A program made the position numbers and the translations under genes. From Catenaria anguillulae PL171 (Eukaryota; Blastocladiomycota; Blastocladiomycetes; Blastocladiales; Catenariaceae), in contig MCFL01000111.1 in assembly GCA_002102555.1 (NCBI GenBank), positions 1 to 64,000 of the forward strand: a stretch of DNA of 64,000 bases. The letters are read 5' to 3'. Every line of letters starts with the position of its first letter. Position 1 is the stretch's first letter. Shown piece after piece: positions 1-64,000 of the stretch. The notes beneath the pieces are model-generated. The model was not told the DNA's origin. It did not search any database and saw only the letters and a list, made by a program, of their open reading frames with translations.

Positions 1-101
1 TGGTAACTATCGAAAGCGAAATCATTGTGCCATGAAAAAGACACTCCTGAATAGCACCGTGTATCACTCCCAGCAACGCACGCCCCACCCGCCACTCGCT
101 A

Positions 102-1168
102 TGAACCCCTCGCCCCTCACCCAACCACTCGCCTCCCTCACGCGTGCCCTGACCCGCGGCCCGCCGCCCGATCTGGCGCGGGCGCCGCTTCCGTGAAATG
201 GAAATGGCGCCAAACCCCGCCGCGCCAGGCCGCCGTCCTTCGTCCCACTTGTCGCCACCCCGGCCACAAACGACCTGCACGTGCTTTCACGGTCCGGTGG
301 CCCGATTGCGCAACATCGCGGCGAGGTGTCGTTTCCTGGCGGCATGATGGACCCGACAGACGCGACGCATTACGATGCGGCGCGCAGGGAGGTCTGGGAA
401 GAGTTAGGCATTTCGTTGCCTGCCGATGCTGGTGGCGAAGCGTTGCGTCGACGCTGACCTGACGTCGGCTCCGCGGAGACAGCGCCTGAAACAAAGGTTG
501 GGCTGCTTGGCGCTTTGACACCGCTGCCTGACAAGACTCTTCATTTGCGTCCACCCATACGTGTCGTATTTGGGCACGCTGCATCTCGAGCGCGAGCTCA
601 AGGTCATGCCAACGAGGTCGCCGCAGTGTTTACGTTGCCATTGGCGTACTTGGTGCAAGAGGCCAATATGAGGACGGCCAAACCAACTTCGAAGCGTAAG
701 TTGAGTTTGGGGAGGCCATTTATTGGCGAGTGCCCGAGGAGACGTCGTGTATGTCGCGCCAGAGGCAGATAGGCGAGGTCGGGATCAAGGCGGTTAGTAA
801 GCGCGAGTTCTTGGACAAGTATCATTTGGAGTCGGCCGTGGATGACGTTGGGCACGTGAGTACAGGCGCAACGCAAGCAACTCCTGCGTCTGCTGACGAT
901 ATGGACCATATGGACGTTTGGTACGTCAACTCATCTCGGATATCCCTCCCAACAACCCTTGCGCCTGCTTGTCGCTTCTTACAGCTACGATGTTGGGAGC
1001 ATCTTTTAGGGGATTGACTGCATTCATCACCAAAGAGTTTGTCGCCATTTTACAAAAGGAAGGTGTCGACAAGTTGCTTTGCGACCCTGCTGCGGCTGCC
1101 CATTCGAAACCAGCACAACCACCACCCTCGTCATCCAATTCCTCGTTCTCTACGGCGCCTTCGCCCTG
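102..1168 (+). pseudogene. Nudix hydrolase (peroxisomal CoA diphosphatase, NUDT7/PCD1-like) pseudogene
   Basis: Pieces of one Nudix CoA pyrophosphatase lie in order on this strand but in changing frames. Seen: a start and N-terminus at 102-194 ending in TGA (195-197); QAAVL near 226-240; then, from about 242, PLVATPATNDLHVLSR and HRGEVSFPGGMMDPTD, followed by the Nudix box AARREVWEELGI (about 388-420). A TGA stops this frame at 455. Downstream, VHPYVSYLGTLHLERELKV (about 550-606) needs a +1 shift and NEVAAVFTLPLAYLVQEAN a shift back. A canonical GT-AG intron is visible at 921-984, and the C-terminal family motif GLTAFITKEFVAILQKEG follows at about 1011-1065. In a working enzyme the family hydrolyses CoA and acyl-CoA in peroxisomes. 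At least one stop and four frame changes make a pseudogene far more likely than sequencing error, although indel errors also occur elsewhere in the window. Confidence 0.82.
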
Positions 1169-1377
1169 ACCAGCCAAAATACATCAAACCGTTCTGACCC
1201 ATGACATCTGCTCAGGGGTCGACGCAAACACTACTCCAGCTAACTATCTCATGGACATTCTTGTCCTGACTCTGTGCCCTCTCGACCGCAAAGACCAGTA
1301 ATCATGAACGGTGCAGGCAAAACGAAACACGGCATTCCAAAACGCAAGCAATCCAGCAGCAAAACGTACACTAAGCC

Positions 1378-1495
1378 CGAGAGCGAGAGGATTCGAACCT
1401 GTTTCAAACTGTGTGCTATATATTGAATATACGAACCTGTGCAGGCAGAGCCTACTTGATTTCGAGTCAACCCCCAACCTCTCGGGCACGCTCAT
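1378..1495 (-). pseudogene. tRNA-Ser(CGA) pseudogene with a 38-bp insertion in the T arm
   Basis: The minus strand matches the intact tRNA-Ser(CGA) at 42833-42914 through the D arm, the CTCGAAA anticodon loop and the variable arm. The T arm is then interrupted: CACAGGTTCG, an AT-rich filler, and a second ACAGGTTCGAATCC. Without the extra 38 bp the length (80 nt) would be normal. The acceptor stem pairs at only 5 of 7 positions and the T stem has a C-C mismatch, so the gene is probably dead. Confidence 0.8.
1394..1440. repeat. 9-bp direct repeats flanking a 29-bp insert in the tRNA-Ser pseudogene
   Basis: CGAACCTGT occurs at 1394-1402 and again at 1432-1440. The 29 bp between them are AT-rich and are absent from the intact tRNA-Ser gene. 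The layout is that of a target-site duplication around a tiny insertion, or of a local duplication during repair. Confidence 0.6.
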
Positions 1496-1841
1496 CATCG
1501 GCCACGCCCTCTGGTCCACAGGACGGACCATTGTCAACGCCTCCCCGACCTCGCGCCCTCGCGCCGCGATGCCTTACCCGTCGCATGTTGATTTCCATCA
1601 AACCGCTGTGAAATAGCCATGGCCATCATCTTGCTTTGTTGTGAGCCTAGGGTTAGCGTCGACTGACGGCAGTCAAAGCCGTCGCGGGTCGTTGAGGGAC
1701 TGGGATGGAAGGAAAGGAATACGGAATCCACCACAGGAAATACATTTGAAGAGGTGAGAAAAACAAACCAGCATACTTACCAACGCACTCAGCGGGCTCA
1801 ACGACTCTGCTTCGCTCGTTCCGTCAGAGCACTCATTTTTT
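1496..1841. other. Intergenic, no gene seen
   Basis: Between the tRNA-Ser pseudogene and the 3' end of the gankyrin gene. No conserved reading frame, RNA gene or repeat was recognised. Confidence 0.5.
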
Positions 1842-2665
1842 TCACTCCTCCAACCCAAGCGTACGCTCCAACCAAACCTTGAAAGCCTTGTCTCCCGATA
1901 CTTGAAGCGGCGTCTTTCCTGCCTTGTTCACGCGATCGGGGTCTGCGCTCGCTTGCTCGACCAAGTATTGCACAGTGGGACCATGGCATTCCTCGCATGC
2001 CAAATGCATGGGCGTGTTCCCTTGTGAATCGCCAGAGTTGACACGCGAGTTACCGATTGTGACAAGAATCTCGACCAGTTTGGTGTGTCCGAGCGAAGCG
2101 GCACGATGACTGTGGCAAACCACGATCAGCAAGCACATGAGAAGCAGCCTGAGATTCCAAGATGAGCGAGGAACAAAGCATACATTGGTAACTGTCCGTT
2201 CCGATCCACCAAATCCACCTTTGCCTTGCCCTCCCCAACCAACACCTGGAGCACATCCAACCGATTCTTTGACGCGGCATAATGCGCGGCCGTTGCGCCC
2301 GACTCGTTCTGCTTGTTGACATCCACGCCCTTTGCAACCAACATTTGCACAATCTGCACACATCCGACTGACGCCGCAATCATGAGCGGTGTCCACCCGC
2401 TGTCGTCGACCACGTTGGGATCGGCGCCATGGTGAAGCAGCCAATCAGCGACTTGGACGGCAGACCCCGAGCATGCCCAGTGCAGAGCGGTCCGGTCGTC
2501 GTCGTCGCGGGCGTTGAGGCGTGCACGTACGGTGGCAAGGTCGTCTGGGTTGGTGTCAAAGCCAGAGTGGGCAAGGACCGCGGCGAGATTGCCCGAATGT
2601 GCGGCATCGAAGAGGGTCGATGCGCCAGGGCGCAGAGTACTGGAGCCGGCCGTTGCGTTGGGCAT
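1842..2665 (-). CDS. NAS6: Gankyrin-like 26S proteasome assembly chaperone (ankyrin repeats)
   Basis: Exons on the minus strand are 2665-2184 and 2109-1842, with a 74-nt GTATGC...CAG intron; the protein has 249 residues (human PSMD10 has 226). Six to seven ankyrin repeats run the whole length: RTALHWACSGSAVQVADWLL, SGWTPLMIAASVGCVQIVQML, then GATAAHYAASKNRLDVLQVL, QLPIHRAASLGHTKLVEILV (formed across the intron), NTPMHLACEECHGPTVQYLV and a final KTPLQVS. The HYAASKNR and HLACxEE signatures are typical of gankyrin/Nas6, which escorts the Rpt3 subunit of the proteasome base during assembly in cytosol and nucleus. The ATG at 2665 opens the only frame reaching the first repeat. ADAT1/TAD1 ends 215 bp upstream on the same strand. 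The family call is firm; the precise ortholog is inferred. Confidence 0.87.
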
Positions 2666-2879
2666 GATGGTGTTGCCGAGTGTTACTGTTTGAGAATGTG
2701 ATTCATCGCTTTAATGGATATTCGCAAGTCTATATTGTGGAAACGCGAATCACTGCACCAACGAGCGAGCCACAGCAGTTCACGCTAAACAAGTATTGAC
2801 TAATTGCCGCGGCCCGTCATTGATGGTTTGGCAGAGAGCCAAGGAAAAGAATAAATCCATGGTCACATTGCATCAACGT

Positions 2880-4564
2880 CTACCTCAAAATGGTCAACTT
2901 GAGTCGGATCGTTCCCACCCAACTGGAAAACAACGGATGCCTTCTCAACAGAAGCCGCTTGCGCTCTTGATAGTCGACGGCCAAGTTCTTTGCATCTGCG
3001 TACAATCTGATGGTTCTCGACATCAGCAAGGAAACGGTCGTTCTGATACACGTCTATGGGTCTCACGTACCGAGGCACACTCGACCACCCAGCCAGAAGC
3101 GCAACTTTGGTCCATGCCGAAACCAAACAGGTTTGCTCACCTGACTCCACGTCTTCCGCAAGTACCGCCCATCTTTTCCAGCAGCAGCGCCTTGCTTGCG
3201 GCCATTGACAATGTATTCGGATTTGCCACCCAACCACCAGGTGAATCCTACAAGAGTACAGTCACGGCATCAGCGAGCGACAATCCAGTGGGAAAACAAG
3301 AGCGACGGACCATGTGGAGCAGTGACAACAGTCAAATCGAGCCGCCCAGCAGCTTCTTTGACGTATTCCTGCGACCAGGTAAACTGAAGCCGAGTGTCAA
3401 GGAGCAGTGGAGCGGAAAGCACATGGTCATAGACCCGATGGACAAGGGCACGCTCCAGCCCAATGTGATGAAAGTGGTCACCGATGACAATTGAGGCGAG
3501 CGATATCGGGTCGGGAATGAGCGTGCTCAGCAGAGCGCCTTGTAATCCGAGGCATTGCCAACGAGCAAGCTTGTCGCTGCAGGAGAGGGAGCGCGTAGGG
3601 ATTGAGTCATTTCGGCCTGCAATTGTGAGTGACTGACCAGTCAGCAACAGCGGAATCCAGAAGTGCGTACGAAATGAGTGCATACCAGGCTTGGTTCGAA
3701 GGACGCACGGGAGGTCAAAAACATTGCGACCTCGCATTGGCATCGACGCAGTATCGGATTGGTTGGTGGAGAGCAGAATAGAGCGTTTGTGCTCAGTGCG
3801 ATCGCGGGCTTGCTGGTCGTTGGCAGTGGACGAAGCTGAGAGCGCTTCAAGACTTGCGTCCCCACCTGTTTGAAGACAAAACGCAGTGGGAATCAATTCG
3901 GGATTTGAGGTAAATGCAGCGGATAGGCGAAAGGCTGGCGCACATGGAGCTTGTGAGATGTACATGTGGAACTGGACGCCAGAGCGGATCGCAAATGTAC
4001 ACGGCGAGCTGACTGATGCAGGCTGCAGTGGCTCGATGATTGACGACGACTTGCCGCGAAGTTGTTTGCGAATCTCGTCAAGAAGAAAGCTAGTTTGGAA
4101 ACCGAGTGCATAAGATCCAGTACTCACGGTTGACAAGAGAGGAACAGCGGACCATCGGAATGCTCTGCGACACAAAACCTCTGCGTGCGAATCGTTGACA
4201 GTAGCTGGCGAAGCGGCTTGCTCGTGCAAGCATTTCAGACCAAGGCTGTGAGGATGGTGAGCAAGCGTCAAGTAGCAACCTGCGAATGGCGTTACGGACC
4301 CGATGGCTACACATTCAAGCCTGCCAGACTGGCCTGTTGGACAAGCGGGAGTTGGTACACGTAACACCTACCCAGCAGAGACGCCTAATACGTCTGGGAG
4401 TTCGCATTCTCCGTACCGTCGAAAGCGGTGGTGTCGGCGATGATGGCTGCAACGCAAGTCCAGTCCCGCCTCTTGCCATTTTGTTGTGCGGGGTGAGCAG
4501 GTCGGTACTTGAGCTCATCGACCTTGTCGAGCGCAATTTGTGCAATAGCATCAGGATCGAGCAT
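2880..4564 (-). CDS. TAD1: tRNA-specific adenosine deaminase (ADAT1/Tad1-like)
   Basis: Seven exons were read: 4564-4417, 4279-4153, 4089-3944, 3865-3686, 3616-3311, 3247-3141, 3053-2880; they join in frame to 395 residues. The A_deamin catalytic motifs are all present: DSHAEVLCRR (zinc His and catalytic Glu, exon 2), PCGDAS (first zinc Cys, rebuilt exactly across the intron 3943-3866) and RSLSCSDKLARWQCLGLQGA (second zinc Cys). The conserved YIVNGRKQGA and a terminal DYQERKRLL follow. The family converts A37 of tRNA-Ala to inosine. Two of the six introns (4152-4090 and 3310-3248) need GTCCG-type donors; these splices are chosen because they restore RRAFRCFLLDEI and the NGRKQG block in frame. 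A 38-nt GTGAGT...TAG candidate inside exon 3 was discarded because it breaks the frame. Confidence 0.85.
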
Positions 4565-5002
4565 TTTCAGGGTATTGCATCAAGTTTTTGTCATTCATTG
4601 CTGTTAAACTACGGCTCAAGGCATAGCTGGGCGGCTGGGGTTGAGTTGAGAACGAGTGTGAGTCGATTTGGAGCGGCCACCGATCAACCAATGACGATCA
4701 TGTCCGCCTTTCTCGCGTGAAAAAATGTAGGGAATAAATCTTGACTTGATCTGATAAAGATCGCACAAATCAGCTCAAGTTAAACACCAAAATTGAATTG
4801 TATTTCGTCTACTGTAACCTGTATTCAACAAAGGCACAGCGTGGAACGAAAATGCAAAATGTGAATATGATATGAACAAAAAAGACATCCTCCACAAACG
4901 ACGAGATCACCGACCAAAACACCTGGCACGGCAAAACTGTACATCTACTTCTTTAGCTTGTCTACACGATCCCTCAAGCGGAACCTTGGTCTACGAGCTC
5001 AC
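4565..5002. other. Intergenic: TAD1 promoter side and subtilisin 3' side
   Basis: AT-richer than the neighbouring genes. It must hold the TAD1 promoter and the subtilisin 3' UTR; no motif stands out. Confidence 0.5.
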
Positions 5003-6589
5003 TTACTGCTCCTCCTCGTTGAAGGGGCACCAGTCCCAAGGCCACCACCAGGGGCAGTCACCAGTGGGCGTGGGCGGGGCCGAAGTGGTCGTGGTCGTAC
5101 GGGTCGAGGTGCGAGTCGACGTGGCAGTCGAGGTCGGGGCAGCCGTCGAGGTGGTAGTGACGGGGGGCTGGGTCGTCGTGGTGATGGGCGGGTTGCCACC
5201 AGAGAAGCCGTTGTGGAGGATCAAGTTGGGCGAGCCCTTGGTGTTTCCAATCTTGTTGGGGGTGGCAATGTCAATCACCTTCTTGGCCAGGTCAGCGGGC
5301 GCAAGAGGAGTGTCGGCGAGCAAGAGAGCGGCAACACCGGCGACGTGCGGGCTGAGTAGAAAGAAGGGTATGAGCTTAATATGGTGGGACCCAACAGAAA
5401 TGGGAGTGCGTACGTGGCCATAGACGTGCCCGAGATGGTGTTGGTCTTGCCGTTGTTCCAGGTGGAGAGCACTACGTTACAACACGAAAAGTGAGCAACG
5501 TTTTTCGAGAGCACACGGCGCAGAACCGGGAGCATTAATGTCTACGCACCCGAAACCCCGGGCGCATTAATGTCAACGCACTGTAAAGCCCACGCAACAA
5601 TATTCAGCGATAAATTCGCGTCAGAATGGTGTCTGAAGCAAGTGGGAGGCGAAAGACGCGAAAAGTGAACGGACCTTGCCCCAGTTGGAGAACGAAGCGA
5701 GAGCATCCTTGTCATCAGTGGCACCAACCGTGATGGCCTCGGGCACGGAAGCGGGCGAGACATTGCATGCGTCGGCATTTTCGTTACCGGCCGCGATGGC
5801 AAAGGTGATGCCGGCTTGGATGGCAGCTTGGACAGCCTTGTTGACGGCGTCGTTCTTGGGACCGCCCAACGACATGGATGCAACGGAGCGCTTGTCGCCA
5901 CTGGCCTTGACTTGGTCGGCGACCCAGTTAATACCAGCAATGACGCCAGCGTACGAGCCGGAACCTTGCGAGTTGAGAACCTTGACGGCAACCAACTTGG
6001 TCTTCTTGGCAACACCGTACGTGGTGGAGCCAATGGTACCGGCGCAGTGGGTACCATGACCTTGGTCGTCCTTGTTGGGACAGCCATCGCAAGTTGAGGT
6101 ACCCCAAACGGCACGGCCGCCAAAGTCGGGGTGGTCGATTTGGATACCAGTGTCAATCACGTAGACGGTCGAGCCCTCACCGGCCGAGTCGGGATAGTTG
6201 TAGTTGGCGGGCGTGACATTGTCGCGCTGCGAGATGCGGCGGAGACCCCAGGCGGCAGGGTTGGGTTGCGTGGCAAAGGCCTTGACCTCCGCGTCGGGCT
6301 CGACAGACGCAACGTTGGGATCACGGCGGAGACGCTCGGCGAACGTGGCAGAGAACTGGGCTCCGTAACCCTTGAACGAGTCGTTGATGTTGTACTCGTG
6401 CTCAATCTTGTGCTCGATCGTGTTGGACTCCTTGGAGTTTTCCTGGGTGATGGCAGCGTTGAGCTTGGCCTTGTACGCTTGCTGGTTGGCAGAGGGCTTG
6501 AGCGTGACAATCCACTTGTTGGCGGGGGCGGCAGCGGCAACAAACGTGGCAGCGTAGGCGAGAAGAGCGAGGCTACCGACGAACTTCAT
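5003..6589 (-). CDS. Secreted subtilisin-like serine protease (S8A, proteinase K type)
   Basis: Exons 6589-5675, 5580-5550 (a 31-nt microexon), 5471-5414 and 5351-5003 give 450 residues. A signal peptide (MKFVGSLALLAYAATFVAAA) and an I9 inhibitor propeptide (KWIVTLKPSANQQAYKAKL) precede the catalytic domain. The triad motifs are visible: YVIDTGIQ (Asp), GHGTHCAGTIG (His) and GTSMATPHVAG (Ser), with the oxyanion Asn in AIAAGNENADACN. The GTSMATPHVAG motif is split by the intron 5413-5352, and CVDINAPGVS is on the microexon. After the protease domain come a Thr-rich linker and an unusual C-terminus, CPWWWPWDWCPFNEEEQ. The first intron uses a GTCCGT donor, as in TAD1. The enzyme should be secreted and self-activating, with a role in extracellular protein digestion. 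A TATA box lies about 155 bp upstream of the ATG. Confidence 0.92.
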
Positions 6590-8629
6590 GGTGGAAGGCG
6601 TGGGAAAGTGTAGACGGGTGTAGAGAAAAGCAGAGCGAGATGTATGAAAGGAAAGAAGGGACGAGGGGCTGTGAGAGCGGCTGGATCCTGTCCGATACTG
6701 GCTTCGAGTTGGTTGGGATTGGTGGGGAGGTTGTGCTCAGTCTTTATACCTCAGATGTAACCAGATATGCTGGGCATTGTGGTGCAGCAGGTCGACGAGC
6801 CCAAAGTGAACTGACAAGCAAGATCAGGGCGTGAGACAGCGCACATGTGAAGGGAACAGCACCTGGACAAGCAACTCTAAACACTGGATTGTAAAGTCAC
6901 ACGGTCTTTCGGTGCGCAATACTTGCGTCGTACGGCTGAAAGGAAAGTCATGCCTCCATTTGCTTGCCCATGTGAACTGAAGGAGGTGATGGTGCGCACG
7001 CGCGAGTCGATGTCTCGCGCAACGTCAGTCGCGCAATCAGCCGCGGATGAAGGGATCACACTTGCGCGCGTGAACTCGGTGGAGAGGAGATAGATGTTAT
7101 CGCGCCGTGTGAATAGTATATGTCGGCTATTTGTCCATTGCTAGGTTTGAAGTTGGGACAGCCGATTGGTTGGCTGCGTGCAGCAGCAACGTTAAAGGCA
7201 GCAACGTTGCAGCGAAATGGTCAGCCGACTTTTGTTCCTTGTCATGAATCAAGCAAGCTGCTGAATGTCCCCGTGTAGGTAGATAAATTTCCTTGTGCTG
7301 TACATGCATGTTCTTGTCAGATCGCGTGCATGCGCACGCCACACATGCCCCAGAGGTCATCATGAATCTACACTAGTACTTCGATTCACAACAGATATCA
7401 ACCCGCTGCGCTGTGATGCATGTGTCACTCTTGTAAAGACGCCGTGTATTGAACGAAAGCAATTACAGTGATTCCAACTCATGTCGGTGCCATGTCCGAG
7501 TCTGATAGGTGCTGGGGGTGTACGTATTGTGACAGTTCTCCCATTCTTTGGTTTCGAAGGCAGCGGGCAGCATGCCAGTGGATCAATGCAAGAGGCATCG
7601 TCATTGGCCACCATGCATTCTCTGCCGTTTTTTCCGCTGTTGCTTGTTCGAACTCAGAATGTCACAGGACTTCGTGCATGGGTCTGTAGCGCTGCATTTG
7701 TGCAGCACGCACATGCGCACATGTTCGCACCCAAAATCACGCGATCACGCCAAAGCGCCATGATGCAACGCCAACCATGCATGCGCATGCAGACTAGTCT
7801 TCAGTCTATGTGATATAAGCACGACATGACATGGTATCAGCAACTGATGGGAGGAGTGACAGCTCGAGGCCAGCCTGGTCAATGGTGAAAACCCATTGGT
7901 AACACCATAAGACTTCCGACGAATTCCTCGAGCAAGACTTGGGAGACAACTAGCAGGCCGCAAGATTGTGGCGGGAGTGACTTGAGCTAGCGATCCGAGG
8001 TTTGTACATACCTTTATTGGATCATTCCCGGTCTCTTGCTGCGAGCGATAGTACATTTACATTGCCAAGTCGCAAAGTGTATTCACGACCACCACAGGCC
8101 AGGCCAATCGGATCGGCGTGCATCAGTGCCCAAGGAGATCATCAGTGCCAAGCTTGCCCACATCTCAACGACATCAATATATCAAACCCACATGCCGATG
8201 GAGAGACACACTGACGGACATTCGAACCGCTGTTGTTGACCTTGATATTTACACCACAGGTGGGGTGAAACTAGGCTCGTGGCGCCATGAATGTGAAACA
8301 TCCAATGTCGACGAGCGTCATTGGCATGAACGGTTAAGCGGTCGACTTTTGACGACGGAGGTGAGCCGCGACGGTGAGTGCGAACAACACCGATTCACGC
8401 CCCGTGCTTGACGCGTACGGTTCCATGTGCATTACATGTACCTCCTGTCGCGTTGCTCACATGCTTGGCGGTCGGATTGATGAGTGCTGCCCAAGTTCAG
8501 ACTGGTCGCCTTTCAGTACACGGACGATAAAAAGTTCGCATCGACCCATTTCTCCTATGGACTCCTGTGACTTCCTTTGTCGTATAGACAGAAATTCTGC
8601 TCCTGTTGCCGTTCCCGCACATCATCAGC
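6590..8629. other. 2-kb intergenic region between divergent secreted-protein genes
   Basis: It separates the subtilisin (minus strand) from the CAP gene (plus strand) and must hold both promoters. Small frames occur on both strands but none shows a family motif, good length or splice structure. Several ATGCATGC-like alternating tracts are present near 7670-7800. No RNA gene was recognised. Confidence 0.5.
6742..6748 (-). promoter_or_regulatory. Probable TATA box of the subtilisin gene
   Basis: Minus strand reads GGTATAAAGA, about 155 bp upstream of the subtilisin ATG, leaving room for a start site and 5' leader. Confidence 0.5.
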
Positions 8630-9655
8630 ATGAAGCTCTTCATCTCTCTCTTCTTCTTCACCTTGATGTCTGCCCTTGCGGGTGGTCTCCACGCCAACAC
8701 TGTCCCCAAGCTCAAGGCCAGGTCCGTCGCGTCCCCGATCAAGTTTGCCCTTGACCAACTCAATACGCTTCGTGCCTCCAAGGGACTCCGACCGTTGTGC
8801 TTGAACAAGGCGCTCCAAGATTCGGCACAAGCGCATTCGGACTGGATGGCGCGCCAGAGGCACCCAACTCATTTCAACACCTTCCAGCGCATGGAACGCT
8901 ACGGTTATCCTGGGAACACGCTTCGCGCCGAAAACATTGCCGTGAACATGAATGGAAACGCCGGCTCCAACTGCTTTGGCTACGCCCCGCGGGTCCGTGA
9001 TGGGTTGACATCGGCGGCGTATGCAACCAACTGCGCTTGGTTCTCCTCAACGGACGGCCACTTCGAAAACATGATGAACCCTGAGTACGTTCACTTCACA
9101 TCGACTCGTGCTCAGGGACGCACGCCAAAAACATTGGTCGCTAACGTTTTCCCCGACAGCTTCAACCAGGTTGGTATTGCGTATTCTATTGGTGACTACA
9201 GGGGTCGCTCGAGCTACTACTGGACGCAGGTGCGTTATGTACGCTTGATTCTTGACTTTGTGTTGCGATGTCTCACCTTGATCTGTTGGCAGAATTTTGG
9301 TCGCTCGTCGCAACCTTGCATTGATGGAAACACCTCGGCGACACCGACGCCTGGTCCCAAGCCTGTGCCGAACTCCGGCCATGTTCCCACTCCCCCCAAA
9401 CCTGCTCCGGCCCCGATCAAGGCATCGCCCAAACATGAACCAGGCAACAAGCCCATGACAACGCCCTCGCCCAAGAACGAATCACAAAAAGTCGACACCA
9501 AGATCACGTTGCCAAAGTACGAAACCAAGCCAGTTGCATCTCAAAAGAAGCCCAAGAAGTGCAAGCTCAAGAAGAAGCCAACCAAGAGCGCTGCTGGGTA
9601 CTTGCATGGCGACGCGCCGATTACAGTTCCCAAGGCTGTCAAGAAGGATGACTAG
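8630..9655 (+). CDS. Secreted CAP/SCP domain protein (PR-1-like) with Pro/Lys-rich tail
   Basis: Exons 8630-9229 and 9293-9655, with a 63-nt GTGCGT...CAG intron that is itself open in frame; 320 residues. The start is the ATG of MKLFISLFFFTLMSALAGG, a clear signal peptide; an ATG eight codons upstream would bury it. The CAP domain (residues about 35-200) shows LNTLRASKGLRPLCLNKALQ, DSAQAHSDWMARQRHPTHFN, RAENIAVN, DGHFENMMNPEYVHF and VGIAYSIGDYRG...YYWTQNFG, the usual order of CAP motifs. The tail is low-complexity, Pro- and Thr-rich and then strongly basic (KKPKKCKLKKKPTKS). CAP proteins of fungi bind sterols and lipids or act at the host or wall interface; which applies here cannot be read from sequence. 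It converges on PKC1. Confidence 0.85.
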   Translation: MKLFISLFFFTLMSALAGGLHANTVPKLKARSVASPIKFALDQLNTLRASKGLRPLCLNKALQDSAQAHSDWMARQRHPTHFNTFQRMERYGYPGNTLRAENIAVNMNGNAGSNCFGYAPRVRDGLTSAAYATNCAWFSSTDGHFENMMNPEYVHFTSTRAQGRTPKTLVANVFPDSFNQVGIAYSIGDYRGRSSYYWTQVRYVRLILDFVLRCLTLICWQNFGRSSQPCIDGNTSATPTPGPKPVPNSGHVPTPPKPAPAPIKASPKHEPGNKPMTTPSPKNESQKVDTKITLPKYETKPVASQKKPKKCKLKKKPTKSAAGYLHGDAPITVPKAVKKDD

Positions 9656-10283
9656 AAGGAGCACGATCCCAATTCAGTTGGCCATTCGCTCTACCAAGTG
9701 CACCTTGGTGCATGTAGCGGCGGAAAAGCTGCTGGTGTATTGCATGCTTTGTATTTCATTTTTTTTTTCCTTGCCGCTTGCCGCTCATGGTGCCACCTTT
9801 AGAAGTTTGGTTCTGTTGCTGTGCCAGTTTTGTCGATAGAATGTTGATTAGAGAGGGTGTTGAGCTGCGCAGCATGGGTGGGTAAAGAAGAAGGAAACAT
9901 GTGTGCTTGGCCAGCCACAACCAACGACCGAAACCATGAATCATGTCGCCTCAATGTCATTCTTCCTCGAAAGGTCCTGTACCGTGGGCGGACCACCGAA
10001 AAAAAATGAATACATGAGAGCCGACTATCGGATGGGAATGTATTTAGGTGAAGAAAAATGGTCGTGGACATGTATAGAAGCGAGCAAGGAAAAGGGTGAC
10101 ACAAATAAACGAGAGAGCAACATTACGACAATAATCGAGAGAAAAAAGAAATCATCATGAAAATGTCAAGGGAGGGTTACGATGTGGAAATATGGAATGA
10201 ACAAGAGGAAAACACAAAAGCAACAAAAGAAAAAACAAAAACAAGCAACGAAACACGATTCGAAACGCATCAACAACTCCCAT
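9656..10283. other. Convergent 3' UTR region of CAP gene and PKC1
   Basis: Between two convergent genes. It contains A- and T-rich tracts, including a long purine-rich, lysine-codon-like stretch (10140-10250), probably part of the PKC1 3' UTR. No further gene was seen. Confidence 0.5.
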
Positions 10284-13200
10284 TTACCGCCCACCATACC
10301 GACTCGTCATACTCGTTGCGCCACCAACGCTGACAGCCTCATTGACCCACTCGGCAACGTACGAGAAACCAGCAAACTCCATCTGATCGGCCTCGTCCAA
10401 CGTAGTGTGAATGGGCGTCAACACGGGCGGTTCCCTGGTAAACTCCTCGTCAAAGTTACTCACATCGACGGCATTGGTGATCCTCGGCACAAACGGCGGC
10501 GGAATGCGCTTCGCCAACAACGCATCCCAATCCACGCCCTTGAAAAACGGATGCCGCTTGATCTCGTCGGCATCGAGCGCGCCAGCACCCAGGCGCTTGC
10601 GGGGATCCTTTGTTAAAAGGCCCTGGCACAAGTGCACTGCGTCTCTTGACATGGTGATGGGATACAAGACTTCGTCGTGCAAGATGGCCTCAAAGATCTC
10701 TTCCTCATCGTCACCGCGGAAGGGGGATTGCCCGCAAAGCATTTCGTACACGAGCACGCCAAATGCCCACCAGTCGACGGCGCGCCCATAGTGTTGTTCG
10801 CATAGGATCTCGGGGGCCATAAACTCGGGAGTCCCGCAAAACGTGTTGGTGGTGGCGCCAAGCGGCATGTTTTCTTTGCACAGACCATAGTCGGCGAGCT
10901 TGATATGACCGTCCATGCCGAGCATAATGTTGTCGAGTTTGAGATCACTAAAGTTAGAAATCAATCGGCAGGTTAGACATTATTGCAACAGCAGGGTGAG
11001 AGAGCAGAGAGGAAAGGGAACGTCGTCGCAAGTACCGATACACAATGCTGTTCTGATGGAAAAACTGCAACGCCAACAAGACCTCACACGCATAAAAGCG
11101 TGCTCGCCGCTCGTTAAACTGCTCGCGCTGAATGTGCCACATGAGATCACCGCCCGCAACATACTCCATGACGAAATACAGACGCGACTCGGTCTGCAGC
11201 GTCGCGTACAGATTGACCAAGAATGGATGCCGTGACGAGTTGGCTGCTTGGAAGATGCGCTTCTCAGACCGCGTCGACTCGACCTCGTCGTTCTCGAGTA
11301 CAAAGTCCTTTTTCAAGACCTTGATGGCGTACAATTTACGGCTGGTGCGTTCTTCGGCGAGCATCACTTTGCCGAAATTGCCTTTGCCGAGGACCGCGAG
11401 GAAGGAAAAGTCGTCGAGCGAGACGAGGTTCGGCGGCGAGGGGTACGGCGTGGTTGGGGCAGTGGCGGGCGCGGGCGCCGCGCCGCCAACGGTGCGGTCG
11501 AGGATGGCCTTGCCAGCAAGCGACGCAGACACGGGTGCCGGCATGGCGGGTTCTGCTTGACGGGAAACAATCGCAGCAGGCTCGGACGGCGGCGGCACGG
11601 GTTTCGGCAACTCGGGCACGGCGACGGGCTGCGGCGGTAAAATGGCGGCTTGCCTTTGCGCCACACGAATGGCATTGGCAGCACGCATGTCCTTTGCGAG
11701 CTTGATCTCGTGCAACATCTTGTTAGCACGCTTCATGCTCAACCCGCAAAAGTTTGGCACGAGCAACGCACATCCCTTGTGCGCCATCAGGTCGCACTCT
11801 GAGCACTTGACGTTGCCCCTGCCGAGCGGAACCAAGTGACCGCAATGACAGCACCAGTGTGCCTTGAGGTTGGTAGTGGGCGTAAACCGATGAGGAATGT
11901 TGTGTGGCAAGGGTTCGCCGTCCTCGTCGGCCACGGCACGGTCCTCGTCGTCGGCGGATCCAAAGCAGCGTGTGAGCACCTTGGGCGCACACTTTTTGTG
12001 ACACGAAAACCCGCACGACTCGCACGCATAGCATGCAGACACGCCAATAAACTCGGAGCACAGGGCACACTTGACAATGGTAGCATACTGGGCAAGCACA
12101 AACTGATGGCCGTTGCGTGTAGCTTCGACCTTTTTCTTCTTGCGCACGGCGCCCTGACGCCCAAGCCGCGACACTTTCCTGGCCCTGGCTGCCACGGGCG
12201 TCACGGTTGCCCGGACAAGGACGGCGCCGACCGGGTCCAAGTCAAACCACCCCTGCACACCCCTGACGCCCTCGCCCAGCAAACTGTCGGCCACATCCGC
12301 CACGCGGAACCACACGAGCCCATCGACCATCTTGACACTGCCCTGCTTGTCTGCCTCGACGAGCACCACCTCGACCTCTGCATTCTTGTCCAAGCCCGTC
12401 ACCACCACCTGCTCGTTGAATGGGATCTCGGTCTCACACCCGGTCTTGTCCTTTGGCGCCTTGAATGCACGCGACCGCGCCTTGACCACGCCGTCGACTT
12501 GCACCAAGGCAACATAGTGGTCAGCACGTGACCGCGACAGGGCGTTTTTCACACTGGGCGGGACGCGCGCAGCAACCACATGCACCGTGAGATCGCCGAG
12601 CTGCTGGCGCCGCGGAAGCGTCGTGACCATGGGTGGCGGCGCAGGCACGGTGACTTGATGGGTCGAAGGCGGCAGCGGCGCTTGCGAATCCTCGGTTGTC
12701 GACACGCCCTCGGGCACGTACAGGCCAGAGTACTTGTTGAGTGCGCGCTTGAGGGCGTCGAGGCGCACGAGCGCTTCGTGGTGTTGCGCAAGTGTGGCCG
12801 TGTTGTCGCCGGCGCCGCCACCGGCATGGCGGAGTGACACGGACGAGGCGTGTTTGGACATGCCCTGTGTGGGAGACGTGGTGCCCGATGAGGATGGGGG
12901 CGACGACGACGTGGATGATGAAGTCCCATCTGCGCCTCCTGCACGCGACGTGGATGCCACGGCTTTGGTGGCCAGGTCCAGCTTGTATGTGAGGTCGCGC
13001 ATTTTCGAGGAAATGACTTGGGTCGAGAGCATGGCGCCCGTGCGTGAGGCGGCGAGGTTGGATGCTGTGGGCTGTTGTTCCTTGACTGTGTCGTTTGTCG
13101 AGGGTTCGGGGTCAGGCAGTGGCGGGAGCGAGCCCATGGGCGGTGGGCCCGACAGAAACAGTTTGCCGAGTTCTGTGTCGGGGAGTTGATGGGCAAGGGC

Positions 13201-13959
13201 GACGCGAGGGTCGCTTGCGGGTCCACCGGCGCCAGCAGCGTCTGACCCGGGTCCTGACGAGGTGGATGGATCGAGGGCGTTGACGGATGACGATGATTTG
13301 GAGCGCATGGATTTTTTGAGGTATGAAAAGAAGCCGCCGCCAGATGATGACGATTCCTTTGTCGAGTTTGCAGCCGATGAGGCAGAGGTTTGGACGTGCA
13401 CTGTGGGCAGCGAGGCCGACGAGAGTTGACCAACCGAGGTACTTGGGCTGAGGCCCGAGAGCGACGTGGCCGACGACGAGGCCGTGAGAGCGAGCGAATC
13501 GGACGAGGGCGAGGATCCCAATTGTGCGGCAGTAGCCGTGGCGACGGGGACAGCAAGCGCGACATTGTTGGCCATTGGGGCATGACTGGTCGAGTCGGTT
13601 TGGTGTGTGCTGGATCCGCCGCCGGCGCTGCTGCCGATAGACAGGCGCTCGAGCTGTTGGCGAAGGTAGGCAATGCGCTTTGCCGATTCCGCGAGCGACG
13701 CCTCGCACTGCGCCAGGGCGTTGCGGTCCGTTAGCTTGGCGCGCATCAGGAGAGCGCCCTCGCGCATCTTCTCCTCGACGCCGAGCTTGCGCAGGATCTC
13801 GGCTGAGCGAGAGTCCTTTGGCGGCGGCGGTGGCGGCGGTGGCGGCGGAGTTTGCTCTTGATCTTGGCCGTCCTGTTGTTTGCGCCACGAAAGACTGCCG
13901 TCGTCAGCGATGGCTGGCAAAGGGGGCCGCCCGATGGGAGCATGGCATGTATGTACCAT
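10284..13959 (-). CDS. PKC1: Protein kinase C, fungal Pkc1 type
   Basis: Exons 13959-11036 and 10947-10284 (88-nt intron splitting YRDLKLDN) give 1195 residues. Domains in order: HR1 with [20 protein letters not shown] (about 55-110), second HR1 (about 315-410), C2-like ([13 protein letters not shown], about 455-590), two C1 zinc fingers ([20 protein letters not shown] and [20 protein letters not shown], about 613-735), kinase (GKGNFGKV from about 853, [15 protein letters not shown], activation loop [14 protein letters not shown]), and the AGC tail with turn motif [11 protein letters not shown] and hydrophobic motif [11 protein letters not shown]. The DYG instead of DFG is normal for fungal PKCs. 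It acts downstream of Rho1 in cell-wall integrity signalling. The frame stays open upstream to an ATG at 14439, which would add 160 Pro-rich residues; 13959 is preferred because it sits close to HR1. Linkers are Ser-rich and probably disordered. Confidence 0.93.
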
Positions 13960-14511
13960 TGTGTTTGCCGAGTCAACGAGCTGAGGGTTTCTGTGTGCAA
14001 TACAGTACAAAAAGACAAGGTCGGGTGGCGTTGGGGTTGGCGTTGGTGTTGGTGTTGCCGGATTGATGGGTCTTGGCGGCGGGTTCAACTGTCGCGGACT
14101 GCGGTGGTGGGGCCGGGACTTCAACTTGAGGCAGGGCGGCCGGGGAATGTCGGGCGTAAGGAGAGGCGCCGAGTGCTCAGACTGACTGCGAGAGTGCTCT
14201 ACCTCTTTGTACTCGCGGAAGCACAAAGTCTTGTCTTGTCGATACAGAAATGGCAGCGGACCAGATCCCGCACAAAGGCCGCGTTCACCGCAGGCCGGCA
14301 CCCCGTCCCCGGCCAGTCCCGCCGCCGTCGCATCACGGTGGCAACGCCTTGGCAGGTGCGTGGCACACTTGCAAACCTTGCCCAAGCATGTGATAGCTCC
14401 TAGGTTGCAGCTCTCTATCCCGAGTTGGTGTCTTTGCATCCCGCTTCACGTAACTTCACGTAACAACACAACACAGCACCAAGTATGTATGTGCTCGATT
14501 GATATCACTTC
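13960..14511. other. PKC1 upstream region / RING gene 3' region
   Basis: The PKC1 frame is open through most of this stretch, so it may hold an extended PKC1 N-terminus or a 5' leader with an intron (CTGTATTGCACACAG lies about 30 bp upstream of the chosen ATG). It shows no domain. Confidence 0.45.
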
Positions 14512-15177
14512 TCATCCGTCTTTGGGCTCTTGCACCCAATTCCCCTTGACCGTCACCCCAACCAGCCGGTCAAAGGGACACATTGCCGTCGCTTCCAACC
14601 TCGACCAACACGCCCGACACATCTCATGCCCGCACGGGTCCAACTCAATCTCCACACTCAAATCACAGCAAATGGCACACATGGCCGGCCCTGCAGCGGA
14701 CACGGCCACCGGTCCCGATGCTGGTTTTGGTTCTGGTACGACTGGCACTTGAGCCATAGTCACAGCCACTGACGGCGCAACCACAGCTCCCGCTGCAGCA
14801 GAGGCAGCTGACGCCGCGGCCACAGCAAACCGTGCTGCGTGTCGCTCGCGAATCTCGCGCACCTTGGCCTCAAACTCCCTTGCGGCATCCTCGAGCTCGG
14901 CAGCCATTTCCTGCGCAATGTCTTGAATCGAGGTCGCAATGGGTTCGTGCACGGCATCTGGCACGCCACACGTTGTCGTCGCCATTTGCCCTGACTCGGG
15001 TTGCGCAACGGGCGGCAATGCAGGCGCAGGTGGCGCGCGGACACGTTGGATCGCGGCGCGCAGCGAGTTGGCCAACGAGTCACCCGATGCGAGCTGAGCG
15101 CTCGAGGCTGACGTCGACGTCGACGTCGACGTCGGAATGGGTGTGAGTTGAACAAAGATGGAATCGGCAACGGTCAT
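14512..15177 (-). CDS. RING-finger protein, probable E3 ubiquitin ligase
   Basis: An uninterrupted frame of 221 residues from the ATG at 15177 (the frame is open further upstream, with no earlier ATG in the 130 bases checked). The C-terminus holds a RING: MCAICCDLSVEIELDPCGHE followed by MCRACW and TAMCPFDRL, i.e. C-x2-C, C-x-H-x2-C-x2-C, C-x2-D. The last ligand is Asp where most RINGs have Cys, a substitution also known from other RING variants. The middle (about 110-150) is Ala/Glu-rich and helical (DIAQEMAAELEDAAREFEAK), likely a coiled coil. The N-terminus is low complexity, including a Thr-Ser run encoded by GACGTC repeats. Substrate and pathway cannot be inferred. It lies 222 bp downstream of the acidic-protein gene on the same strand. 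Confidence 0.72.
   Translation of the reverse strand: MTVADSIFVQLTPIPTSTSTSTSASSAQLASGDSLANSLRAAIQRVRAPPAPALPPVAQPESGQMATTTCGVPDAVHEPIATSIQDIAQEMAAELEDAAREFEAKVREIRERHAARFAVAAASAASAAAGAVVAPSVAVTMAQVPVVPEPKPASGPVAVSAAGPAMCAICCDLSVEIELDPCGHEMCRACWSRLEATAMCPFDRLVGVTVKGNWVQEPKDG
15110..15134. repeat. GACGTC hexanucleotide microsatellite (4 units)
   Basis: Four head-to-tail GACGTC units inside the RING gene; on the coding strand they give an alternating Ser-Thr run. Each unit is a palindrome. Confidence 0.8.
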
Positions 15178-15399
15178 GGACAGAATCCATGCCGACTGTT
15201 GGGTTGCACTGGTGGTTTGTGAAGGTGTGGGTGCCAGCACATGAGCGTCGCCGTGCTTGATGTGAGCATTTGAGAGAGATGCCAGTGGGATTGAGTAGGC
15301 CAGTGGGGACTGGGTGCGGATACATGTGCCGGTGAGGTGAAGGTGTGAGGGTGGACAAGAGGGATGGAGGGAGACAGTGACTGCAGATACAAGTGGAGT

Positions 15400-16585
15400 C
15401 TATGAAACATGGAGATTCAGAGACATGAGCTCGAAAGAGATAATGCATCGAGATCCAAGTAGAGTGCGCACGTGTTGGATACATAGAACAAGGTTGGTCC
15501 ACGCTTGTCCTTGACCCTGACCTTGATCGGAAGTCACATCAACAACCGAGTCATTGTCACTACTATCCTCAATGGCATGATCTTGTTGTACCCGATAGTC
15601 ATCCAGCTTGGCGATCAAGCGCTCCATGTTTTCCTCGTGCGTTCGTGGCTCGCCTTGTGGAATCTTTGCCGCGGCCGCCTCTGCCTCTTCCTTCTGAGCA
15701 TGTGCGCCAATAACCATGTCAGTGAGCCACGCGCCAAGGACAGTAAGAGAACCATGGTACCTCGCGCTCTGCCTGGAGATCTGCCAACAACAATCCATCA
15801 AACGCGCCGCGCTCGGGCTCTTGACTTGCGGTCCCCAGACTCCAAGGAAATCGAAGGGCGCTACCACCAGAAAAGTGCGCATAATACGTGGGATAGCTGC
15901 CAGAATCATCACTCTCGTCGTCGTCATCGTCCTCCTCCTCCTCCTCCTCCTCCCCTTGATCATCACCGGCAAGATCGTTGCCATGGTCGTCGTCACCGCC
16001 CAACCGCTGGCGCTTGTATGGTGGACACTTGATTGCATCCAGTTTGGTCAGGGCAGAGGCGGTGGGCAAAGGCGATGGTGACGACGATCGCGCACGACGC
16101 AGGCGAGACGGCTGCATGACAGTGTCTTGGCCTAACAAACCAAAGTGACCAGAGAGTGGTGCGGCCGCGGGCGGAGCAGGTGACGGCGGGTCCAAGTGCC
16201 GCGTTGACGGCAAGAGCGACAATGGTAACAGCCCAGAAGATGTGCAAGGCTGCGGAGACAAACGTGGAGGGCAAAATGCAGACGAGAAAGATGAGTGAGG
16301 ATCAATTGAGGATTGGGACCAGTTGGCGGCTGGACGCAACGCCAAAGGCGACTCGGAAGCAAAAGTCGAGTGTGTGGCGAGCGATATTGGATGAGAGCGA
16401 GTCGTCGACCCGCCCGCTGCTGCTGGTTCTTGTGATCGCAACCCAACACTGCCAGACATGATGCGGGTTACGGTCAACGGAGCGTTGCTGTCAGAAGCAC
16501 CGACGGCGGCGTCCACTGTGGCGGCAGCGCTAAAGCCGAAAGGGCGCATTGGCCGGTTGCTCGAGGTCTTGTTTGGGTTATTCAT
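15400..16585 (-). CDS. Unrecognised acidic, probably nuclear protein
   Basis: Exons 16585-15761 and 15693-15400 (67-nt GTACCA...CAG intron, phase 0) give 372 residues. I recognise no domain. Visible features: a Ser/Pro-rich first half; RLRRARSSSPSP; KCPPYKRQRL, which resembles a nuclear localisation signal; an acidic block (GEEEEEEEDDDDDESDDSGS, about 225-245); then a helical EREKEEAEAAAAKI segment built across the intron and a DSSDNDSVVDV tract. The acidic patch beside a basic patch suggests a chromatin or nucleolar role, but that is only a guess. The second exon's end is the least secure part. Confidence 0.55.
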
Positions 16586-16847
16586 TGTATTGACTTGATT
16601 CTGATTTCGTGCATGCCATCAAGGGCCAGGTGCGTCAGGAGTGTGAACTGTGAAGATTGCAATTTGTCACCCTCATAAATGCTCGATCCGAGCGCTGTCT
16701 ACCGAGAGCATAACGAAACACGGCAGAATGGACAGGATTTATGGACAGACGCAGAGAAAGTTATGTTTATACATTTGACAAAGGACGCAGCTCTCGATTG
16801 CCTCCAAGAGGATATCCATACACTGCCTCAACAGGACGTGTCGGGAA

Positions 16848-17342
16848 TCACGCCAAGTACTTTTCCAGCCCAGGAATCGCCTCCCACGCCTTGCCGGCAG
16901 CATCCCGCTTCACTTGCAACACCTCCACGACCGATTTGATGTCGATCGGCCCATAGACATGAGGGAAGTCGCCGTCCCGAACCTTCTTGCCAGTAGCTGC
17001 AGAGACGACGCGCTGCTCATGCTCGGGCGGAACAACTGCGGGCTCCCACACAATCTTAACGGCTCCCGATCCCGACACATGTGTTGTGGGTCCGCCAGCA
17101 ACTTGAGCAGTGGCGACCGAGTAGTGGTGGGTGTCGATGATCAAGACCGAAACGGAGGGGATGGCTGAAAGATAGCGATTGGCCGTGTCGAGCGCAAGTT
17201 GGAGTGGCGAGCAGTGAATGAAACCCTCGGTTTTGAGTGAGTCCGTCGTGTACAACGTGCTGCCGTTGCCGGGGTCCTTGCCAACGGGCGGGACGGCGGC
17301 GGTCGGCAGGAGGTGCGCAATGTAGCGAGGAGGGCTAGTCAT
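16848..17342 (-). CDS. DUF952 family protein
   Basis: One exon, 164 residues, about the usual length of DUF952 proteins. Family features seen: an N-terminal YIAHLLPT strand, LKTEGFIHCSPLQLALDTAN (the G-F-I-H-C/S core), a central VLIID, VKIVWEPA, and the C-terminal DFPHVYGPIDIKSVVEVLQV. The family is widespread in bacteria and fungi; its biochemical role is not established, and related small proteins have been linked to an ADP-ribosyltransferase-like fold. It is divergently arranged with the rRNA dimethyltransferase gene, 330 bp apart. Confidence 0.82.
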   Translation of the reverse strand: MTSPPRYIAHLLPTAAVPPVGKDPGNGSTLYTTDSLKTEGFIHCSPLQLALDTANRYLSAIPSVSVLIIDTHHYSVATAQVAGGPTTHVSGSGAVKIVWEPAVVPPEHEQRVVSAATGKKVRDGDFPHVYGPIDIKSVVEVLQVKRDAAGKAWEAIPGLEKYLA

Positions 17343-17672
17343 GGTCAGCGTTGCAATGATTTGCGTGACCGTGATTTCAGCGAGTGCATTTGTCAGCTTG
17401 AATTGTCATTCAACAGTGTCTGCAATGGACTGAAATTGTTTTCGTGATGTGACAAATCTTTCTAGGGCCCGCCGATCTGACGGTCTGAAGCCGTAGCTGT
17501 CTCGCACACAAATGTGACAAGTTGCCTCGCACCTTCATCTCATCTCGAAGATGCGGTGTGTCTCAACTTTAACTTTCGATAGCCATTCAACGACAGCATG
17601 CCATGATCATGTATCCATACACCGAGCACACCATCGTATCCAACACCAAGCCACTTTTTTCGTCGATCCACA
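17343..17672. other. Divergent promoter region
   Basis: Shared upstream region of the DUF952 gene (minus) and the TFB1M-like gene (plus). No clear TATA element was identified. Confidence 0.4.
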
Positions 17673-18806
17673 ATGAGCTCCCCCACCCAAGTCCTCGCCC
17701 GTCTCCCAAAGGTCCAGGACATTATCAAGATCTATGGCCTCGTTGCCAAATCGGCACTGTCACAAAACTTCATTTTGGACCAAAATGTCACCGACAAGAT
17801 TGTCGCAAACATTCAGCCAAAGCGCCTCAAGCCAGACCTCAAGGATGCACTCATCATCGAGGTTGGCCCTGGCCCTGGCATGCTCTCTCGATCCCTCATC
17901 AAGGCCGGAGCAACAAAGATTTTGGCCATTGAGAAGGACTCGAGGTTCCTTCCTTTGCTCCAAGTACGAACGCTTGCTTGTACCATAACATGCCCGTGCT
18001 CACCATGCACCCAGTCATTTCCTTCCTCCACTCCCCTCAATAGCAACTCACAGACGCATCCTCGGGTTCCTTTCAAGTCATCCACGGCGACGCTCTCTCT
18101 GCTCCCTATTCCGACCTTGTTGACCGTGCCATTGCCGACCTCGACTTTGACCCTACCGCGCACCCAATTCACCTCGTCGGCAACCTCCCTTTCAACATTG
18201 CCACGCCGCTGCTCCTCACACACTTGCGCGACCTTTCGCACCGCCGCGGCCTATTTGCGCCCAGGTGCAAGTACACGGACATGACGCTCATGTTCCAGCG
18301 CGAGGTGGCGCAGCGCATGGTTGCACGGCCTGGCACAGAGGGAAGGTCGCGCATCAGTATTGTGTCGCAGGCAGTTGCTGGGTGTGAGGTCGTCATGCAT
18401 GTGCCCAGCAGTGTATTTGTGCCGCGCCCGAAAGTGGATGCGGCAGTTGTCAGGTTGGTCCCAAGAAGTAGGGTTGAGGCGCTTGGTGGACTTGAGCGAA
18501 TCGAGACGGTGAGCCGGTGGCTGTTCGGGATGAGGAGGAAAACGGTCCGGAATAACTTGATGTGCGTGCTCACTCGCTTTTTTCATATCCTGCGTGCACC
18601 GAATCCGCACTGACAACGGCATGCTTGCTGGCAGGGCTTTCCACGATGAGGAAACTGTGCAAAGGTTGCTCACCGAATCTGGCATTGCTCCTGGTGCACG
18701 AGCGCAAGAGCTGACAACGGAAAGTATTGTGCGGTTATCAATGGTGGCGGCCAAGATGGGACTGGTGTATGATGAAGATCATCCTCGCCCTCAGTGTTCT
18801 TCGTAA
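17673..18806 (+). CDS. Mitochondrial rRNA dimethyladenosine transferase (TFB1M/KsgA family)
   Basis: Exons 17673-17963, 18044-18561 and 18635-18806 join to 326 residues (human TFB1M has 346). The KsgA/Dim1 motifs are clear: SALSQNFILDQNVTDKIV near the N-terminus, SAM-binding EVGPGPGMLSRSL, AIEKDSRF, FQVIHGDAL, the catalytic NLPF (in HLVGNLPFNIATPLLLTHL), FQREVAQRM, RSRISIVSQ and VFVPRPKVDAAVV. The arrangement IIKIYGLVAKSALSQNF and the Phe in NLPF match TFB1M rather than cytosolic Dim1. The family dimethylates two adjacent adenines in a loop of the small-subunit rRNA; in fungi and animals relatives also serve as mitochondrial transcription factors. An unmistakable mitochondrial presequence is not visible, so the location is inferred from the subfamily. 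Confidence 0.87.
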
Positions 18807-19232
18807 AAAAAAATCCTTCCATCAATCTTGTTCACGGTAGGCTCCAAAGTGTATGTGAGACAGGTTCTTGCAGGCGGACTGGAGTCGTTGCATGAAATGG
18901 CATGGGCAACAAGCGACTTTCTTGGCATCTGAGCATCTTTACAGACAAGAGACCTCGGTTCCCGCTGCTCGCGCTGGGAAAGCTCATCAACATTATTGAG
19001 CGTAACCTCACTTCCGTGAATACTCCATGAACCATTGACTCTCGCCATGATGGAGCGGAGGTGAGAGTCAATGAGCACCTAGCGGATCGTGATCAAGCAT
19101 GCATGACCCAACATTGAATCTACATGACGTGCTGCCGTCAAACTTTCCTGTTCTACTTGACTAAAGAAACAGACTACACATCGCTTACAGTGTTCCCTTG
19201 GGCCAAAAGGCAGGTTGTGGTAGTGAGTTCAA
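18807..19232. other. Intergenic, no gene seen
   Basis: Between the rRNA dimethyltransferase gene and tRNA-Thr. Nothing recognised. Confidence 0.5.
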
Positions 19233-19304
19233 GCCCTTGTAGCTCAGTGGCAGAGCGTTGGTCTTGTAAACCAAAGGTCCCGAGTTCAATCCTCGGTGGG
19301 GGCA
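19233..19304 (+). tRNA. tRNA-Thr (anticodon TGT)
   Basis: A 72-nt cloverleaf: acceptor GCCCTTG pairs with TGGGGGC (with G-T pairs), D arm GCTCAGTGGCAGAGC, anticodon stem TTGGT/ACCAA with loop CTTGTAA (anticodon TGT), T loop GTTCAAT within CCGAG/CTCGG. No intron. It reads ACA codons. Confidence 0.93.
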
Positions 19305-19591
19305 TGATTGTGCGGTGGTGCCATCATTGTGGGATTCAACATAAATAGAGCATCGAACTTCTTTTTCACACTTTTCAGAAGTTGTGTCATGGTCCTGAGA
19401 TATCGTCGCTTGCCAGTATTCTAGAGTCGAACGGCATCCTCAAAGCCTACGACTACTGAATGCAGTTCCTATCGCTTTGGCTCATGTTTTGGACGCTGGA
19501 ATGGCAGTATGCATTGATGAGAAATGTGAATGGATGCAGGGATTATCGGTACATTAATTGTTTCGCCTCACTGGCTCACCCAACACTTCAC

Positions 19592-20521
19592 TCAGCGCTC
19601 AACGCTTTCGACGGCCTTCCCTCTGTGCCCTCCCTCCCGATTTCCATCAAGCAACCCAGGAATCACACTCGACAAAATCGCCATCACCTTACCCAACCTG
19701 TCTCGCAACGCATCTGCCTCCCTCGCCTTGGCCTGCAACACCTTCCAATCCTTTCGCTCGCGTCGCTGGGCATCCTTGAGCGCGCGCATCACCTGGACAG
19801 TCAACTTATCTAGCTTCTTGTCCATCGCACTTGCATGATCCGTAGCTGCTTGTGCAATCTTGCGTGACTCGAGCGCGTCCGAGTGCAGCGAGGCGCACAG
19901 GCGCTCGAGGTCAGCGCGAGGAAGTGGTGAAAAGGACGGCGGAAGAGGCGAGAGCGGCGCAAGTTGTTGCGGAGACGCGAGAGCCTGAGGATGAACAGTT
20001 GAAATGGCAGATGGTGCGAATACAACCGATGAATGTGTTGGCGACCATGGGCACTCGTCCCCGGCGGATACTGCTTGCTCGATAATCGTGCGGTGGTGGT
20101 CGTCTTGTTCATCTTGCTCTGTGGCGGCTTGATGCTCAATCGTTGAGAGTGTTGCGGTTGGTGGCGGCGACTTCAGATGGTTTGAATTTGAGTGAATCGA
20201 GAATCCACGAGTGACCGCAGGCGAGGATGATTGGTTCGGGTCTGCACCTGTCCCCCAGGTTGTGAGAGAGATCGGGTGCAGGTGTAGCGGTTTGCTCAGA
20301 TGAGGCGACGCAAGAGTGGTGTCACCATCACCGAGAGAGGACTTTCGAGGGGGTGCAGCAACGTCATTAGTACGAGAAACATGGCCAGTGGAAGGGTGGG
20401 CGCTTGGAGCACCAGATCGGGCTGTCGACAAGATGGACGACGCGTGGGAATGGTAGTGGGAGATACACGGTTCGGTGTAAGCCGAGCCAACGAGTGAGCT
20501 GGTGCGGTCTGGAAACGACAT
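19592..20521 (-). CDS. Coiled-coil paralog family, member 1
   Basis: A single exon of 309 residues from the ATG at 20521 (MSFPDRTSSLV). The family is not one I recognise. The first two thirds are Ser/Pro/His-rich and probably disordered. The C-terminal domain (about 195-300) matches four neighbours: LSPLPPSFSPLPRADLERLC, SLHSDALESRKIAQAA, KKLDKLTVQVMRALKDAQRR, then LRDRLGKVMAILSSVIPGLL. This reads as a short Pro-rich lead, a helix and a long coiled coil ending in a hydrophobic VMAIL...VIPGL segment. The helix-only composition suggests oligomerisation or partner binding. It is the outermost member of a run of five such genes (19.6-30.0 kb), four on this strand. No signal peptide or membrane segment is seen. 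Confidence 0.68.
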   Translation of the reverse strand: MSFPDRTSSLVGSAYTEPCISHYHSHASSILSTARSGAPSAHPSTGHVSRTNDVAAPPRKSSLGDGDTTLASPHLSKPLHLHPISLTTWGTGADPNQSSSPAVTRGFSIHSNSNHLKSPPPTATLSTIEHQAATEQDEQDDHHRTIIEQAVSAGDECPWSPTHSSVVFAPSAISTVHPQALASPQQLAPLSPLPPSFSPLPRADLERLCASLHSDALESRKIAQAATDHASAMDKKLDKLTVQVMRALKDAQRRERKDWKVLQAKAREADALRDRLGKVMAILSSVIPGLLDGNREGGHRGKAVESVER

Positions 20522-21143
20522 GGCGCTGATGTGTGATACGGGCCTGAGAGGATATCGCAAGAATGTAGACCGGGACGGAGTGCGAGTATGGGTATTTGAA
20601 GCTCTCCAGACTCGGTGTGTTGACCCAAGCTGCTCTCCTTGTCCCCGGGCTTGCCAAGACGGTAAACATGTCGTTAATGAGCTCTCATGTGCACGGTTGT
20701 GCTTTTTGCCATTGGTTAAAAACTCTTTTGGACAGCCATGATTCGGTAATCCATGCATAGCAGGTAAAATTTGCAAGCCTGAACAGTTTTATCTCACCAA
20801 ATCAACGAGCCGCGTATGCCAACGACGGACGGAAAAACTAAATACGAAAACTTGATTGCTATTGGTGTTATGAAAGCTCCTTTTAAACAAGTGGAATATC
20901 ATTTGGGCGCGGATTCTCGGGCTCAACATACAGTTTCGACCAAGTGACCCTCGCCATGAATGAAATCACGCCCTCACACAGCGGCATTTCCACGGTCGAT
21001 TCGCACACAGGCTCGCCAGCAATAGGTCTTTCTAATAAAAGCACTGACGGAGAAATGCGTCAATCGATTCACGATGAATCAAACCTGGATGTATTTATTC
21101 AGCCTCAACACCGAAATCTTCGTCACGGCAGACTCGCACAAAT
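20522..21143. other. Intergenic between family members 1 and 2
   Basis: Holds the presumed promoter of member 1. No gene, RNA or repeat was recognised. Confidence 0.45.
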
Positions 21144-21794
21144 CTACAACGTCGCCGTCATGCCCGTATTATGGGACAAGTCTGCAGGAAGTATGGCCGA
21201 TAAAACGTCCGAGACCTGTGCCAGCCGACTCCTCAACACCTCCACCTCAGCCTTTTGCTTGCGCAACTCTTCCTCCTCCTCTTCTGCGCGCAATCGTAAA
21301 CTCGCAATTGCTAGATCGGTCCGCCGCCCAACACTGTCTATTTCGGCCCTTTTCCTCTGCACATTGACGTGGGCTTGTGCGGCTGCGCTGCGCGAATTGA
21401 TACTGTCTGCGTACAGCATGCGGGCAACGTGCTCGAGCGCGCTTCGGTCCAGGGCGTCGAGCGAATCCGGGAGCGGATGGAGTGGGCCCGAACTGGGCGC
21501 GGGCGGGTGCGTGCATGGGGTCTCGGTACAGCTGATGTTGGTGATTTGGCTTGCTTCCGAGAGACTGGTCATTGATGGAGTGTTTGGCGTGGTGGAAGTT
21601 TGGGAACGGAGGAGTGAGACGGAGCGGTTTGGGCACGAGATGGTCAGATCACATGGTTTGTAGTATGCGAGTGACCTATGCGCGGCCTCGAGTCGACTCG
21701 AGATTGGAAAGGCAGAACCGCGAGTGTGGCTGCCAGACTCGACGCGGTAGCCGGGGTGGTCTATTCTGGCAAGCGTGTGGTGTGTGACTGACAT
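21144..21794 (-). CDS. Coiled-coil paralog family, member 2
   Basis: A single exon of 216 residues (ATG at 21794; internal ATGs leave the start open). It is the most divergent of the five paralogs. The shared C-terminal domain starts at LHPLPDSLDALDRSALEHVA and continues RMLYADSINSRSAAAQAHV, a coiled coil with RAEEEEEELRKQKAEVEVLR, and SRLAQVSDVLSAILPADLS. The N-terminus is short and Ser/Thr-rich. The position of the LPxSLxxLxR lead, of the ADxxxSR motif and of the final VLSAILP corresponds exactly to the other members. Function unknown. Confidence 0.65.
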   Translation of the reverse strand: MSVTHHTLARIDHPGYRVESGSHTRGSAFPISSRLEAAHRSLAYYKPCDLTISCPNRSVSLLRSQTSTTPNTPSMTSLSEASQITNISCTETPCTHPPAPSSGPLHPLPDSLDALDRSALEHVARMLYADSINSRSAAAQAHVNVQRKRAEIDSVGRRTDLAIASLRLRAEEEEEELRKQKAEVEVLRSRLAQVSDVLSAILPADLSHNTGMTATL

Positions 21795-22440
21795 ATTTGT
21801 GGTTGTATGCGCAGATTTACTGGCTGTATGGTGACGTTGATGGGTGGAAAAGCCGATGTGGGAGCAACCAGACTTTAAACAACCCGACAGACTGGATTAG
21901 TGTACTCTTTCACTCTGGTACAACCTGTCTGCGGAACCCTATGATTGGCTCGGCGGAGTAAATCTCAAAGGCAGGGTATAGGGAATGCTGCGTTGGCATG
22001 ACATCTTTGCAGGGACACTCGTAACAGGCTGGTACTTAGTGATCAGGAAGCCTTTATGACAGAACGCGGTCAAGGAAGAAGGCTGTTCGGCAAAATCCCA
22101 ACAAGGCTCCAATAGGCTATGATAGAGCCGGATCCTGGCGTCCAGCTTGATCATATGACATAGTCGGTTCTAAATGTGTGTTGTGCTCACGGGCAGGTGG
22201 ATAGGCAAAAGGACGAAGATGGCTTGTGCGCTCTATTCCTTTTGGAGGTGTCATGAGTCCCAAGCCGAAATGAGAGCTTCTCGACGTGTCAAAGCCGTGT
22301 CTCACCTGTGGCGCAGTTGATTCGATCTCGGCAAAATCGCGGATCTCATTCACTTCCCAACCAGAGGCTCGCTGGTGCAGGATACTCTGATGCTGCATGA
22401 CCATCGCGATAGATCCAGCAATGTCAACGTGTATACATTT
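21795..22440. other. Intergenic between family members 2 and 3
   Basis: No gene, RNA or repeat recognised; presumed promoter of member 2. Confidence 0.45.
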
Positions 22441-23265
22441 TCAAGAACTCGACTCGACTCCAGCGGCGACATTTTTCTCCACAATGGCTTCTTTTTGCAT
22501 ACTCTTGCTTGCCGGTGCATTGTGCATAGCTGCTGGAGCTACCGACGTCAGCACAGCCATGACTTGATCAAACTTGTCCGTCACATCCTTCAGCTGTGCC
22601 TTTGTGCTTGCCAACTCGCGCTCGTAACCTCCCGCATGCTCTCGCAACTTGACAATGGACTTGAAGGCACGCTTGGCAACGGTTTCCAATTCCACCTTGT
22701 GGGCAGACTCTTGCGCGTGCACTTCTTGGATGCGTAGACGCGTTGCAAGCGCCTCTTGATGAAGAGTTTGGACAAGGTTTTCAAGTTGTTGGCGAGACAA
22801 GGATGAGAGATCGGACGGGAGCGGGGGCAAGGCAGCCAGGGGTTTCGTGGGCACAGTGCAGGTTGACGGTTCCGGGTCTTGGGCGGATGCCGCTGCCAAG
22901 GCGAGCGACTTGTAGACTGTGCCATTGGTGATGTTGTCATCAAACGTGGCGCGTTTGGTGCCGCTGGATGTCTCCGAGAGGGAGGATAGCGACAAGGACG
23001 ACGACGAGTGCCCCGAGTCCCGGCGCACAAAGGTTGCCTGAGACGACACGGTGGATGTCGATGATTGCGATTCACTGCGGGTGAGCGTTGCTGTCGGTAC
23101 CAATGGCTGCGTCATTCGCGTCGACGTGATTTGAATGGAGGATGGGAGGCCGATTGTAAAGCGGGAGGGGGGTGGATTGAGTACTTTTGCATTGATCCTG
23201 TTGCTTTCTTTGGGCTTGGTGCTGTTGCGGTTTGTCCGAGAGAAAGTCTTTGTGAGCTTCATCAT
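22441..23265 (-). CDS. Coiled-coil paralog family, member 3
   Basis: A single exon of 274 residues. The N-terminus is basic (MMKLTKTFSRTNRNSTK), echoing member 4, and a long Ser/Thr-rich segment follows. The C-terminal family domain (about 145-250) is well kept: LPPLPSDLSSLSRQQLENLV, QTLHQEALATRLRIQEVHA, HKVELETVAKRAFKSIVKLR, ERELASTKAQLKDV and DQVMAVLTSVAPAA. Heptad-like spacing of hydrophobic residues predicts a coiled coil. No catalytic or known binding motif is visible. Confidence 0.68.
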   Translation of the reverse strand: MMKLTKTFSRTNRNSTKPKESNRINAKVLNPPPSRFTIGLPSSIQITSTRMTQPLVPTATLTRSESQSSTSTVSSQATFVRRDSGHSSSSLSLSSLSETSSGTKRATFDDNITNGTVYKSLALAAASAQDPEPSTCTVPTKPLAALPPLPSDLSSLSRQQLENLVQTLHQEALATRLRIQEVHAQESAHKVELETVAKRAFKSIVKLREHAGGYERELASTKAQLKDVTDKFDQVMAVLTSVAPAAMHNAPASKSMQKEAIVEKNVAAGVESSS

Positions 23266-23924
23266 GGTTGTTTGCGTTCGAGTGGGAATGATCTGGGTGA
23301 ATGGAGCGATTTGGGTCTGAGTGAATGGAGCAATCAGTACCAGGAGAGGAAAACTGCTGAGGGGAACGTCAGTATTTGAGCACCTCTTTCTTGCACATAG
23401 CGTGCCGTTCCGACGGGCGACAGGTAGCTTTCCGCGTTCGCCTTCGCTTTTGCTGCCCGATGCATTATCAGGCGTTGTCGATGGTTAATCTCCTTCTTGT
23501 CGCCTGGACCAGCGACGTCACATCATCACTCCGACAGGCATTCGCAAGTACAAGTCATTGTGAGTACCAGGCCGCCCCGTCCATCATTCGTTGGCGCAAG
23601 TGAGTCAACCAACCAGCTTGAGGATGCCTTTCATGCCCGTCACAATTGTCTCTATGACTTTTTTTTGAAGCCAAGTGAGAAATTTGGCGCTCGTCTCATG
23701 AACCTTCAGCGGGTGGACCCTGCTGGCACCCATTAACTTCCTGGATAACCTTCGCTACCGCCATGTTTCGTGGCCAATCTCAATGACCTACATCTGCATC
23801 ATCTGTCGTCTGTATTGCACTATCCTGTATCATCGATGTGACATGAGGCGATGCAACAGTCTATGAAAGGAATGTACAACTACATTGGATATATCATGTA
23901 CAATCACATCCAACGCTGATTTAG
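23266..23924. other. Intergenic between family members 3 and 4
   Basis: No gene, RNA or repeat recognised; presumed promoter of member 3. Confidence 0.45.
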
Positions 23925-24875
23925 TCACACAGGCTGGCGGCCAGCAGCCACCTGGACATTACTCGTCGCCACCTGCTGCATCTGTCCTGCGTCACTCGCC
24001 ATCCCTTGGTCCTCGACCCTGCCCCTCATCTCACCGGTCACCAACCCAGGCACCGCCGCCGCCAAGATGGCCATGACTCGTCCAAACCTGGCCGAAACCT
24101 GTGCCAACTGCTCTCGAGTCGAGCCCAACTCGGCCTCCAATCCGGCCACCTTGTCCCTGAGCGTTGTGATGGACTTGAATGCGCGCGATGCTACCTTGTC
24201 AAGCTGTGCCTTGTGCACTGCCTCGCTGGCGCGCGCCTGTTCAACGAGCATGCGCGAGGCAATTGCGTCGGCGTGCAATGACTGGACGAGCGATTCGAGG
24301 TCGTCACGCGCGAGCGATGATAGCGACGCTGGGAGCATGGGGAGCGCGTCCATTGACGACGGGGCAGGATCTTTGGGTGGCGGCGGTAAGGCGGCCGCAA
24401 CTGTGGATGAGGGCGATGGAGGTGGGCGGTGGATCGTGTTGAAGTCGTCGTTGAAAGTCACTGTCTTGCGCGTGAGCGACCCAGGCGGCGACGGCGTTGT
24501 TGAGGCTGCGGGATGGCCGGTAGGAATGGCCGGGGCAGATGGGATCGTGCCAGAGACGATGCGGTTGTAGTCGGGGGCAATAAATGGACTCACATGTGCG
24601 ATATCAGGCAAGAGCTGGTGGTGACTGGCAACGTCGGGGCCGTCGGGGCCGTCGTGGAACGGAGAGTAGGAGAGATTCGAGTCTGCAGGGGTGGGTGGGC
24701 GTTGTAGTGGTTGCGATGTACCAGAATTGGTTGGGTCGCTGCCACGGCGAACGGGCTGGGCGTCTTGGTTGACACCGTCGCCTGTGAGAGAGTGGGGAGA
24801 GGAGGTGGGAGAAGAAGTCGAGTCGCCGGACCCGCCTGCGCGACTGAGAGACTTGGAGCGTTTGAATTTGAACAT
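23925..24875 (-). CDS. Coiled-coil paralog family, member 4
   Basis: A single exon of 316 residues from the ATG at 24875 (MFKFKRSKSLSRAGG), chosen because it resembles the start of member 3; the frame runs on to an ATG at 24959 that would add a hydrophobic stretch. The middle is Pro/Ser-rich, with TRKTVTFNDDFN recalling KRATFDDN in member 3. The C-terminal domain (about 190-290) is the clearest of the set: LPMLPASLSSLARDDLESLV, QSLHADAIASRMLVEQARAS, HKAQLDKVASRAFKSITTLR, EAELGSTREQLAQV and GRVMAILAAAVPGLV. Predicted coiled coil; function unknown. Confidence 0.7.
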   Translation of the reverse strand: MFKFKRSKSLSRAGGSGDSTSSPTSSPHSLTGDGVNQDAQPVRRGSDPTNSGTSQPLQRPPTPADSNLSYSPFHDGPDGPDVASHHQLLPDIAHVSPFIAPDYNRIVSGTIPSAPAIPTGHPAASTTPSPPGSLTRKTVTFNDDFNTIHRPPPSPSSTVAAALPPPPKDPAPSSMDALPMLPASLSSLARDDLESLVQSLHADAIASRMLVEQARASEAVHKAQLDKVASRAFKSITTLRDKVAGLEAELGSTREQLAQVSARFGRVMAILAAAVPGLVTGEMRGRVEDQGMASDAGQMQQVATSNVQVAAGRQPV

Positions 24876-27259
24876 TGTGTGCTGGGTGTTGGTGCAGTTG
24901 ATGGGATGGTGAGACACAGGCTCGGTAGCAGCAACAACAAGCACTAGTAGCAACAGCACTACTGGGGGCTGGATACATTAAGTACAGGTGCTGATTGTGT
25001 TGCAACGTTAACCGCGGTCGACCTCAACCTCAACAGGCCAAGGCGAATTCTGCCTTCCATACTGAGGTACTGAGGGGGATTCCCGAGGGAATCCACATCG
25101 TTCCATTCATAGCTTCGGTGACGCATTAAGCGTCGACCGTCATGTGTCCTATAACTGCAAGCACGGCCCCGGTTCGGCTCCCTCGCATACAAAACCAAGC
25201 CATGTCGCGGCCATGGATTCAACTAAGGATAGTGGGCGGGCATCATGGGCGCGCGACTCATGAACCAGCGACAATGTGTGGACATCTGTTTGCAACATCA
25301 AGCCATGAGCACGGACTAGGAACATTGACAGCCTTTCGACCTTTCAACAAAGTCAGTGCAGTCGAGGCGAGTACAGGCTTACCCAAAGTAGTGTCAAGGA
25401 TCGACTTGGCTTCGTGTGCGCCTTCAGTTCAACTGATCACTGAGGCACCGTCTCAGTCCACCCGCAACCGATGTGAGACATGTACGAGCCGATTCGATTC
25501 AAGTTGCGTTGGTCATGCTTATCACGGTAGGTACCGTTGGGCTGAGCCTTACAGTCTGCCGACGAGAGAATAGCAATACAGTTCCCCGAAGTGGTTGTGT
25601 CGAATGGCAATATCTGTCGGCCCAAGTCAGATCTTCCCTCTCAGCCCAAAGTTCCATGCATGCTCCATATGGGAAGAAATACTGTTGAGTCAGCTGTGTG
25701 AAGAACGTTGGGACAGGCGGTCCGAGTCGGTCATCAATTCGAAGAAACAGTCAAGGTTCGAGCATCGGAGGCAATTACACTCTTTCTACCATTGACTGGT
25801 CACGGAAAGGTGTGGAGATGTGGTCATCCATCCGCCATCCAGGGTCCTGAATCTGAGCAAGGAAGCTTGACAGCCATTGAGCAAGCCACAGAACAATGCA
25901 TCCACGCCCAAGCCCACTTTAAATTTTAGCAGCTCTTGTCCCCGTGGTCTTCAAGGTACAAATTGGGACTGGCTGGAATGGTCTGTGGCCAGTTCAGGCT
26001 GAGCAACAGAGGCTTGTGGGTGGGATACTACGAGCGATAGGTGAGACCATGGACAATGCTGGTGGCCCAGTCCATTCACCTGCCGCATTGTGTCGACCGC
26101 GACCGCGCGGCCACACAGTCGAGTCAGGTAAATGGGTGGTCTGAGATGTACAAAGAGAGTGAGTTTGCCCCTTTGTTATGCGGTGGTGTCCCGTAAAGGC
26201 GTGAAAGCAGGTCAAAAATCTATGTGTGGGAATGGTCAAGAGCGTGCCAGAACCCACGCACAGACGACTGGCGCGAGGCAAATCGCACTCAAAGCAAGCA
26301 ATGCAAACTTGAAGTGAGTCCATGATTGACAGAGCTTTACGAAATAGCAGCACTATTTACATACCGACACCCGGACCTGCCTGGCTTCCATCCCTCCACA
26401 CCCACGCACCATCCGCCATTCAAACGTCATCCGTGTAACGACAAGTCCACAACCCGCCTGCCGGAGTATCTCTGTAGTCGCTCTCCCCTTTAAAGTTGAG
26501 CTCGAGCAGCACACACCCAGCTGTACTGTCATATCATTCCGTTTCTCGCCAGGCATAGGCAACAATCAGGGTACGTGCATCTAGTCCGCAATGCCTCCAA
26601 GCTCACAAGCAAGTTGCCACATATATTCCCTTCCCCTTGATTGTTTCCTTTGGTGATTTCCCTTTCCACCTTTCCACTTTCCTGTTCTTTTCGTCTGCGT
26701 CTGCTGCCTGCGACGCCGCCACATGCAATGCTATGCAATGCCATTCGTTACTGCTCATTGCAATTGCATGTGTGTGTGCGATCGATGGAATCATCATTCA
26801 TGCGCATCCATCATCTTTATGCACACCCATGAATATGCGACAAATCATCCATCACCAACTCATGGCCGTGTGACGCCCCCACACTTGTCCTCCCAATCCC
26901 AATTTGTACCCCCACATCCATACCACAGGATGCCGACTTGCCCCCTTTTTTCTCTTGCCCTTTTGCCTTGCCTTTGCCGTTGTCCCTAAGCTCGCTCGGA
27001 CCTCTTTCCCGGCCGGTATTCATCATTACCGGGGCCGACGGACCAATCGCTCTGGACCGTTCGCTCTCCATGGATGCACAGTACTGACGTGCTCGATAAA
27101 TACGTCTTCCAGCCCAGCCCGTCCGCCAGACTCTCCTCGCCCCTTGCTCTCGCGATTCGATAGCCACCTCGAGTTGCAGTTCCGCGGCCTCAGGCACATC
27201 CGTTCCCACTCGCCCTCGACATCTGCCCCCGCTGGCCTGGCGACCGCCACCGCGCAACA
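24876..27259. other. 2.4-kb intergenic region
   Basis: Separates member 4 (minus) from member 5 (plus) and must contain both promoters. Several frames of 60-143 codons occur but show neither family motifs nor convincing composition. The stretch 26600-26990 is pyrimidine-rich upstream of member 5 and may be its leader. No RNA gene was recognised. Confidence 0.45.
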
Positions 27260-29994
27260 ATGATGTCCCCTGTTTCCCCTTCTGCTGTCGCAACACAGCA
27301 GCAGCAGCAGTTGCGAGTCTCGCCGCTCGCAGACATTGCCGCAGACCCCGCAACCTTTCTTGCTGCGCGCACCGCTCGCGCCATGCTGGGGCGTGACGTT
27401 GCCCCGTGCGTTGTCCACGTTCTCAACGCTCTGCTCCACGCCGTCGTTCGCGCCGTTGTCTTGGCCGCAACACAGAGCACTGGTCCAACAGCGCCCCTTG
27501 CCGAAAACCATGTCATTGAAGCACTCACTGCACTCGCTCCTATTGAGGCCGTTATTTCGGCCGCTGTCGCCGCCGCGTCTCCGACATCTTCGTCTGCCGC
27601 TCCGCTGCTGCCCGCGCAGGTCACGGGTAATGCCATTGCGGATCTCATTGTCGAACAAGCACAAGCGGCCGGGTGCTACGATCACCCATCGCCACCGGCC
27701 CCGCAGGCAGTTGTCGCGCTCAATGCTGCGCTCGACGTGGTTGCTGGGTTGCTCTTGGATTCACTCGCCGTCACGTTTGACGCTCCCAGGTCCAATCAAG
27801 TGTCGATCGAGTCGGTCATTCGAGCCATCAACTCTCACCCAGACTTGGCGCACGTCGTTCGCAATGTGGGATGGTTAGAGGTGCTCGAGCTGCTGGCGGA
27901 CGAGCACGACGATGACGACGATGTCGAAGCCGTTGCGCCGCAGTTCATGTTTCCAACGTTGCTCGCGGGTGCTGGCGGGTCTGGTGCCCCCGATTCCCCA
28001 ATGTATCGGTCTGCTGCCGGTGGGCCGCCCGTCCCTGCGCCAATTGTTGTCGACCCTTCGGTTCCATCACCCGTCATTCGCTCACCAGGCATGTCGGCGC
28101 GCCACCCACCACTGCCGAGCCCCGGTCCAACAGGGTCGGGTACGCTGGGTCGCCTGCCCAAGGGCGTGAAACCCGGTCCGCTGGACGATTTTGACGAGCT
28201 GCTCATCTCGAGCGAGACCAAAAAGATTACTCTTACCCCCAAGCGGCTGCGGGTTGTCGAGGCAGGCGGGAGCACGTCTGCGACTCGTGCGCCCGCGGGT
28301 TTGTCCAACATTTCCACCACATCGTTGCCCACGGTTTCTTCCTCGTCGTCGTCATCCAACATGGCGACAACACCCACACTTCCCTCGTCGGCAACGTTCA
28401 CGTCGTTGCCTATGCCGCCGACACGCTCTCCGCCATTCTCACCGAGCACGTCGTCTCGACCAATCGTGTCGAACCCCTCGGCCACTTGGGAACTGGCCGA
28501 GTTTCTCAGTACAACCGAGCCGCCCACCGCACTTTCAGCAACGTCCCCCGCATCTGTGTCGAGCAAATCGTCCAAATCATCCCGCTCGTCAGGCTTTTTC
28601 GCAAGAAGTTTGCGTCCAGCAAATCCCAGCCGACACTCTCTGCCTCGTCTCCATCCCCACCGCCACCCGTTCCCACGTCTGTTGTTCCCGAACGTCTCCC
28701 TCCCGGCCATCCAAAGTATGTCATGCTGCCTGGTGCAGATCAAGTCTTGCGTCAATTTGGCGGCGGGGCAATCCGACACGCCCAGTGGGCCGACCACCCC
28801 CATTCCGCAAGCCCGGCGACGGTCGCAAGCCAAACCCTCGGAACCCGACCCAGCGTCATCCACCGTGTCGACATCCATGGCGGCCGCCATGCCACCCGTT
28901 CCCTCACCGCCGCCGCCTGCATCGTCCGCCTTTGTGGCCAGCAATTCCCCACAACTCTCAACCAAATCCGCATCCTCATCGTCGGGCGCAAGCAAGCGCA
29001 GGTCGCACTCGCCCGGGCACATGTCGACCGTGTCTGCCACCTTGCCCGAGGGATCGTCGGTTGCGGCCAGGATGCGCGCAACCTTGGCGGCGGCCATGGC
29101 AGATGCGGATGCGGCAACAAATGCAAAGCTCCAGAAGGGTGTGGCGCGGTCGTCGAGCTCAGCATCGGCCGCGCGCGCCAGCATGATGCGCGCGGTGTCG
29201 CCGTCTTCGGGCCGAAAGTATGCGAGTTTACCTCGGTCGCGAGCGAATGGCGATACGTCGGAGCGTGGGCGTGGAGCGTCGCCTGTGCCTGCGGGTGCCG
29301 TCGGTGAATCACTCGCCCAGAGTCAAAGTGGGGGTGAGGAAGCGCGCGGCAGGAACGTGGGAGGGGTGGGTGACGAGCAGCGTGCGCCGCGGCGGTCGTC
29401 CAGTGTGACAAGAGATCGGCCGGTAACGGTCCTCGGCCCGCGCGGCGTCTCACCCGTACGTGTGCCGGTGCAAAAAACTTCGAGGGGTGTGTCGCCTGTG
29501 CGTCAGCAAGTGGTTTCCGTGGACGAGCCGACATATTCCTCTGCACCACCCGGCACGGCTGCCATGGTCGCGCCAGCCGCCGAGCCAACTCCAACTCCGA
29601 CGCCAACTCTGACGACGAGCCGCACCGTGCCGCCGCCCCTCCGTCGCCCTTGCCGACACTCCCGCCACTTCCAGACTCGCTCTCGGACCTTTCGCGTGCC
29701 GACCTCGAACGCCTGGTGCGTTTGTTGCACGCGGACGCGACTGCAGCCCGCCACGTTGCTGACGACGCGCGCGCGGCCGAGGCGGCACACAAGGCGCAGT
29801 TGGACAAGCTCGCGGTGCGTGCGTTCAAGACCATCACGGACTTGCGCAAGCGCGATGTGGAGCGGGATGCAGAGATGGAGGCGGTCAAAAGGGAAAGGGA
29901 GGAGGTAGGCACACGATTGGGCCAGGTGTTGGCCGTATTGGGCGGGGTTGTACCAGGGTTGGTGCCTGAGGAGGTTGCGGGTGAGGGGTGGTGA
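27260..29994 (+). CDS. Coiled-coil paralog family, member 5, with possible tandem histone fold; apparent frameshifts
   Basis: The start is ATGATGTCC at 27260. The N-terminal 215 residues are helical and resemble two histone-fold halves (VVHVLNALLHAVVRAVVLAA then LAENHVIEALTAL; AALDVVAGLLLDSLAVTF then VSIESVIRAI and HPDLAHVV), as in the tandem histone fold of SOS proteins. A long Ser/Pro-rich linker follows, with RGVSPVR repeats, then the family domain (LPPLPDSLSDLSRADLERLV, HKAQLDKLAVRAFKTITDLR, VLAVLGGVVPGLV). Protein-like sequence changes frame three times, each at a homopolymer: T run 28595-28599, G run 28765-28768, C run 29636-29639. A length change of one base at each gives a single continuous frame of about 911 residues. 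Whether these are real mutations or base-calling errors cannot be told here. The histone-fold call is an inference from pattern only. Confidence 0.6.
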
Positions 29995-30562
29995 GGAGTC
30001 AGAGTTGAGAGTGACTTGGATACGATGGGATGACTGGAGATTGGTTCGTACACAGTAAATCACATACATGATCGATACATCAGATTGGTTCAATTTGCGC
30101 GGTTCCCACGTTCCCAGACTCGCTTGCCCATCGTGATTTGGATAGTCTGCCCGGGTGGGTCTGCTGATCTCCTCGGTTGGGTCGGGTGAGGTGAGAAGAG
30201 GTTGTATCACGTCATGAGAAAATCATGAGATGCCAACACTGCAACGCGTGAGAACAGAGCAACGAATCTTAATCGCGTGACCTTTGCTGCCTCACATGGA
30301 TAACTCTCGAAACACTGTTTGCGGCAAAGATTGCAAAAGGGACGTTCATCTGAGTTCTTAGCTCCAATCAAATCAAATGATTTAAAAGGAGAAGAGAATC
30401 CCCCCGTATCCTTAGATTTACCATCACAAGCTCAAGTATGCATGCACACACACAACCATGTACCTACACATGAAATAGATCCGCTTGCACTGGCTCCTCC
30501 TCAAGAATCCTCAATCCTCGACTAGACTAGACCGTAACACCACCAATCCCAACCCATTCGCC
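29995..30562. other. Intergenic, promoter side of the large subtilase
   Basis: No gene recognised between member 5 and the subtilase; both are on the plus strand. Confidence 0.45.
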
Positions 30563-33500
30563 ATGCGCATGTCTCGCAGCTTGACCCTGCTGCCGGCCCT
30601 GGCGGCCCTCTCGCTCCTCCTCACCCTTCCCCTCTCCATCGACTCTGCCTGGCCCAGTCTTCACCATCCCCGCCCGCGCAGCTGCCCACCGTCCCGCTCC
30701 CTGGCTCGTCCCTCCCCATCTCGCCCGCACCCGCCCGCTCCCCGGACCACGTCCTCGTCAATGTCCTACTCACTACCAAGGGCACCTCGTACGGCACCCC
30801 GGCAGATACCGTCTCGCACTCGCAGGCGGCCTTCTACGCAGCGCTCGCCGCAGCCAACATTCCCTTTGATCGCAACGGCGCGCCCATCTCGGGCCTCGTC
30901 AACTCGGTGCCCATTGTTCTCAAGGATCGCAAGCTTGTCGGCAAGTTGAGGCGGGTGCCTGGAGTTGCCGAGGTTGTGCCGGTGGTCCAAGTCAAGTTGG
31001 AAAAGGCCAAGACTCGCATGCCCAAGGTGGATGAGGGTGCACCCGTCGCACCCGAGGCACTGGGCAAGCGCAACATTGACCCCAGGGCGTTTGCGCTGTT
31101 GCAGCCGCATGCCTTGACGGGCGTTCGGGCAACACATGCGCGCGGAATTACGGGTAAGACCGCCAAGATTGGTATGATTGATACGGGGATCACGGCCGAC
31201 CATGTATGTCGACAGTTGACATTTTCTCATTCATTGGACGTGGCCCGTGATTCTGTTCTGACACTTCCGTGTTTTCCTGACAGCCCGCATTCGGCAACTG
31301 CTTTGGTCAACCCACCTGCGTCCTGCAATCCTTCACCGACTACGCCGACCCGACCAACACGACCCCCATCGACTGCTCACTCGAGGGCCACGGCACACGT
31401 GTTGCCGGTATCATGGTTGGCCGTGCCCAGCTCGCCTCGTCGCCGCCACCTCCGCCGACATCTTCGCCCGCTCGGCCCACGTCGCCGCCGCTCACGTTCA
31501 CGGGAGTGGCGCCGGACGCTCAGCTGCACGTGTACCGGACATATGTCTGCGGCCAGTCGCCGTACGGCGAATCCACGTGGTTTGTGCGTGCTCTCGAAAA
31601 GGCCGTCATGCAAGACAAGGTCGACGTCATCAACATTTCGCTTGGCGAAGTGAACCCGTGGGCCGTCGGCACGCTCGGCAAAGCCATTGAGGCAGTGCTC
31701 GAGACACGGCCAAATGTGGTGATTGTTGGCACGGCGGGCAATGGCGGAAATTCGCCGTATCAACTGTTTGGGCCCGGATCCACCACACCCGTCTTGTCTG
31801 TTGGATCCATTGATAATCGGTTTGTGCTTGCACGGACCATGGAAATTGTCCGGCAACAGGGCGGCGCGAGCGTCGATGTGGATTACTTGTACTCGATCTC
31901 AGACCCGATTGTGCCCGGTGACATTTCTGACGAAATTGTCGTGTTGCGCGGTGGTCTTGACAAGGCAACGCCGCAGCAGTGTGACGACAACGAGTACGTG
32001 ACCAAGATGGTGGGCGACAATGCCGTCGTAGCCAACAAGACGGTTGTGCTGTACACGGGCGCGTGCAACATTGTCCGGTCAGCGGGCGTGCTGGCCGACT
32101 CGGCCGTCAATGCCGGTGCCCGCAGTGTGCTGCTTGCCCTTGCCAACAACGATCTCAGCAGTCCGGCGTCCAGGTCCATCACGGGATCCACGGCAAAGTG
32201 GGCAAAGATTACGGCCGCGGCCGCAGACCGTGCGTTTGGTCCATTCAGTAGGCCGCCCACTGGCGGCGGGGCGGCGGCGCCACCAAAGTTTGTTGTCGTC
32301 AAGGACCGCAAGGTCACGCTGTCGACCGAGGATCACATTGTGCAAAACACAAACTCTGGCCAGCTCTCAGCATTCACGTCATTTGGGCCTACTGCAACGT
32401 TTGACCTCAAGCCGGAAATTGTTGCGTATGGCGGTTCGGTACTGTCTGCCCAGCCCGCAGAGTATGGCGGCCTGTGGGGTCTCAACGACGGGACATCCTT
32501 CTCTGCTCCTTACGTGTCCGGATGCATTGCCCTTCTGCGTCAAGCGCTTGGCCCAAATCCTTCAGCACAAGACCTGCGCGCCATCCTCATGCAATCTGCC
32601 GTGCCCGCGTACGAGCGCGACCCAGACATCCCGGGCCTGCAAGCGCTGCCCGTGCAAGGACAAGGTGCGGGCGTCGTCAACATGTTGCGTGCGCTCGAGC
32701 TCGGCGCACGCGTGGGTCCCTTGTCGTCCTTGTCACTCAAGCCGCCGGGTGCCACAGGCAACGGCACAGTTGTGAGCAAGCTGCCCGTGACGATTCAGCA
32801 GGGCAAGGATGGTCGGTTGGATGTGGATGCGCGGGGCAGGCAAACGTACACGCGGAAAATCACAGTCACAAACAACTTGTCGACGCCCGCCAGGTTGCGC
32901 TTGCAACACATTGCGGCACTGTCGCTGGTGGCCGATCCCAAGACCAATGTCATTTCGGACACCATGGCCATTGCTCCTTCGACCGTCTCGTTCCGCGCAC
33001 TCACGCCTGGCACGTCCCACAGCACCACGGCCGGGTCGACAGCCGTCCTGACGCTTCGCGCGCGCGCCACAGCCGAGGTCGAAGTCCAAGTGACGCCCGA
33101 CAATGGCCGCACGCGCAACTCTGGCGCGCTCTTTTCTGGCTACCTGCGCGTGACGTCCACGACCAATGGGTCTGCACGCATTCGGACCTTACACGTGCCA
33201 TACGCTGGGTACAATGGCGACTTGTCGCTGACGCCCATGTATCCACGCGACAAGTCGCGTGCACTTGCGCTTGCGTTTGCTGACACGTCCACGACTCCAG
33301 AGACGGTGCGGCCGCTCACGGGATGGACCAAGGACACGGTGATTCCATGGACCCAGTATGATAATCCAAGCGTATACTTGAGTGTCGCGTTTCAGACAAC
33401 CCGGCCAAGTCGCCAATTGATTGTTGGTGTGTTTGATGGCGACAAGCATGTGGGCAACTTGTTGTCGAGCGAGTTGAATGGCCCACTCAAGTCGGACAAG

Positions 33501-33710
33501 CCCTGGAACAAGGATTTGTATCAGCCCGTCAAATATTCCGAGGAAGATGGGTATGAGGTGCCGGTTGTGCTCGAGTATGGCAAACAGTACAAGGTGCGCG
33601 TCGGCGCTTGGTGGGGTGAGCAAGTGCTGAGTGTCGAGGATGTGTTCAAGAGAGGCCAGGTCTTGGAGGGACCGAGTTTCCAATTGCCGCCTGCATCGCC
33701 AAGTGCTTGA
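30563..33710 (+). CDS. Large secreted subtilisin-like protease (S8) with C-terminal extension; one apparent frameshift
   Basis: The start MRMSRSLTLLPALAALSLLL is a signal peptide. A propeptide follows (PDHVLVNVLLTTKGTSYG, GLVNSVPIVLKDRKLVGKLR), then KIGMIDTGI (Asp), the intron 31204-31283, LEGHGTRVAGIMVG (His), VIVGTAGNGGNSPY (Asn) and LNDGTSFSAPYVSGCIALLR (Ser). A protease-associated-like insert lies between the His and Ser blocks, and about 330 residues of beta-rich sequence follow, as in the minor extracellular protease/C5a-peptidase branch. Signal peptide and propeptide are in different frames; one base added in the C run 30668-30671 joins them, giving about 1022 residues. Only that single change is needed, so an indel error is as likely as a dead gene. 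Expected role: extracellular or wall-bound proteolysis. Confidence 0.85.
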
Positions 33711-34060
33711 CACCGGAGCAGAAATGTTTTCCAGCTTCATTGATCGCAATTTGTGTCATATGTACACATGTATCATATCTTTCACAGTTCTTGATATTCT
33801 TTCACGTGTGGCGGCGGCGCTGGAGCCTTTTCCTTGCCCTGTGAACCGACGTGAGCCAAGATATTGGTATGCCCGGTCACCGCAGAGCTTGCCGGCTAAA
33901 TGCTGTGGATCCAAGTCAACCCATCGCGGAATCCTTGTGCAGACAGCTCCATCAGGCTCCATCAACCAGGTCTGTTGTCATCGTGCATGCGGGGACGAGC
34001 TGCTCTCCGACACAGGCCAGATGGATCTCGGGGCCAAATACGATGCCGTCGCTGCCCGGC
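33711..34060. other. Left flank of the retrotransposon, original upstream flank of the tRNA-Lys target
   Basis: No gene. By the insertion model it holds the 3' UTR of the subtilase and the sequence that originally lay directly upstream of tRNA-Lys. Confidence 0.5.
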
Positions 34061-34156
34061 TAAGCCCCCCTAGCTGATGATGATTGTATTGAAGTCATGA
34101 TATAAGAGTAAGCCCCCCTAGCTGATGATGATTGTATTGAAGTCATGATATAAGAG
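34061..34156. repeat. Two 48-bp tandem units: target duplication plus LINE 3' end, twice
   Basis: Units 34061-34108 and 34109-34156 are identical. Each is TAAGCCCCCCTAGCT (15 bp, also at 42451-42465, the start of tRNA-Lys with three bases before it) followed by 33 bp that are the 3' end of the LINE on the minus strand. Confidence 0.92.
34076..34108 (-). mobile_element. 33-bp, 5'-truncated copy of the same LINE
   Basis: Identical to the last 33 bp of the full element (34124-34156) and bounded on both sides by the 15-bp tRNA-Lys target sequence. Best read as an earlier, heavily 5'-truncated insertion at the same nucleotide. Confidence 0.72.
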
Positions 34157-34378
34157 CCAACGTTTAGGAACAAATAACACAACAAGCCAGGACCTACAGC
34201 CTTGCGTCCAACGCCAATACGGTGGTGCAGTTCGAGCCAGAAATGGTATGCTGACCAGACACGCGGAAGGCATAGTTGTTGGACATTGCGCGGGAAGGCA
34301 CCAGCTCAATACACCTGAGCACGCTTGGCCTTGGATACACGCGGCCGCGCGGCTAGAGCGCATCGTCAATGCAAACGA

Positions 34379-37300
34379 TCACGCAAATGGAGGAGACACG
34401 CCGGACAACAGCAACCGCGAGGCTGCGTCATCAGCGGCGAGTCGCGTTTGGTCGTGACGACCGACAGGACAACGGAACTTGGCAATGGCGACGTCGCGCC
34501 AGCGGAGAGGAGGATCGTGGTTGGATTCGAGGTGATGAGAGTAGGGCGTCAAACACGCCAAGCAGAAAACGGAGGGTAAAGGGAGGGGAGGGTTGAGAGG
34601 AGCTGGGAGAGAGGGCGGGAGGGTGGATACCGTCTTGTACGGCAGGCGCTTGGGTTGCTCGGGCCACTGATCCAATGGCGGGAGAGGCGGGGCTGGGGCA
34701 ACAAACGGCGGGGCGGGTGCCATGACCATGTCGGGTGGCTGCCGGAACCGGAACGTGGGCGTCGGGTGGTAGACGGACACAAACCCATCGTACTTGGTGT
34801 GACGCTTGTGTGGTGGGCCAGCCACATTGGGCCGTGCACGCTCTTGCGGTGGGAGCAGACCAATGCGCGCTGAACGAGCGATGCGCAGCTCCTCCTTGTT
34901 CTCGCGCGTGTTGGGGTCCGGGTAGAAGGCGTAGATGGCCGTGGTGTGTGCTTCCCAGACCCGCTCAAAGAGAAGGGACGAAACGCGCGAGAGGAGAAGG
35001 CCGGCAACGCGCGAGGCGGGGAGTTTGAGGCGCGGGCCAGAAGGACGGAGTATGTCAACAGCGGCCATGGTCACGACGCACGCGGCTGCATGGCGGAGGG
35101 ACGAGGTGGATGCAAACCAAAGGTCAACCAGTTGGTGTGCGAGCCGCTTGCGCGGGATCGGCGCAGTGGTGAGAGCGGAGAGAGCGGAAGAGACAGCCGC
35201 GACCGCAAGCTCGTGGGCAGCATCACGGTCAGCCTCGCCAGCAGGGCACTCGAGCCAGTGTACTTGGTCGTCCTCGTACGCGGCGTCGGGGAGCGGGCAG
35301 CGCGGGCACCATGGGCCTTGATGGTACTTGTCGCACCAGCGCGTGAAATTGAGCAGACGCGTCGGGAGGTTGCCTGTGAGGGTTTTCACCCGGCGCGCGA
35401 GGCCCGTGTTGGAAGCAGACGACGAGTGCAAGTCGCCGGCGCGGTGACCGTCGTGTAGTGCGCACTCGGTGGCAGCAGGGTGGGCATTAGGCCAGTCGAT
35501 GTAGGGTGCTGATTGGGTGAGTTGAGCGTGGGCACGAATGTGCAAGAGCGTGGTGATGAATTGGCGCGGGTCATTGCTGACGTTGCGGCAGTCGAGGCAT
35601 GGGTGTGGCGGGACAGTCGTGAGCGAGTCGGGGTGCTCGTCTGAGTTCGGGTGGGGCGGAGGAGGAACGAAGTATGCCTGGGGCGGTGGCGGAGGAGGAG
35701 GAGGGGGAGGCGGGGGAGGAGCAGGCACTGGGAAGATGGGACCGAGAATGATTGTATCATTTTTTCTTTTTTCGTGATCTTTTTTGTTTTCGTTTTCTTT
35801 TTGCGAGCTATTTTGAAACGGGGACAGAGATGAAGATGAAGATGAAGATGATGACGAAGACGTAGATGTCGATGTAGATGTAGATGTAGAAGAACTTGAA
35901 GATAGAGACGGAGAAGGAGCCACACGGCGACGGGGCGGAACAGTTGGGCGGAAACGGGCGACCTGGTGGAGTTGACCGTCAACGATGACAACAGGAGGGG
36001 TGGAAGAGCGGACGAGGATGTCGAGGGCAGACTTGTGCGAGCCAAAGGCCAGTGAGAAGGGCAAGTCAGAGAATGCGAGAAGGTGGGGCGAGAGAAAGGA
36101 GGGCTCGAGGTCGTTGGCTGCTGACTTGGCAAGCGAGTCGGCTGTGTCGTTGTGGGCACGGTGGGGGTCGTCTGGATCATCGGAATGGCCCTTGACCCAG
36201 CTGATGGTGACTGTGAGACTGCGATGGGCAATCACAGCGCGAATGGCCGCCCACTCTTGACTGCAGGCGACTCGGACACGACGGCGGGGGAGCGGGGGTG
36301 GCTTGTTGGGCTGCTGAACTTGACGATAGAATTGCCCGATGGCTGCCTTCGAGTCGGTAAAGATATGTAGAGAGGACGAGACGGGAATGGAAGAAAGAGC
36401 GAGGAGGATTGCCCACACTTCGGAGCGCGTTGAAGAGTGTTCGCCCAGGGGCAAACGGACGCGACAGGAGAAACCTAGCTCGGGAAAGTATGCAGATGCA
36501 CCAGCGGCGCGGTCGGAAAGTGGGGTATCGATCGAGAAAGAGGGGTCGTCAGGGTTGAAGAGCGAACCGTCCGTGTATGCAATGAGCGGTCGCGGCCGGC
36601 CGGTGGCGAGAAAGTCAGGGACAAGATCAAAAGGGCACTCAACAACCTCGCAGAGGTCGACGGTGGGGGGAGACGAAAGGAAAACGCGAGAAGAAAAAGC
36701 AACAACAGCAGCAATGTCCTGCGCCTCCTCATCGAAAAGTGGAAGCGGGGGAAGAGAAAAAGAATCGAGGGATGGGAGAGCTGGTGGTTTGAGAAGAAAC
36801 GAAGGAGAGAGAGCGTGATTGGTCGGGGTATATGGTTGAGGAAACGAGGCAAGATTGAATGTAGACGGCAAACGGAAGAGGGCATCGACAACGAACGCTG
36901 CAACATCGTTTTGGACTCCGCCGGCCGTGCCGACATTGAGGACTTTGGTGACGGCCGCATGGACTTGGGGCTTGCCAAATGAGCGGTAGTCGGCAGGCAC
37001 GGCGGCGTGATGGAGCAAGTCGTGCATGTACTTGAGCTTGTGGTTGCGAAAGTACTTGACCGACGCCGAGTACGTGTCTACAGGAAGCACGGACACGAGG
37101 GGAAACGATTGCCCGCCCCAAGGGTCGTCGGCGGGAGGGACGGAAAAGGGAGTATACGGGAGAAAAAAGACACCAGCGGAATCCGAGATGGAAATACGGC
37201 GTGCGTGCATGAGAGAGAGTAGGTTGCCAAACCAGCAGCGACTGCGGGCGACAGTGATGGGAAGAGGGTGAGAGAGGGGAAAGAACGGGATGGACAGGTG

Positions 37301-40300
37301 ACGTTGGAGCAAGCAGAGCGACACCTTGATGGCGATGCTGCGTGGGTGGGTATCGTTGAGGGCTGCGAGAATGTCAGTGAGCCGCGAAGAAAGAACGAGG
37401 TCGGGAAAAGACTGCAAGCCAATGAACGACTTGTCAAAAAGGACGGCATTGGGGTGATTGACGGGTAGGCCGAGCTTGCGCTTGACGAGCCCAGTCGCCA
37501 TCGAGTTGCAGACGTTCAGAGTCGTTGGTGTGGGCACAAAGCCAAGCGTCCGGTACAGGGCGCTAGGGAAAACGACAACGTTCAAGAGCCATACAGCCAT
37601 CTTGCCCGTCACCGCCTTGCGCCTCAGCAGCGGGATGCACCGCCGAAACACATCCAACATGGACTTGCGAGCGCTGGTACCGCGGAAACGGTGGTCCACC
37701 CAAATGCCCAAGTACCGAAACGAAGTCATGTCATTCACCCGCGGAATGTCTTGACCGTGAATGGTAAACGGGTCGCTCTCGTCCTTGTCCGCCCCATGCA
37801 AAATCCAAACCGCTCCCTTCTTTGGGTTGGATCGGACGTTGGTCATCTCGTTGAATTGCTCAACACGCCGCAATATTCGGTCCATGTCGCCCCGTGTCGT
37901 GGCAACAAACACTGCGTCATCAACGAACGCCATACCCGCGACGCGAGCCTTGCCAAGGAGCTTGCCCTTGTCCCGTTGTCTGTTGGGGGCACCGACCGAG
38001 ACAATGTTGGTCTGTGCACGGAGAGTGACGCCTTGGATGGCGGGGTCAGTATTCACTGCCGACAAGAGAACATCGTAAAAGATGGCCCACATCAGCGGCG
38101 ACTCGACGGCGCCTTGCGGCACCCCTCGCTCAATCGGTACGGGGTCTGACAAACCGTATGACGTGATGACTCGCGCCACCCGACCCGCCAAGTACCCGTC
38201 GCAGTAGAAAGAAATAAAAGACTCGGGCATGTTGATCCGACGGAGGGCCAGCCGCAGGGCTTCGTGTGGAACTGAGTCGAAGGCCTTGGACTTGTCCTCG
38301 AAAAACGCAAAAAGCTGGCCCTTGCCGGCGGCATGGCCGGGTACGTACCCTTGTGCCCACTGCTGCTCAAAGGCGGCGTGAAGAATGGCGATCGGCGTCG
38401 ATGCATCGGTCCCCGGCAAGGTGGAGTGACAGGCACCCTCCAACACTGGATATGAAAGCATGACCTTGTATATACGAGTCAACAGTACTTTCATAAGAAG
38501 TTTGCTGGCACACTCGAGCAACGTAATCGGCCGCATCCCCTCCGTCAACCCAACAAAGCCCTCCTCGGACTTGGGCAACAGGTAGATCGAGCCCTCTTTC
38601 CATGCCTCTGGCACCCGTTCCTGCTCCAAGCACGCAGTGCACAGCGCGGCAAGCGCCTCAAGACACTCTGGGCCCGATTCGCGAATCATGCGCATCGTGA
38701 TTTGACTCACGCCAGGTGCCTTGTCAACGCCCACCGACTGCAACACTTCAGTCAACTCCTCAACCGTGATGGCGGCCATGACACCTACCCACGCCTCGGG
38801 CGGAATCTTGTCGTGTGACTTTGGCGCCCACGCACGCGCCCAGTACTCGCCGAAACCGTCAATGTCAAAGTCCTCGCCTTTGAAGCTTGCCGACATGAGC
38901 ACGGCGATCTGGGCAACAATGTCGTCCGGATCAAAAGAGAGCCGGTCGCCATCCCGAACCGAGTCGACGGCCGAAACCGGTCGCGTGCGGTCAAAGATGC
39001 GCCGTACCAGCTCAGCAATTGCGTGTGGGGCAGACTCAAAGCGGCTTTTGACGGCCGTGGCAATCTTCTCCGACAGCTGTGCCTGCTCGCGGACGAGGAC
39101 AATGGTTGACAGCGCTTGGCGGGCCGCTGAGCAGTAACGGGCGCACTCGGACTCGGTCGGGCCTGGCGGGTTGATGCCCAGCTCGGCGAGACGGTCAAAC
39201 GTGGATTGTGGGCCGGGCAATGGGAAGCCTTGTTTGCGCCATTGGTCGAGTTTGAGGATGTGGTACCCTTCCGGCGACTTTGACAGGCGCCGTCGAGGTT
39301 CCGTGAACGCGGACTTGCCACCGGCCTTGCGGTACTTGAGCTTGGCCTTGGCCGAGTCCATCCACACTTTTTGAAGAGCGGCTTGCGCTGCCTCCAGCGA
39401 CTCAGGCGTGCCCTGAGCAATGAGTGAGAGTACGTCTGCTTCCGCCACGGATCGCGCACACTCACCGCTGTACGCCTCCCACGTCTTTGTGGTGCACTCG
39501 GCAAGGTCGAGGACCTCGCGTTGCGCATTGCGGGCAGCAGACGCAATTTTTCGAAACAGATCACGATCAAGAAGCGTACCAATGCTTGTTCGTGTGGACA
39601 CGATGGCATGGTCAAGACCAAGCAGCGGGTTGTCGGGCGTGTCGTGGGGCCAAGTGACATTGTACCCATTCAGGTAGTGGCCGAGCTGGTCGTCGACAAG
39701 GATCCGGTCGAGCCGATTGCGGTGGTGGGTGGGCTGTTCGTTGTTGAAGACGGTAGCAACATCAAGCAAACGATGCCGAGTTTCGAGCGTGTGGAGAAGA
39801 GCAGCGCGGGGTGAGCCGTCGCTGCAGTTCCAATCGCCACCGAGCACAACATGGTCGCCCGCATCAAGAGCACGTTGACACACGTCATGGAGAAAAATGG
39901 ACATGGCTCGGGCCAGTGGAAGAGCAGGCGGGAGGTTAGCACGGAGGCGGGAGGGTAGGTACGACGTGGGAACGATGCGATTGGTATCAGGTGAGAGGTA
40001 AACAGAGACGAGGTGGAGTTTGCGACCAGTTGCGAGGCGTAGGGGAAGGTGGGTGGCATAGCCAGTGAGGTGAGAAACAGGATCTAGGTAACAACAGAGT
40101 GAGCGTCGGATAGCAATGGCGACACCGCTACCCATCGGGTGGGACGAATCCACTGTGGAGAAAAACGAAAAAGGAAGAGAGGTGAATCGAGTGGCATTTT
40201 TTAAAGAGTTAGTGGTTGCTTTTGTTTCGTTAAGGAAAATAACGTCTGCATCGAGCCCACCGAGTGCAAACTCCAAGAGCGCAATCAGCTTGCTGAGAGC

Positions 40301-40399
40301 AGCTTGACTGTGTACGCCCCTGCAATTCGCAATGGCGAGATTGACGCGGAGGTTGGGTATCGGGGGTATGGGTGGTGGTGGTTGTGGATCACTACTCAT
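34379..40399 (-). CDS. LINE ORF2: AP endonuclease, reverse transcriptase, RNase H, zinc motif
   Basis: A single frame of 2006 codons. Endonuclease (about 15-260): NLAIANCRGV, VIFLNETKATT, VVLGGDWNCSDG, RLDRILVDD and LGLDHAIVSTR keep the metal-binding and catalytic D-x-N and D-H positions. Reverse transcriptase (about 550-900): FFEDKSKAFDSV, RGVPQGAVESPLMWAIF and MAFVDDAVFVAT, where the usual YADD is FVDD. RNase H (about 1270-1430): AYTDGSLF, STRSEVWAILLAL, FTDSKAAIG and HNDTADSLAKSA provide the D-E-D-D residues. A Ser/Thr run and a 13-residue poly-Pro stretch follow, then a C-terminal WCPRCPLPD...HWLECP zinc motif (about 1700). The start ATG overlaps the ORF1 stop codon. It would nick the tRNA-Lys target and copy the RNA in place. 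Confidence 0.95.
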   Translation of the reverse strand: MSSDPQPPPPIPPIPNLRVNLAIANCRGVHSQAALSKLIALLEFALGGLDADVIFLNETKATTNSLKNATRFTSLPFSFFSTVDSSHPMGSGVAIAIRRSLCCYLDPVSHLTGYATHLPLRLATGRKLHLVSVYLSPDTNRIVPTSYLPSRLRANLPPALPLARAMSIFLHDVCQRALDAGDHVVLGGDWNCSDGSPRAALLHTLETRHRLLDVATVFNNEQPTHHRNRLDRILVDDQLGHYLNGYNVTWPHDTPDNPLLGLDHAIVSTRTSIGTLLDRDLFRKIASAARNAQREVLDLAECTTKTWEAYSGECARSVAEADVLSLIAQGTPESLEAAQAALQKVWMDSAKAKLKYRKAGGKSAFTEPRRRLSKSPEGYHILKLDQWRKQGFPLPGPQSTFDRLAELGINPPGPTESECARYCSAARQALSTIVLVREQAQLSEKIATAVKSRFESAPHAIAELVRRIFDRTRPVSAVDSVRDGDRLSFDPDDIVAQIAVLMSASFKGEDFDIDGFGEYWARAWAPKSHDKIPPEAWVGVMAAITVEELTEVLQSVGVDKAPGVSQITMRMIRESGPECLEALAALCTACLEQERVPEAWKEGSIYLLPKSEEGFVGLTEGMRPITLLECASKLLMKVLLTRIYKVMLSYPVLEGACHSTLPGTDASTPIAILHAAFEQQWAQGYVPGHAAGKGQLFAFFEDKSKAFDSVPHEALRLALRRINMPESFISFYCDGYLAGRVARVITSYGLSDPVPIERGVPQGAVESPLMWAIFYDVLLSAVNTDPAIQGVTLRAQTNIVSVGAPNRQRDKGKLLGKARVAGMAFVDDAVFVATTRGDMDRILRRVEQFNEMTNVRSNPKKGAVWILHGADKDESDPFTIHGQDIPRVNDMTSFRYLGIWVDHRFRGTSARKSMLDVFRRCIPLLRRKAVTGKMAVWLLNVVVFPSALYRTLGFVPTPTTLNVCNSMATGLVKRKLGLPVNHPNAVLFDKSFIGLQSFPDLVLSSRLTDILAALNDTHPRSIAIKVSLCLLQRHLSIPFFPLSHPLPITVARSRCWFGNLLSLMHARRISISDSAGVFFLPYTPFSVPPADDPWGGQSFPLVSVLPVDTYSASVKYFRNHKLKYMHDLLHHAAVPADYRSFGKPQVHAAVTKVLNVGTAGGVQNDVAAFVVDALFRLPSTFNLASFPQPYTPTNHALSPSFLLKPPALPSLDSFSLPPLPLFDEEAQDIAAVVAFSSRVFLSSPPTVDLCEVVECPFDLVPDFLATGRPRPLIAYTDGSLFNPDDPSFSIDTPLSDRAAGASAYFPELGFSCRVRLPLGEHSSTRSEVWAILLALSSIPVSSSLHIFTDSKAAIGQFYRQVQQPNKPPPLPRRRVRVACSQEWAAIRAVIAHRSLTVTISWVKGHSDDPDDPHRAHNDTADSLAKSAANDLEPSFLSPHLLAFSDLPFSLAFGSHKSALDILVRSSTPPVVIVDGQLHQVARFRPTVPPRRRVAPSPSLSSSSSTSTSTSTSTSSSSSSSSSSSLSPFQNSSQKENENKKDHEKRKNDTIILGPIFPVPAPPPPPPPPPPPPPQAYFVPPPPHPNSDEHPDSLTTVPPHPCLDCRNVSNDPRQFITTLLHIRAHAQLTQSAPYIDWPNAHPAATECALHDGHRAGDLHSSSASNTGLARRVKTLTGNLPTRLLNFTRWCDKYHQGPWCPRCPLPDAAYEDDQVHWLECPAGEADRDAAHELAVAAVSSALSALTTAPIPRKRLAHQLVDLWFASTSSLRHAAACVVTMAAVDILRPSGPRLKLPASRVAGLLLSRVSSLLFERVWEAHTTAIYAFYPDPNTRENKEELRIARSARIGLLPPQERARPNVAGPPHKRHTKYDGFVSVYHPTPTFRFRQPPDMVMAPAPPFVAPAPPLPPLDQWPEQPKRLPYKTVSTLPPSLPAPLNPPLPLPSVFCLACLTPYSHHLESNHDPPLRWRDVAIAKFRCPVGRHDQTRLAADDAASRLLLSGVSPPFA

Positions 40400-42330
40400 T
40401 GTTGCTGCTGCTGGGTTTGGACGCCGGGATCAGCAATGTACTGAGTGACAAACTGCGGTGTGGTGTCGGGCTTGGCCAGTGTCACAAGCGGTGTCGCCAG
40501 TTGCCGGCCTGCAACCTCGCTGAGCTGGTGCATCACCCCAGCCAGGGTCCGCTGGAGACTTGATTCGAGGCTCTTGACGACCGAGTCATGGAACTGGCCT
40601 TGGTTCAACCAAATCATGTGTGCGGTGTTGCGGACAAGCGCGTCGAGTTGGGCCTGTGTAAGGAGAGATGCTGGAGAGAAGGAGGGGTTGGAAGAGCCAG
40701 AGTTAGCACTGTCCGTCTTTGCACGTTTCGAGGCCCTCGTGTTCCCGGCAATGCCCGTGGTCGCTTCGTGGGATGCGGCAACCGTCACTTGCGTGAGCTG
40801 ACGGAGCATGTCGTTCTCTGCGCGGAGCTCCCTGATGGTGTCGGAGAGGGCGCTGACTTGTTGCTGTAGAGGGGCAACAGCTGCGGCAACAGCAGTCGTG
40901 ACCGCTTGCTCGAGGGACGCATGCGTGGGAGGCGCCGCGTTGGTCGTGGTGGCGGCGAATTGTGCGGAAAGAGAATCGATCCGCCGCTGGAGGCTGTCGA
41001 TCTTGGTGTCGGCGGCCGTCGGTTTTTGGGGTTGCTGGGGGGAAGCAGCCGGGCGGGCGGGAAGGGCAGGAAAGTCGGGGTTGGGTGTGCCTGCGGCGGC
41101 AACGTCACGGAAGGAGAGACCATTGCGCACTAGGGAGGGGGCAACGGAGCGGAGGGGGATCATTTGTGCGTTAGTGGGAGCGGCTTTGACAGCATCGTTG
41201 ATGGCCTTGCGGGCTTGTTGAGCGGCGCGTGTGGTTCGGAGGCGGGCACACGTGGAAACACCGTGCCCAGCCTGGTGGCACGAGAAGCACAACGGAGAGT
41301 CCATGGGCGACCAAACGAGGTCAGCATTGAGATTGTGCCATGTGTACGTGACCTTGACACGGGCAGCGGCGGCGGCAACCTCGGCCGAATCGAAAACGAC
41401 GACGGCTCGAGAGAGCTTTTTGCCGTCGCGGTTGTACTCAATGCGCCAGGACACCGCATCAAGGTCGGCCTTTCTGAGGGCCATGCCGATGAGAATGTCG
41501 GTCGCACCAGCCGGGACACCGTACAGGTGAAGGGAAGCGGGGCGGTCTGTGCGACGGCAGTTGCGAGCCGACGTGTACGTGTTCGTAATGCGGGCAATGT
41601 GCCCGGCAACAGCAATCCTGCCGAGGAGCTGCAGCATTTGCGCATGGACCGAATGGTTGGGGCCCGAGAGCACGACCCGCCACACGCCGTAGAAACGGTC
41701 GTACACGTCGGGCGTGAACACCTTGACCTTGGCGTCATTGGGCAGTTTCTCCAAAAGGCGTGGGACGATGGCAGACGGGACGATGGTGGCAGGGGCGTCG
41801 TACAGGTATACGACGGAGGACAGTTCCTCAAGTTTGGCAGTGGCGGGGGAGGGGTTGTACGCGTCAAGCTTTGTCGACGCTCCGTTCGAGTTGGGCAAGG
41901 GGCGAGCGTGTGCGATTGCGTTGTCGCGACCGCTTTCCGTGTAAAACTCGACCACAAGGTGATCGAGGTCCGGGGTGCGTTTGCCGTCGGCGTCAAAGGT
42001 ACGCGGGATCGAAAAGTCGCAGGCGCAGCGGTCGGCGTCGCCAGTAAGGTATTGGAAGCGGGCGTTGTTGAGCTTTTCGGTTCTGCCCGCACCGGGCATG
42101 TCCGCGAGCAGGCAGGAGGCGAGGAAACGTTGGGCGTGAGCAGGGCGGGTAGGAGTGGGCAAGTCTTCGTCCATCTTGTCGTCATCGTCAGACGGGACAG
42201 TGATACGGAGGGCGGCAGAACGGCGGGCAGTAGTGGAATCGGAAGCGGAGGTAGCAAGAGTGACAGTATCGACTGGGGCTTGATCGAGCGGGGGCGGACC
42301 ACCCATTGTTTGGGTGCCAGGGTCGGCCAT
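40396..42330 (-). CDS. LINE ORF1: RNA-binding protein with one CCHC zinc knuckle
   Basis: 644 residues from the ATG at 42330 (MADPGTQTMGG). One zinc knuckle, CFSCHQAGHGVSTC (about residue 347), fits C-x2-C-x4-H-x4-C. A predicted coiled coil (LQQQVSALSDTIRELRAEND, about 490-515) would allow multimerisation, and the tail is Gln-rich. The upstream part (about 60-300) is folded-looking but unrecognised. ORF1 proteins of this type coat the element RNA. Its TGA overlaps the ATG of ORF2 in ATGA. Confidence 0.9.
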   Translation of the reverse strand: MADPGTQTMGGPPPLDQAPVDTVTLATSASDSTTARRSAALRITVPSDDDDKMDEDLPTPTRPAHAQRFLASCLLADMPGAGRTEKLNNARFQYLTGDADRCACDFSIPRTFDADGKRTPDLDHLVVEFYTESGRDNAIAHARPLPNSNGASTKLDAYNPSPATAKLEELSSVVYLYDAPATIVPSAIVPRLLEKLPNDAKVKVFTPDVYDRFYGVWRVVLSGPNHSVHAQMLQLLGRIAVAGHIARITNTYTSARNCRRTDRPASLHLYGVPAGATDILIGMALRKADLDAVSWRIEYNRDGKKLSRAVVVFDSAEVAAAAARVKVTYTWHNLNADLVWSPMDSPLCFSCHQAGHGVSTCARLRTTRAAQQARKAINDAVKAAPTNAQMIPLRSVAPSLVRNGLSFRDVAAAGTPNPDFPALPARPAASPQQPQKPTAADTKIDSLQRRIDSLSAQFAATTTNAAPPTHASLEQAVTTAVAAAVAPLQQQVSALSDTIRELRAENDMLRQLTQVTVAASHEATTGIAGNTRASKRAKTDSANSGSSNPSFSPASLLTQAQLDALVRNTAHMIWLNQGQFHDSVVKSLESSLQRTLAGVMHQLSEVAGRQLATPLVTLAKPDTTPQFVTQYIADPGVQTQQQQQ

Positions 42331-42450
42331 GGTCACAAATAGTCCGTTTGGCGAGATTTTTGGACAGGGTACGTAAGTTGATGCGCTGAGTCGATTGCGC
42401 AGGGTTTCGTAGCGATATTGTCACTTTTGGCCTTAAGAGGGCGCGTAATG

Positions 42451-42465
42451 TAAGCCCCCCTAGCT
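42451..42465. repeat. Right copy of the 15-bp LINE target-site duplication
   Basis: TAAGCCCCCCTAGCT: three bases upstream plus the first 12 nt of tRNA-Lys. Left copies at 34061-34075 and 34109-34123. Confidence 0.88.
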
Positions 42466-42526
42466 CAGTCGGTAGAGCGCGTGACTTTTAATCATGAGGC
42501 CACGGGTTCGAGCCCCGTGGGGGGTA
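42454..42526 (+). tRNA. tRNA-Lys (anticodon TTT)
   Basis: A 73-nt cloverleaf: GCCCCCC pairs with GGGGGGT, D arm TAGCTCAGTCGGTAGAGC, anticodon loop CTTTTAA, T arm ACGGGTTCGAGCCCCGT. It is intact although a LINE has inserted at its 5' end, because the target duplication supplies bases -3 to +12. Its natural 5' flank is now 8.4 kb away; the internal A and B boxes are untouched. Confidence 0.95.
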
Positions 42527-42832
42527 TTTGTGATTGTTTTGAAATGCTTTTGGTGGATAGGGAGGATGGCATCAATTTCATACAATGATGTAGTGCGGTT
42601 TTGGTAGAACTTTTCGTTTTGCGATCTCGTGGCATATTTCGAACAGAGTCGCGTCTCGGTCACGTCCACTCGTTTGCTCCGCGATCCCTGATCGACACTG
42701 CAGAATGTCAACGGAACAATCCAACCATAATTGCACTATGATCTCTAGTTTTCGGCTTGCAATGATCATTTCTGATTCTGGCGTCAGCGATATATGTATA
42801 TCCGGTGTATTTCTGAGCCAAAATCACAACAA
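42527..42832. other. Spacer between tRNA-Lys and tRNA-Ser
   Basis: T-rich just after the tRNA-Lys (TTTGTGATTGTTTT could act as a pol III terminator). No gene. Confidence 0.5.
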
Positions 42833-42914
42833 GACAGCGTGCCCGAGCGGTTAAGGGGATTGACTCGAAATCAATTAGGCTCTGCCTGCACAGGTTCGAA
42901 TCCTGTCGCTGTCG
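42833..42914 (+). tRNA. tRNA-Ser (anticodon CGA)
   Basis: An 82-nt class II tRNA with long variable arm: acceptor GACAGCG/CGCTGTC, anticodon stem ATTGA/TCAAT with loop CTCGAAA (anticodon CGA), T arm ACAGGTTCGAATCCTGT. It decodes UCG. It is the intact relative of the pseudogene at 1378-1495. Confidence 0.93.
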
Positions 42915-43053
42915 ATTGCTTTTGCTTGTTCTGTTTTGGTTTTTGCAAAGCCCGACAAACCTCAGGGCGGCATAGCCTCCCACCCCGTGTGTGTGAAGGG
43001 ATAAAAGTTCGAAATGGTTGATTCACATGACCGGCCATGGCTGGCAACACTTG

Positions 43054-45157
43054 TTAACTTTCTTGCATGTCTTGTCCCAAAGAAATCTGGCTTTTCCAAT
43101 CCCTAGAGTATCCAGCGGAAGGGTTCATCTCGGCCATTACCTTGGCCAGATAGCTGCGAGTCGCCTTGGTCATGGCGTGAACCAGACTGCGATTATCCCC
43201 GACGTTGCCAGCTCCTGCGCTGCTCTCGCCAAGCATTTGAAGTAAACGGGCACGAGGATCGCGAAACACGACAGCGTCGGCGTAGCCATGGACTGGGAAC
43301 AAGGCGCCTTCCGATTTCTGCTGGCAGGCGGCTCGACGAGCTTCAGTTAGCTGCTCAAGACGCGATGGGTCGCTGTGGGTTGGATCAAGGCACAAACGAA
43401 ATGAGTGGATGGATGGGTATCGGAAATATTTGGATGGAAGAGACTTACCGTTCAACGTGGATTCGTTCTGTCACAACCCGTCGTAACTTTTCCAACCGCT
43501 CCTGCATGGCCCTCTCCTCATCCCGTGCCGCTTGCTCCCTCTCTTGTCGAATCCGTGTGAGCTCAGCCTCGCGCTTTGCATTTCGCTGTGCAACGCGCTC
43601 CTTGCCCAGTTCCATCTCTTGCTTGCGCTGCCGTGCAGCCAGTAACTGCAGCTCGCTCGCCTTACGCTCTTCTTGCTCCCTCTGTCGCTCCAAAGCTTGC
43701 CTCCGTAAGAGTCCCTCGCTCACAATTCTTTCCCGTTCCGACTGTCGCCTCCGTTCCTCGCGTTCCCGCGCTGCTTGTTCTTGCTCGCGGACTTTGGCCG
43801 CGCGCTCCTTGTCCTGTGCCTCGTCGTACGCGACTTGCGCGCGCCAAGCTTGAATCATTTGGTGTGTTTCCTGTGCGTGAGCCAGCTGCTGCTCGAGAGC
43901 AGTCGCTGCCAAGCGAGAATCCAGTTGCGCATTTCGCCACTTCTTTGCCGAGTCCACCAGGCCATGCACACGCTGCCGCTGTGCAAGCTGAAACTGTTGC
44001 ATGCCCGTTTCAAACAGGGCACGCTGGCGCCGTATTGTTGCGGCAAAGTCAATCATGTCGCTGATGGTCCGCTGATTTGCAGTGGGAAGCTCCATGGACA
44101 GTCGTTTGGACAGAAGCGAGTGGCGATTGCGAGTCACGCCTGAGTACTCGTCAACAACTTTGGCCACTCGATCGATTGATACTGCGTGGTTAGTCATGAG
44201 GCTTTGACGAACAATTTCTTGTAGCAAAGAGAGGAGGTTTTGAGTTGCCGTCGACTCCATTCTGTTTTTGTTTGCAAATGTACCAACGGCCTCTGAGTTC
44301 GAGTACATCGTCAACAGCAAAAAGAGACGTTTGCGCACTTATCCAACTCGGCCAGGACACACTCGGAATGACCGTCCATATCCCTAGCATCCACCACGAT
44401 CGATATTGCGCCCGCATCGCCCTGCATCGTGTCTCTGACTAAGTAGTCCTTGGCAAGGGCATCCTCCAGCTCAATCATGTCCACGAGCTGCCCAAACTCG
44501 TCTTGCTCGGAATCGAGACTTGTGCCGTCACTGGGGATTGTGGATTCTTCAAGTTTTGATTTGACTTTCGCGATGTCGTCCAGCTTGAGTTTTTTGAATG
44601 AGCGAAGAGACTGGATGCGTCCAAGATGTTGGCGAATATCTGCATCTCGGAACGTCAAATCGACAATTCATGACAATGCCAAGACCCAGTGAATGGCTAT
44701 GCATACCATGACTCTCTGATGCCAAATCGCGCTTTGCCCGCCGAGCCGATTCCAACAAATCCAGCATTTCCTCTGCGTCATCAACCTCGAAAGTTGGACT
44801 GGTGCACATGGCGCTTGTCAAATCAACCAAATCGCGCTCGAGTGATATTCTTTTAGGACAGATATCCTCGTGGATAGTCAATAACGTGAAGGGACGGTGT
44901 GGGAATGGTGATTTTGAGCACGACAAACCGTTGCTTCTCCAACCTCGTCCAGTACGACCGCCAGACCATTTGATGCTTTTCCCGTTCGAAGCGCTGGCGA
45001 TTGCCATCTGCGGTTGCGGAGACGGATTGAATCTACCGAGGTTCTTTGTCATTCCGCACCGCATTGACGAGTTTGCTCAGCAGAGGTGGGGGGTTTTCCA
45101 TACCAACGTGTCGACGCGCAAAGAGTCTTGACGTCGGTCTGCAATTGTTGCGAGCAT
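43054..45157 (-). CDS. Ciliary-type coiled-coil protein (CCDC148/CCDC112-like)
   Basis: Six exons: 45157-45104, 45032-44925, 44866-44707, 44639-44339, 44261-43449, 43372-43054; they close in frame to 584 residues (human CCDC148 is about 590). An early RQRFEREKHQMVWRSYWTRL leads to segments such as ERDLVDLTSAM and IRQHLGRIQSLRSFKKLKLD, then a long charged coiled coil in exon 5 (for example EERRRQSERERIVSEGLLRR, about 240-470), and a conserved-looking end, DPSRLEQLTEARRAACQ...LFPVHGYADAVVFRDPRARL. That last block and the overall build recall the CCDC148/CCDC112 group of ciliary proteins; the call is from pattern only. Intron 44924-44867 uses a GTCGTG donor. The gene is divergent from AFI1 (237 bp between ATGs). 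Confidence 0.62.
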
Positions 45158-45394
45158 GCCGTCATGGTTGAATGGACGCCCGAGGACGGTAGGTGCGCCG
45201 CATTTTCGCCGAGTGATGAATGTGTCTACGTTCATTTTCATTGATTCAGGGTGGGCACCGATTCTTGTCGTAAGTGATGCCGTCCGTACAGTGGAACTGG
45301 AAGGCGACTTGGATCAGCGAGGAACTGACGACGATTCGACTCTACAGCGAGCGTATGAATAGTGATGTAGCACGACAATCAGTAAACGCAGGCC

Positions 45395-48300
45395 ATGCCA
45401 TGTACACATAAATCGCCTCCCCGACTTGACGCAATCGTGCCCAAATTATCCCTTCCACCACAAAAACCACACTCACGGCCTCGCCTGGCGCCAACAGCAC
45501 CCGGCACCGCGACCCTTCCTGTGCCAAGCATGCTTCCCGCCACCCCAATCAAGCGGCCTGCCGCTATGCCTCAAGCGTCGGCTGCTCTCGCGCGACCGCC
45601 CGTGCGTCACGTTGAGTACATCTTTGCGGCCGTATTTGACGAAGACCGTGGCTCGTTGCTCTCCCACGAGTACCCAACCGAGTCTGGCACCAAGAAAGAG
45701 TCTGCTTCCACCACTCTCTCTATCGCTATCGCTGGCGGCGAATGCCGTGGGCCCGGACTTGTGTTATTCTGACACATGCTTTGCACTTGATAGAACGCTG
45801 GCCGAGCTCATGCTGCCCGAAGGCGCCCATTTGCGATCATCTGACTGGACTGTCTTCTTCCTCAACCAACGGCAGGACCAAGACCGCTCAGAGAGTGACC
45901 AGCGGCTTCTTTTTGTCCTCAACCATGTTTCTACCAAGATGGATCCTACGACCAAGCGCGGCGCAAGGATGATGGCCATGGCTGTCGCGTCAAAACATCA
46001 TTTTGTGCACGTTTTCAAGGTATGTTGACGGCAACTCGCTCGTTGGCAGTTTCCTCAGCCGGCTCTGATACATGTACTCTATTGTTAGCCTGCCCTTGTC
46101 CTTGCAATCACCGACTTCCTGGAGAATCCAAACCAAGCCATCCTCGCAAATCTCTTTGCATCCATAAACGCAATGGACCTGTCTGCGATGCCTACGCTGA
46201 CACGTGCCGAGCGTTTAATCCTCCGTAATGCCGACAACGGGTCCTCTTCACTGCTGCTCGAACGACTGGCTATTCATCCACCAGAGCAGCAACACCAACA
46301 GCAGCATCAACCCGCTGGTGACATTCGCCGGATCAGCATGGCTCCTGCCCTCTCTACAAGTGGTGCACCCAATCCGCTCAGCAGCACACAATCGGCAAAA
46401 ACCAACAAGGACCCAAACTTTCACGAAACGTCCATCAAGTATGGTAACACCATTTTATCGCTTCGCATTCCCATGACATTCATCTCATTGACCGAAGAGG
46501 TGACCGATGTACATGTTTACCATTCCTTTTTTTTTTTTTGTTTCCGCTTGCTAATTTCGCTTGCTAATGGTCCTTTTATCTCAACGCAGTTTTCCATGAT
46601 CAAACTCTTTACAAAGTTTGCCGCGCATCCGCCATTCCCAGCGCCTCACCATCCCGCTTTACATCCACACGGTGCAAGTACACCTGCCATTCTCGTGCTT
46701 CTCAACGCCATTCTTACCCATCATCGTGTGCTCTTTGTCGCACACAACCTGCCCGCGGGCGAAATCGCAAACTACGTGCTCGCAGCGTGTGCCCTGGCAT
46801 CCGGCTGTGGAGCGGTATTGCGCGGCTTTACCGAGCGGGCATTTCCTTATACCTGCCTGGCCAATGTTGATCAACTTCTTGCATGGTACGTCAACGTCTG
46901 ATCTGATCCCCTTTGGTGCCGGACCATTTCAATTGAACTGACCAAGTGCTCCAGTCCAGGGTACATTGCTGGAGTCACCAACCCGTTCTTTCAGGAAAAG
47001 ACACAATGGTGGGATGTGTGTGCCGATGTTGTTAATGGGCGCATTCGCGTGTCCCCCAACATCAAGTTTGATGAGCCAATTGCCCGTCCGTCGCGCTCAT
47101 TTCTTCCCTCCTTTCTCTCGTCGTCGTCCGACAACAAGCGCCGATCAACGTACCAATCAGCCAATTCATTATCACTTGCATCTGGTCCACCTCCCGTGAC
47201 TGGCGTCGTCTCAACGAGCCTGGGTTCAATTTCGACCACAACAACAACTGTCCAGCCTGGTGCTGGTGCTGCACCGCATACACGCTTTGCTTCAACCGGA
47301 TCAATGTCCACGAGCATGTCCACCATGAATTCGGTCACGACGACAGACTCGGCCAACGGCGTGGATGGCGGCATCGTGTCGCCGCACCCGGGGCTTGTCC
47401 GGGCAGCATCCGCACCCATTAGCGATTCGCTTTCGTCATTCACGCAGCCCGGAAGTGCTGATGGTGGATTGATCGCTGACGGAACGGCGCCGCCTCGAGG
47501 GTCGTCACTTTCCAACAGCCAGGAATCTCCGCTTCAGCAAGATGCAAGCGAAGGCATTCAATCCCCAGCTACTGTTGTCTCTTCGCTAAAGGATCCCAGT
47601 TTTGCCGATGATTTGCGACACATCATTTACGAAACCGGAACAAGCACTGTCTCGCCGCAGAAATCGCGGAGGCGAAGCGTTGGATCATCCGAGGGCATGC
47701 TGAGCAAGTTGATTAGTGCAACGTCGGTTGCGCCGTCGGCCCCTTTACCGCCCGTCCCTGCCTTGCCTTCCGGCACTGACGCAGGCGTCAAGTACCCGAG
47801 TCATGACAACCTTATTCGCACGCGCAGTCGAAGTGCGAGCCAGAGCCGCATTGGTCAAAAGCCGCCAGCCATTTCCATTGGCGGACTTCCATTTAGCCGC
47901 CGCAGCAGCCGCGACGACACAAGCACTGCCGGCGGCCACAGTCGATCGGCTTCATCAACACCGACCCATGCAACACCCACCTCCCAGTTCCCCTTCCTAC
48001 ATACAACAATTCTTTCTCCTCCGGCTGGCTCGTCGGCAGCCAGCAACGGCGGCGGGTCCGCGTCCACGTCAGCAACATCAACTACGCCCATGTCCCCTCG
48101 CAAGTCGTCCGATAAGGAAAACTACGATTTTTACTTTGTCGATGCTGTCTCTGCAGCTATCGCCGCACACTTTTCCGAGTCGTACATTCGCATGCTCGCT
48201 CAACAATATGTTCACCGGTTTGTACGTGTTGCCGCGTACCACGAAGTCATGTCCCTGGGCCAGTCGCCGCTCATGCCCTCACTGGGCAACGTCCCATATG

Positions 48301-48976
48301 TTGGTCCGGTTTGGACATCAGTCGAGGCACGGGCAAAGGATTTGATTGCGCATGTGCCTGTCATTGACGCATGGCGGTCGCGGTCGCCGAGCTATGCCAT
48401 GTATTTGGCGGACGTCCATGGAGGTGGAGGCGCAGGGGCAAGCGCGTCCGACGTGCCGGGCGCTGGGATTGGTGGACTGGCTGTTGGTCATGCGGCGGCC
48501 GGCGCGGGTGCGCTTGTGAATGGCGTGGACGTTGCGCATTGGATCGATCGGCTGTTGCTCATGACGGGCATGAGTACGGCCGAGGTGGAGCAAATGTATG
48601 ATCTCCTGTTGAGCAAGATTGAAGCCAAGGATCACATTACTCAGGTACCAAATATGCTTTCACAAGTTTGACGGCATTGTTCCCAGGGTCCTCCTCTGAC
48701 GCTTGCTGGATATGTGTGCCTCCGCAGCTTCTCTCATACCTGCCGCTTTCTCACGGTGGTCTCATGCCTCTCGCTGCGCCTGGGCTGTTCCATCCTGTTG
48801 AAACGGTCCGGCGGAAGGCCCGCCGTCTCTTACACCGTATTCACCGACACCCAATTGGCGAGGCGTACATTCAAGCCCTTAACCCGTTTGTTCGCACCCA
48901 GTATTTGCGTGGAATCAAGGGCGATCGACGACCACCAGTGGTTGCGCAGAGTACACTCATTAGTGCAGAGGATTAG
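45395..48976 (+). CDS. AFI1: AFI1-type DENN-like polarity protein (Arf3-interacting)
   Basis: Exons 45395-45699, 45794-46019, 46089-46508, 46590-46885, 46955-48644 and 48728-48976 join to 1061 residues. Family signatures: HVEYIFAAVFDEDRGSLLSH near the N-terminus, LAELMLPEGAH and DWTVFFLNQ, then KPALVLAITDFLENPNQAIL, INAMDLSAMPTL, ILVLLNAILTHHRVLFVAHN (DENN-like core), ANVDQLLACPGYIAGVTNPF, and a C-terminal LLSYLPLSHGGLMPLA and HPIGEAYIQALNPFVR. The linker 320-600 is Ser-rich and disordered. Afi1 proteins link the Arf3 GTPase to polarised growth at the cortex. The first intron's donor is uncertain (GTCTGC at 45700 or GTCTGG at 45682); both are in frame. Confidence 0.82.
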
Positions 48977-49134
48977 CTACTAGTAGTAGCTGTTGTGCTG
49001 CTCTTGACGAATAGTTTCCCTTTCAGTCTGTTCCACAACCTTTTTGCAAACCATTGTTGTTTATTTGTTGCACGTCTCTGCACCTATCACCTCCTTATCT
49101 ATTAATATGATATCCATTTCCGTCATGCTCACTC

Positions 49135-49194
49135 AGTATTGTGTGGGATGCATATGGGGGGGTCGACATAACTCGTTTTGCATGAACGTGTTCC
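49135..49194 (+). repeat. Short dispersed repeat, copy 1
   Basis: AGTATTGTGTGGGATGCAT (49135-49153) recurs directly at 50431-50449. The next 41 bp, including CTCGTTTTGCATGAA, recur as an imperfect inverted copy at 50391-50430. Confidence 0.6.
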
Positions 49195-49442
49195 AATCGT
49201 TAGTGGCCTGTTTGCAAATGACAAAAACATGCATTACCTCATTGCCTGAGCGTCCTTGAAGGCCAAGCCAGCCATGCACTGCAGTCTACTAGTACGGAAG
49301 CCCACGGCGAAAAAAATCCATGTATTTACTAATGTACAGAGAGGTACAGGCGACCATTTTGAGGAAAAAAGACGACAGCGCGAGCAAAGGCAGGTGAATG
49401 TGAGCATCAAACCAACGGCGAGCAGCCACAGTGCAGCCGTCC

Positions 49443-49460
49443 AAAAAAAAAAAAAAAAAA
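49443..49460. repeat. Oligo(A) run of 18
   Basis: Eighteen consecutive A on the plus strand, preceded by CCGTCC. It may be plain low complexity or the tail of an old retroposed sequence. Confidence 0.7.
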
Positions 49461-49596
49461 CCAGAAAGGGGGAAAAGACAAGTTGACAGGAATGAGGCAC
49501 GCAAAGGAAAAAAATAACAGCGGGCGGTGAGCTGAAAGGAAACGGAAAAGAACAAGAATAAAAAGGAAAAAGCTGGCAGTGAGTACAATCAAAAAA

Positions 49597-50108
49597 TCAA
49601 GGTGCTCCTTCTGCAGGCTCGTCCTCTGCTGACGAGCCATCCTCGAGCAGATCAACAGCCCCGTCCGTCGCCCTCCACGGCGTTTGACGCCTCAATCGCA
49701 ACGTTAGCCTGTTGGACTTGGGTCGCTGCATGCTGTACTTGTGCTTGCAAGTCGCGCACAGCACGGCTCTCCCGCAAACTGTGGAAAGTAACCTTGTTTG
49801 CCTCATGCATGGCTTGCTAGAACTCCTGGAACGTGGATGGGTCGATGTCAATTGCCTTCAACATGAAATCCGCACCACCCGCCATGAGAGCGTCCGAGAG
49901 AAAATAGCTTTCGAGTCGATGATCGGCTCATATCATGACACACAGCCCACTTGAATGTAGCGTTGGCATATTGGGGCTGGCGAGATGGCGGGGCCGTCGA
50001 CGCCATGGGAGCGGCGGCGGCAGGAGCAGAACCATCCGGGGCGTACGCCCGTGGGTTGAGGCGGCGCATGGCCGAGTGGGTCGACGTCGACGACTTTCGG
50101 CGAGACAT
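49597..50108 (-). pseudogene. Decayed gene for a small unrecognised coiled-coil protein
   Basis: Starting at the ATG at 50108 the minus strand reads MSRRKSSTSTHSAMRRLNPR and a Pro/Ala linker, then shifts frame near 49940 to DHRLESYFLSDALMAGGADF and IDIDPSTFQEF. An in-frame TAG (49817-49819) interrupts it before QAMHEANKVTFHSLRESRAV and QAQVQHAATQVQQANVAIEA. Another frame change would reach the acidic end DLLEDGSSAEDEPAEGAP (stop 49597). The pieces are protein-like and collinear but no splice sites of usual size link them. I do not recognise the family. Unusual introns plus an indel error remain possible. Confidence 0.5.
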
Positions 50109-50707
50109 GAAGACATGAAGCGGCGGTTCGAGGTGTGGCAAAGGTTCCCATTGATGAAGCGATGCGGGAGAAAAATGGGATGACTGGCGAGTAGTACAGA
50201 AGTAATACATAGACTGTCATGTGTATCTGCCGGAGAGCTGAGATGGATGTTAGATGGAGGTGGCTTTCCAGTGGAACCAGTACCCATCCGATCCTTACCA
50301 GCACGCCACGACCTGCTGCCAAGTGTCAACGGAGCCGACAAACACGCTCAAATCGACGCGAACAACTCGAACATTCAATTGATTCAAACAGAACGCATTC
50401 ATGCAAAACGAGATATGTGGGCCCGCCCATAGTATTGTGTGGGATGCATCAGATCGCTTGACATGGGCAGTACCAGGAGCATCGAGCTGTTCGCATCCGT
50501 GGGCTTCATTGGGCGTCCACGCGAAAAGATGAAGCAAAGTCACAGATGAACACCCATGTCTCTGACAAGTATTCGCACAACTGGTTGTTGAGCCGTTACT
50601 TGAAGCAATGAAACCTCAGAGTCATGGCGCATCATTGACTTCGTGCATTTGGATCGGTCGCTGCGATTGAAGCCATTGTGATCGCCATTGCTATCCTGTC
50701 ATGCATT
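50109..50707. other. Intergenic region with second copy of a short repeat
   Basis: No gene recognised apart from a possible first coding exon of the downstream membrane protein. Holds the repeat copy at 50391-50449. Confidence 0.45.
50391..50449 (-). repeat. Short dispersed repeat, copy 2 (rearranged)
   Basis: The 40-bp inverted part of the repeat seen at 49154-49194 is followed by the 19-bp direct part (50431-50449); the two modules have opposite relative orientation in the two copies, with an 18-bp spacer in each. Confidence 0.55.
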
Positions 50708-52551
50708 ATGAGCCGCCATTACTATGGGTCAATCGAATTAGATGAATCTGGGCCAAGCGGAAAGCTTCAGCGTCAATCGCTGCGCTACGTATTCTCGACA
50801 TTAATGTGGATGTCTATAGCCGCAGCTGTCTATGGACATTTTTCACTCGTGTATCCAATCCTTCGATGCCGGCAACCCGAGAAGCAGACCCGCGACTGGG
50901 GGAACAGCATTTGGATTGTGTGCATTGCTTTCGGATTACTTGGCCGCCTTGTATTGCACGCATTATGCATGCTTGGAATCGTCTTTGGATCCACCGAGTC
51001 GTTGACACGGGAACCAGGTACCTACATATGTACTTGGAGACTCGATCTAGGAAGGTGCGGATGGACAGGCAAAATCTGACACTTGCTTGTCGCCTCCGTC
51101 AGAAATGATTTCGACACTGCTGGTCATTCCCATCAGCCTGACCCTGGCCAAAGCGCGAACCTCTTATTCTTCGCACAAGCGCTCGGTCGCCACCGGCTCA
51201 GCAACAGGAAAGTGGCCTTGGTATCAACTACTTCAAGGACCAATCTTTTTCTTTGGGCAGAGCATGATCGTCACCTGGATTATTGCATTCTATGTGCCCC
51301 GGTCTGTGCAGACAATTGTCACGTTTATCCTGGCTGGCGAGATAATCTGTCTCGTCATCGCATCCTTTCACCATGTTGGAATTCATGCACTTCGAGGCAC
51401 ACTCAACACGTTGCACAATGACTTTGAGCTTGTGACTCTGGTCTTTGCTGGTTATCTCATCCTGCGATATCTCGGATCACTGTCTGTCAAGTTTCCTGTG
51501 TATGTCCTCCCGCTCTCAGGCACAGCCGCTGGATTGTACGAGCTACTCGCCCCGTTCGTGTGCGGCACAATCATGATGCTTCTCGTGCTGGCGTTTGACT
51601 TGGCGTGTCCCATCATTTTCCCGCCTGTCACTGCCAAATGGATGCAGTTTATCGCTCGGTTCGCTCAAGAACTCTTCACCACTGGTGTTGGGATCGCGTC
51701 TCTGAAATCGGCCTCGGCACTGGGTGCCTATTGCACTTGGACTGTGGCGTCGGTTGCATTGTTTGATACTGGCATCTTGCATGACTGCTGGACCTGCGTT
51801 CGTGGGGCGGCCAACACGATGGTCCGCTTTCAACGATCAGGTTCAACCAGATCCAGGTCATCCAGTCTCTTTTCCACCACAAGCAAGTCGGCGACTGAAG
51901 ACAGCAACTCGAGTCTGGAGCTCGGTAGCATGACGATTCCATTGTCGACGACCACGCAGGGTGTGCAGGTACAAGCGAGCAAACCTGACGATATCTGCTT
52001 GGCGATTCTGCTGTTCTCACATGATGCCCATTGTGATTTGTCAGGTTACTCCCATCATTTCGAGTGCACCGCCAGTCGTTTCCCGAAACAAAGCGGTCCG
52101 CACTGTTCTCGCCCAGCAAATAGAGCGAGCACAATACAGCCTACTTGCCCACATTGCTTCCTGCACGTGCTTTTTGGTTGTGTACCTTCTTGACCAAAGT
52201 GCCTTTTCCCAAAACACATCGCTGGACCCCTCCCAAGTGCTTGGTGCCATCATCTCTGCCACGTTTGGGCCGTGGCCGCTGCTGGTCGTGCCGGTTCTCA
52301 TGTTCAAGCTCCGAAAGCTAAGGACTCTAACACGAGCACAGCAACCACCGCCTATTGGGCCAGCAACGCAGGCTGATCCGACGTTATCGAAAGCGGTGGG
52401 GAGCAAGCAAAGCCCAAACACTCTGGCATCCAACGCAGTTCCTGTGTTTTGGAGGATTGATCTCGCCCGAGTCGAGTCGCCACGGCTCATTTTCTCCCTG
52501 ATTGCCCTCTTGATTACGTGTAAACTGGGTCCAGTTGATGCAGTACGGTAA
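50708..52551 (+). CDS. Unrecognised polytopic membrane protein
   Basis: Exons 50708-51017, 51103-51968 and 52045-52551 join to 560 residues. At least eight hydrophobic segments are visible, for example FSTLMWMSIAAAVYGHFSLV, WIVCIAFGLLGRLVLHALCM, MIVTWIIAFYV, TIVTFILAGEIICLVIASF, GTIMMLLVLAFDLACPIIF, TVASVALFDTGIL, then in the last exon HIASCTCFLVVYLL and ATFGPWPLLVVPVLMFK. A Ser/Thr-rich loop (TRSRSSSLFSTTSKSATEDS) is likely cytosolic. The layout could suit a receptor or transporter but no family motif is evident, so no function is offered. The frame remains open 5' of 50708 with another hydrophobic stretch (AIEAIVIAIAILSCIM), so the true first exon may lie upstream behind an intron. Confidence 0.62.
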
Positions 52552-52589
52552 TACATGTACAACTCGTTGAAATCATGCTGGCGAGCTCC

Positions 52590-54967
52590 TCAGTCCAACA
52601 CGTGTTTCAAGAAGGGCCCCATCTGCGGCTCCCGCTTCAAGAACCCACGCAGCATGCTCATACCATCCTTGGTTGCGCCCGGCACGAGAATCTCGTCCGC
52701 ATACTCCTTAGCGACGTCCGAATTCAAGCATCCCAAGTCGCCACCGCGCCTCTCCCACTCGGCAAAGCAATCGTGCGAAAACACCTCGGAACTCAAATAA
52801 CTGTGATACGCCGCATCGTATCCGCACAAATGATACCAGCTGGCCCACGGGCTTGCGCCCTCGGGCAACTCGGTCCCATGCACCTTGCGCTGCAACTCGA
52901 CCCATGTGTTCCTGACCTTGGCGGCCACCTCGTCCACGTTCAGCCCGTCGACGAACCCGGGCCCGTGGATGATTTGATCAAACTGCGACATGTAGACCTG
53001 GCGCGTGTATGCGAGCCCACCGCCGAGCTTGCGCAGGGCCGCCAGCTTGGTCTTGAGCTCGTCGGGCAGCGTGGCGCCTGTTTCGTAGTGTTTGGACAGC
53101 TTGTCGAGCACGCGGGACGTGTAAATCCAATTCTCCAACATTTGGCTAGGGAGTTCAAGGAAATCAACCTCGACGCCACCCGGGTATGGGTTGAGCGACC
53201 AGGACCATGATGTGAGCGAGGTGGTCGAGGCCGTGAGCAGGCAATGGACAACGTGGCCGAACTCTGTGGATCGATGATGCTAAAATGTGAGTCGGGCAGA
53301 CCTCAAGAAAACAAACAAGAGAGACGAGCCAGCAGCGAACCATGGAAGAAGGTGCGGACTTCACTAAACTTCAACAAACTCGGTGTGCCCGGCGCTGGCT
53401 TGGTCAGGTTGCCAATGTTGGCGGCCACGGGATACGTCTTGGTCCCATTGTCGCCACCATTGCTCGTTGCAGGCATCAACGGCGCCACACACTGATGGCC
53501 ATACTTGCCCTTGCGTGGATGCAAATCCAAGTAGAAATGGCCCACCAACTCCTTCTCTTGACCCTTTTCCTTGGGCGCCGTGTACACAGTGTACGCACGC
53601 ACATCCTCGTGCCACCGCTGCATGTTGTCGGCCGCCACAAACTCGAGGGCAAACAAGTCTTCGTAAATGCGCAGAATGGTTGCGAGGACATGCTCCAACG
53701 GGAAGTACTCGGCAACCTTGTTCTCGTCGACAGCGTACTTTGCGCGCTTGAGCTGTGCCTGGGCATACGCCAAGTCCCACACTTGCAATCCATCCTGAGG
53801 CGCCTCGTCCACGCCCAGCGCAGCAATTAAATCGGCCACGTCTTGCGCACGCTTGGGCTGCAACTGCTCTGCCAGGTCGTCCATGAACTGCAGCTTGGTC
53901 GGGTCACCCGCCATGGCCACGTGCAGTTTCATGTGCGCGTGCGACTTGAATCCGGCAAGACGTGCAGCCTTGTTGCGGGCAATGAGCAGCTCAGCCAAGG
54001 TCGATTCGTTGGCGGGCGTGCACCGGGCATTGTACGCTTGATACATTCGCTTGCGCAGCGCACGCGACGTGGCAGACATCATGATGGCGAGATAATCCGG
54101 GGTTTTCGTGGTGAGAATGTACTCACCAGCGTCGGTGCGGGCAAGAGACTTGATGAACGAGTCGGGGAGACCGGAAAGGTCTGCGATCGATGACACAGTG
54201 AACGAGGTCGTGTCCTCGTTGATACGCTGCGTGTAGATTTGCTCGAGCTCGGCAATCGTGCGCTTAAGGTCCATGAACTCGGTGCGCTGAGCCGGATCCG
54301 AGATGCCCATGCCGTTGAGCTGGTGCAGGGCCAGCGTCTTTTCGTAGAGGTACTTGATCTCGCCATCCGCCGTCGGAACTTGATCCTTGATGGCAACAAG
54401 CGCGGCGTAAACGTCTGGATTGGCGTACGCCTCATCAAACGCTTGCTTGAGTTTGGTCTTGGCGTTGGCAGAGGCGGCGCGAACCTCAGCGTTGGCATGG
54501 ACCATGGACGGAAAGGTGGCATGGACTTGAAGGGCAGAAGCGCGATTGAGGCCGGCGTGGAAGGCGAGCAGAGTGTTGTCGAGTGTGCGGTTGGGAGCAG
54601 CAACTCCAGCGACATCGGATACAGTGGACTTGAGCGTCGAGACAATGGTGGCGGTGCAGGCTTTAATATCGGCGACAGACGGGTCGAAGTCAAAGCCCGC
54701 AGGAGGCAGATGGGCCGAAGGCACTTGGCGAAGACGGTCGGCGTTGACGGACGACATGATGGTTCTGGAAAGTGGATGGCTGGCCGAGCGGGTTGCCTGA
54801 GGAAGTGGAGTTGGCGGGGCAACGGAGACGGAGACGATGGCTGGCGAGACGCCTTGAGGCAGCAAGCTGAAGGGCGGCAGCGAGAACAGCGGGCGCTTGA
54901 AAAAGTTGTGCGGACGCCGGAGTCGATGGACAGCAGCGATTCGGACCAAGTGCGGCGGGTAGCACAT
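52590..54967 (-). CDS. PRD1: Thimet-type oligopeptidase (M3A metallopeptidase, saccharolysin-like)
   Basis: Exons 54967-53341 and 53263-52590 join to 766 residues; starting at the ATG at 54757 would give 696, close to thimet oligopeptidase. The zinc motif HEFGHVVH is created exactly by splicing (CAT G joined to AG TTC; intron 53340-53264), and the downstream Glu ligand lies in DFLELPSQMLENW. Other family blocks: NTLLAFHAGLNRASALQVHA, FMDLKRTIAELEQIY, RNKAARLAGFKSHAHMKLHV, VGHFYLDLHPRKGKYGHQC, PSLLKFSEVRTFF, YTRQVYMSQFDQIIHG, HLCGYDAAYHSYLSS. The 70 residues before the inner ATG are Arg-rich and lack Asp and Glu, like a mitochondrial presequence, so alternative starts could give mitochondrial and cytosolic forms. 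The enzyme trims short peptides from proteasome or presequence turnover. Confidence 0.9.
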
Positions 54968-55429
54968 GGATAAATCATAGGGAGCATCAGATGATCGTGA
55001 GTGCTGCAGGCCGGGCAAGCTGCAGGAACAATGCGCGGCAGTTTGCGTGATCATGATGCATGATCACATCACCATGCAAATTGTAACTTTGAAGTGCACC
55101 AAAAATCTTTTCTTTGGGGGGGGGCACCGTGAAGGTGAGACAGAGACTGCTCATATTTATCTCAGTGCCTACGCATTTCTTTACCGAGCATGGCCAGACA
55201 TGATAAATACACGCTCGCCGTCGCTCGCTGCGTCGCGACTCTCGAGCAGCGCACGTTGCATGCCATAGTTAATTCTCCCCAGTGCAGAGCTCGAGGCAGC
55301 TATGTACATGTGTTAATACATATGCAGATCCAGAGGAACCCAACAAAGGTTGAGACTTTATTTGACACGAGCAACTTTTGAATGGAATCACACCAGCACA
55401 CAGTATTTAATAGTTTGCACAAGCTTCGA
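54968..55429. other. Upstream region of the oligopeptidase gene
   Basis: Contains a G9 run (about 55116-55124). No gene recognised. Confidence 0.45.
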
Positions 55430-55530
55430 CAAGCGTCACACCAACAAGATCGATCCGAGTACTTTCTGAGCCTTAGTCGGAACGGGTCCAGGCGGACGAG
55501 TCACTCGTCCCTCATGGGATCCGGGACCGA
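55430..55530 (-). pseudogene. 3' fragment of a third copy of the small secreted-protein gene
   Basis: The minus strand reads DSSAWTRSD and a stop at about 55478-55507, matching the C-terminus DSSVWTRSD of the two intact copies, and the following 3' UTR also matches loosely. Upstream of this the frame is broken within a few codons. Confidence 0.7.
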
Positions 55531-55573
55531 ACTGTTCGTCTGGACCAGCATACGCAGACACACCCGCTCGCAG

Positions 55574-55619
55574 GTTGCTCACAGTTCCTGACGAGGTCGG
55601 TGTTGCATTTGTCAATTGA
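55574..55619 (+). pseudogene. Last 14-15 codons of a 5'-nucleotidase gene, copied by the duplication
   Basis: The plus strand reads LLTVPDEVGVAFVN and TGA, the same as the true 3' end at 58191-58236 except for one residue. The copy breaks off at the arm boundary. Confidence 0.8.
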
Positions 55620-55854
55620 GCATCTGTTTACGTACATACTGTTATTGTTGTTGCATTTTTTTTGCATTTCCCATTAGATGACTGGAGTCCTTACGTACTA
55701 TGTTGCTTTGTATCAAATCAGCGAAGGTGGGCCAATAGTCATTCATTTCAGCAATCACTCCGATTTCGTTCACACCGAGCATCAGCATACAGCAAGAGAA
55801 ACACAAGAATCACACCAACTATGGTTCAAAAGGAGTGGAGGGACTTGCTTGAGC

Positions 55855-56345
55855 TTAGTCAGAGCGGGTCCAGACCGACGAGTCACTCGGGAGCGGGTAT
55901 TGCGTGCCAAACATGCCCATTGCATCGACCATCTTGTTGCCGAAGATGAGCGAAACGCGGCCGTCGCGCGACATGCCACCGAGCCTCCAGGTCTGGTAAA
56001 TGTTGTTGCCCTGCATGTCCTCTTGCTTGAAGGTCATTTCGCGGGCCTCAGCGTTGTACTCCCACTTGCCCGAGCCGAGGCACTTGATGGTGGCGCAGCG
56101 CATGGCGGTGGTGTAAGTGTAGGTGCCGTCGCGCTTGAAGGTGAGGTTGAGGTTGGCAGTCTTGTCGACCTTGTAGGTGGCCGGGAGCGGGAAGGGAGCC
56201 GAAGCTGCAGAGGACACGCGATGAGTTAGCACTTGAAAGCCGCCATAAAAGTTGGATGGACGGGAACACGATGTCGACACGAACCAGCCATGACGGTGGT
56301 GGCCACAAGGGCGACGAGGAGGACGATGAGAGCGACGGGGTTCAT
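55855..56345 (-). CDS. Small secreted protein, left copy
   Basis: Exons 56345-56285 and 56204-55855 (80-nt intron) give 136 residues. The signal peptide is MNPVALIVLLVALVATTVMA. The mature part (about 116 residues) has alternating beta-like strands: YKVDKTANLNLTFKRDGTYT, TTAMRCATIKCLGSGKWEYN, REMTFKQEDMQGNNIYQTWR, GRVSLIFGNKMVDAMGMFGT. Two cysteines could form a disulfide. The strand pattern with a GTYTY and GKWEY recalls lipocalin-like beta barrels, but no family is assigned. This copy keeps a TATAAAAG box upstream. Protein identical to the right copy. Confidence 0.8.
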
Positions 56346-56443
56346 GTTGGAAGATGTTGGGAATGAAGTTGGGATCGGTGTATAGTCAGACTGATGAGGA
56401 TAGCTATACGTAGTGTGGAAGGTTGGCAGCGGGTCGGTTGGCC

Positions 56444-56451
56444 CTTTTATA
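56444..56451 (-). promoter_or_regulatory. TATA box of the left small secreted-protein gene
   Basis: TATAAAAG on the minus strand about 100 bp upstream of the ATG. The right copy has TACAAAAG at the mirrored place (57359-57366); the end of the inverted duplication falls here. Confidence 0.65.
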
Positions 56452-56452
56452 C

Positions 56453-57357
56453 CTGACACTTTGCAAAGAATTGGCTGGCCTGCGAGTCTGGGAACGCGAG
56501 CGACAAACAATTCCCACATCCATTTGGCGCCAATGAGTTGATGTGGTATGCGGTTGTCGGGCCCAATCGATTTGATGTAATGTTCTACCTTACCGTACTA
56601 GTGCAAAGCTGTACCGCAATAAATGAACCGCCACGCTGCAGGGATGATGTCGGTGGTGATCATCCTTACTGATGTCCAAAATGGCTCGACAAACCACTCG
56701 AGCTCATGGCCGCCGGCTTCAATTTCGAACAGGTCAATGAATCGTGGCGGACCTAATTGTCTCAGGCAGTTTGCCCGCGGCTGAAAGAGCGACTATGCCA
56801 GGCACCTTCCTCCACCGCTTTTTACCTCCTGAATATCGTACGCGTATTTGACTACTATGTTTGGCCTTCGCTTACGGTCAACCGTGGTAGAAATGTGCGG
56901 TCAAGCGCATGTCTCACTTGGTTTGTTGGGACGCTGATCGATCACATCTCCGGCCGAATCGAACTTTTGGCGTGTTGCAATTGACTAAAATCAATATGTA
57001 GAGAATAACGGCGACATAGGTGTTTCCAGAAGCTTGCCCCCAGAATCGCCTGTCCCCGTAACTAGAACTCTTGTTGAGACTATACGACCTTTACTAATAA
57101 CACTTATCCGCCCTTCCATGACACACGAGTTCAATTGACCGCATGTGAAATCAAATTTGCATGCGGCGGTTGTAGAATTAGGTTTGAGAAGTATTATATT
57201 TATGCGTTTCATTCACCTTCACACCACGACCTGGTAACCTTCGCAAAGTTGGCGGAAGTCGGCTCACAGTTGACGGATCTGGGATGCAGAGTTCACTGTG
57301 TTTCTGCAGGGCAGGACTGGCGGCATCCTCCCATCCCTCATCAGTCGTCAATGATAA
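56453..57357. other. Spacer of the inverted duplication
   Basis: 905 bp between the arms. Short frames only; no gene, RNA or repeat recognised. It includes the upstream regions of both divergent secreted-protein copies, which differ from each other. Confidence 0.55.
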
Positions 57358-58236
57358 GTACAAAAGGGCCAACCGACCCGCTGCCAACCTTCCACACTAC
57401 GTATAGCTATCCTCATCAGTCTGACTATACACCGATCCCAACTTCATTCCCAACATCTTCCAACATGAACCCCGTCGCTCTCATCGTCCTCCTCGTCGCC
57501 CTTGTGGCCACCACCGTCATGGCTGGTTCGTGTCGACATCGTGTTCCCGTCCATCCAACTTTTATGGCGGCTTTCAAGTGCTAACTCATCGCGTGTCCTC
57601 TGCAGCTTCGGCTCCCTTCCCGCTCCCGGCCACCTACAAGGTCGACAAGACTGCCAACCTCAACCTCACCTTCAAGCGCGACGGCACCTACACTTACACC
57701 ACCGCCATGCGCTGCGCCACCATCAAGTGCCTCGGCTCGGGCAAGTGGGAGTACAACGCTGAGGCCCGCGAAATGACCTTCAAGCAAGAGGACATGCAGG
57801 GCAACAACATTTACCAGACCTGGAGGCTCGGTGGCATGTCGCGCGACGGCCGCGTTTCGCTCATCTTCGGCAACAAGATGGTCGATGCAATGGGCATGTT
57901 TGGCACGCAATACCCGCTCCCGAGTGACTCGTCGGTCTGGACCCGCTCTGACTAAGCTCAAGCAAGTCCCTCCACTCCTTTTGAACCATAGTTGGTGTGA
58001 TTCTTGTGTTTCTCTTGCTGTATGCTGATGCTCGGTGTGAACGAAATCGGAGTGATTGCTGAAATGAATGACTATTGGCCCACCTTCGCTGATTTGATAC
58101 AAAGCAACATAGTACGTAAGGACTCCAGTCATCTAATGGGAAATGCAAAAAAAATGCAACAACAATAACAGTATGTACGTAAACAGATCCTCAATTGACA
58201 AATGCAACACCGACCTCGTCAGGAACTGTGACCAAC
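57358..58236. repeat. Right arm of the large inverted duplication
   Basis: See the left arm (55574-56452). Its outer end overlaps the last codons of the intact 5'-nucleotidase gene, so this side joins to the original downstream neighbour. Confidence 0.93.
57465..57955 (+). CDS. Small secreted protein, right copy
   Basis: Exons 57465-57525 and 57606-57955, intron GTTCGT...CAG of 80 nt, 136 residues; product and intron equal the left copy. It converges on the 5'-nucleotidase gene with 235 bp between stop codons. Its TATA-like element is altered (TACAAAAG) and the sequence further upstream is unrelated to that of the left copy, so the two copies may be expressed differently. Confidence 0.8.
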
Positions 58237-60607
58237 GAACCGCCAGCAGCCAGGGTCTTCATATGTGCCATCAACATATCAGACATGACTCCGTACTTTG
58301 GCAATTGTGGCATGGTTTCGGGCACCACATTGTCACCGCCAGACATGAGAAACTCTTGTGCAACAACGACATATTTGCCCCGTACCTCAATCGGTGCCCA
58401 TTTGCTATCAGCCCGCCCACTCACACTTACCTGTACGTCTGACACACGCTCAAAATCGGGCTTTGTCCGATCCACCTTTGCCCGCAACCCAGCAAATTGC
58501 ATCCAAGTGGTGACAGGCCGCCCGTTGATCTTGTGCTTCCGCGCCGCCACATTCTCCAACAAGTCGACCAAGTACTCGCCAGTCACAACCGTCTCCACCC
58601 ACGGATCACCATATGGCAACATGCCCAAGACGTCGCCGACCGTGACCACCTCGCCAAATGACGACCGCAGCGCGCCCAAGGGTACCATTCCAATGACAGG
58701 GAGGTGAGCCGTGTTGGGCAGCTTGCCCCGGTACTGCGCGCGCAACGCATCGGCAACCAGGTAACCCAAACGGCATCCGCGCGTCTTGCATTCCGAGTAC
58801 GGCATCGGATGCGTGAATCGAGCAATAACTTGCTTGGCCATGGCATCGAACGGCGCACGCCATTGGTCAACGAGCGCTTGCATGGCGAGATGTTGCGGAA
58901 TGTCCATGGTCAAGTGGATTGGTGAGCCGTTAATGTGGGTGATCTTGTTGTTTGCGGACCAGGAGAGCTGCAAGTGGCCGACAAATTCGCCCCAGGCTGG
59001 TCAATGTCATTCGAAGTAAAGTGAGCATGACGCCGACGAAGAAGAGTATAGAGCATTAACTGAACGGGAGACAGACCTTTTGCCTGTACAATGAAAACGT
59101 CATCACCCTTCGAGTTCTTGACGCTTACAGGATACGGCCCGACGGCCTCGGGATACGTTGCGTTGTCGCTATGCAATAGAGTATGCGAATGCCCACCCAC
59201 AATGACCGCGATCCCGCGCGTCGCTTGTGCCACAGCAATGTCCTCCTTGTACCCGTTGTGCGAGACGCAAATGATGCGCCTCACGCCCAGCTTGTGCAGT
59301 GCATCGACGGCCCGCTGAACGGGTTTGACAGGGTCGGAAAACTTGACTTTGTCGACTGGCGCAATGTCGGGAGTGGTGGGCGTGATGTAACCGATCAAAC
59401 CAATTCGAGCATCGTGCTTGGTCAGCACAAGGTAGGGAGCGACGAGACCAGTCAGCTCGGGCTGAGCAGATGTGTCAATGTTGGAAGACAGCGTGGGAAC
59501 TTCGAGTTTCTTGAGGAACTTGGCAAGGTGTGTCGGTCCATCGTCAAACCTGAGTGCCAAGCACCACAGAGAATGAATCAGTCCATCTTTGCTCTGCCAT
59601 TTGATGGTGAATGAAAGAAGAACTTGAACGTACTCGTGGTTGCCCAGCGACCAAGCATCATACCCAATTTCGTTCATCCATTTTCGGGTCGCATTTCCCT
59701 TGTAATACGTGTAAAACAACGACCCTTGGAACTGGTCGCCGGCATCCAGCAGGTATGTGTTGGGTTCGGTTGCCCGGATACGCTCGACGACTGTCTTGAT
59801 GCGTGCGATTCCACCATAGCATGCGTGGTTGGTATAGTCTTTGGCAGAGCAGTCGATACCGTACTTTGAGAACTGTTGGCATTGGAAGGGATATGGATGA
59901 GGATGGCTGATCAGTATGGACGATATGCGTTGTGCTGTGTTGGCCGCAAGCGTAAGTGTACCTCGGAAAAGTGAGCGTGGAGATCATTCCTATACACAAG
60001 GTCGTAAAGTGCAGTGTGGCATCAATACACGTTATGATGTTTTCTCCATTACAGCTGGCGAGACTTGCGAGCGAGGAAATGAGGCAATGAAGCAGACTGA
60101 CATACGTATGAATGATGGTCATGTTGAAAGGCTTGTTGTCGTTGAACAATCTCCTCCGAATCGCATCGTGGCCACCATATCCAGGAATGTACGTTTGGTT
60201 CTTGCGGCCAGAAAAAGGGATGCAAACCGGACAGGCGTGAGATTCTCGGTGACTGTTCTTTTGAGACACGGCAGGTCGAGTCGAAAGAGGCACCGCAGCG
60301 TGACCAGGATCTTGACCTGGACGGTCAGCCGATTCCCTGTTGCGAAACAATAGCGCTGAGACGAAATGCAAAGCGAACTATGGAAAGCTAGAGCATACCA
60401 TGGAAAGGGTTGGTGAGAGCTGCCCTTTTGAGGTCGCGGGTTCGGCAACATGTTGTCATGCGTCGCCCAACCACGGAAATCCTGGTTCTTAGTATGGCCC
60501 TTGCCGCTTTTGCTTGGAGTCGGGTTGCATCGATCCTGTGCTGGCGCCGGATGGGCGTTGGCAACCAGCAGTGAGATAAGTAGGGGAACGAACAGTAGGA
60601 ACCTCAT
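58191..60607 (-). CDS. Secreted 5'-nucleotidase (UshA/CD73-type metallophosphoesterase)
   Basis: Exons 60607-60399, 60336-60106, 59989-59962, 59872-59634, 59549-59077 and 58996-58191 join to 661 residues. The signal peptide MRFLLFVPLLISLLVANAHP precedes about 130 residues of unusual low-similarity sequence, then the metallophosphoesterase core: MTIIHTNDLHAHFSE, YLLDAGDQFQG, SLGNHEFDDGP (rebuilt across intron 59633-59550), ICVSHNGYKED, VIVGGHSHTLL. The C-terminal 5'-nucleotidase domain follows, with GYLVADALRAQYRG, GEVVTVGDVLGMLPYGD and VAQEFLMSGGDNV. The family removes phosphate from extracellular nucleotides, so it should help phosphate and purine scavenging. No GPI signal is seen. The fifth intron uses a GTCTGT donor. 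The exon 2 insertion ahead of HTND is atypical. Confidence 0.9.
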
Positions 60608-61336
60608 GGTCAGATAGCAGCATGCTTTGGTTGAGGTTGAGACAAATCGACATGCATGGACATCGAATCTGATGGGCAGTGAGTGGGGGTGCCGCAAATT
60701 TGTATGTCCACGCCAGAGCTGCTTGGAGGCCTCTGGTAAGCAGAAGTTGGCAGATTTCCGAGTCGATGGGCCACTTCGCTGTGTCCCTGTGTGCATTCTT
60801 GCATGCAAGATATCCATTCCCTGCAGGACGGTTCGGAAGCGGCTATCAACCGGAGGTGGAACGGTTTCAAGAACCTGCCCTGAATAGTTAAATCGGGCAG
60901 GGATCTAAAAATTGATCCGCTGTTGTCTCACATGAATATGAACACGATTGTATGCAGGGCTCGGCTGCGGTGGGCCTCTAGGATGTGAGGCATGCGCAAA
61001 GAAGAGCTCACCAGGGTCAAGAAAGGCAGGCGGTGGACGGAGAGCGAGCGTAAACGGGCTGCTGCAATCCGATATGGATCATGATAGCCATCCTTTGTAT
61101 GTCTGCATGTTTCTGATACAAGTGAACGACGAGCGGATCAGGACATTCATTCATTGCCGGGCGAGAAAATGAACAGAGTCGGGGCATGTTTATTGCTGGA
61201 TCGGGCGACAACGAAAACTGCAAAAGCGGACAATTACAACAACAAAGGACAATGAGGAGCCTGGAGCCAAAAAAGCAGAATATAACCAAAACAGTGTGTG
61301 TCTTGCCAGTCAGCAAACCTTGGCAACGATCCCAAC
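60608..61336. other. Intergenic between CFAP52 and 5'-nucleotidase
   Basis: CFAP52 3' UTR and nucleotidase promoter, both genes on the minus strand. No g gene or repeat recognised. Confidence 0.45.
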
Positions 61337-63466
61337 TCATTGCTCGCCATTGTACTCGCCTTGCTCGCCACCACCACCATGCTCACTACCCACCTGAATC
61401 GCGGCATCTTTTGGCCATTCCCACTGCATCACAGAGCCGTCACTTGACACACTGACGATAGTTTTGCCGTCGGGGGAAATCTTGAGCTTGAGCACATCGG
61501 TGGAATGGCCCACGCCAACATGGGTCACATCGCCCTCCTCGTACCGATAAACCTTGACCAGCTTGTCGCTGCCACCCAGCACAAACCTGCTGCCATCCTG
61601 TGCCATGTCCAAGCCATTGATGGCATCGCTCATGCTCGCCTCAATCTCGCGAATCAGCGACCCGTCGTAGGCCTCCCAGTACGCCACCTTGCGATCGGTT
61701 CCCGCAGTAATCAACTGGTTCTCTTCCGGGTAGTAGCACACAGCCTTGAAGAAGGAGGGGGCAAACAGCACTTGGTTGCGCACATACCTGACCAGGTCCC
61801 ACAAAATACACGACCCATCCGACGACGCCGACACGCACTCGAGATTGTTCTTTCTGATCTTGATACACGTGACGGTGCCCTTGTGCTCCTTCATTGCATT
61901 CTCAAGCGTCTGCTTGTGCCTCGTGATGCGCCAAATCCGGACTTGGCCGTCCTCGCCGCCCGAAACGATCCGGTACGACCCATCGGCTGGATCCATGTCC
62001 GTGACGGCCAAGGCAGTCACGCACTTTTTGTGCGCATCGTGGATTTCCCACTGCAGCCTGCCCGACTGGGGTCCAAATGCGCGAATCTTGCCGTCGGTCC
62101 ACCCGCTGATGAGCGACTTGCCATCGCGCTTGAACACGAGACACTTGCTCTCCAAGTTGGGCAGCCGGATCCGCAGGTACTCTTGCGCAGACGCGGCGCC
62201 CCAGATGCGAATGTCCATGTCAGATGCGGTCGCAAAAACGAGCGACGAGTCAGGCGGAAAGGCCAGGTCGTTGACGGGCGAGTAGTGCCAAGCAGCAAGA
62301 CGCGCTGCAGTCATGGTGTCAAGGTCGACAGAGTAAATGTTGGATTGCGAGGTTGAGGCCATGACGTTGGTGGGCGAGGTCGGGCAGATGGAGGTGACTT
62401 TGCCGTCGATTTTGGTGCGATTGGTGATTTTCAAGGACGGAAGTGTCAGTTGTGCGAGGGTGCCGTCGCCTGCGCCAATGATGATGGACGAGCCTGTCGG
62501 GGTGAGGACCGCAGAAACGATTCCGAGGGAAAAGTTGTTCTGTGCGTTCAGTGTCAGCAACCTGTATGTACATGTTTGCTTTTCTGAGAAGCCGCGCACG
62601 GCAAAAAAAGAAAAAAGAAAAAAGCAAACCTTCTCGTTCGGTGGGCCACTCATCTTGAACAACCGGTTGCCCACGGCTACCTGCAACAAATCGCCCGTGG
62701 TTGTCCCACAATACATGTACTCGTCCTTGGCATCCACCGTGATGCACTTGACAATCCTCTTTATCGGACCCATTTGACAATCGGTGGGCTTGACCTTGCG
62801 CGCGGCTACATTGACCTCCCACACGCGCAGTGTGCAATGCCCGCCAGTAACAAATGTGGTGTCGTCGTTGTTCAAGTAGGTCAGGCACAGCGTGACGCCA
62901 GCCGAATCCTTGGACGCTGGCGATCCGCAGATGGCGGTGCCCTTAGCAATATCCCACACAATGACGGAATTGTCGTCTTCACCGCCGAGAGAGGCGAGGT
63001 ACACGTCGTTGGGCGAAAAGGCCAAGGCCTCGACCTTGACCTTGTGAAGGGAGAGGTGGTGAAGGGGCTTGCGCGTGGCAAAATCCCACAGAATGATTTC
63101 GGCCTGACAACGGTTTGAAAATGAGCGCATACACCGAGAGGTTTTCGTTCGATTGTACAACAAGACGTGATTCAAGTGCGGCGATGCGCGTCAACGTACT
63201 TGGAAGCCCATGTGCGTGACCTGGCCCGATGCCACATACCGGCCAGACTTCGAGACAGTCAAGCATGTGATGAGATTGGTGTGCCCCTGCAGAAACTCCT
63301 GCTGACCCGTGCTCAAGTCTTGGATCACAATATTGGAGCCCAACGGGAACAGGCGGTGTGTGCCGTTCGGGTGCTGGATCAGGCCCTGCGGCACGTTGCC
63401 CGAGAAGCCAATGACAGACTTCAGGCGCAGACGCTCGGGTTCGCTGTGTGGGTGTTCAGACATCAT
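61337..63466 (-). CDS. CFAP52: Cilia- and flagella-associated protein 52 (WDR16), WD-repeat axonemal protein
   Basis: Exons 63466-63200, 63103-62630 and 62539-61337 join to 647 residues (CFAP52 is about 620 elsewhere). It starts with LKSVIGFSGNVPQGLIQHPN and LGSNIVIQDL, typical of CFAP52, and carries WD40 repeats throughout: HTNLITCLTVSKSGRYVASG, AEIILWDF, DVYLASLGGEDDNSVIVWDI, FVTGGHCTLRVWEV, SASSDGSCILWDL, ITAGTDRKVAYWEA, FVLGGSDKLVKVYRYEEGDV, IVSVSSDGSVMQWEW. The YEEG...GHS and SDGSVMQW ends are characteristic. CFAP52 is a microtubule inner protein of doublet microtubules, so its presence argues for a flagellated zoospore. Two ATGs in tandem at the start leave the first residue open. Confidence 0.93.
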
Positions 63467-63621
63467 CTTTTCGGATTCGAAGGTAAACCAAGACGTTTTC
63501 GTTGATAGTGGGTTTGTGGATCGAGGTCGGCGAGTGATCACGAGGTGTTGTATGGCGGCGAGGGCGAGGGGTGGCGGATTGGCAGTTGCATGCAATTGCT
63601 ATGGGTCATGTGCGTGCGTCT

Positions 63622-63849
63622 TCATTGGCCAAATGCATTTTCCGCTCGGCGTATTTCTTTTGGCAGCTCCGAGAAGCTCTTCGGCGTTCCGTCGCACATG
63701 ACGCGTTCAACCACGACTTCAAGTTGCACGAGCGACCCAACCGTTCCGCTGCCATGCTTGTCGACGACAGTAACCAGGTCAGCGTCGTTGTAGTTACGAC
63801 AGGATAATGTATTGATCCATCGGCAAGAGGAGCAGAAAAACAAGGCGAA
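63622..63849 (-). CDS. Last exon of an unidentified gene, cut by the window end
   Basis: A strong acceptor (CTTTTTCTCAG) ends at 63850 on the minus strand; the open frame behind it reads NYNDADLVTVVDKHGSGTVG, SLVQLEVVVERVMCDGTPKS, then FSELPKEIRRAENAFGQ and stop. Composition is protein-like, but no family is recognised and the 5' part lies beyond 64000. The frame of the splice cannot be checked. Confidence 0.35.
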   Translation of the reverse strand, partial: FALFFCSSCRWINTLSCRNYNDADLVTVVDKHGSGTVGSLVQLEVVVERVMCDGTPKSFSELPKEIRRAENAFGQ

Positions 63850-64000
63850 CTGAGAAAAAGAAAAATACAAGGGGGATCGCGGAATGAACAAATGACTAGG
63901 AGGAAACAACCAGCAAAACACAAATGTACAGCTACAAGAAATGGAGATGACGTTGGACTCTACCCTCCCAGCTTCAACCTTTTCACTGCCTGCCCATGCC

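Follow-up and report, generated by a model that had tools for sequence, protein, structure and literature searches.

Elements that insert into genes usually destroy the affected copy or shun the gene body. In the window analyzed here, a stretch of 64,000 nucleotides from Catenaria anguillulae PL171 (a zoosporic fungus, as the original prediction had guessed), a LINE lies against a tRNA-Lys(TTT) gene, and the 5' end of the gene recurs on the far side of the element. The locus raises the question of how an element can cut within a tRNA gene and leave that gene whole. We consider it very probable that an APE-type LINE family, together with a SINE sharing its tail, inserts at a single fixed bond of tRNA genes, using target-primed reverse transcription.

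The tRNA-Lys Locus and Its Duplications

The 15-bp sequence TAAGCCCCCCTAGCT occurs three times around the element (Table 1), with no further site in the window at up to two mismatches; shuffling gave an expectation of 0.02 occurrences in the 64-kb window. Chance as the source of the repeated sequence was ruled out both by the shuffling and by the survey of junctions described below. The segment 34061–34156 is an exact tandem of two 48-bp units, and the 33 bp between the first two copies therefore match the element's own 3' end, being 100% identical to 34124–34156, as had been predicted. The LINE has its 3' end at 34124 (sense strand ending in ...CAATACAATCATCATC) and its 5' end at 42450. Both the LINE and the 33-bp stub lie between nucleotides 12 and 13 of tRNA-Lys (AGCT^CAG), within box A, with the same duplication. 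The gene adjoining the LINE is intact according to ARAGORN and scores 69.7 bits with Rfam.

Table 1. Features of the window, with coordinates on its forward strand
Feature	Coordinates	Strand	Remark
tRNA-Thr(TGT), unoccupied potential target	19233..19304	+	ARAGORN
Target-site duplication copy 1, tRNA-Lys –3 to +12, remnant of original target	34061..34075	+	Identical to single copy at C124
33-bp 5'-truncated stub, final 33 nt of LINE alone	34076..34108	–	Absent from C124
Target-site duplication copy 2	34109..34123	+	
Full-length LINE, subfamily A, 8,327 bp, antisense to tRNA-Lys	34124..42450	–	
ORF2, about 2006 aa from first ATG	34379..40399	–	Pfam, translation
ORF1, about 644 aa from first ATG	40396..42330	–	Translation
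5' tail of LINE, AAGAGGGCGCGTAATG (+ strand reading)	42435..42450	–	
Target-site duplication copy 3, –3 to +12 of living tRNA-Lys gene	42451..42465	+	
Intact tRNA-Lys(TTT), rebuilt target	42454..42526	+	Identical to empty-locus tRNA

Coding Content and Class of the Element

The two reading frames of the LINE overlap, the stop of ORF1 and the start of ORF2 sharing the sequence ATGA (40399–40396). ORF1 had no Pfam match and one homologue was found for it, 50% identical; it contains a single putative CCHC knuckle (CFSCHQAGHGVSTC). In ORF2, an APE-like endonuclease (Exo_endo_phos, 6e-11) and a reverse transcriptase (RVT_1, 3.5e-16) are found within one frame, both above the Pfam cut-offs, and an RNase H domain (RNase_H, 1.6e-9) follows downstream of the reverse transcriptase. 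These were the only families that Pfam gave for ORF2, with no endonuclease among them besides the APE type, and hence no restriction-like one. Judged by eye, NCRG, FLNET, GGDWN, RLDRI and GLDH presumably belong to the endonuclease, FVDD to the reverse transcriptase, and TDG, SEVW, FTDS and ADSLA to RNase H; the C-terminal region is rich in Cys and His. RNase H occurs in several groups of LINEs, including the I group and Tad1. A tree built without labelled clade references joined the reverse transcriptase to seven homologues, including one from Blastocladiella emersonii, with support of 100/100. Compared with PDB sequences, the whole of ORF2 finds R2 and L1, and the endonuclease part gave one irrelevant match (E 0.13).

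The remaining features are those of a LINE: duplications of variable length, 5' truncation (stubs of 33, 41 and 147 bp) and no LTRs, the longest direct repeat in 33700–43000 being the 48-bp tandem. The 3' end consists of (ATC)n. ORF2 is open in the window copy, in the copy at C431 and in five copies of subfamily B (C379, C223, C128, C413 and C167).

Empty Sites in the Same Genome

A sister locus (C124:301300-304300) matches the window at 32535–34075 (93.7% identity) and at 42451–43942 (92.4%). Their overlap is precisely the 15-bp duplication, and the 8,375 bp at 34076–42450 are missing: C124 is an empty site, with neither LINE nor stub and with flanks about 93% identical. It agrees with the predicted duplication of tRNA-Lys positions –3 to +12 and rebuilding of the gene. 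The original prediction would have been refuted by empty tRNA-Lys loci, in related strains, with the 48-bp tandem unit as ordinary flank; at the sister locus C124 the unit is absent, and a preexisting tandem flank is rejected there.

Altogether, we found five pairs of filled and empty sites with the tRNA rebuilt: C15/C124 (the window pair), C413/C69, C379/C187, C167/C167 and C13/C45. In the last pair, a LINE stub and a SINE stand one after the other on C13 and are both missing from C45, and the left-flank bases are identical at 207/207 positions. Outside these five stands a candidate pair, C418 and C13:238768, compared and matched on the left side.

Target Range

Across the genome, we read 3' junctions of the SINE and of two LINE subfamilies, 54 in all; these are not 54 independent events because copies are shared in stacks, sister loci and a three-copy tandem at C357. 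In 49 of them the element follows directly on nucleotide 12 of a tRNA sequence: 25 times in Ala-TGC, 10 in Thr-TGT, four each in Cys and Lys-TTT, three in Thr-CGT, two in Ala-CGC and once in Arg-CCG. The 12-mer is exact in 47 cases and has one mismatch in the other two. Use of the same target nucleotide, across seven tRNA species, is expected of a sequence-specific LINE such as R1, R2 or TRAS. An extra junction at tRNA-Ala(CGC), on C13 near 81556, lies outside the 54. Where the element itself starts with T (24/49), the cut bond could be one base earlier. Two further junctions fall at CT^C in the anticodon arms of tRNA-Gln(CTG) and tRNA-Met(CAT), recognized by ARAGORN on the empty-site reading; both insertions break their tRNA, and the tRNA-Met duplication is imperfect (two mismatches in 13). 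The original prediction of tRNA-Lys as the target was thus too narrow. It had also taken copies at unrelated sequence as a sign against it, and three of the 54 junctions are of this kind (C223, CT-rich; C112:268148; and C404:10555, A-rich, where no duplication was seen); they are exceptions, not the rule.

We compared left and right duplication copies in 22 pairs: counted backward from the nick, 21 agreed exactly over 15–19 bp and one over 10 bp (with a 1-nt gap). The duplications are locus-specific, reading for example TTCGC- at one locus and TTCAA- at another ahead of the same tRNA-Ala. One rebuilt tRNA (C431) has a 1-nt deletion in the acceptor stem. Among pattern-matched RRCTCAG tRNA genes outside arrays, 14/55 were occupied (C321:10, at a contig end, could not be judged), and in arrays 0/22 of the sites read, from a total of 34; occupied tRNA-Thr(TGT) genes lie on C21 and C112. 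As the genome searches score best candidates only, the copy numbers are minimum values.

Stacked Insertions

Four stacked insertions precede an intact tRNA-Thr on C112: a LINE of subfamily A, a 41-bp stub and a 147-bp piece of subfamily B, and a SINE. Each of the four has a duplication to itself. Such independent stacks, together with the empty C124, fit the predicted history of the window, two insertions at position 12/13 with the same duplication and a rebuilt tRNA. With the newest insertion presumably nearest the tRNA, a stack becomes a readable history of insertion. At C357, the three copies form an exact 273-bp tandem of stub plus duplication, for which tandem duplication is the simpler reading.

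SINEs and 3' Tails

The SINE has a 3' tail in common with the LINE (CAATACATTACC, against CAATACAATACC of subfamily B), and 17 of its 18 junctions are at nucleotide 12 of a tRNA. The shared tail and the same target suggest that it is mobilized by the LINE, a putative relationship. Its head has putative box A and box B words; Rfam found no tRNA in it at E ≤ 0.1. A second SINE family has a similar tRNA-like head, called tRNA-Gly(TCC) by ARAGORN in 3/4 loci, and an A-rich tail. The four copies read, of 21, were all at non-tRNA sites, three with duplications of 15–17 bp. The position of this family away from tRNA genes suggests, from few copies, that the 3' tail may decide targeting, and the two families form a natural tail-swap comparison for what directs the LINE.

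Proposed Mechanism of Insertion

Reading the insertion point, the duplication, the empty sites, the rebuilt tRNA and the stacking directly from the assembled sequence, we infer target-primed reverse transcription and the strand order of the nicks. The machinery would arrive at a tRNA gene, recognizing the box A sequence or being tethered to Pol III factors, and nick the top strand after nucleotide 12, mostly at RRCT^CAG. The 3'-OH at nucleotide 12 would then prime cDNA synthesis on the 3' tail of the element, and a cut of the bottom strand 15–19 bp upstream (–3 to –7), followed by repair, would duplicate the 5' end of the tRNA. With positions +1 to +12 enclosed between the staggered cuts, the copy adjoining the 5' end of the element would form a full tRNA gene again. 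Each insertion would push older ones away from the tRNA and leave a fresh target, so that successive LINEs, stubs and SINEs pile up in a single orientation. An element able to cut an essential gene within its promoter without losing the gene does not use up its targets, which suggests how dense genomes can tolerate targeting of the gene body.

Alternative Explanations

The window stub could have arisen by local slippage, duplicating 48 bp after a single LINE insertion, and both the identity of its 33 bp to the adjoining element end and the exact tandems at C357 fit such an origin. However, the repeated block and the 15-bp duplication, as set by the empty locus, share their left edge to the base, base identity leaves the ends of the block no room to slide, and stub insertions do occur: the 41-bp stub at C112 differs in sequence from its neighbors, and C13 has stub and SINE in series where C45 has neither. 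We therefore regard slippage as unlikely and a second insertion as the preferred history. For the choice of site, the short word RRCT^CAG alone might suffice, with tRNA genes happening to carry it. All seven species struck at nucleotide 12 have T^CAG (six RRCT^CAG, Arg AGAT^CAG), and the loci read showed no hit in tRNAs whose box A lacks it (Ser, Leu, Pro, Gly and Glu). Yet RRCTCAG occurs 19 times in the 64-kb window, by extrapolation some 12,000 times per genome, as against 89 matches to the two tRNA patterns, and still 51 of 54 junctions fall in tRNA sequence, two of them at CT^C and not in box A. Given this excess, recognition must be longer or aided by Pol III factors, and the word by itself is quite an improbable explanation.

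Ordinary upstream integration in the manner of Ty3 or TRE5, by TFIIIB tethering with the gene body uncut, would account for the element 5' end as an annotation would show it, 3–7 bp ahead of the tRNA. But nucleotides 1–12 of the tRNA are also present beyond the element in all five filled and empty pairs, which puts the priming cut within the gene, and a second copy of these 12 nucleotides was present at the junction in 0/5 empty sites. Plain tethering without an in-gene cut is contradicted by the five empty sites and has very little probability left. Least credible of all is that the tRNA 5' ends are old pseudogene fragments beside which elements lie by chance or segmental duplication. Many loci do have sister copies in the genome, and the junctions are partly nonindependent; against this stand the seven tRNA species, the locus-specific upstream bases in both copies of the duplication, the five empty sites and the intact tRNA adjoining the element 5' end.

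Possible Traces of Donor tRNAs in 5' Tails

Within the 5' tail of the window LINE, 13 nt equal positions –4 to +9 of tRNA-Arg(CCG), a match seen in 0/200 shuffles, and the matching gene was located at C414. We read this tail as probably carried over from a former donor site. Of 19 tails, with starts placed by eye, six contain 12–18 nt of a tRNA 5' region, which in four of them belongs to another species of tRNA. The 5'-end search gave 25 places, and the six beyond these 19 are four with an unclear junction (at C13:236770-237740 and C418:96238-97214), the truncated 5' end at C404, and C357:174346, a near-duplicate of C224:3530. The tRNA-bearing tails look as if the element RNA began within the donor tRNA.

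It is conceivable, and we propose it tentatively as somewhat less than an even chance, that the tRNA gene serves as promoter as well as landing pad, with the antisense LINE RNA starting around nucleotides 7–12, and that the SINE tail is a site switch. If so, a new copy can bear a short tag of its last home, in the window LINE that of tRNA-Arg(CCG), and the rebuilt tRNA at the 5' end would renew the element's own promoter every time. SINE tails would move between machineries, and tail identity would switch between tRNA and other insertion sites.

Comparison with Known Systems

Bacterial tRNA genes likewise host prophages and integrative elements that restore the tRNA gene on integration; these use integrases, act mostly at its 3' end, and bring the replacement sequence with them. 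The original description of the insertion as undescribed was too broad, as tRNA-targeting LINEs are published, but a LINE/SINE system that acts within the gene and restores it seems to be a new variant among them. A literature search, covering titles and abstract openings with few subscription papers, found no APE LINE that cuts box A and rebuilds the tRNA and no paper joining Catenaria anguillulae, retrotransposon and tRNA.

Perkinsus Dada DNA transposons insert within tRNA genes, with a putative duplication, TAGCTC, in box A that is the same word as in the Catenaria target; they encode a DDE transposase and make duplications of 6–7 bp (PMC3706591). Duplications of that length would, by our reasoning, be too short to rebuild a tRNA from box A. 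The same account mentions Dewa of zebrafish, a site-specific LINE associated with tRNA genes. The tRNA-specific LINEs NeSL-1_TV (tRNA-Pro), LIN15_SM (tRNA-Arg) and LIN25_SM (tRNA-Glu) belong to a group with a restriction-like endonuclease, with one kind of tRNA named for each, in contrast to the APE endonuclease and several tRNA species of the Catenaria LINE; self-restoration is not described in the passages on them in PMC4640811. The Dictyostelium LINEs TRE5 and TRE3 home to tRNA genes but insert about 50 bp upstream or 100 bp downstream, not at position 12/13, and are presented as having a poly(A) end and a zinc finger and no RNase H; in vitro, the ORF1 protein of TRE5-A reportedly interacts with TFIIIB (PMC5006619; PMC5911963). 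NLTR-A of D. purpureum is an APE-RT-RNase H LINE found 2–6 bp upstream of the tRNA coding sequence, much as the Catenaria element has its 5' end 3–7 bp upstream; the sections describing it do not mention an in-gene cut, a duplication or tRNA rebuilding (PMC5006619; PMC5911963). The Catenaria LINE raises the possibility that NLTR-A, with its similar spacing, works likewise.

Insertion into tRNA-Lys and its empty counterpart

The original prediction was that a LINE had inserted twice at nt 12/13 of a tRNA-Lys gene and that the tRNA had been rebuilt. This point lies inside box A, in a word of the form RRCT^CAG. The three TAAGCCCCCCTAGCT copies stand at the positions claimed in the window, as do the intact tRNA-Lys(TTT) and the tandem of 48-bp units, and the description of the host as a zoosporic fungus also holds, Catenaria being a blastocladiomycete. 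The element, a member of subfamily LINE-A, encodes an ORF1 with a CCHC knuckle and an ORF2 with APE endonuclease, RT and RNase H, the catalytic motifs of ORF2 being identified by eye. At the ORF1/ORF2 junction, stop and start overlap as ATGA, and the 3' tail consists of (ATC)n rather than poly(A). Downstream of RNase H, ORF2 contains long simple stretches rich in Pro and Ser (35640-35910); the window also has a CFAP52-like gene, whose best named relative comes from Catenaria anguillulae PL171 at 95% identity.

A sister copy of the locus on contig C124 (301300-304300) matches 32535-34075 at 93.7% and 42451-43942 at 92.4%, and the two matches overlap by exactly 15 bp. The possibility that the 48-bp unit is the ordinary flank of an empty tRNA-Lys locus does not hold at C124, because that locus has a single copy of the 15-mer and no LINE 3'-end word. 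Four further filled/empty pairs agree with this comparison, and C13 and C45 are identical up to nt 12 (207/207 bases). The comparison of a possible sixth pair, C418/C13:238768, covered the left side alone, and this pair was excluded from the count. Such sister copies within the same assembly (~93% for window 32535-43942 versus C124) were seen at several other loci and may represent haplotypes or a larger duplication. The LINE insertion is real and no artefact, with stronger support than the sequence alone could offer at first reading.

Window LINE and filled/empty pairs
Feature	Location	Strand	Target gene	Length of the LINE or of the target-site duplication	Content
LINE	34124-42450	minus		8,327 bp	
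Filled/empty pair	C413/C69		tRNA-Ala(TGC)	17 bp	
Filled/empty pair	C379/C187		tRNA-Ala(TGC)	17 bp	
Filled/empty pair	C167/its inverted sister		tRNA-Cys	18 bp	
Filled/empty pair	C13/C45		tRNA-Ala(CGC)		C13: LINE-B stub and SINE in series

Target nucleotide and occupancy

Genome searches gave at least 32 matches with the LINE 3' end, 25 with the 5' end, 42 with the ORF2 protein and 41 with the SINE, a companion element with a LINE-like 3' tail (18 spanning at least 366/469 bases at ≥89% identity). Among the 54 3' junctions from the loci read (LINE-A 9, LINE-B 27, SINE 18), 49 lie directly after nt 12 of seven tRNA species (Ala-TGC, Thr-TGT, Cys, Lys-TTT, Thr-CGT, Ala-CGC and Arg-CCG), with the exact 12-mer in 47. 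The bond is fixed in 25 of the 49, because the element's first base is not T, and possibly lies one base earlier in the other 24, because it is. Two junctions fall at CT^C within the anticodon arm of tRNA-Gln(CTG) (C13:518496) and tRNA-Met(CAT) (C35:267607), both called by ARAGORN on the joined flanks; neither gene is rebuilt by the duplication, which is imperfect at tRNA-Met. Three (C223, C112:268148 and C404:10555) lie outside tRNA genes. Duplications measured 15-19 bp in 21 of 22 left/right pairs compared; the one exception has a single-nucleotide gap, in the rebuilt tRNA of C431. This tRNA-Lys (C431:11913-11984, L078), behind a SINE and a LINE-A, lacks one acceptor-stem C and scores 58.2 bits versus 69.7 in the window.

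Two sequence patterns identified 51 + 38 tRNA-type RRCTCAG sites. Thirty-four are within 5.66-kb tandem tRNA arrays (C178, C341, C436), and none of the 22 read there was occupied, the AGCTCAG tRNAs including Phe, Met and Lys-CTT. The array units (L046-L052, L118) are dense in tRNA genes; the 3 kb of locus L046 hold 13 called genes. Outside the arrays, 14 of 55 sites were occupied (Ala-TGC 6/10, Cys 3/14, Thr-TGT 2/4, Lys-TTT 2/6, Ala-CGC 1/8, Thr-CGT 0/13), the 55 including a Cys gene at a contig end (C321:10) whose occupancy is not judgeable. The Thr-CGT 12-mer occurs at three LINE 3' junctions, once with a mismatch, its partner tRNA not seen; a tRNA-Ala(CGC) on C133, whose slightly different box A falls outside both patterns, is SINE-occupied.

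The word RRCTCAG is unlikely to be the target signal by itself, being far too frequent (19 in the 64-kb window). The protein either recognises more of box A than this word or is tethered to tRNA genes; the two anticodon-arm insertions speak for tethering combined with a preference for CT^C.

Order of insertions and 5' tails

The C112 stack runs LINE-A, 41-bp LINE-B stub (5'-truncated copy), 147-bp LINE-B piece, SINE and tRNA-Thr, with CCAGAGCCTTTGTAGCT at every border. The inner duplication copies lack the following CAG, and later insertions should therefore use the copy at the tRNA. This arrangement suggests that the newest insertion is the one nearest to the tRNA, by which rule the window stub would predate the full LINE. 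Three 273-bp tandem units at C357:188300-189220 (L081), each a LINE-B stub plus tRNA-Ala duplication, look like a tandem duplication rather than three insertions.

The conserved LINE 5' end is separated from the duplication by 11-27 extra nucleotides. We tested 19 such tails, leaving out 6 of the 25 places from the 5'-end search (four at C13:236770-237740 and C418:96238-97214, plus C404 and C357:174346). Six (window Arg, C199 Cys, and C413, C167, C13 and C224 Ala) match the 5' region of a tRNA over 12-18 nt, the match ending at nt 7-12 (C199 at nt 8 in the output, where gene numbering begins one base earlier); 0/200 shuffles equalled it in each case. In four of the six, the tail matches a tRNA species other than the one that the copy has inserted into; the C224 tail carries the flank of another tRNA-Ala, and the C413 tail equals its own target. 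Of the 13 remaining tails, that of C431 matches over 8 nt (10/200 shuffles), in C128 and C279 the match is to T runs, and all others match tRNA at chance level. On the simplest reading of these sequences, the LINE RNA would begin antisense inside a donor tRNA. The differently arranged LINE 5' fragments on C13 and C418 (L023, L024), each region with two 5' pieces ~650 bp apart, have no tRNA at the junction and are perhaps older or related elements.

The SINE partner

The SINE (~450 bp) has a tRNA-like head, unscored by Rfam, with what we take to be box A and B words, and its end, ...CAATACATTACC, is similar to that of LINE-B, ...CAATACAATACC. Its search also returned 21 remoter matches (74-77%) confined to the head half, and the four read (L122-L125) form a second family with a similar tRNA-like head and a different, A-rich tail. 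No tRNA gene adjoins any of these four copies, where ARAGORN calls the SINE head alone; three have 15-17-bp duplications, and the fourth ends before the far flank. Since a similar head with a different tail goes with a different target, the tail is likely, from these few copies, the key to the tRNA-targeting machinery.

Comparison with known systems

The RT tree placed the window element in a clade with 100/100 support together with seven proteins, of which one belongs to Blastocladiella emersonii. Published work describes tRNA-specific LINEs of the RLE type (PMC4640811), TRE elements and NLTR-A (PMC5006619, PMC5911963), and Dada DNA transposons with box-A duplication (PMC3706591). Among these, NLTR-A is the closest system; it has the same domains as the Catenaria LINE and a position 2-6 bp upstream, and it may work alike. 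What looks new among tRNA-targeting LINEs is the combination of in-gene, self-restoring insertion, several tRNA species and a SINE partner.
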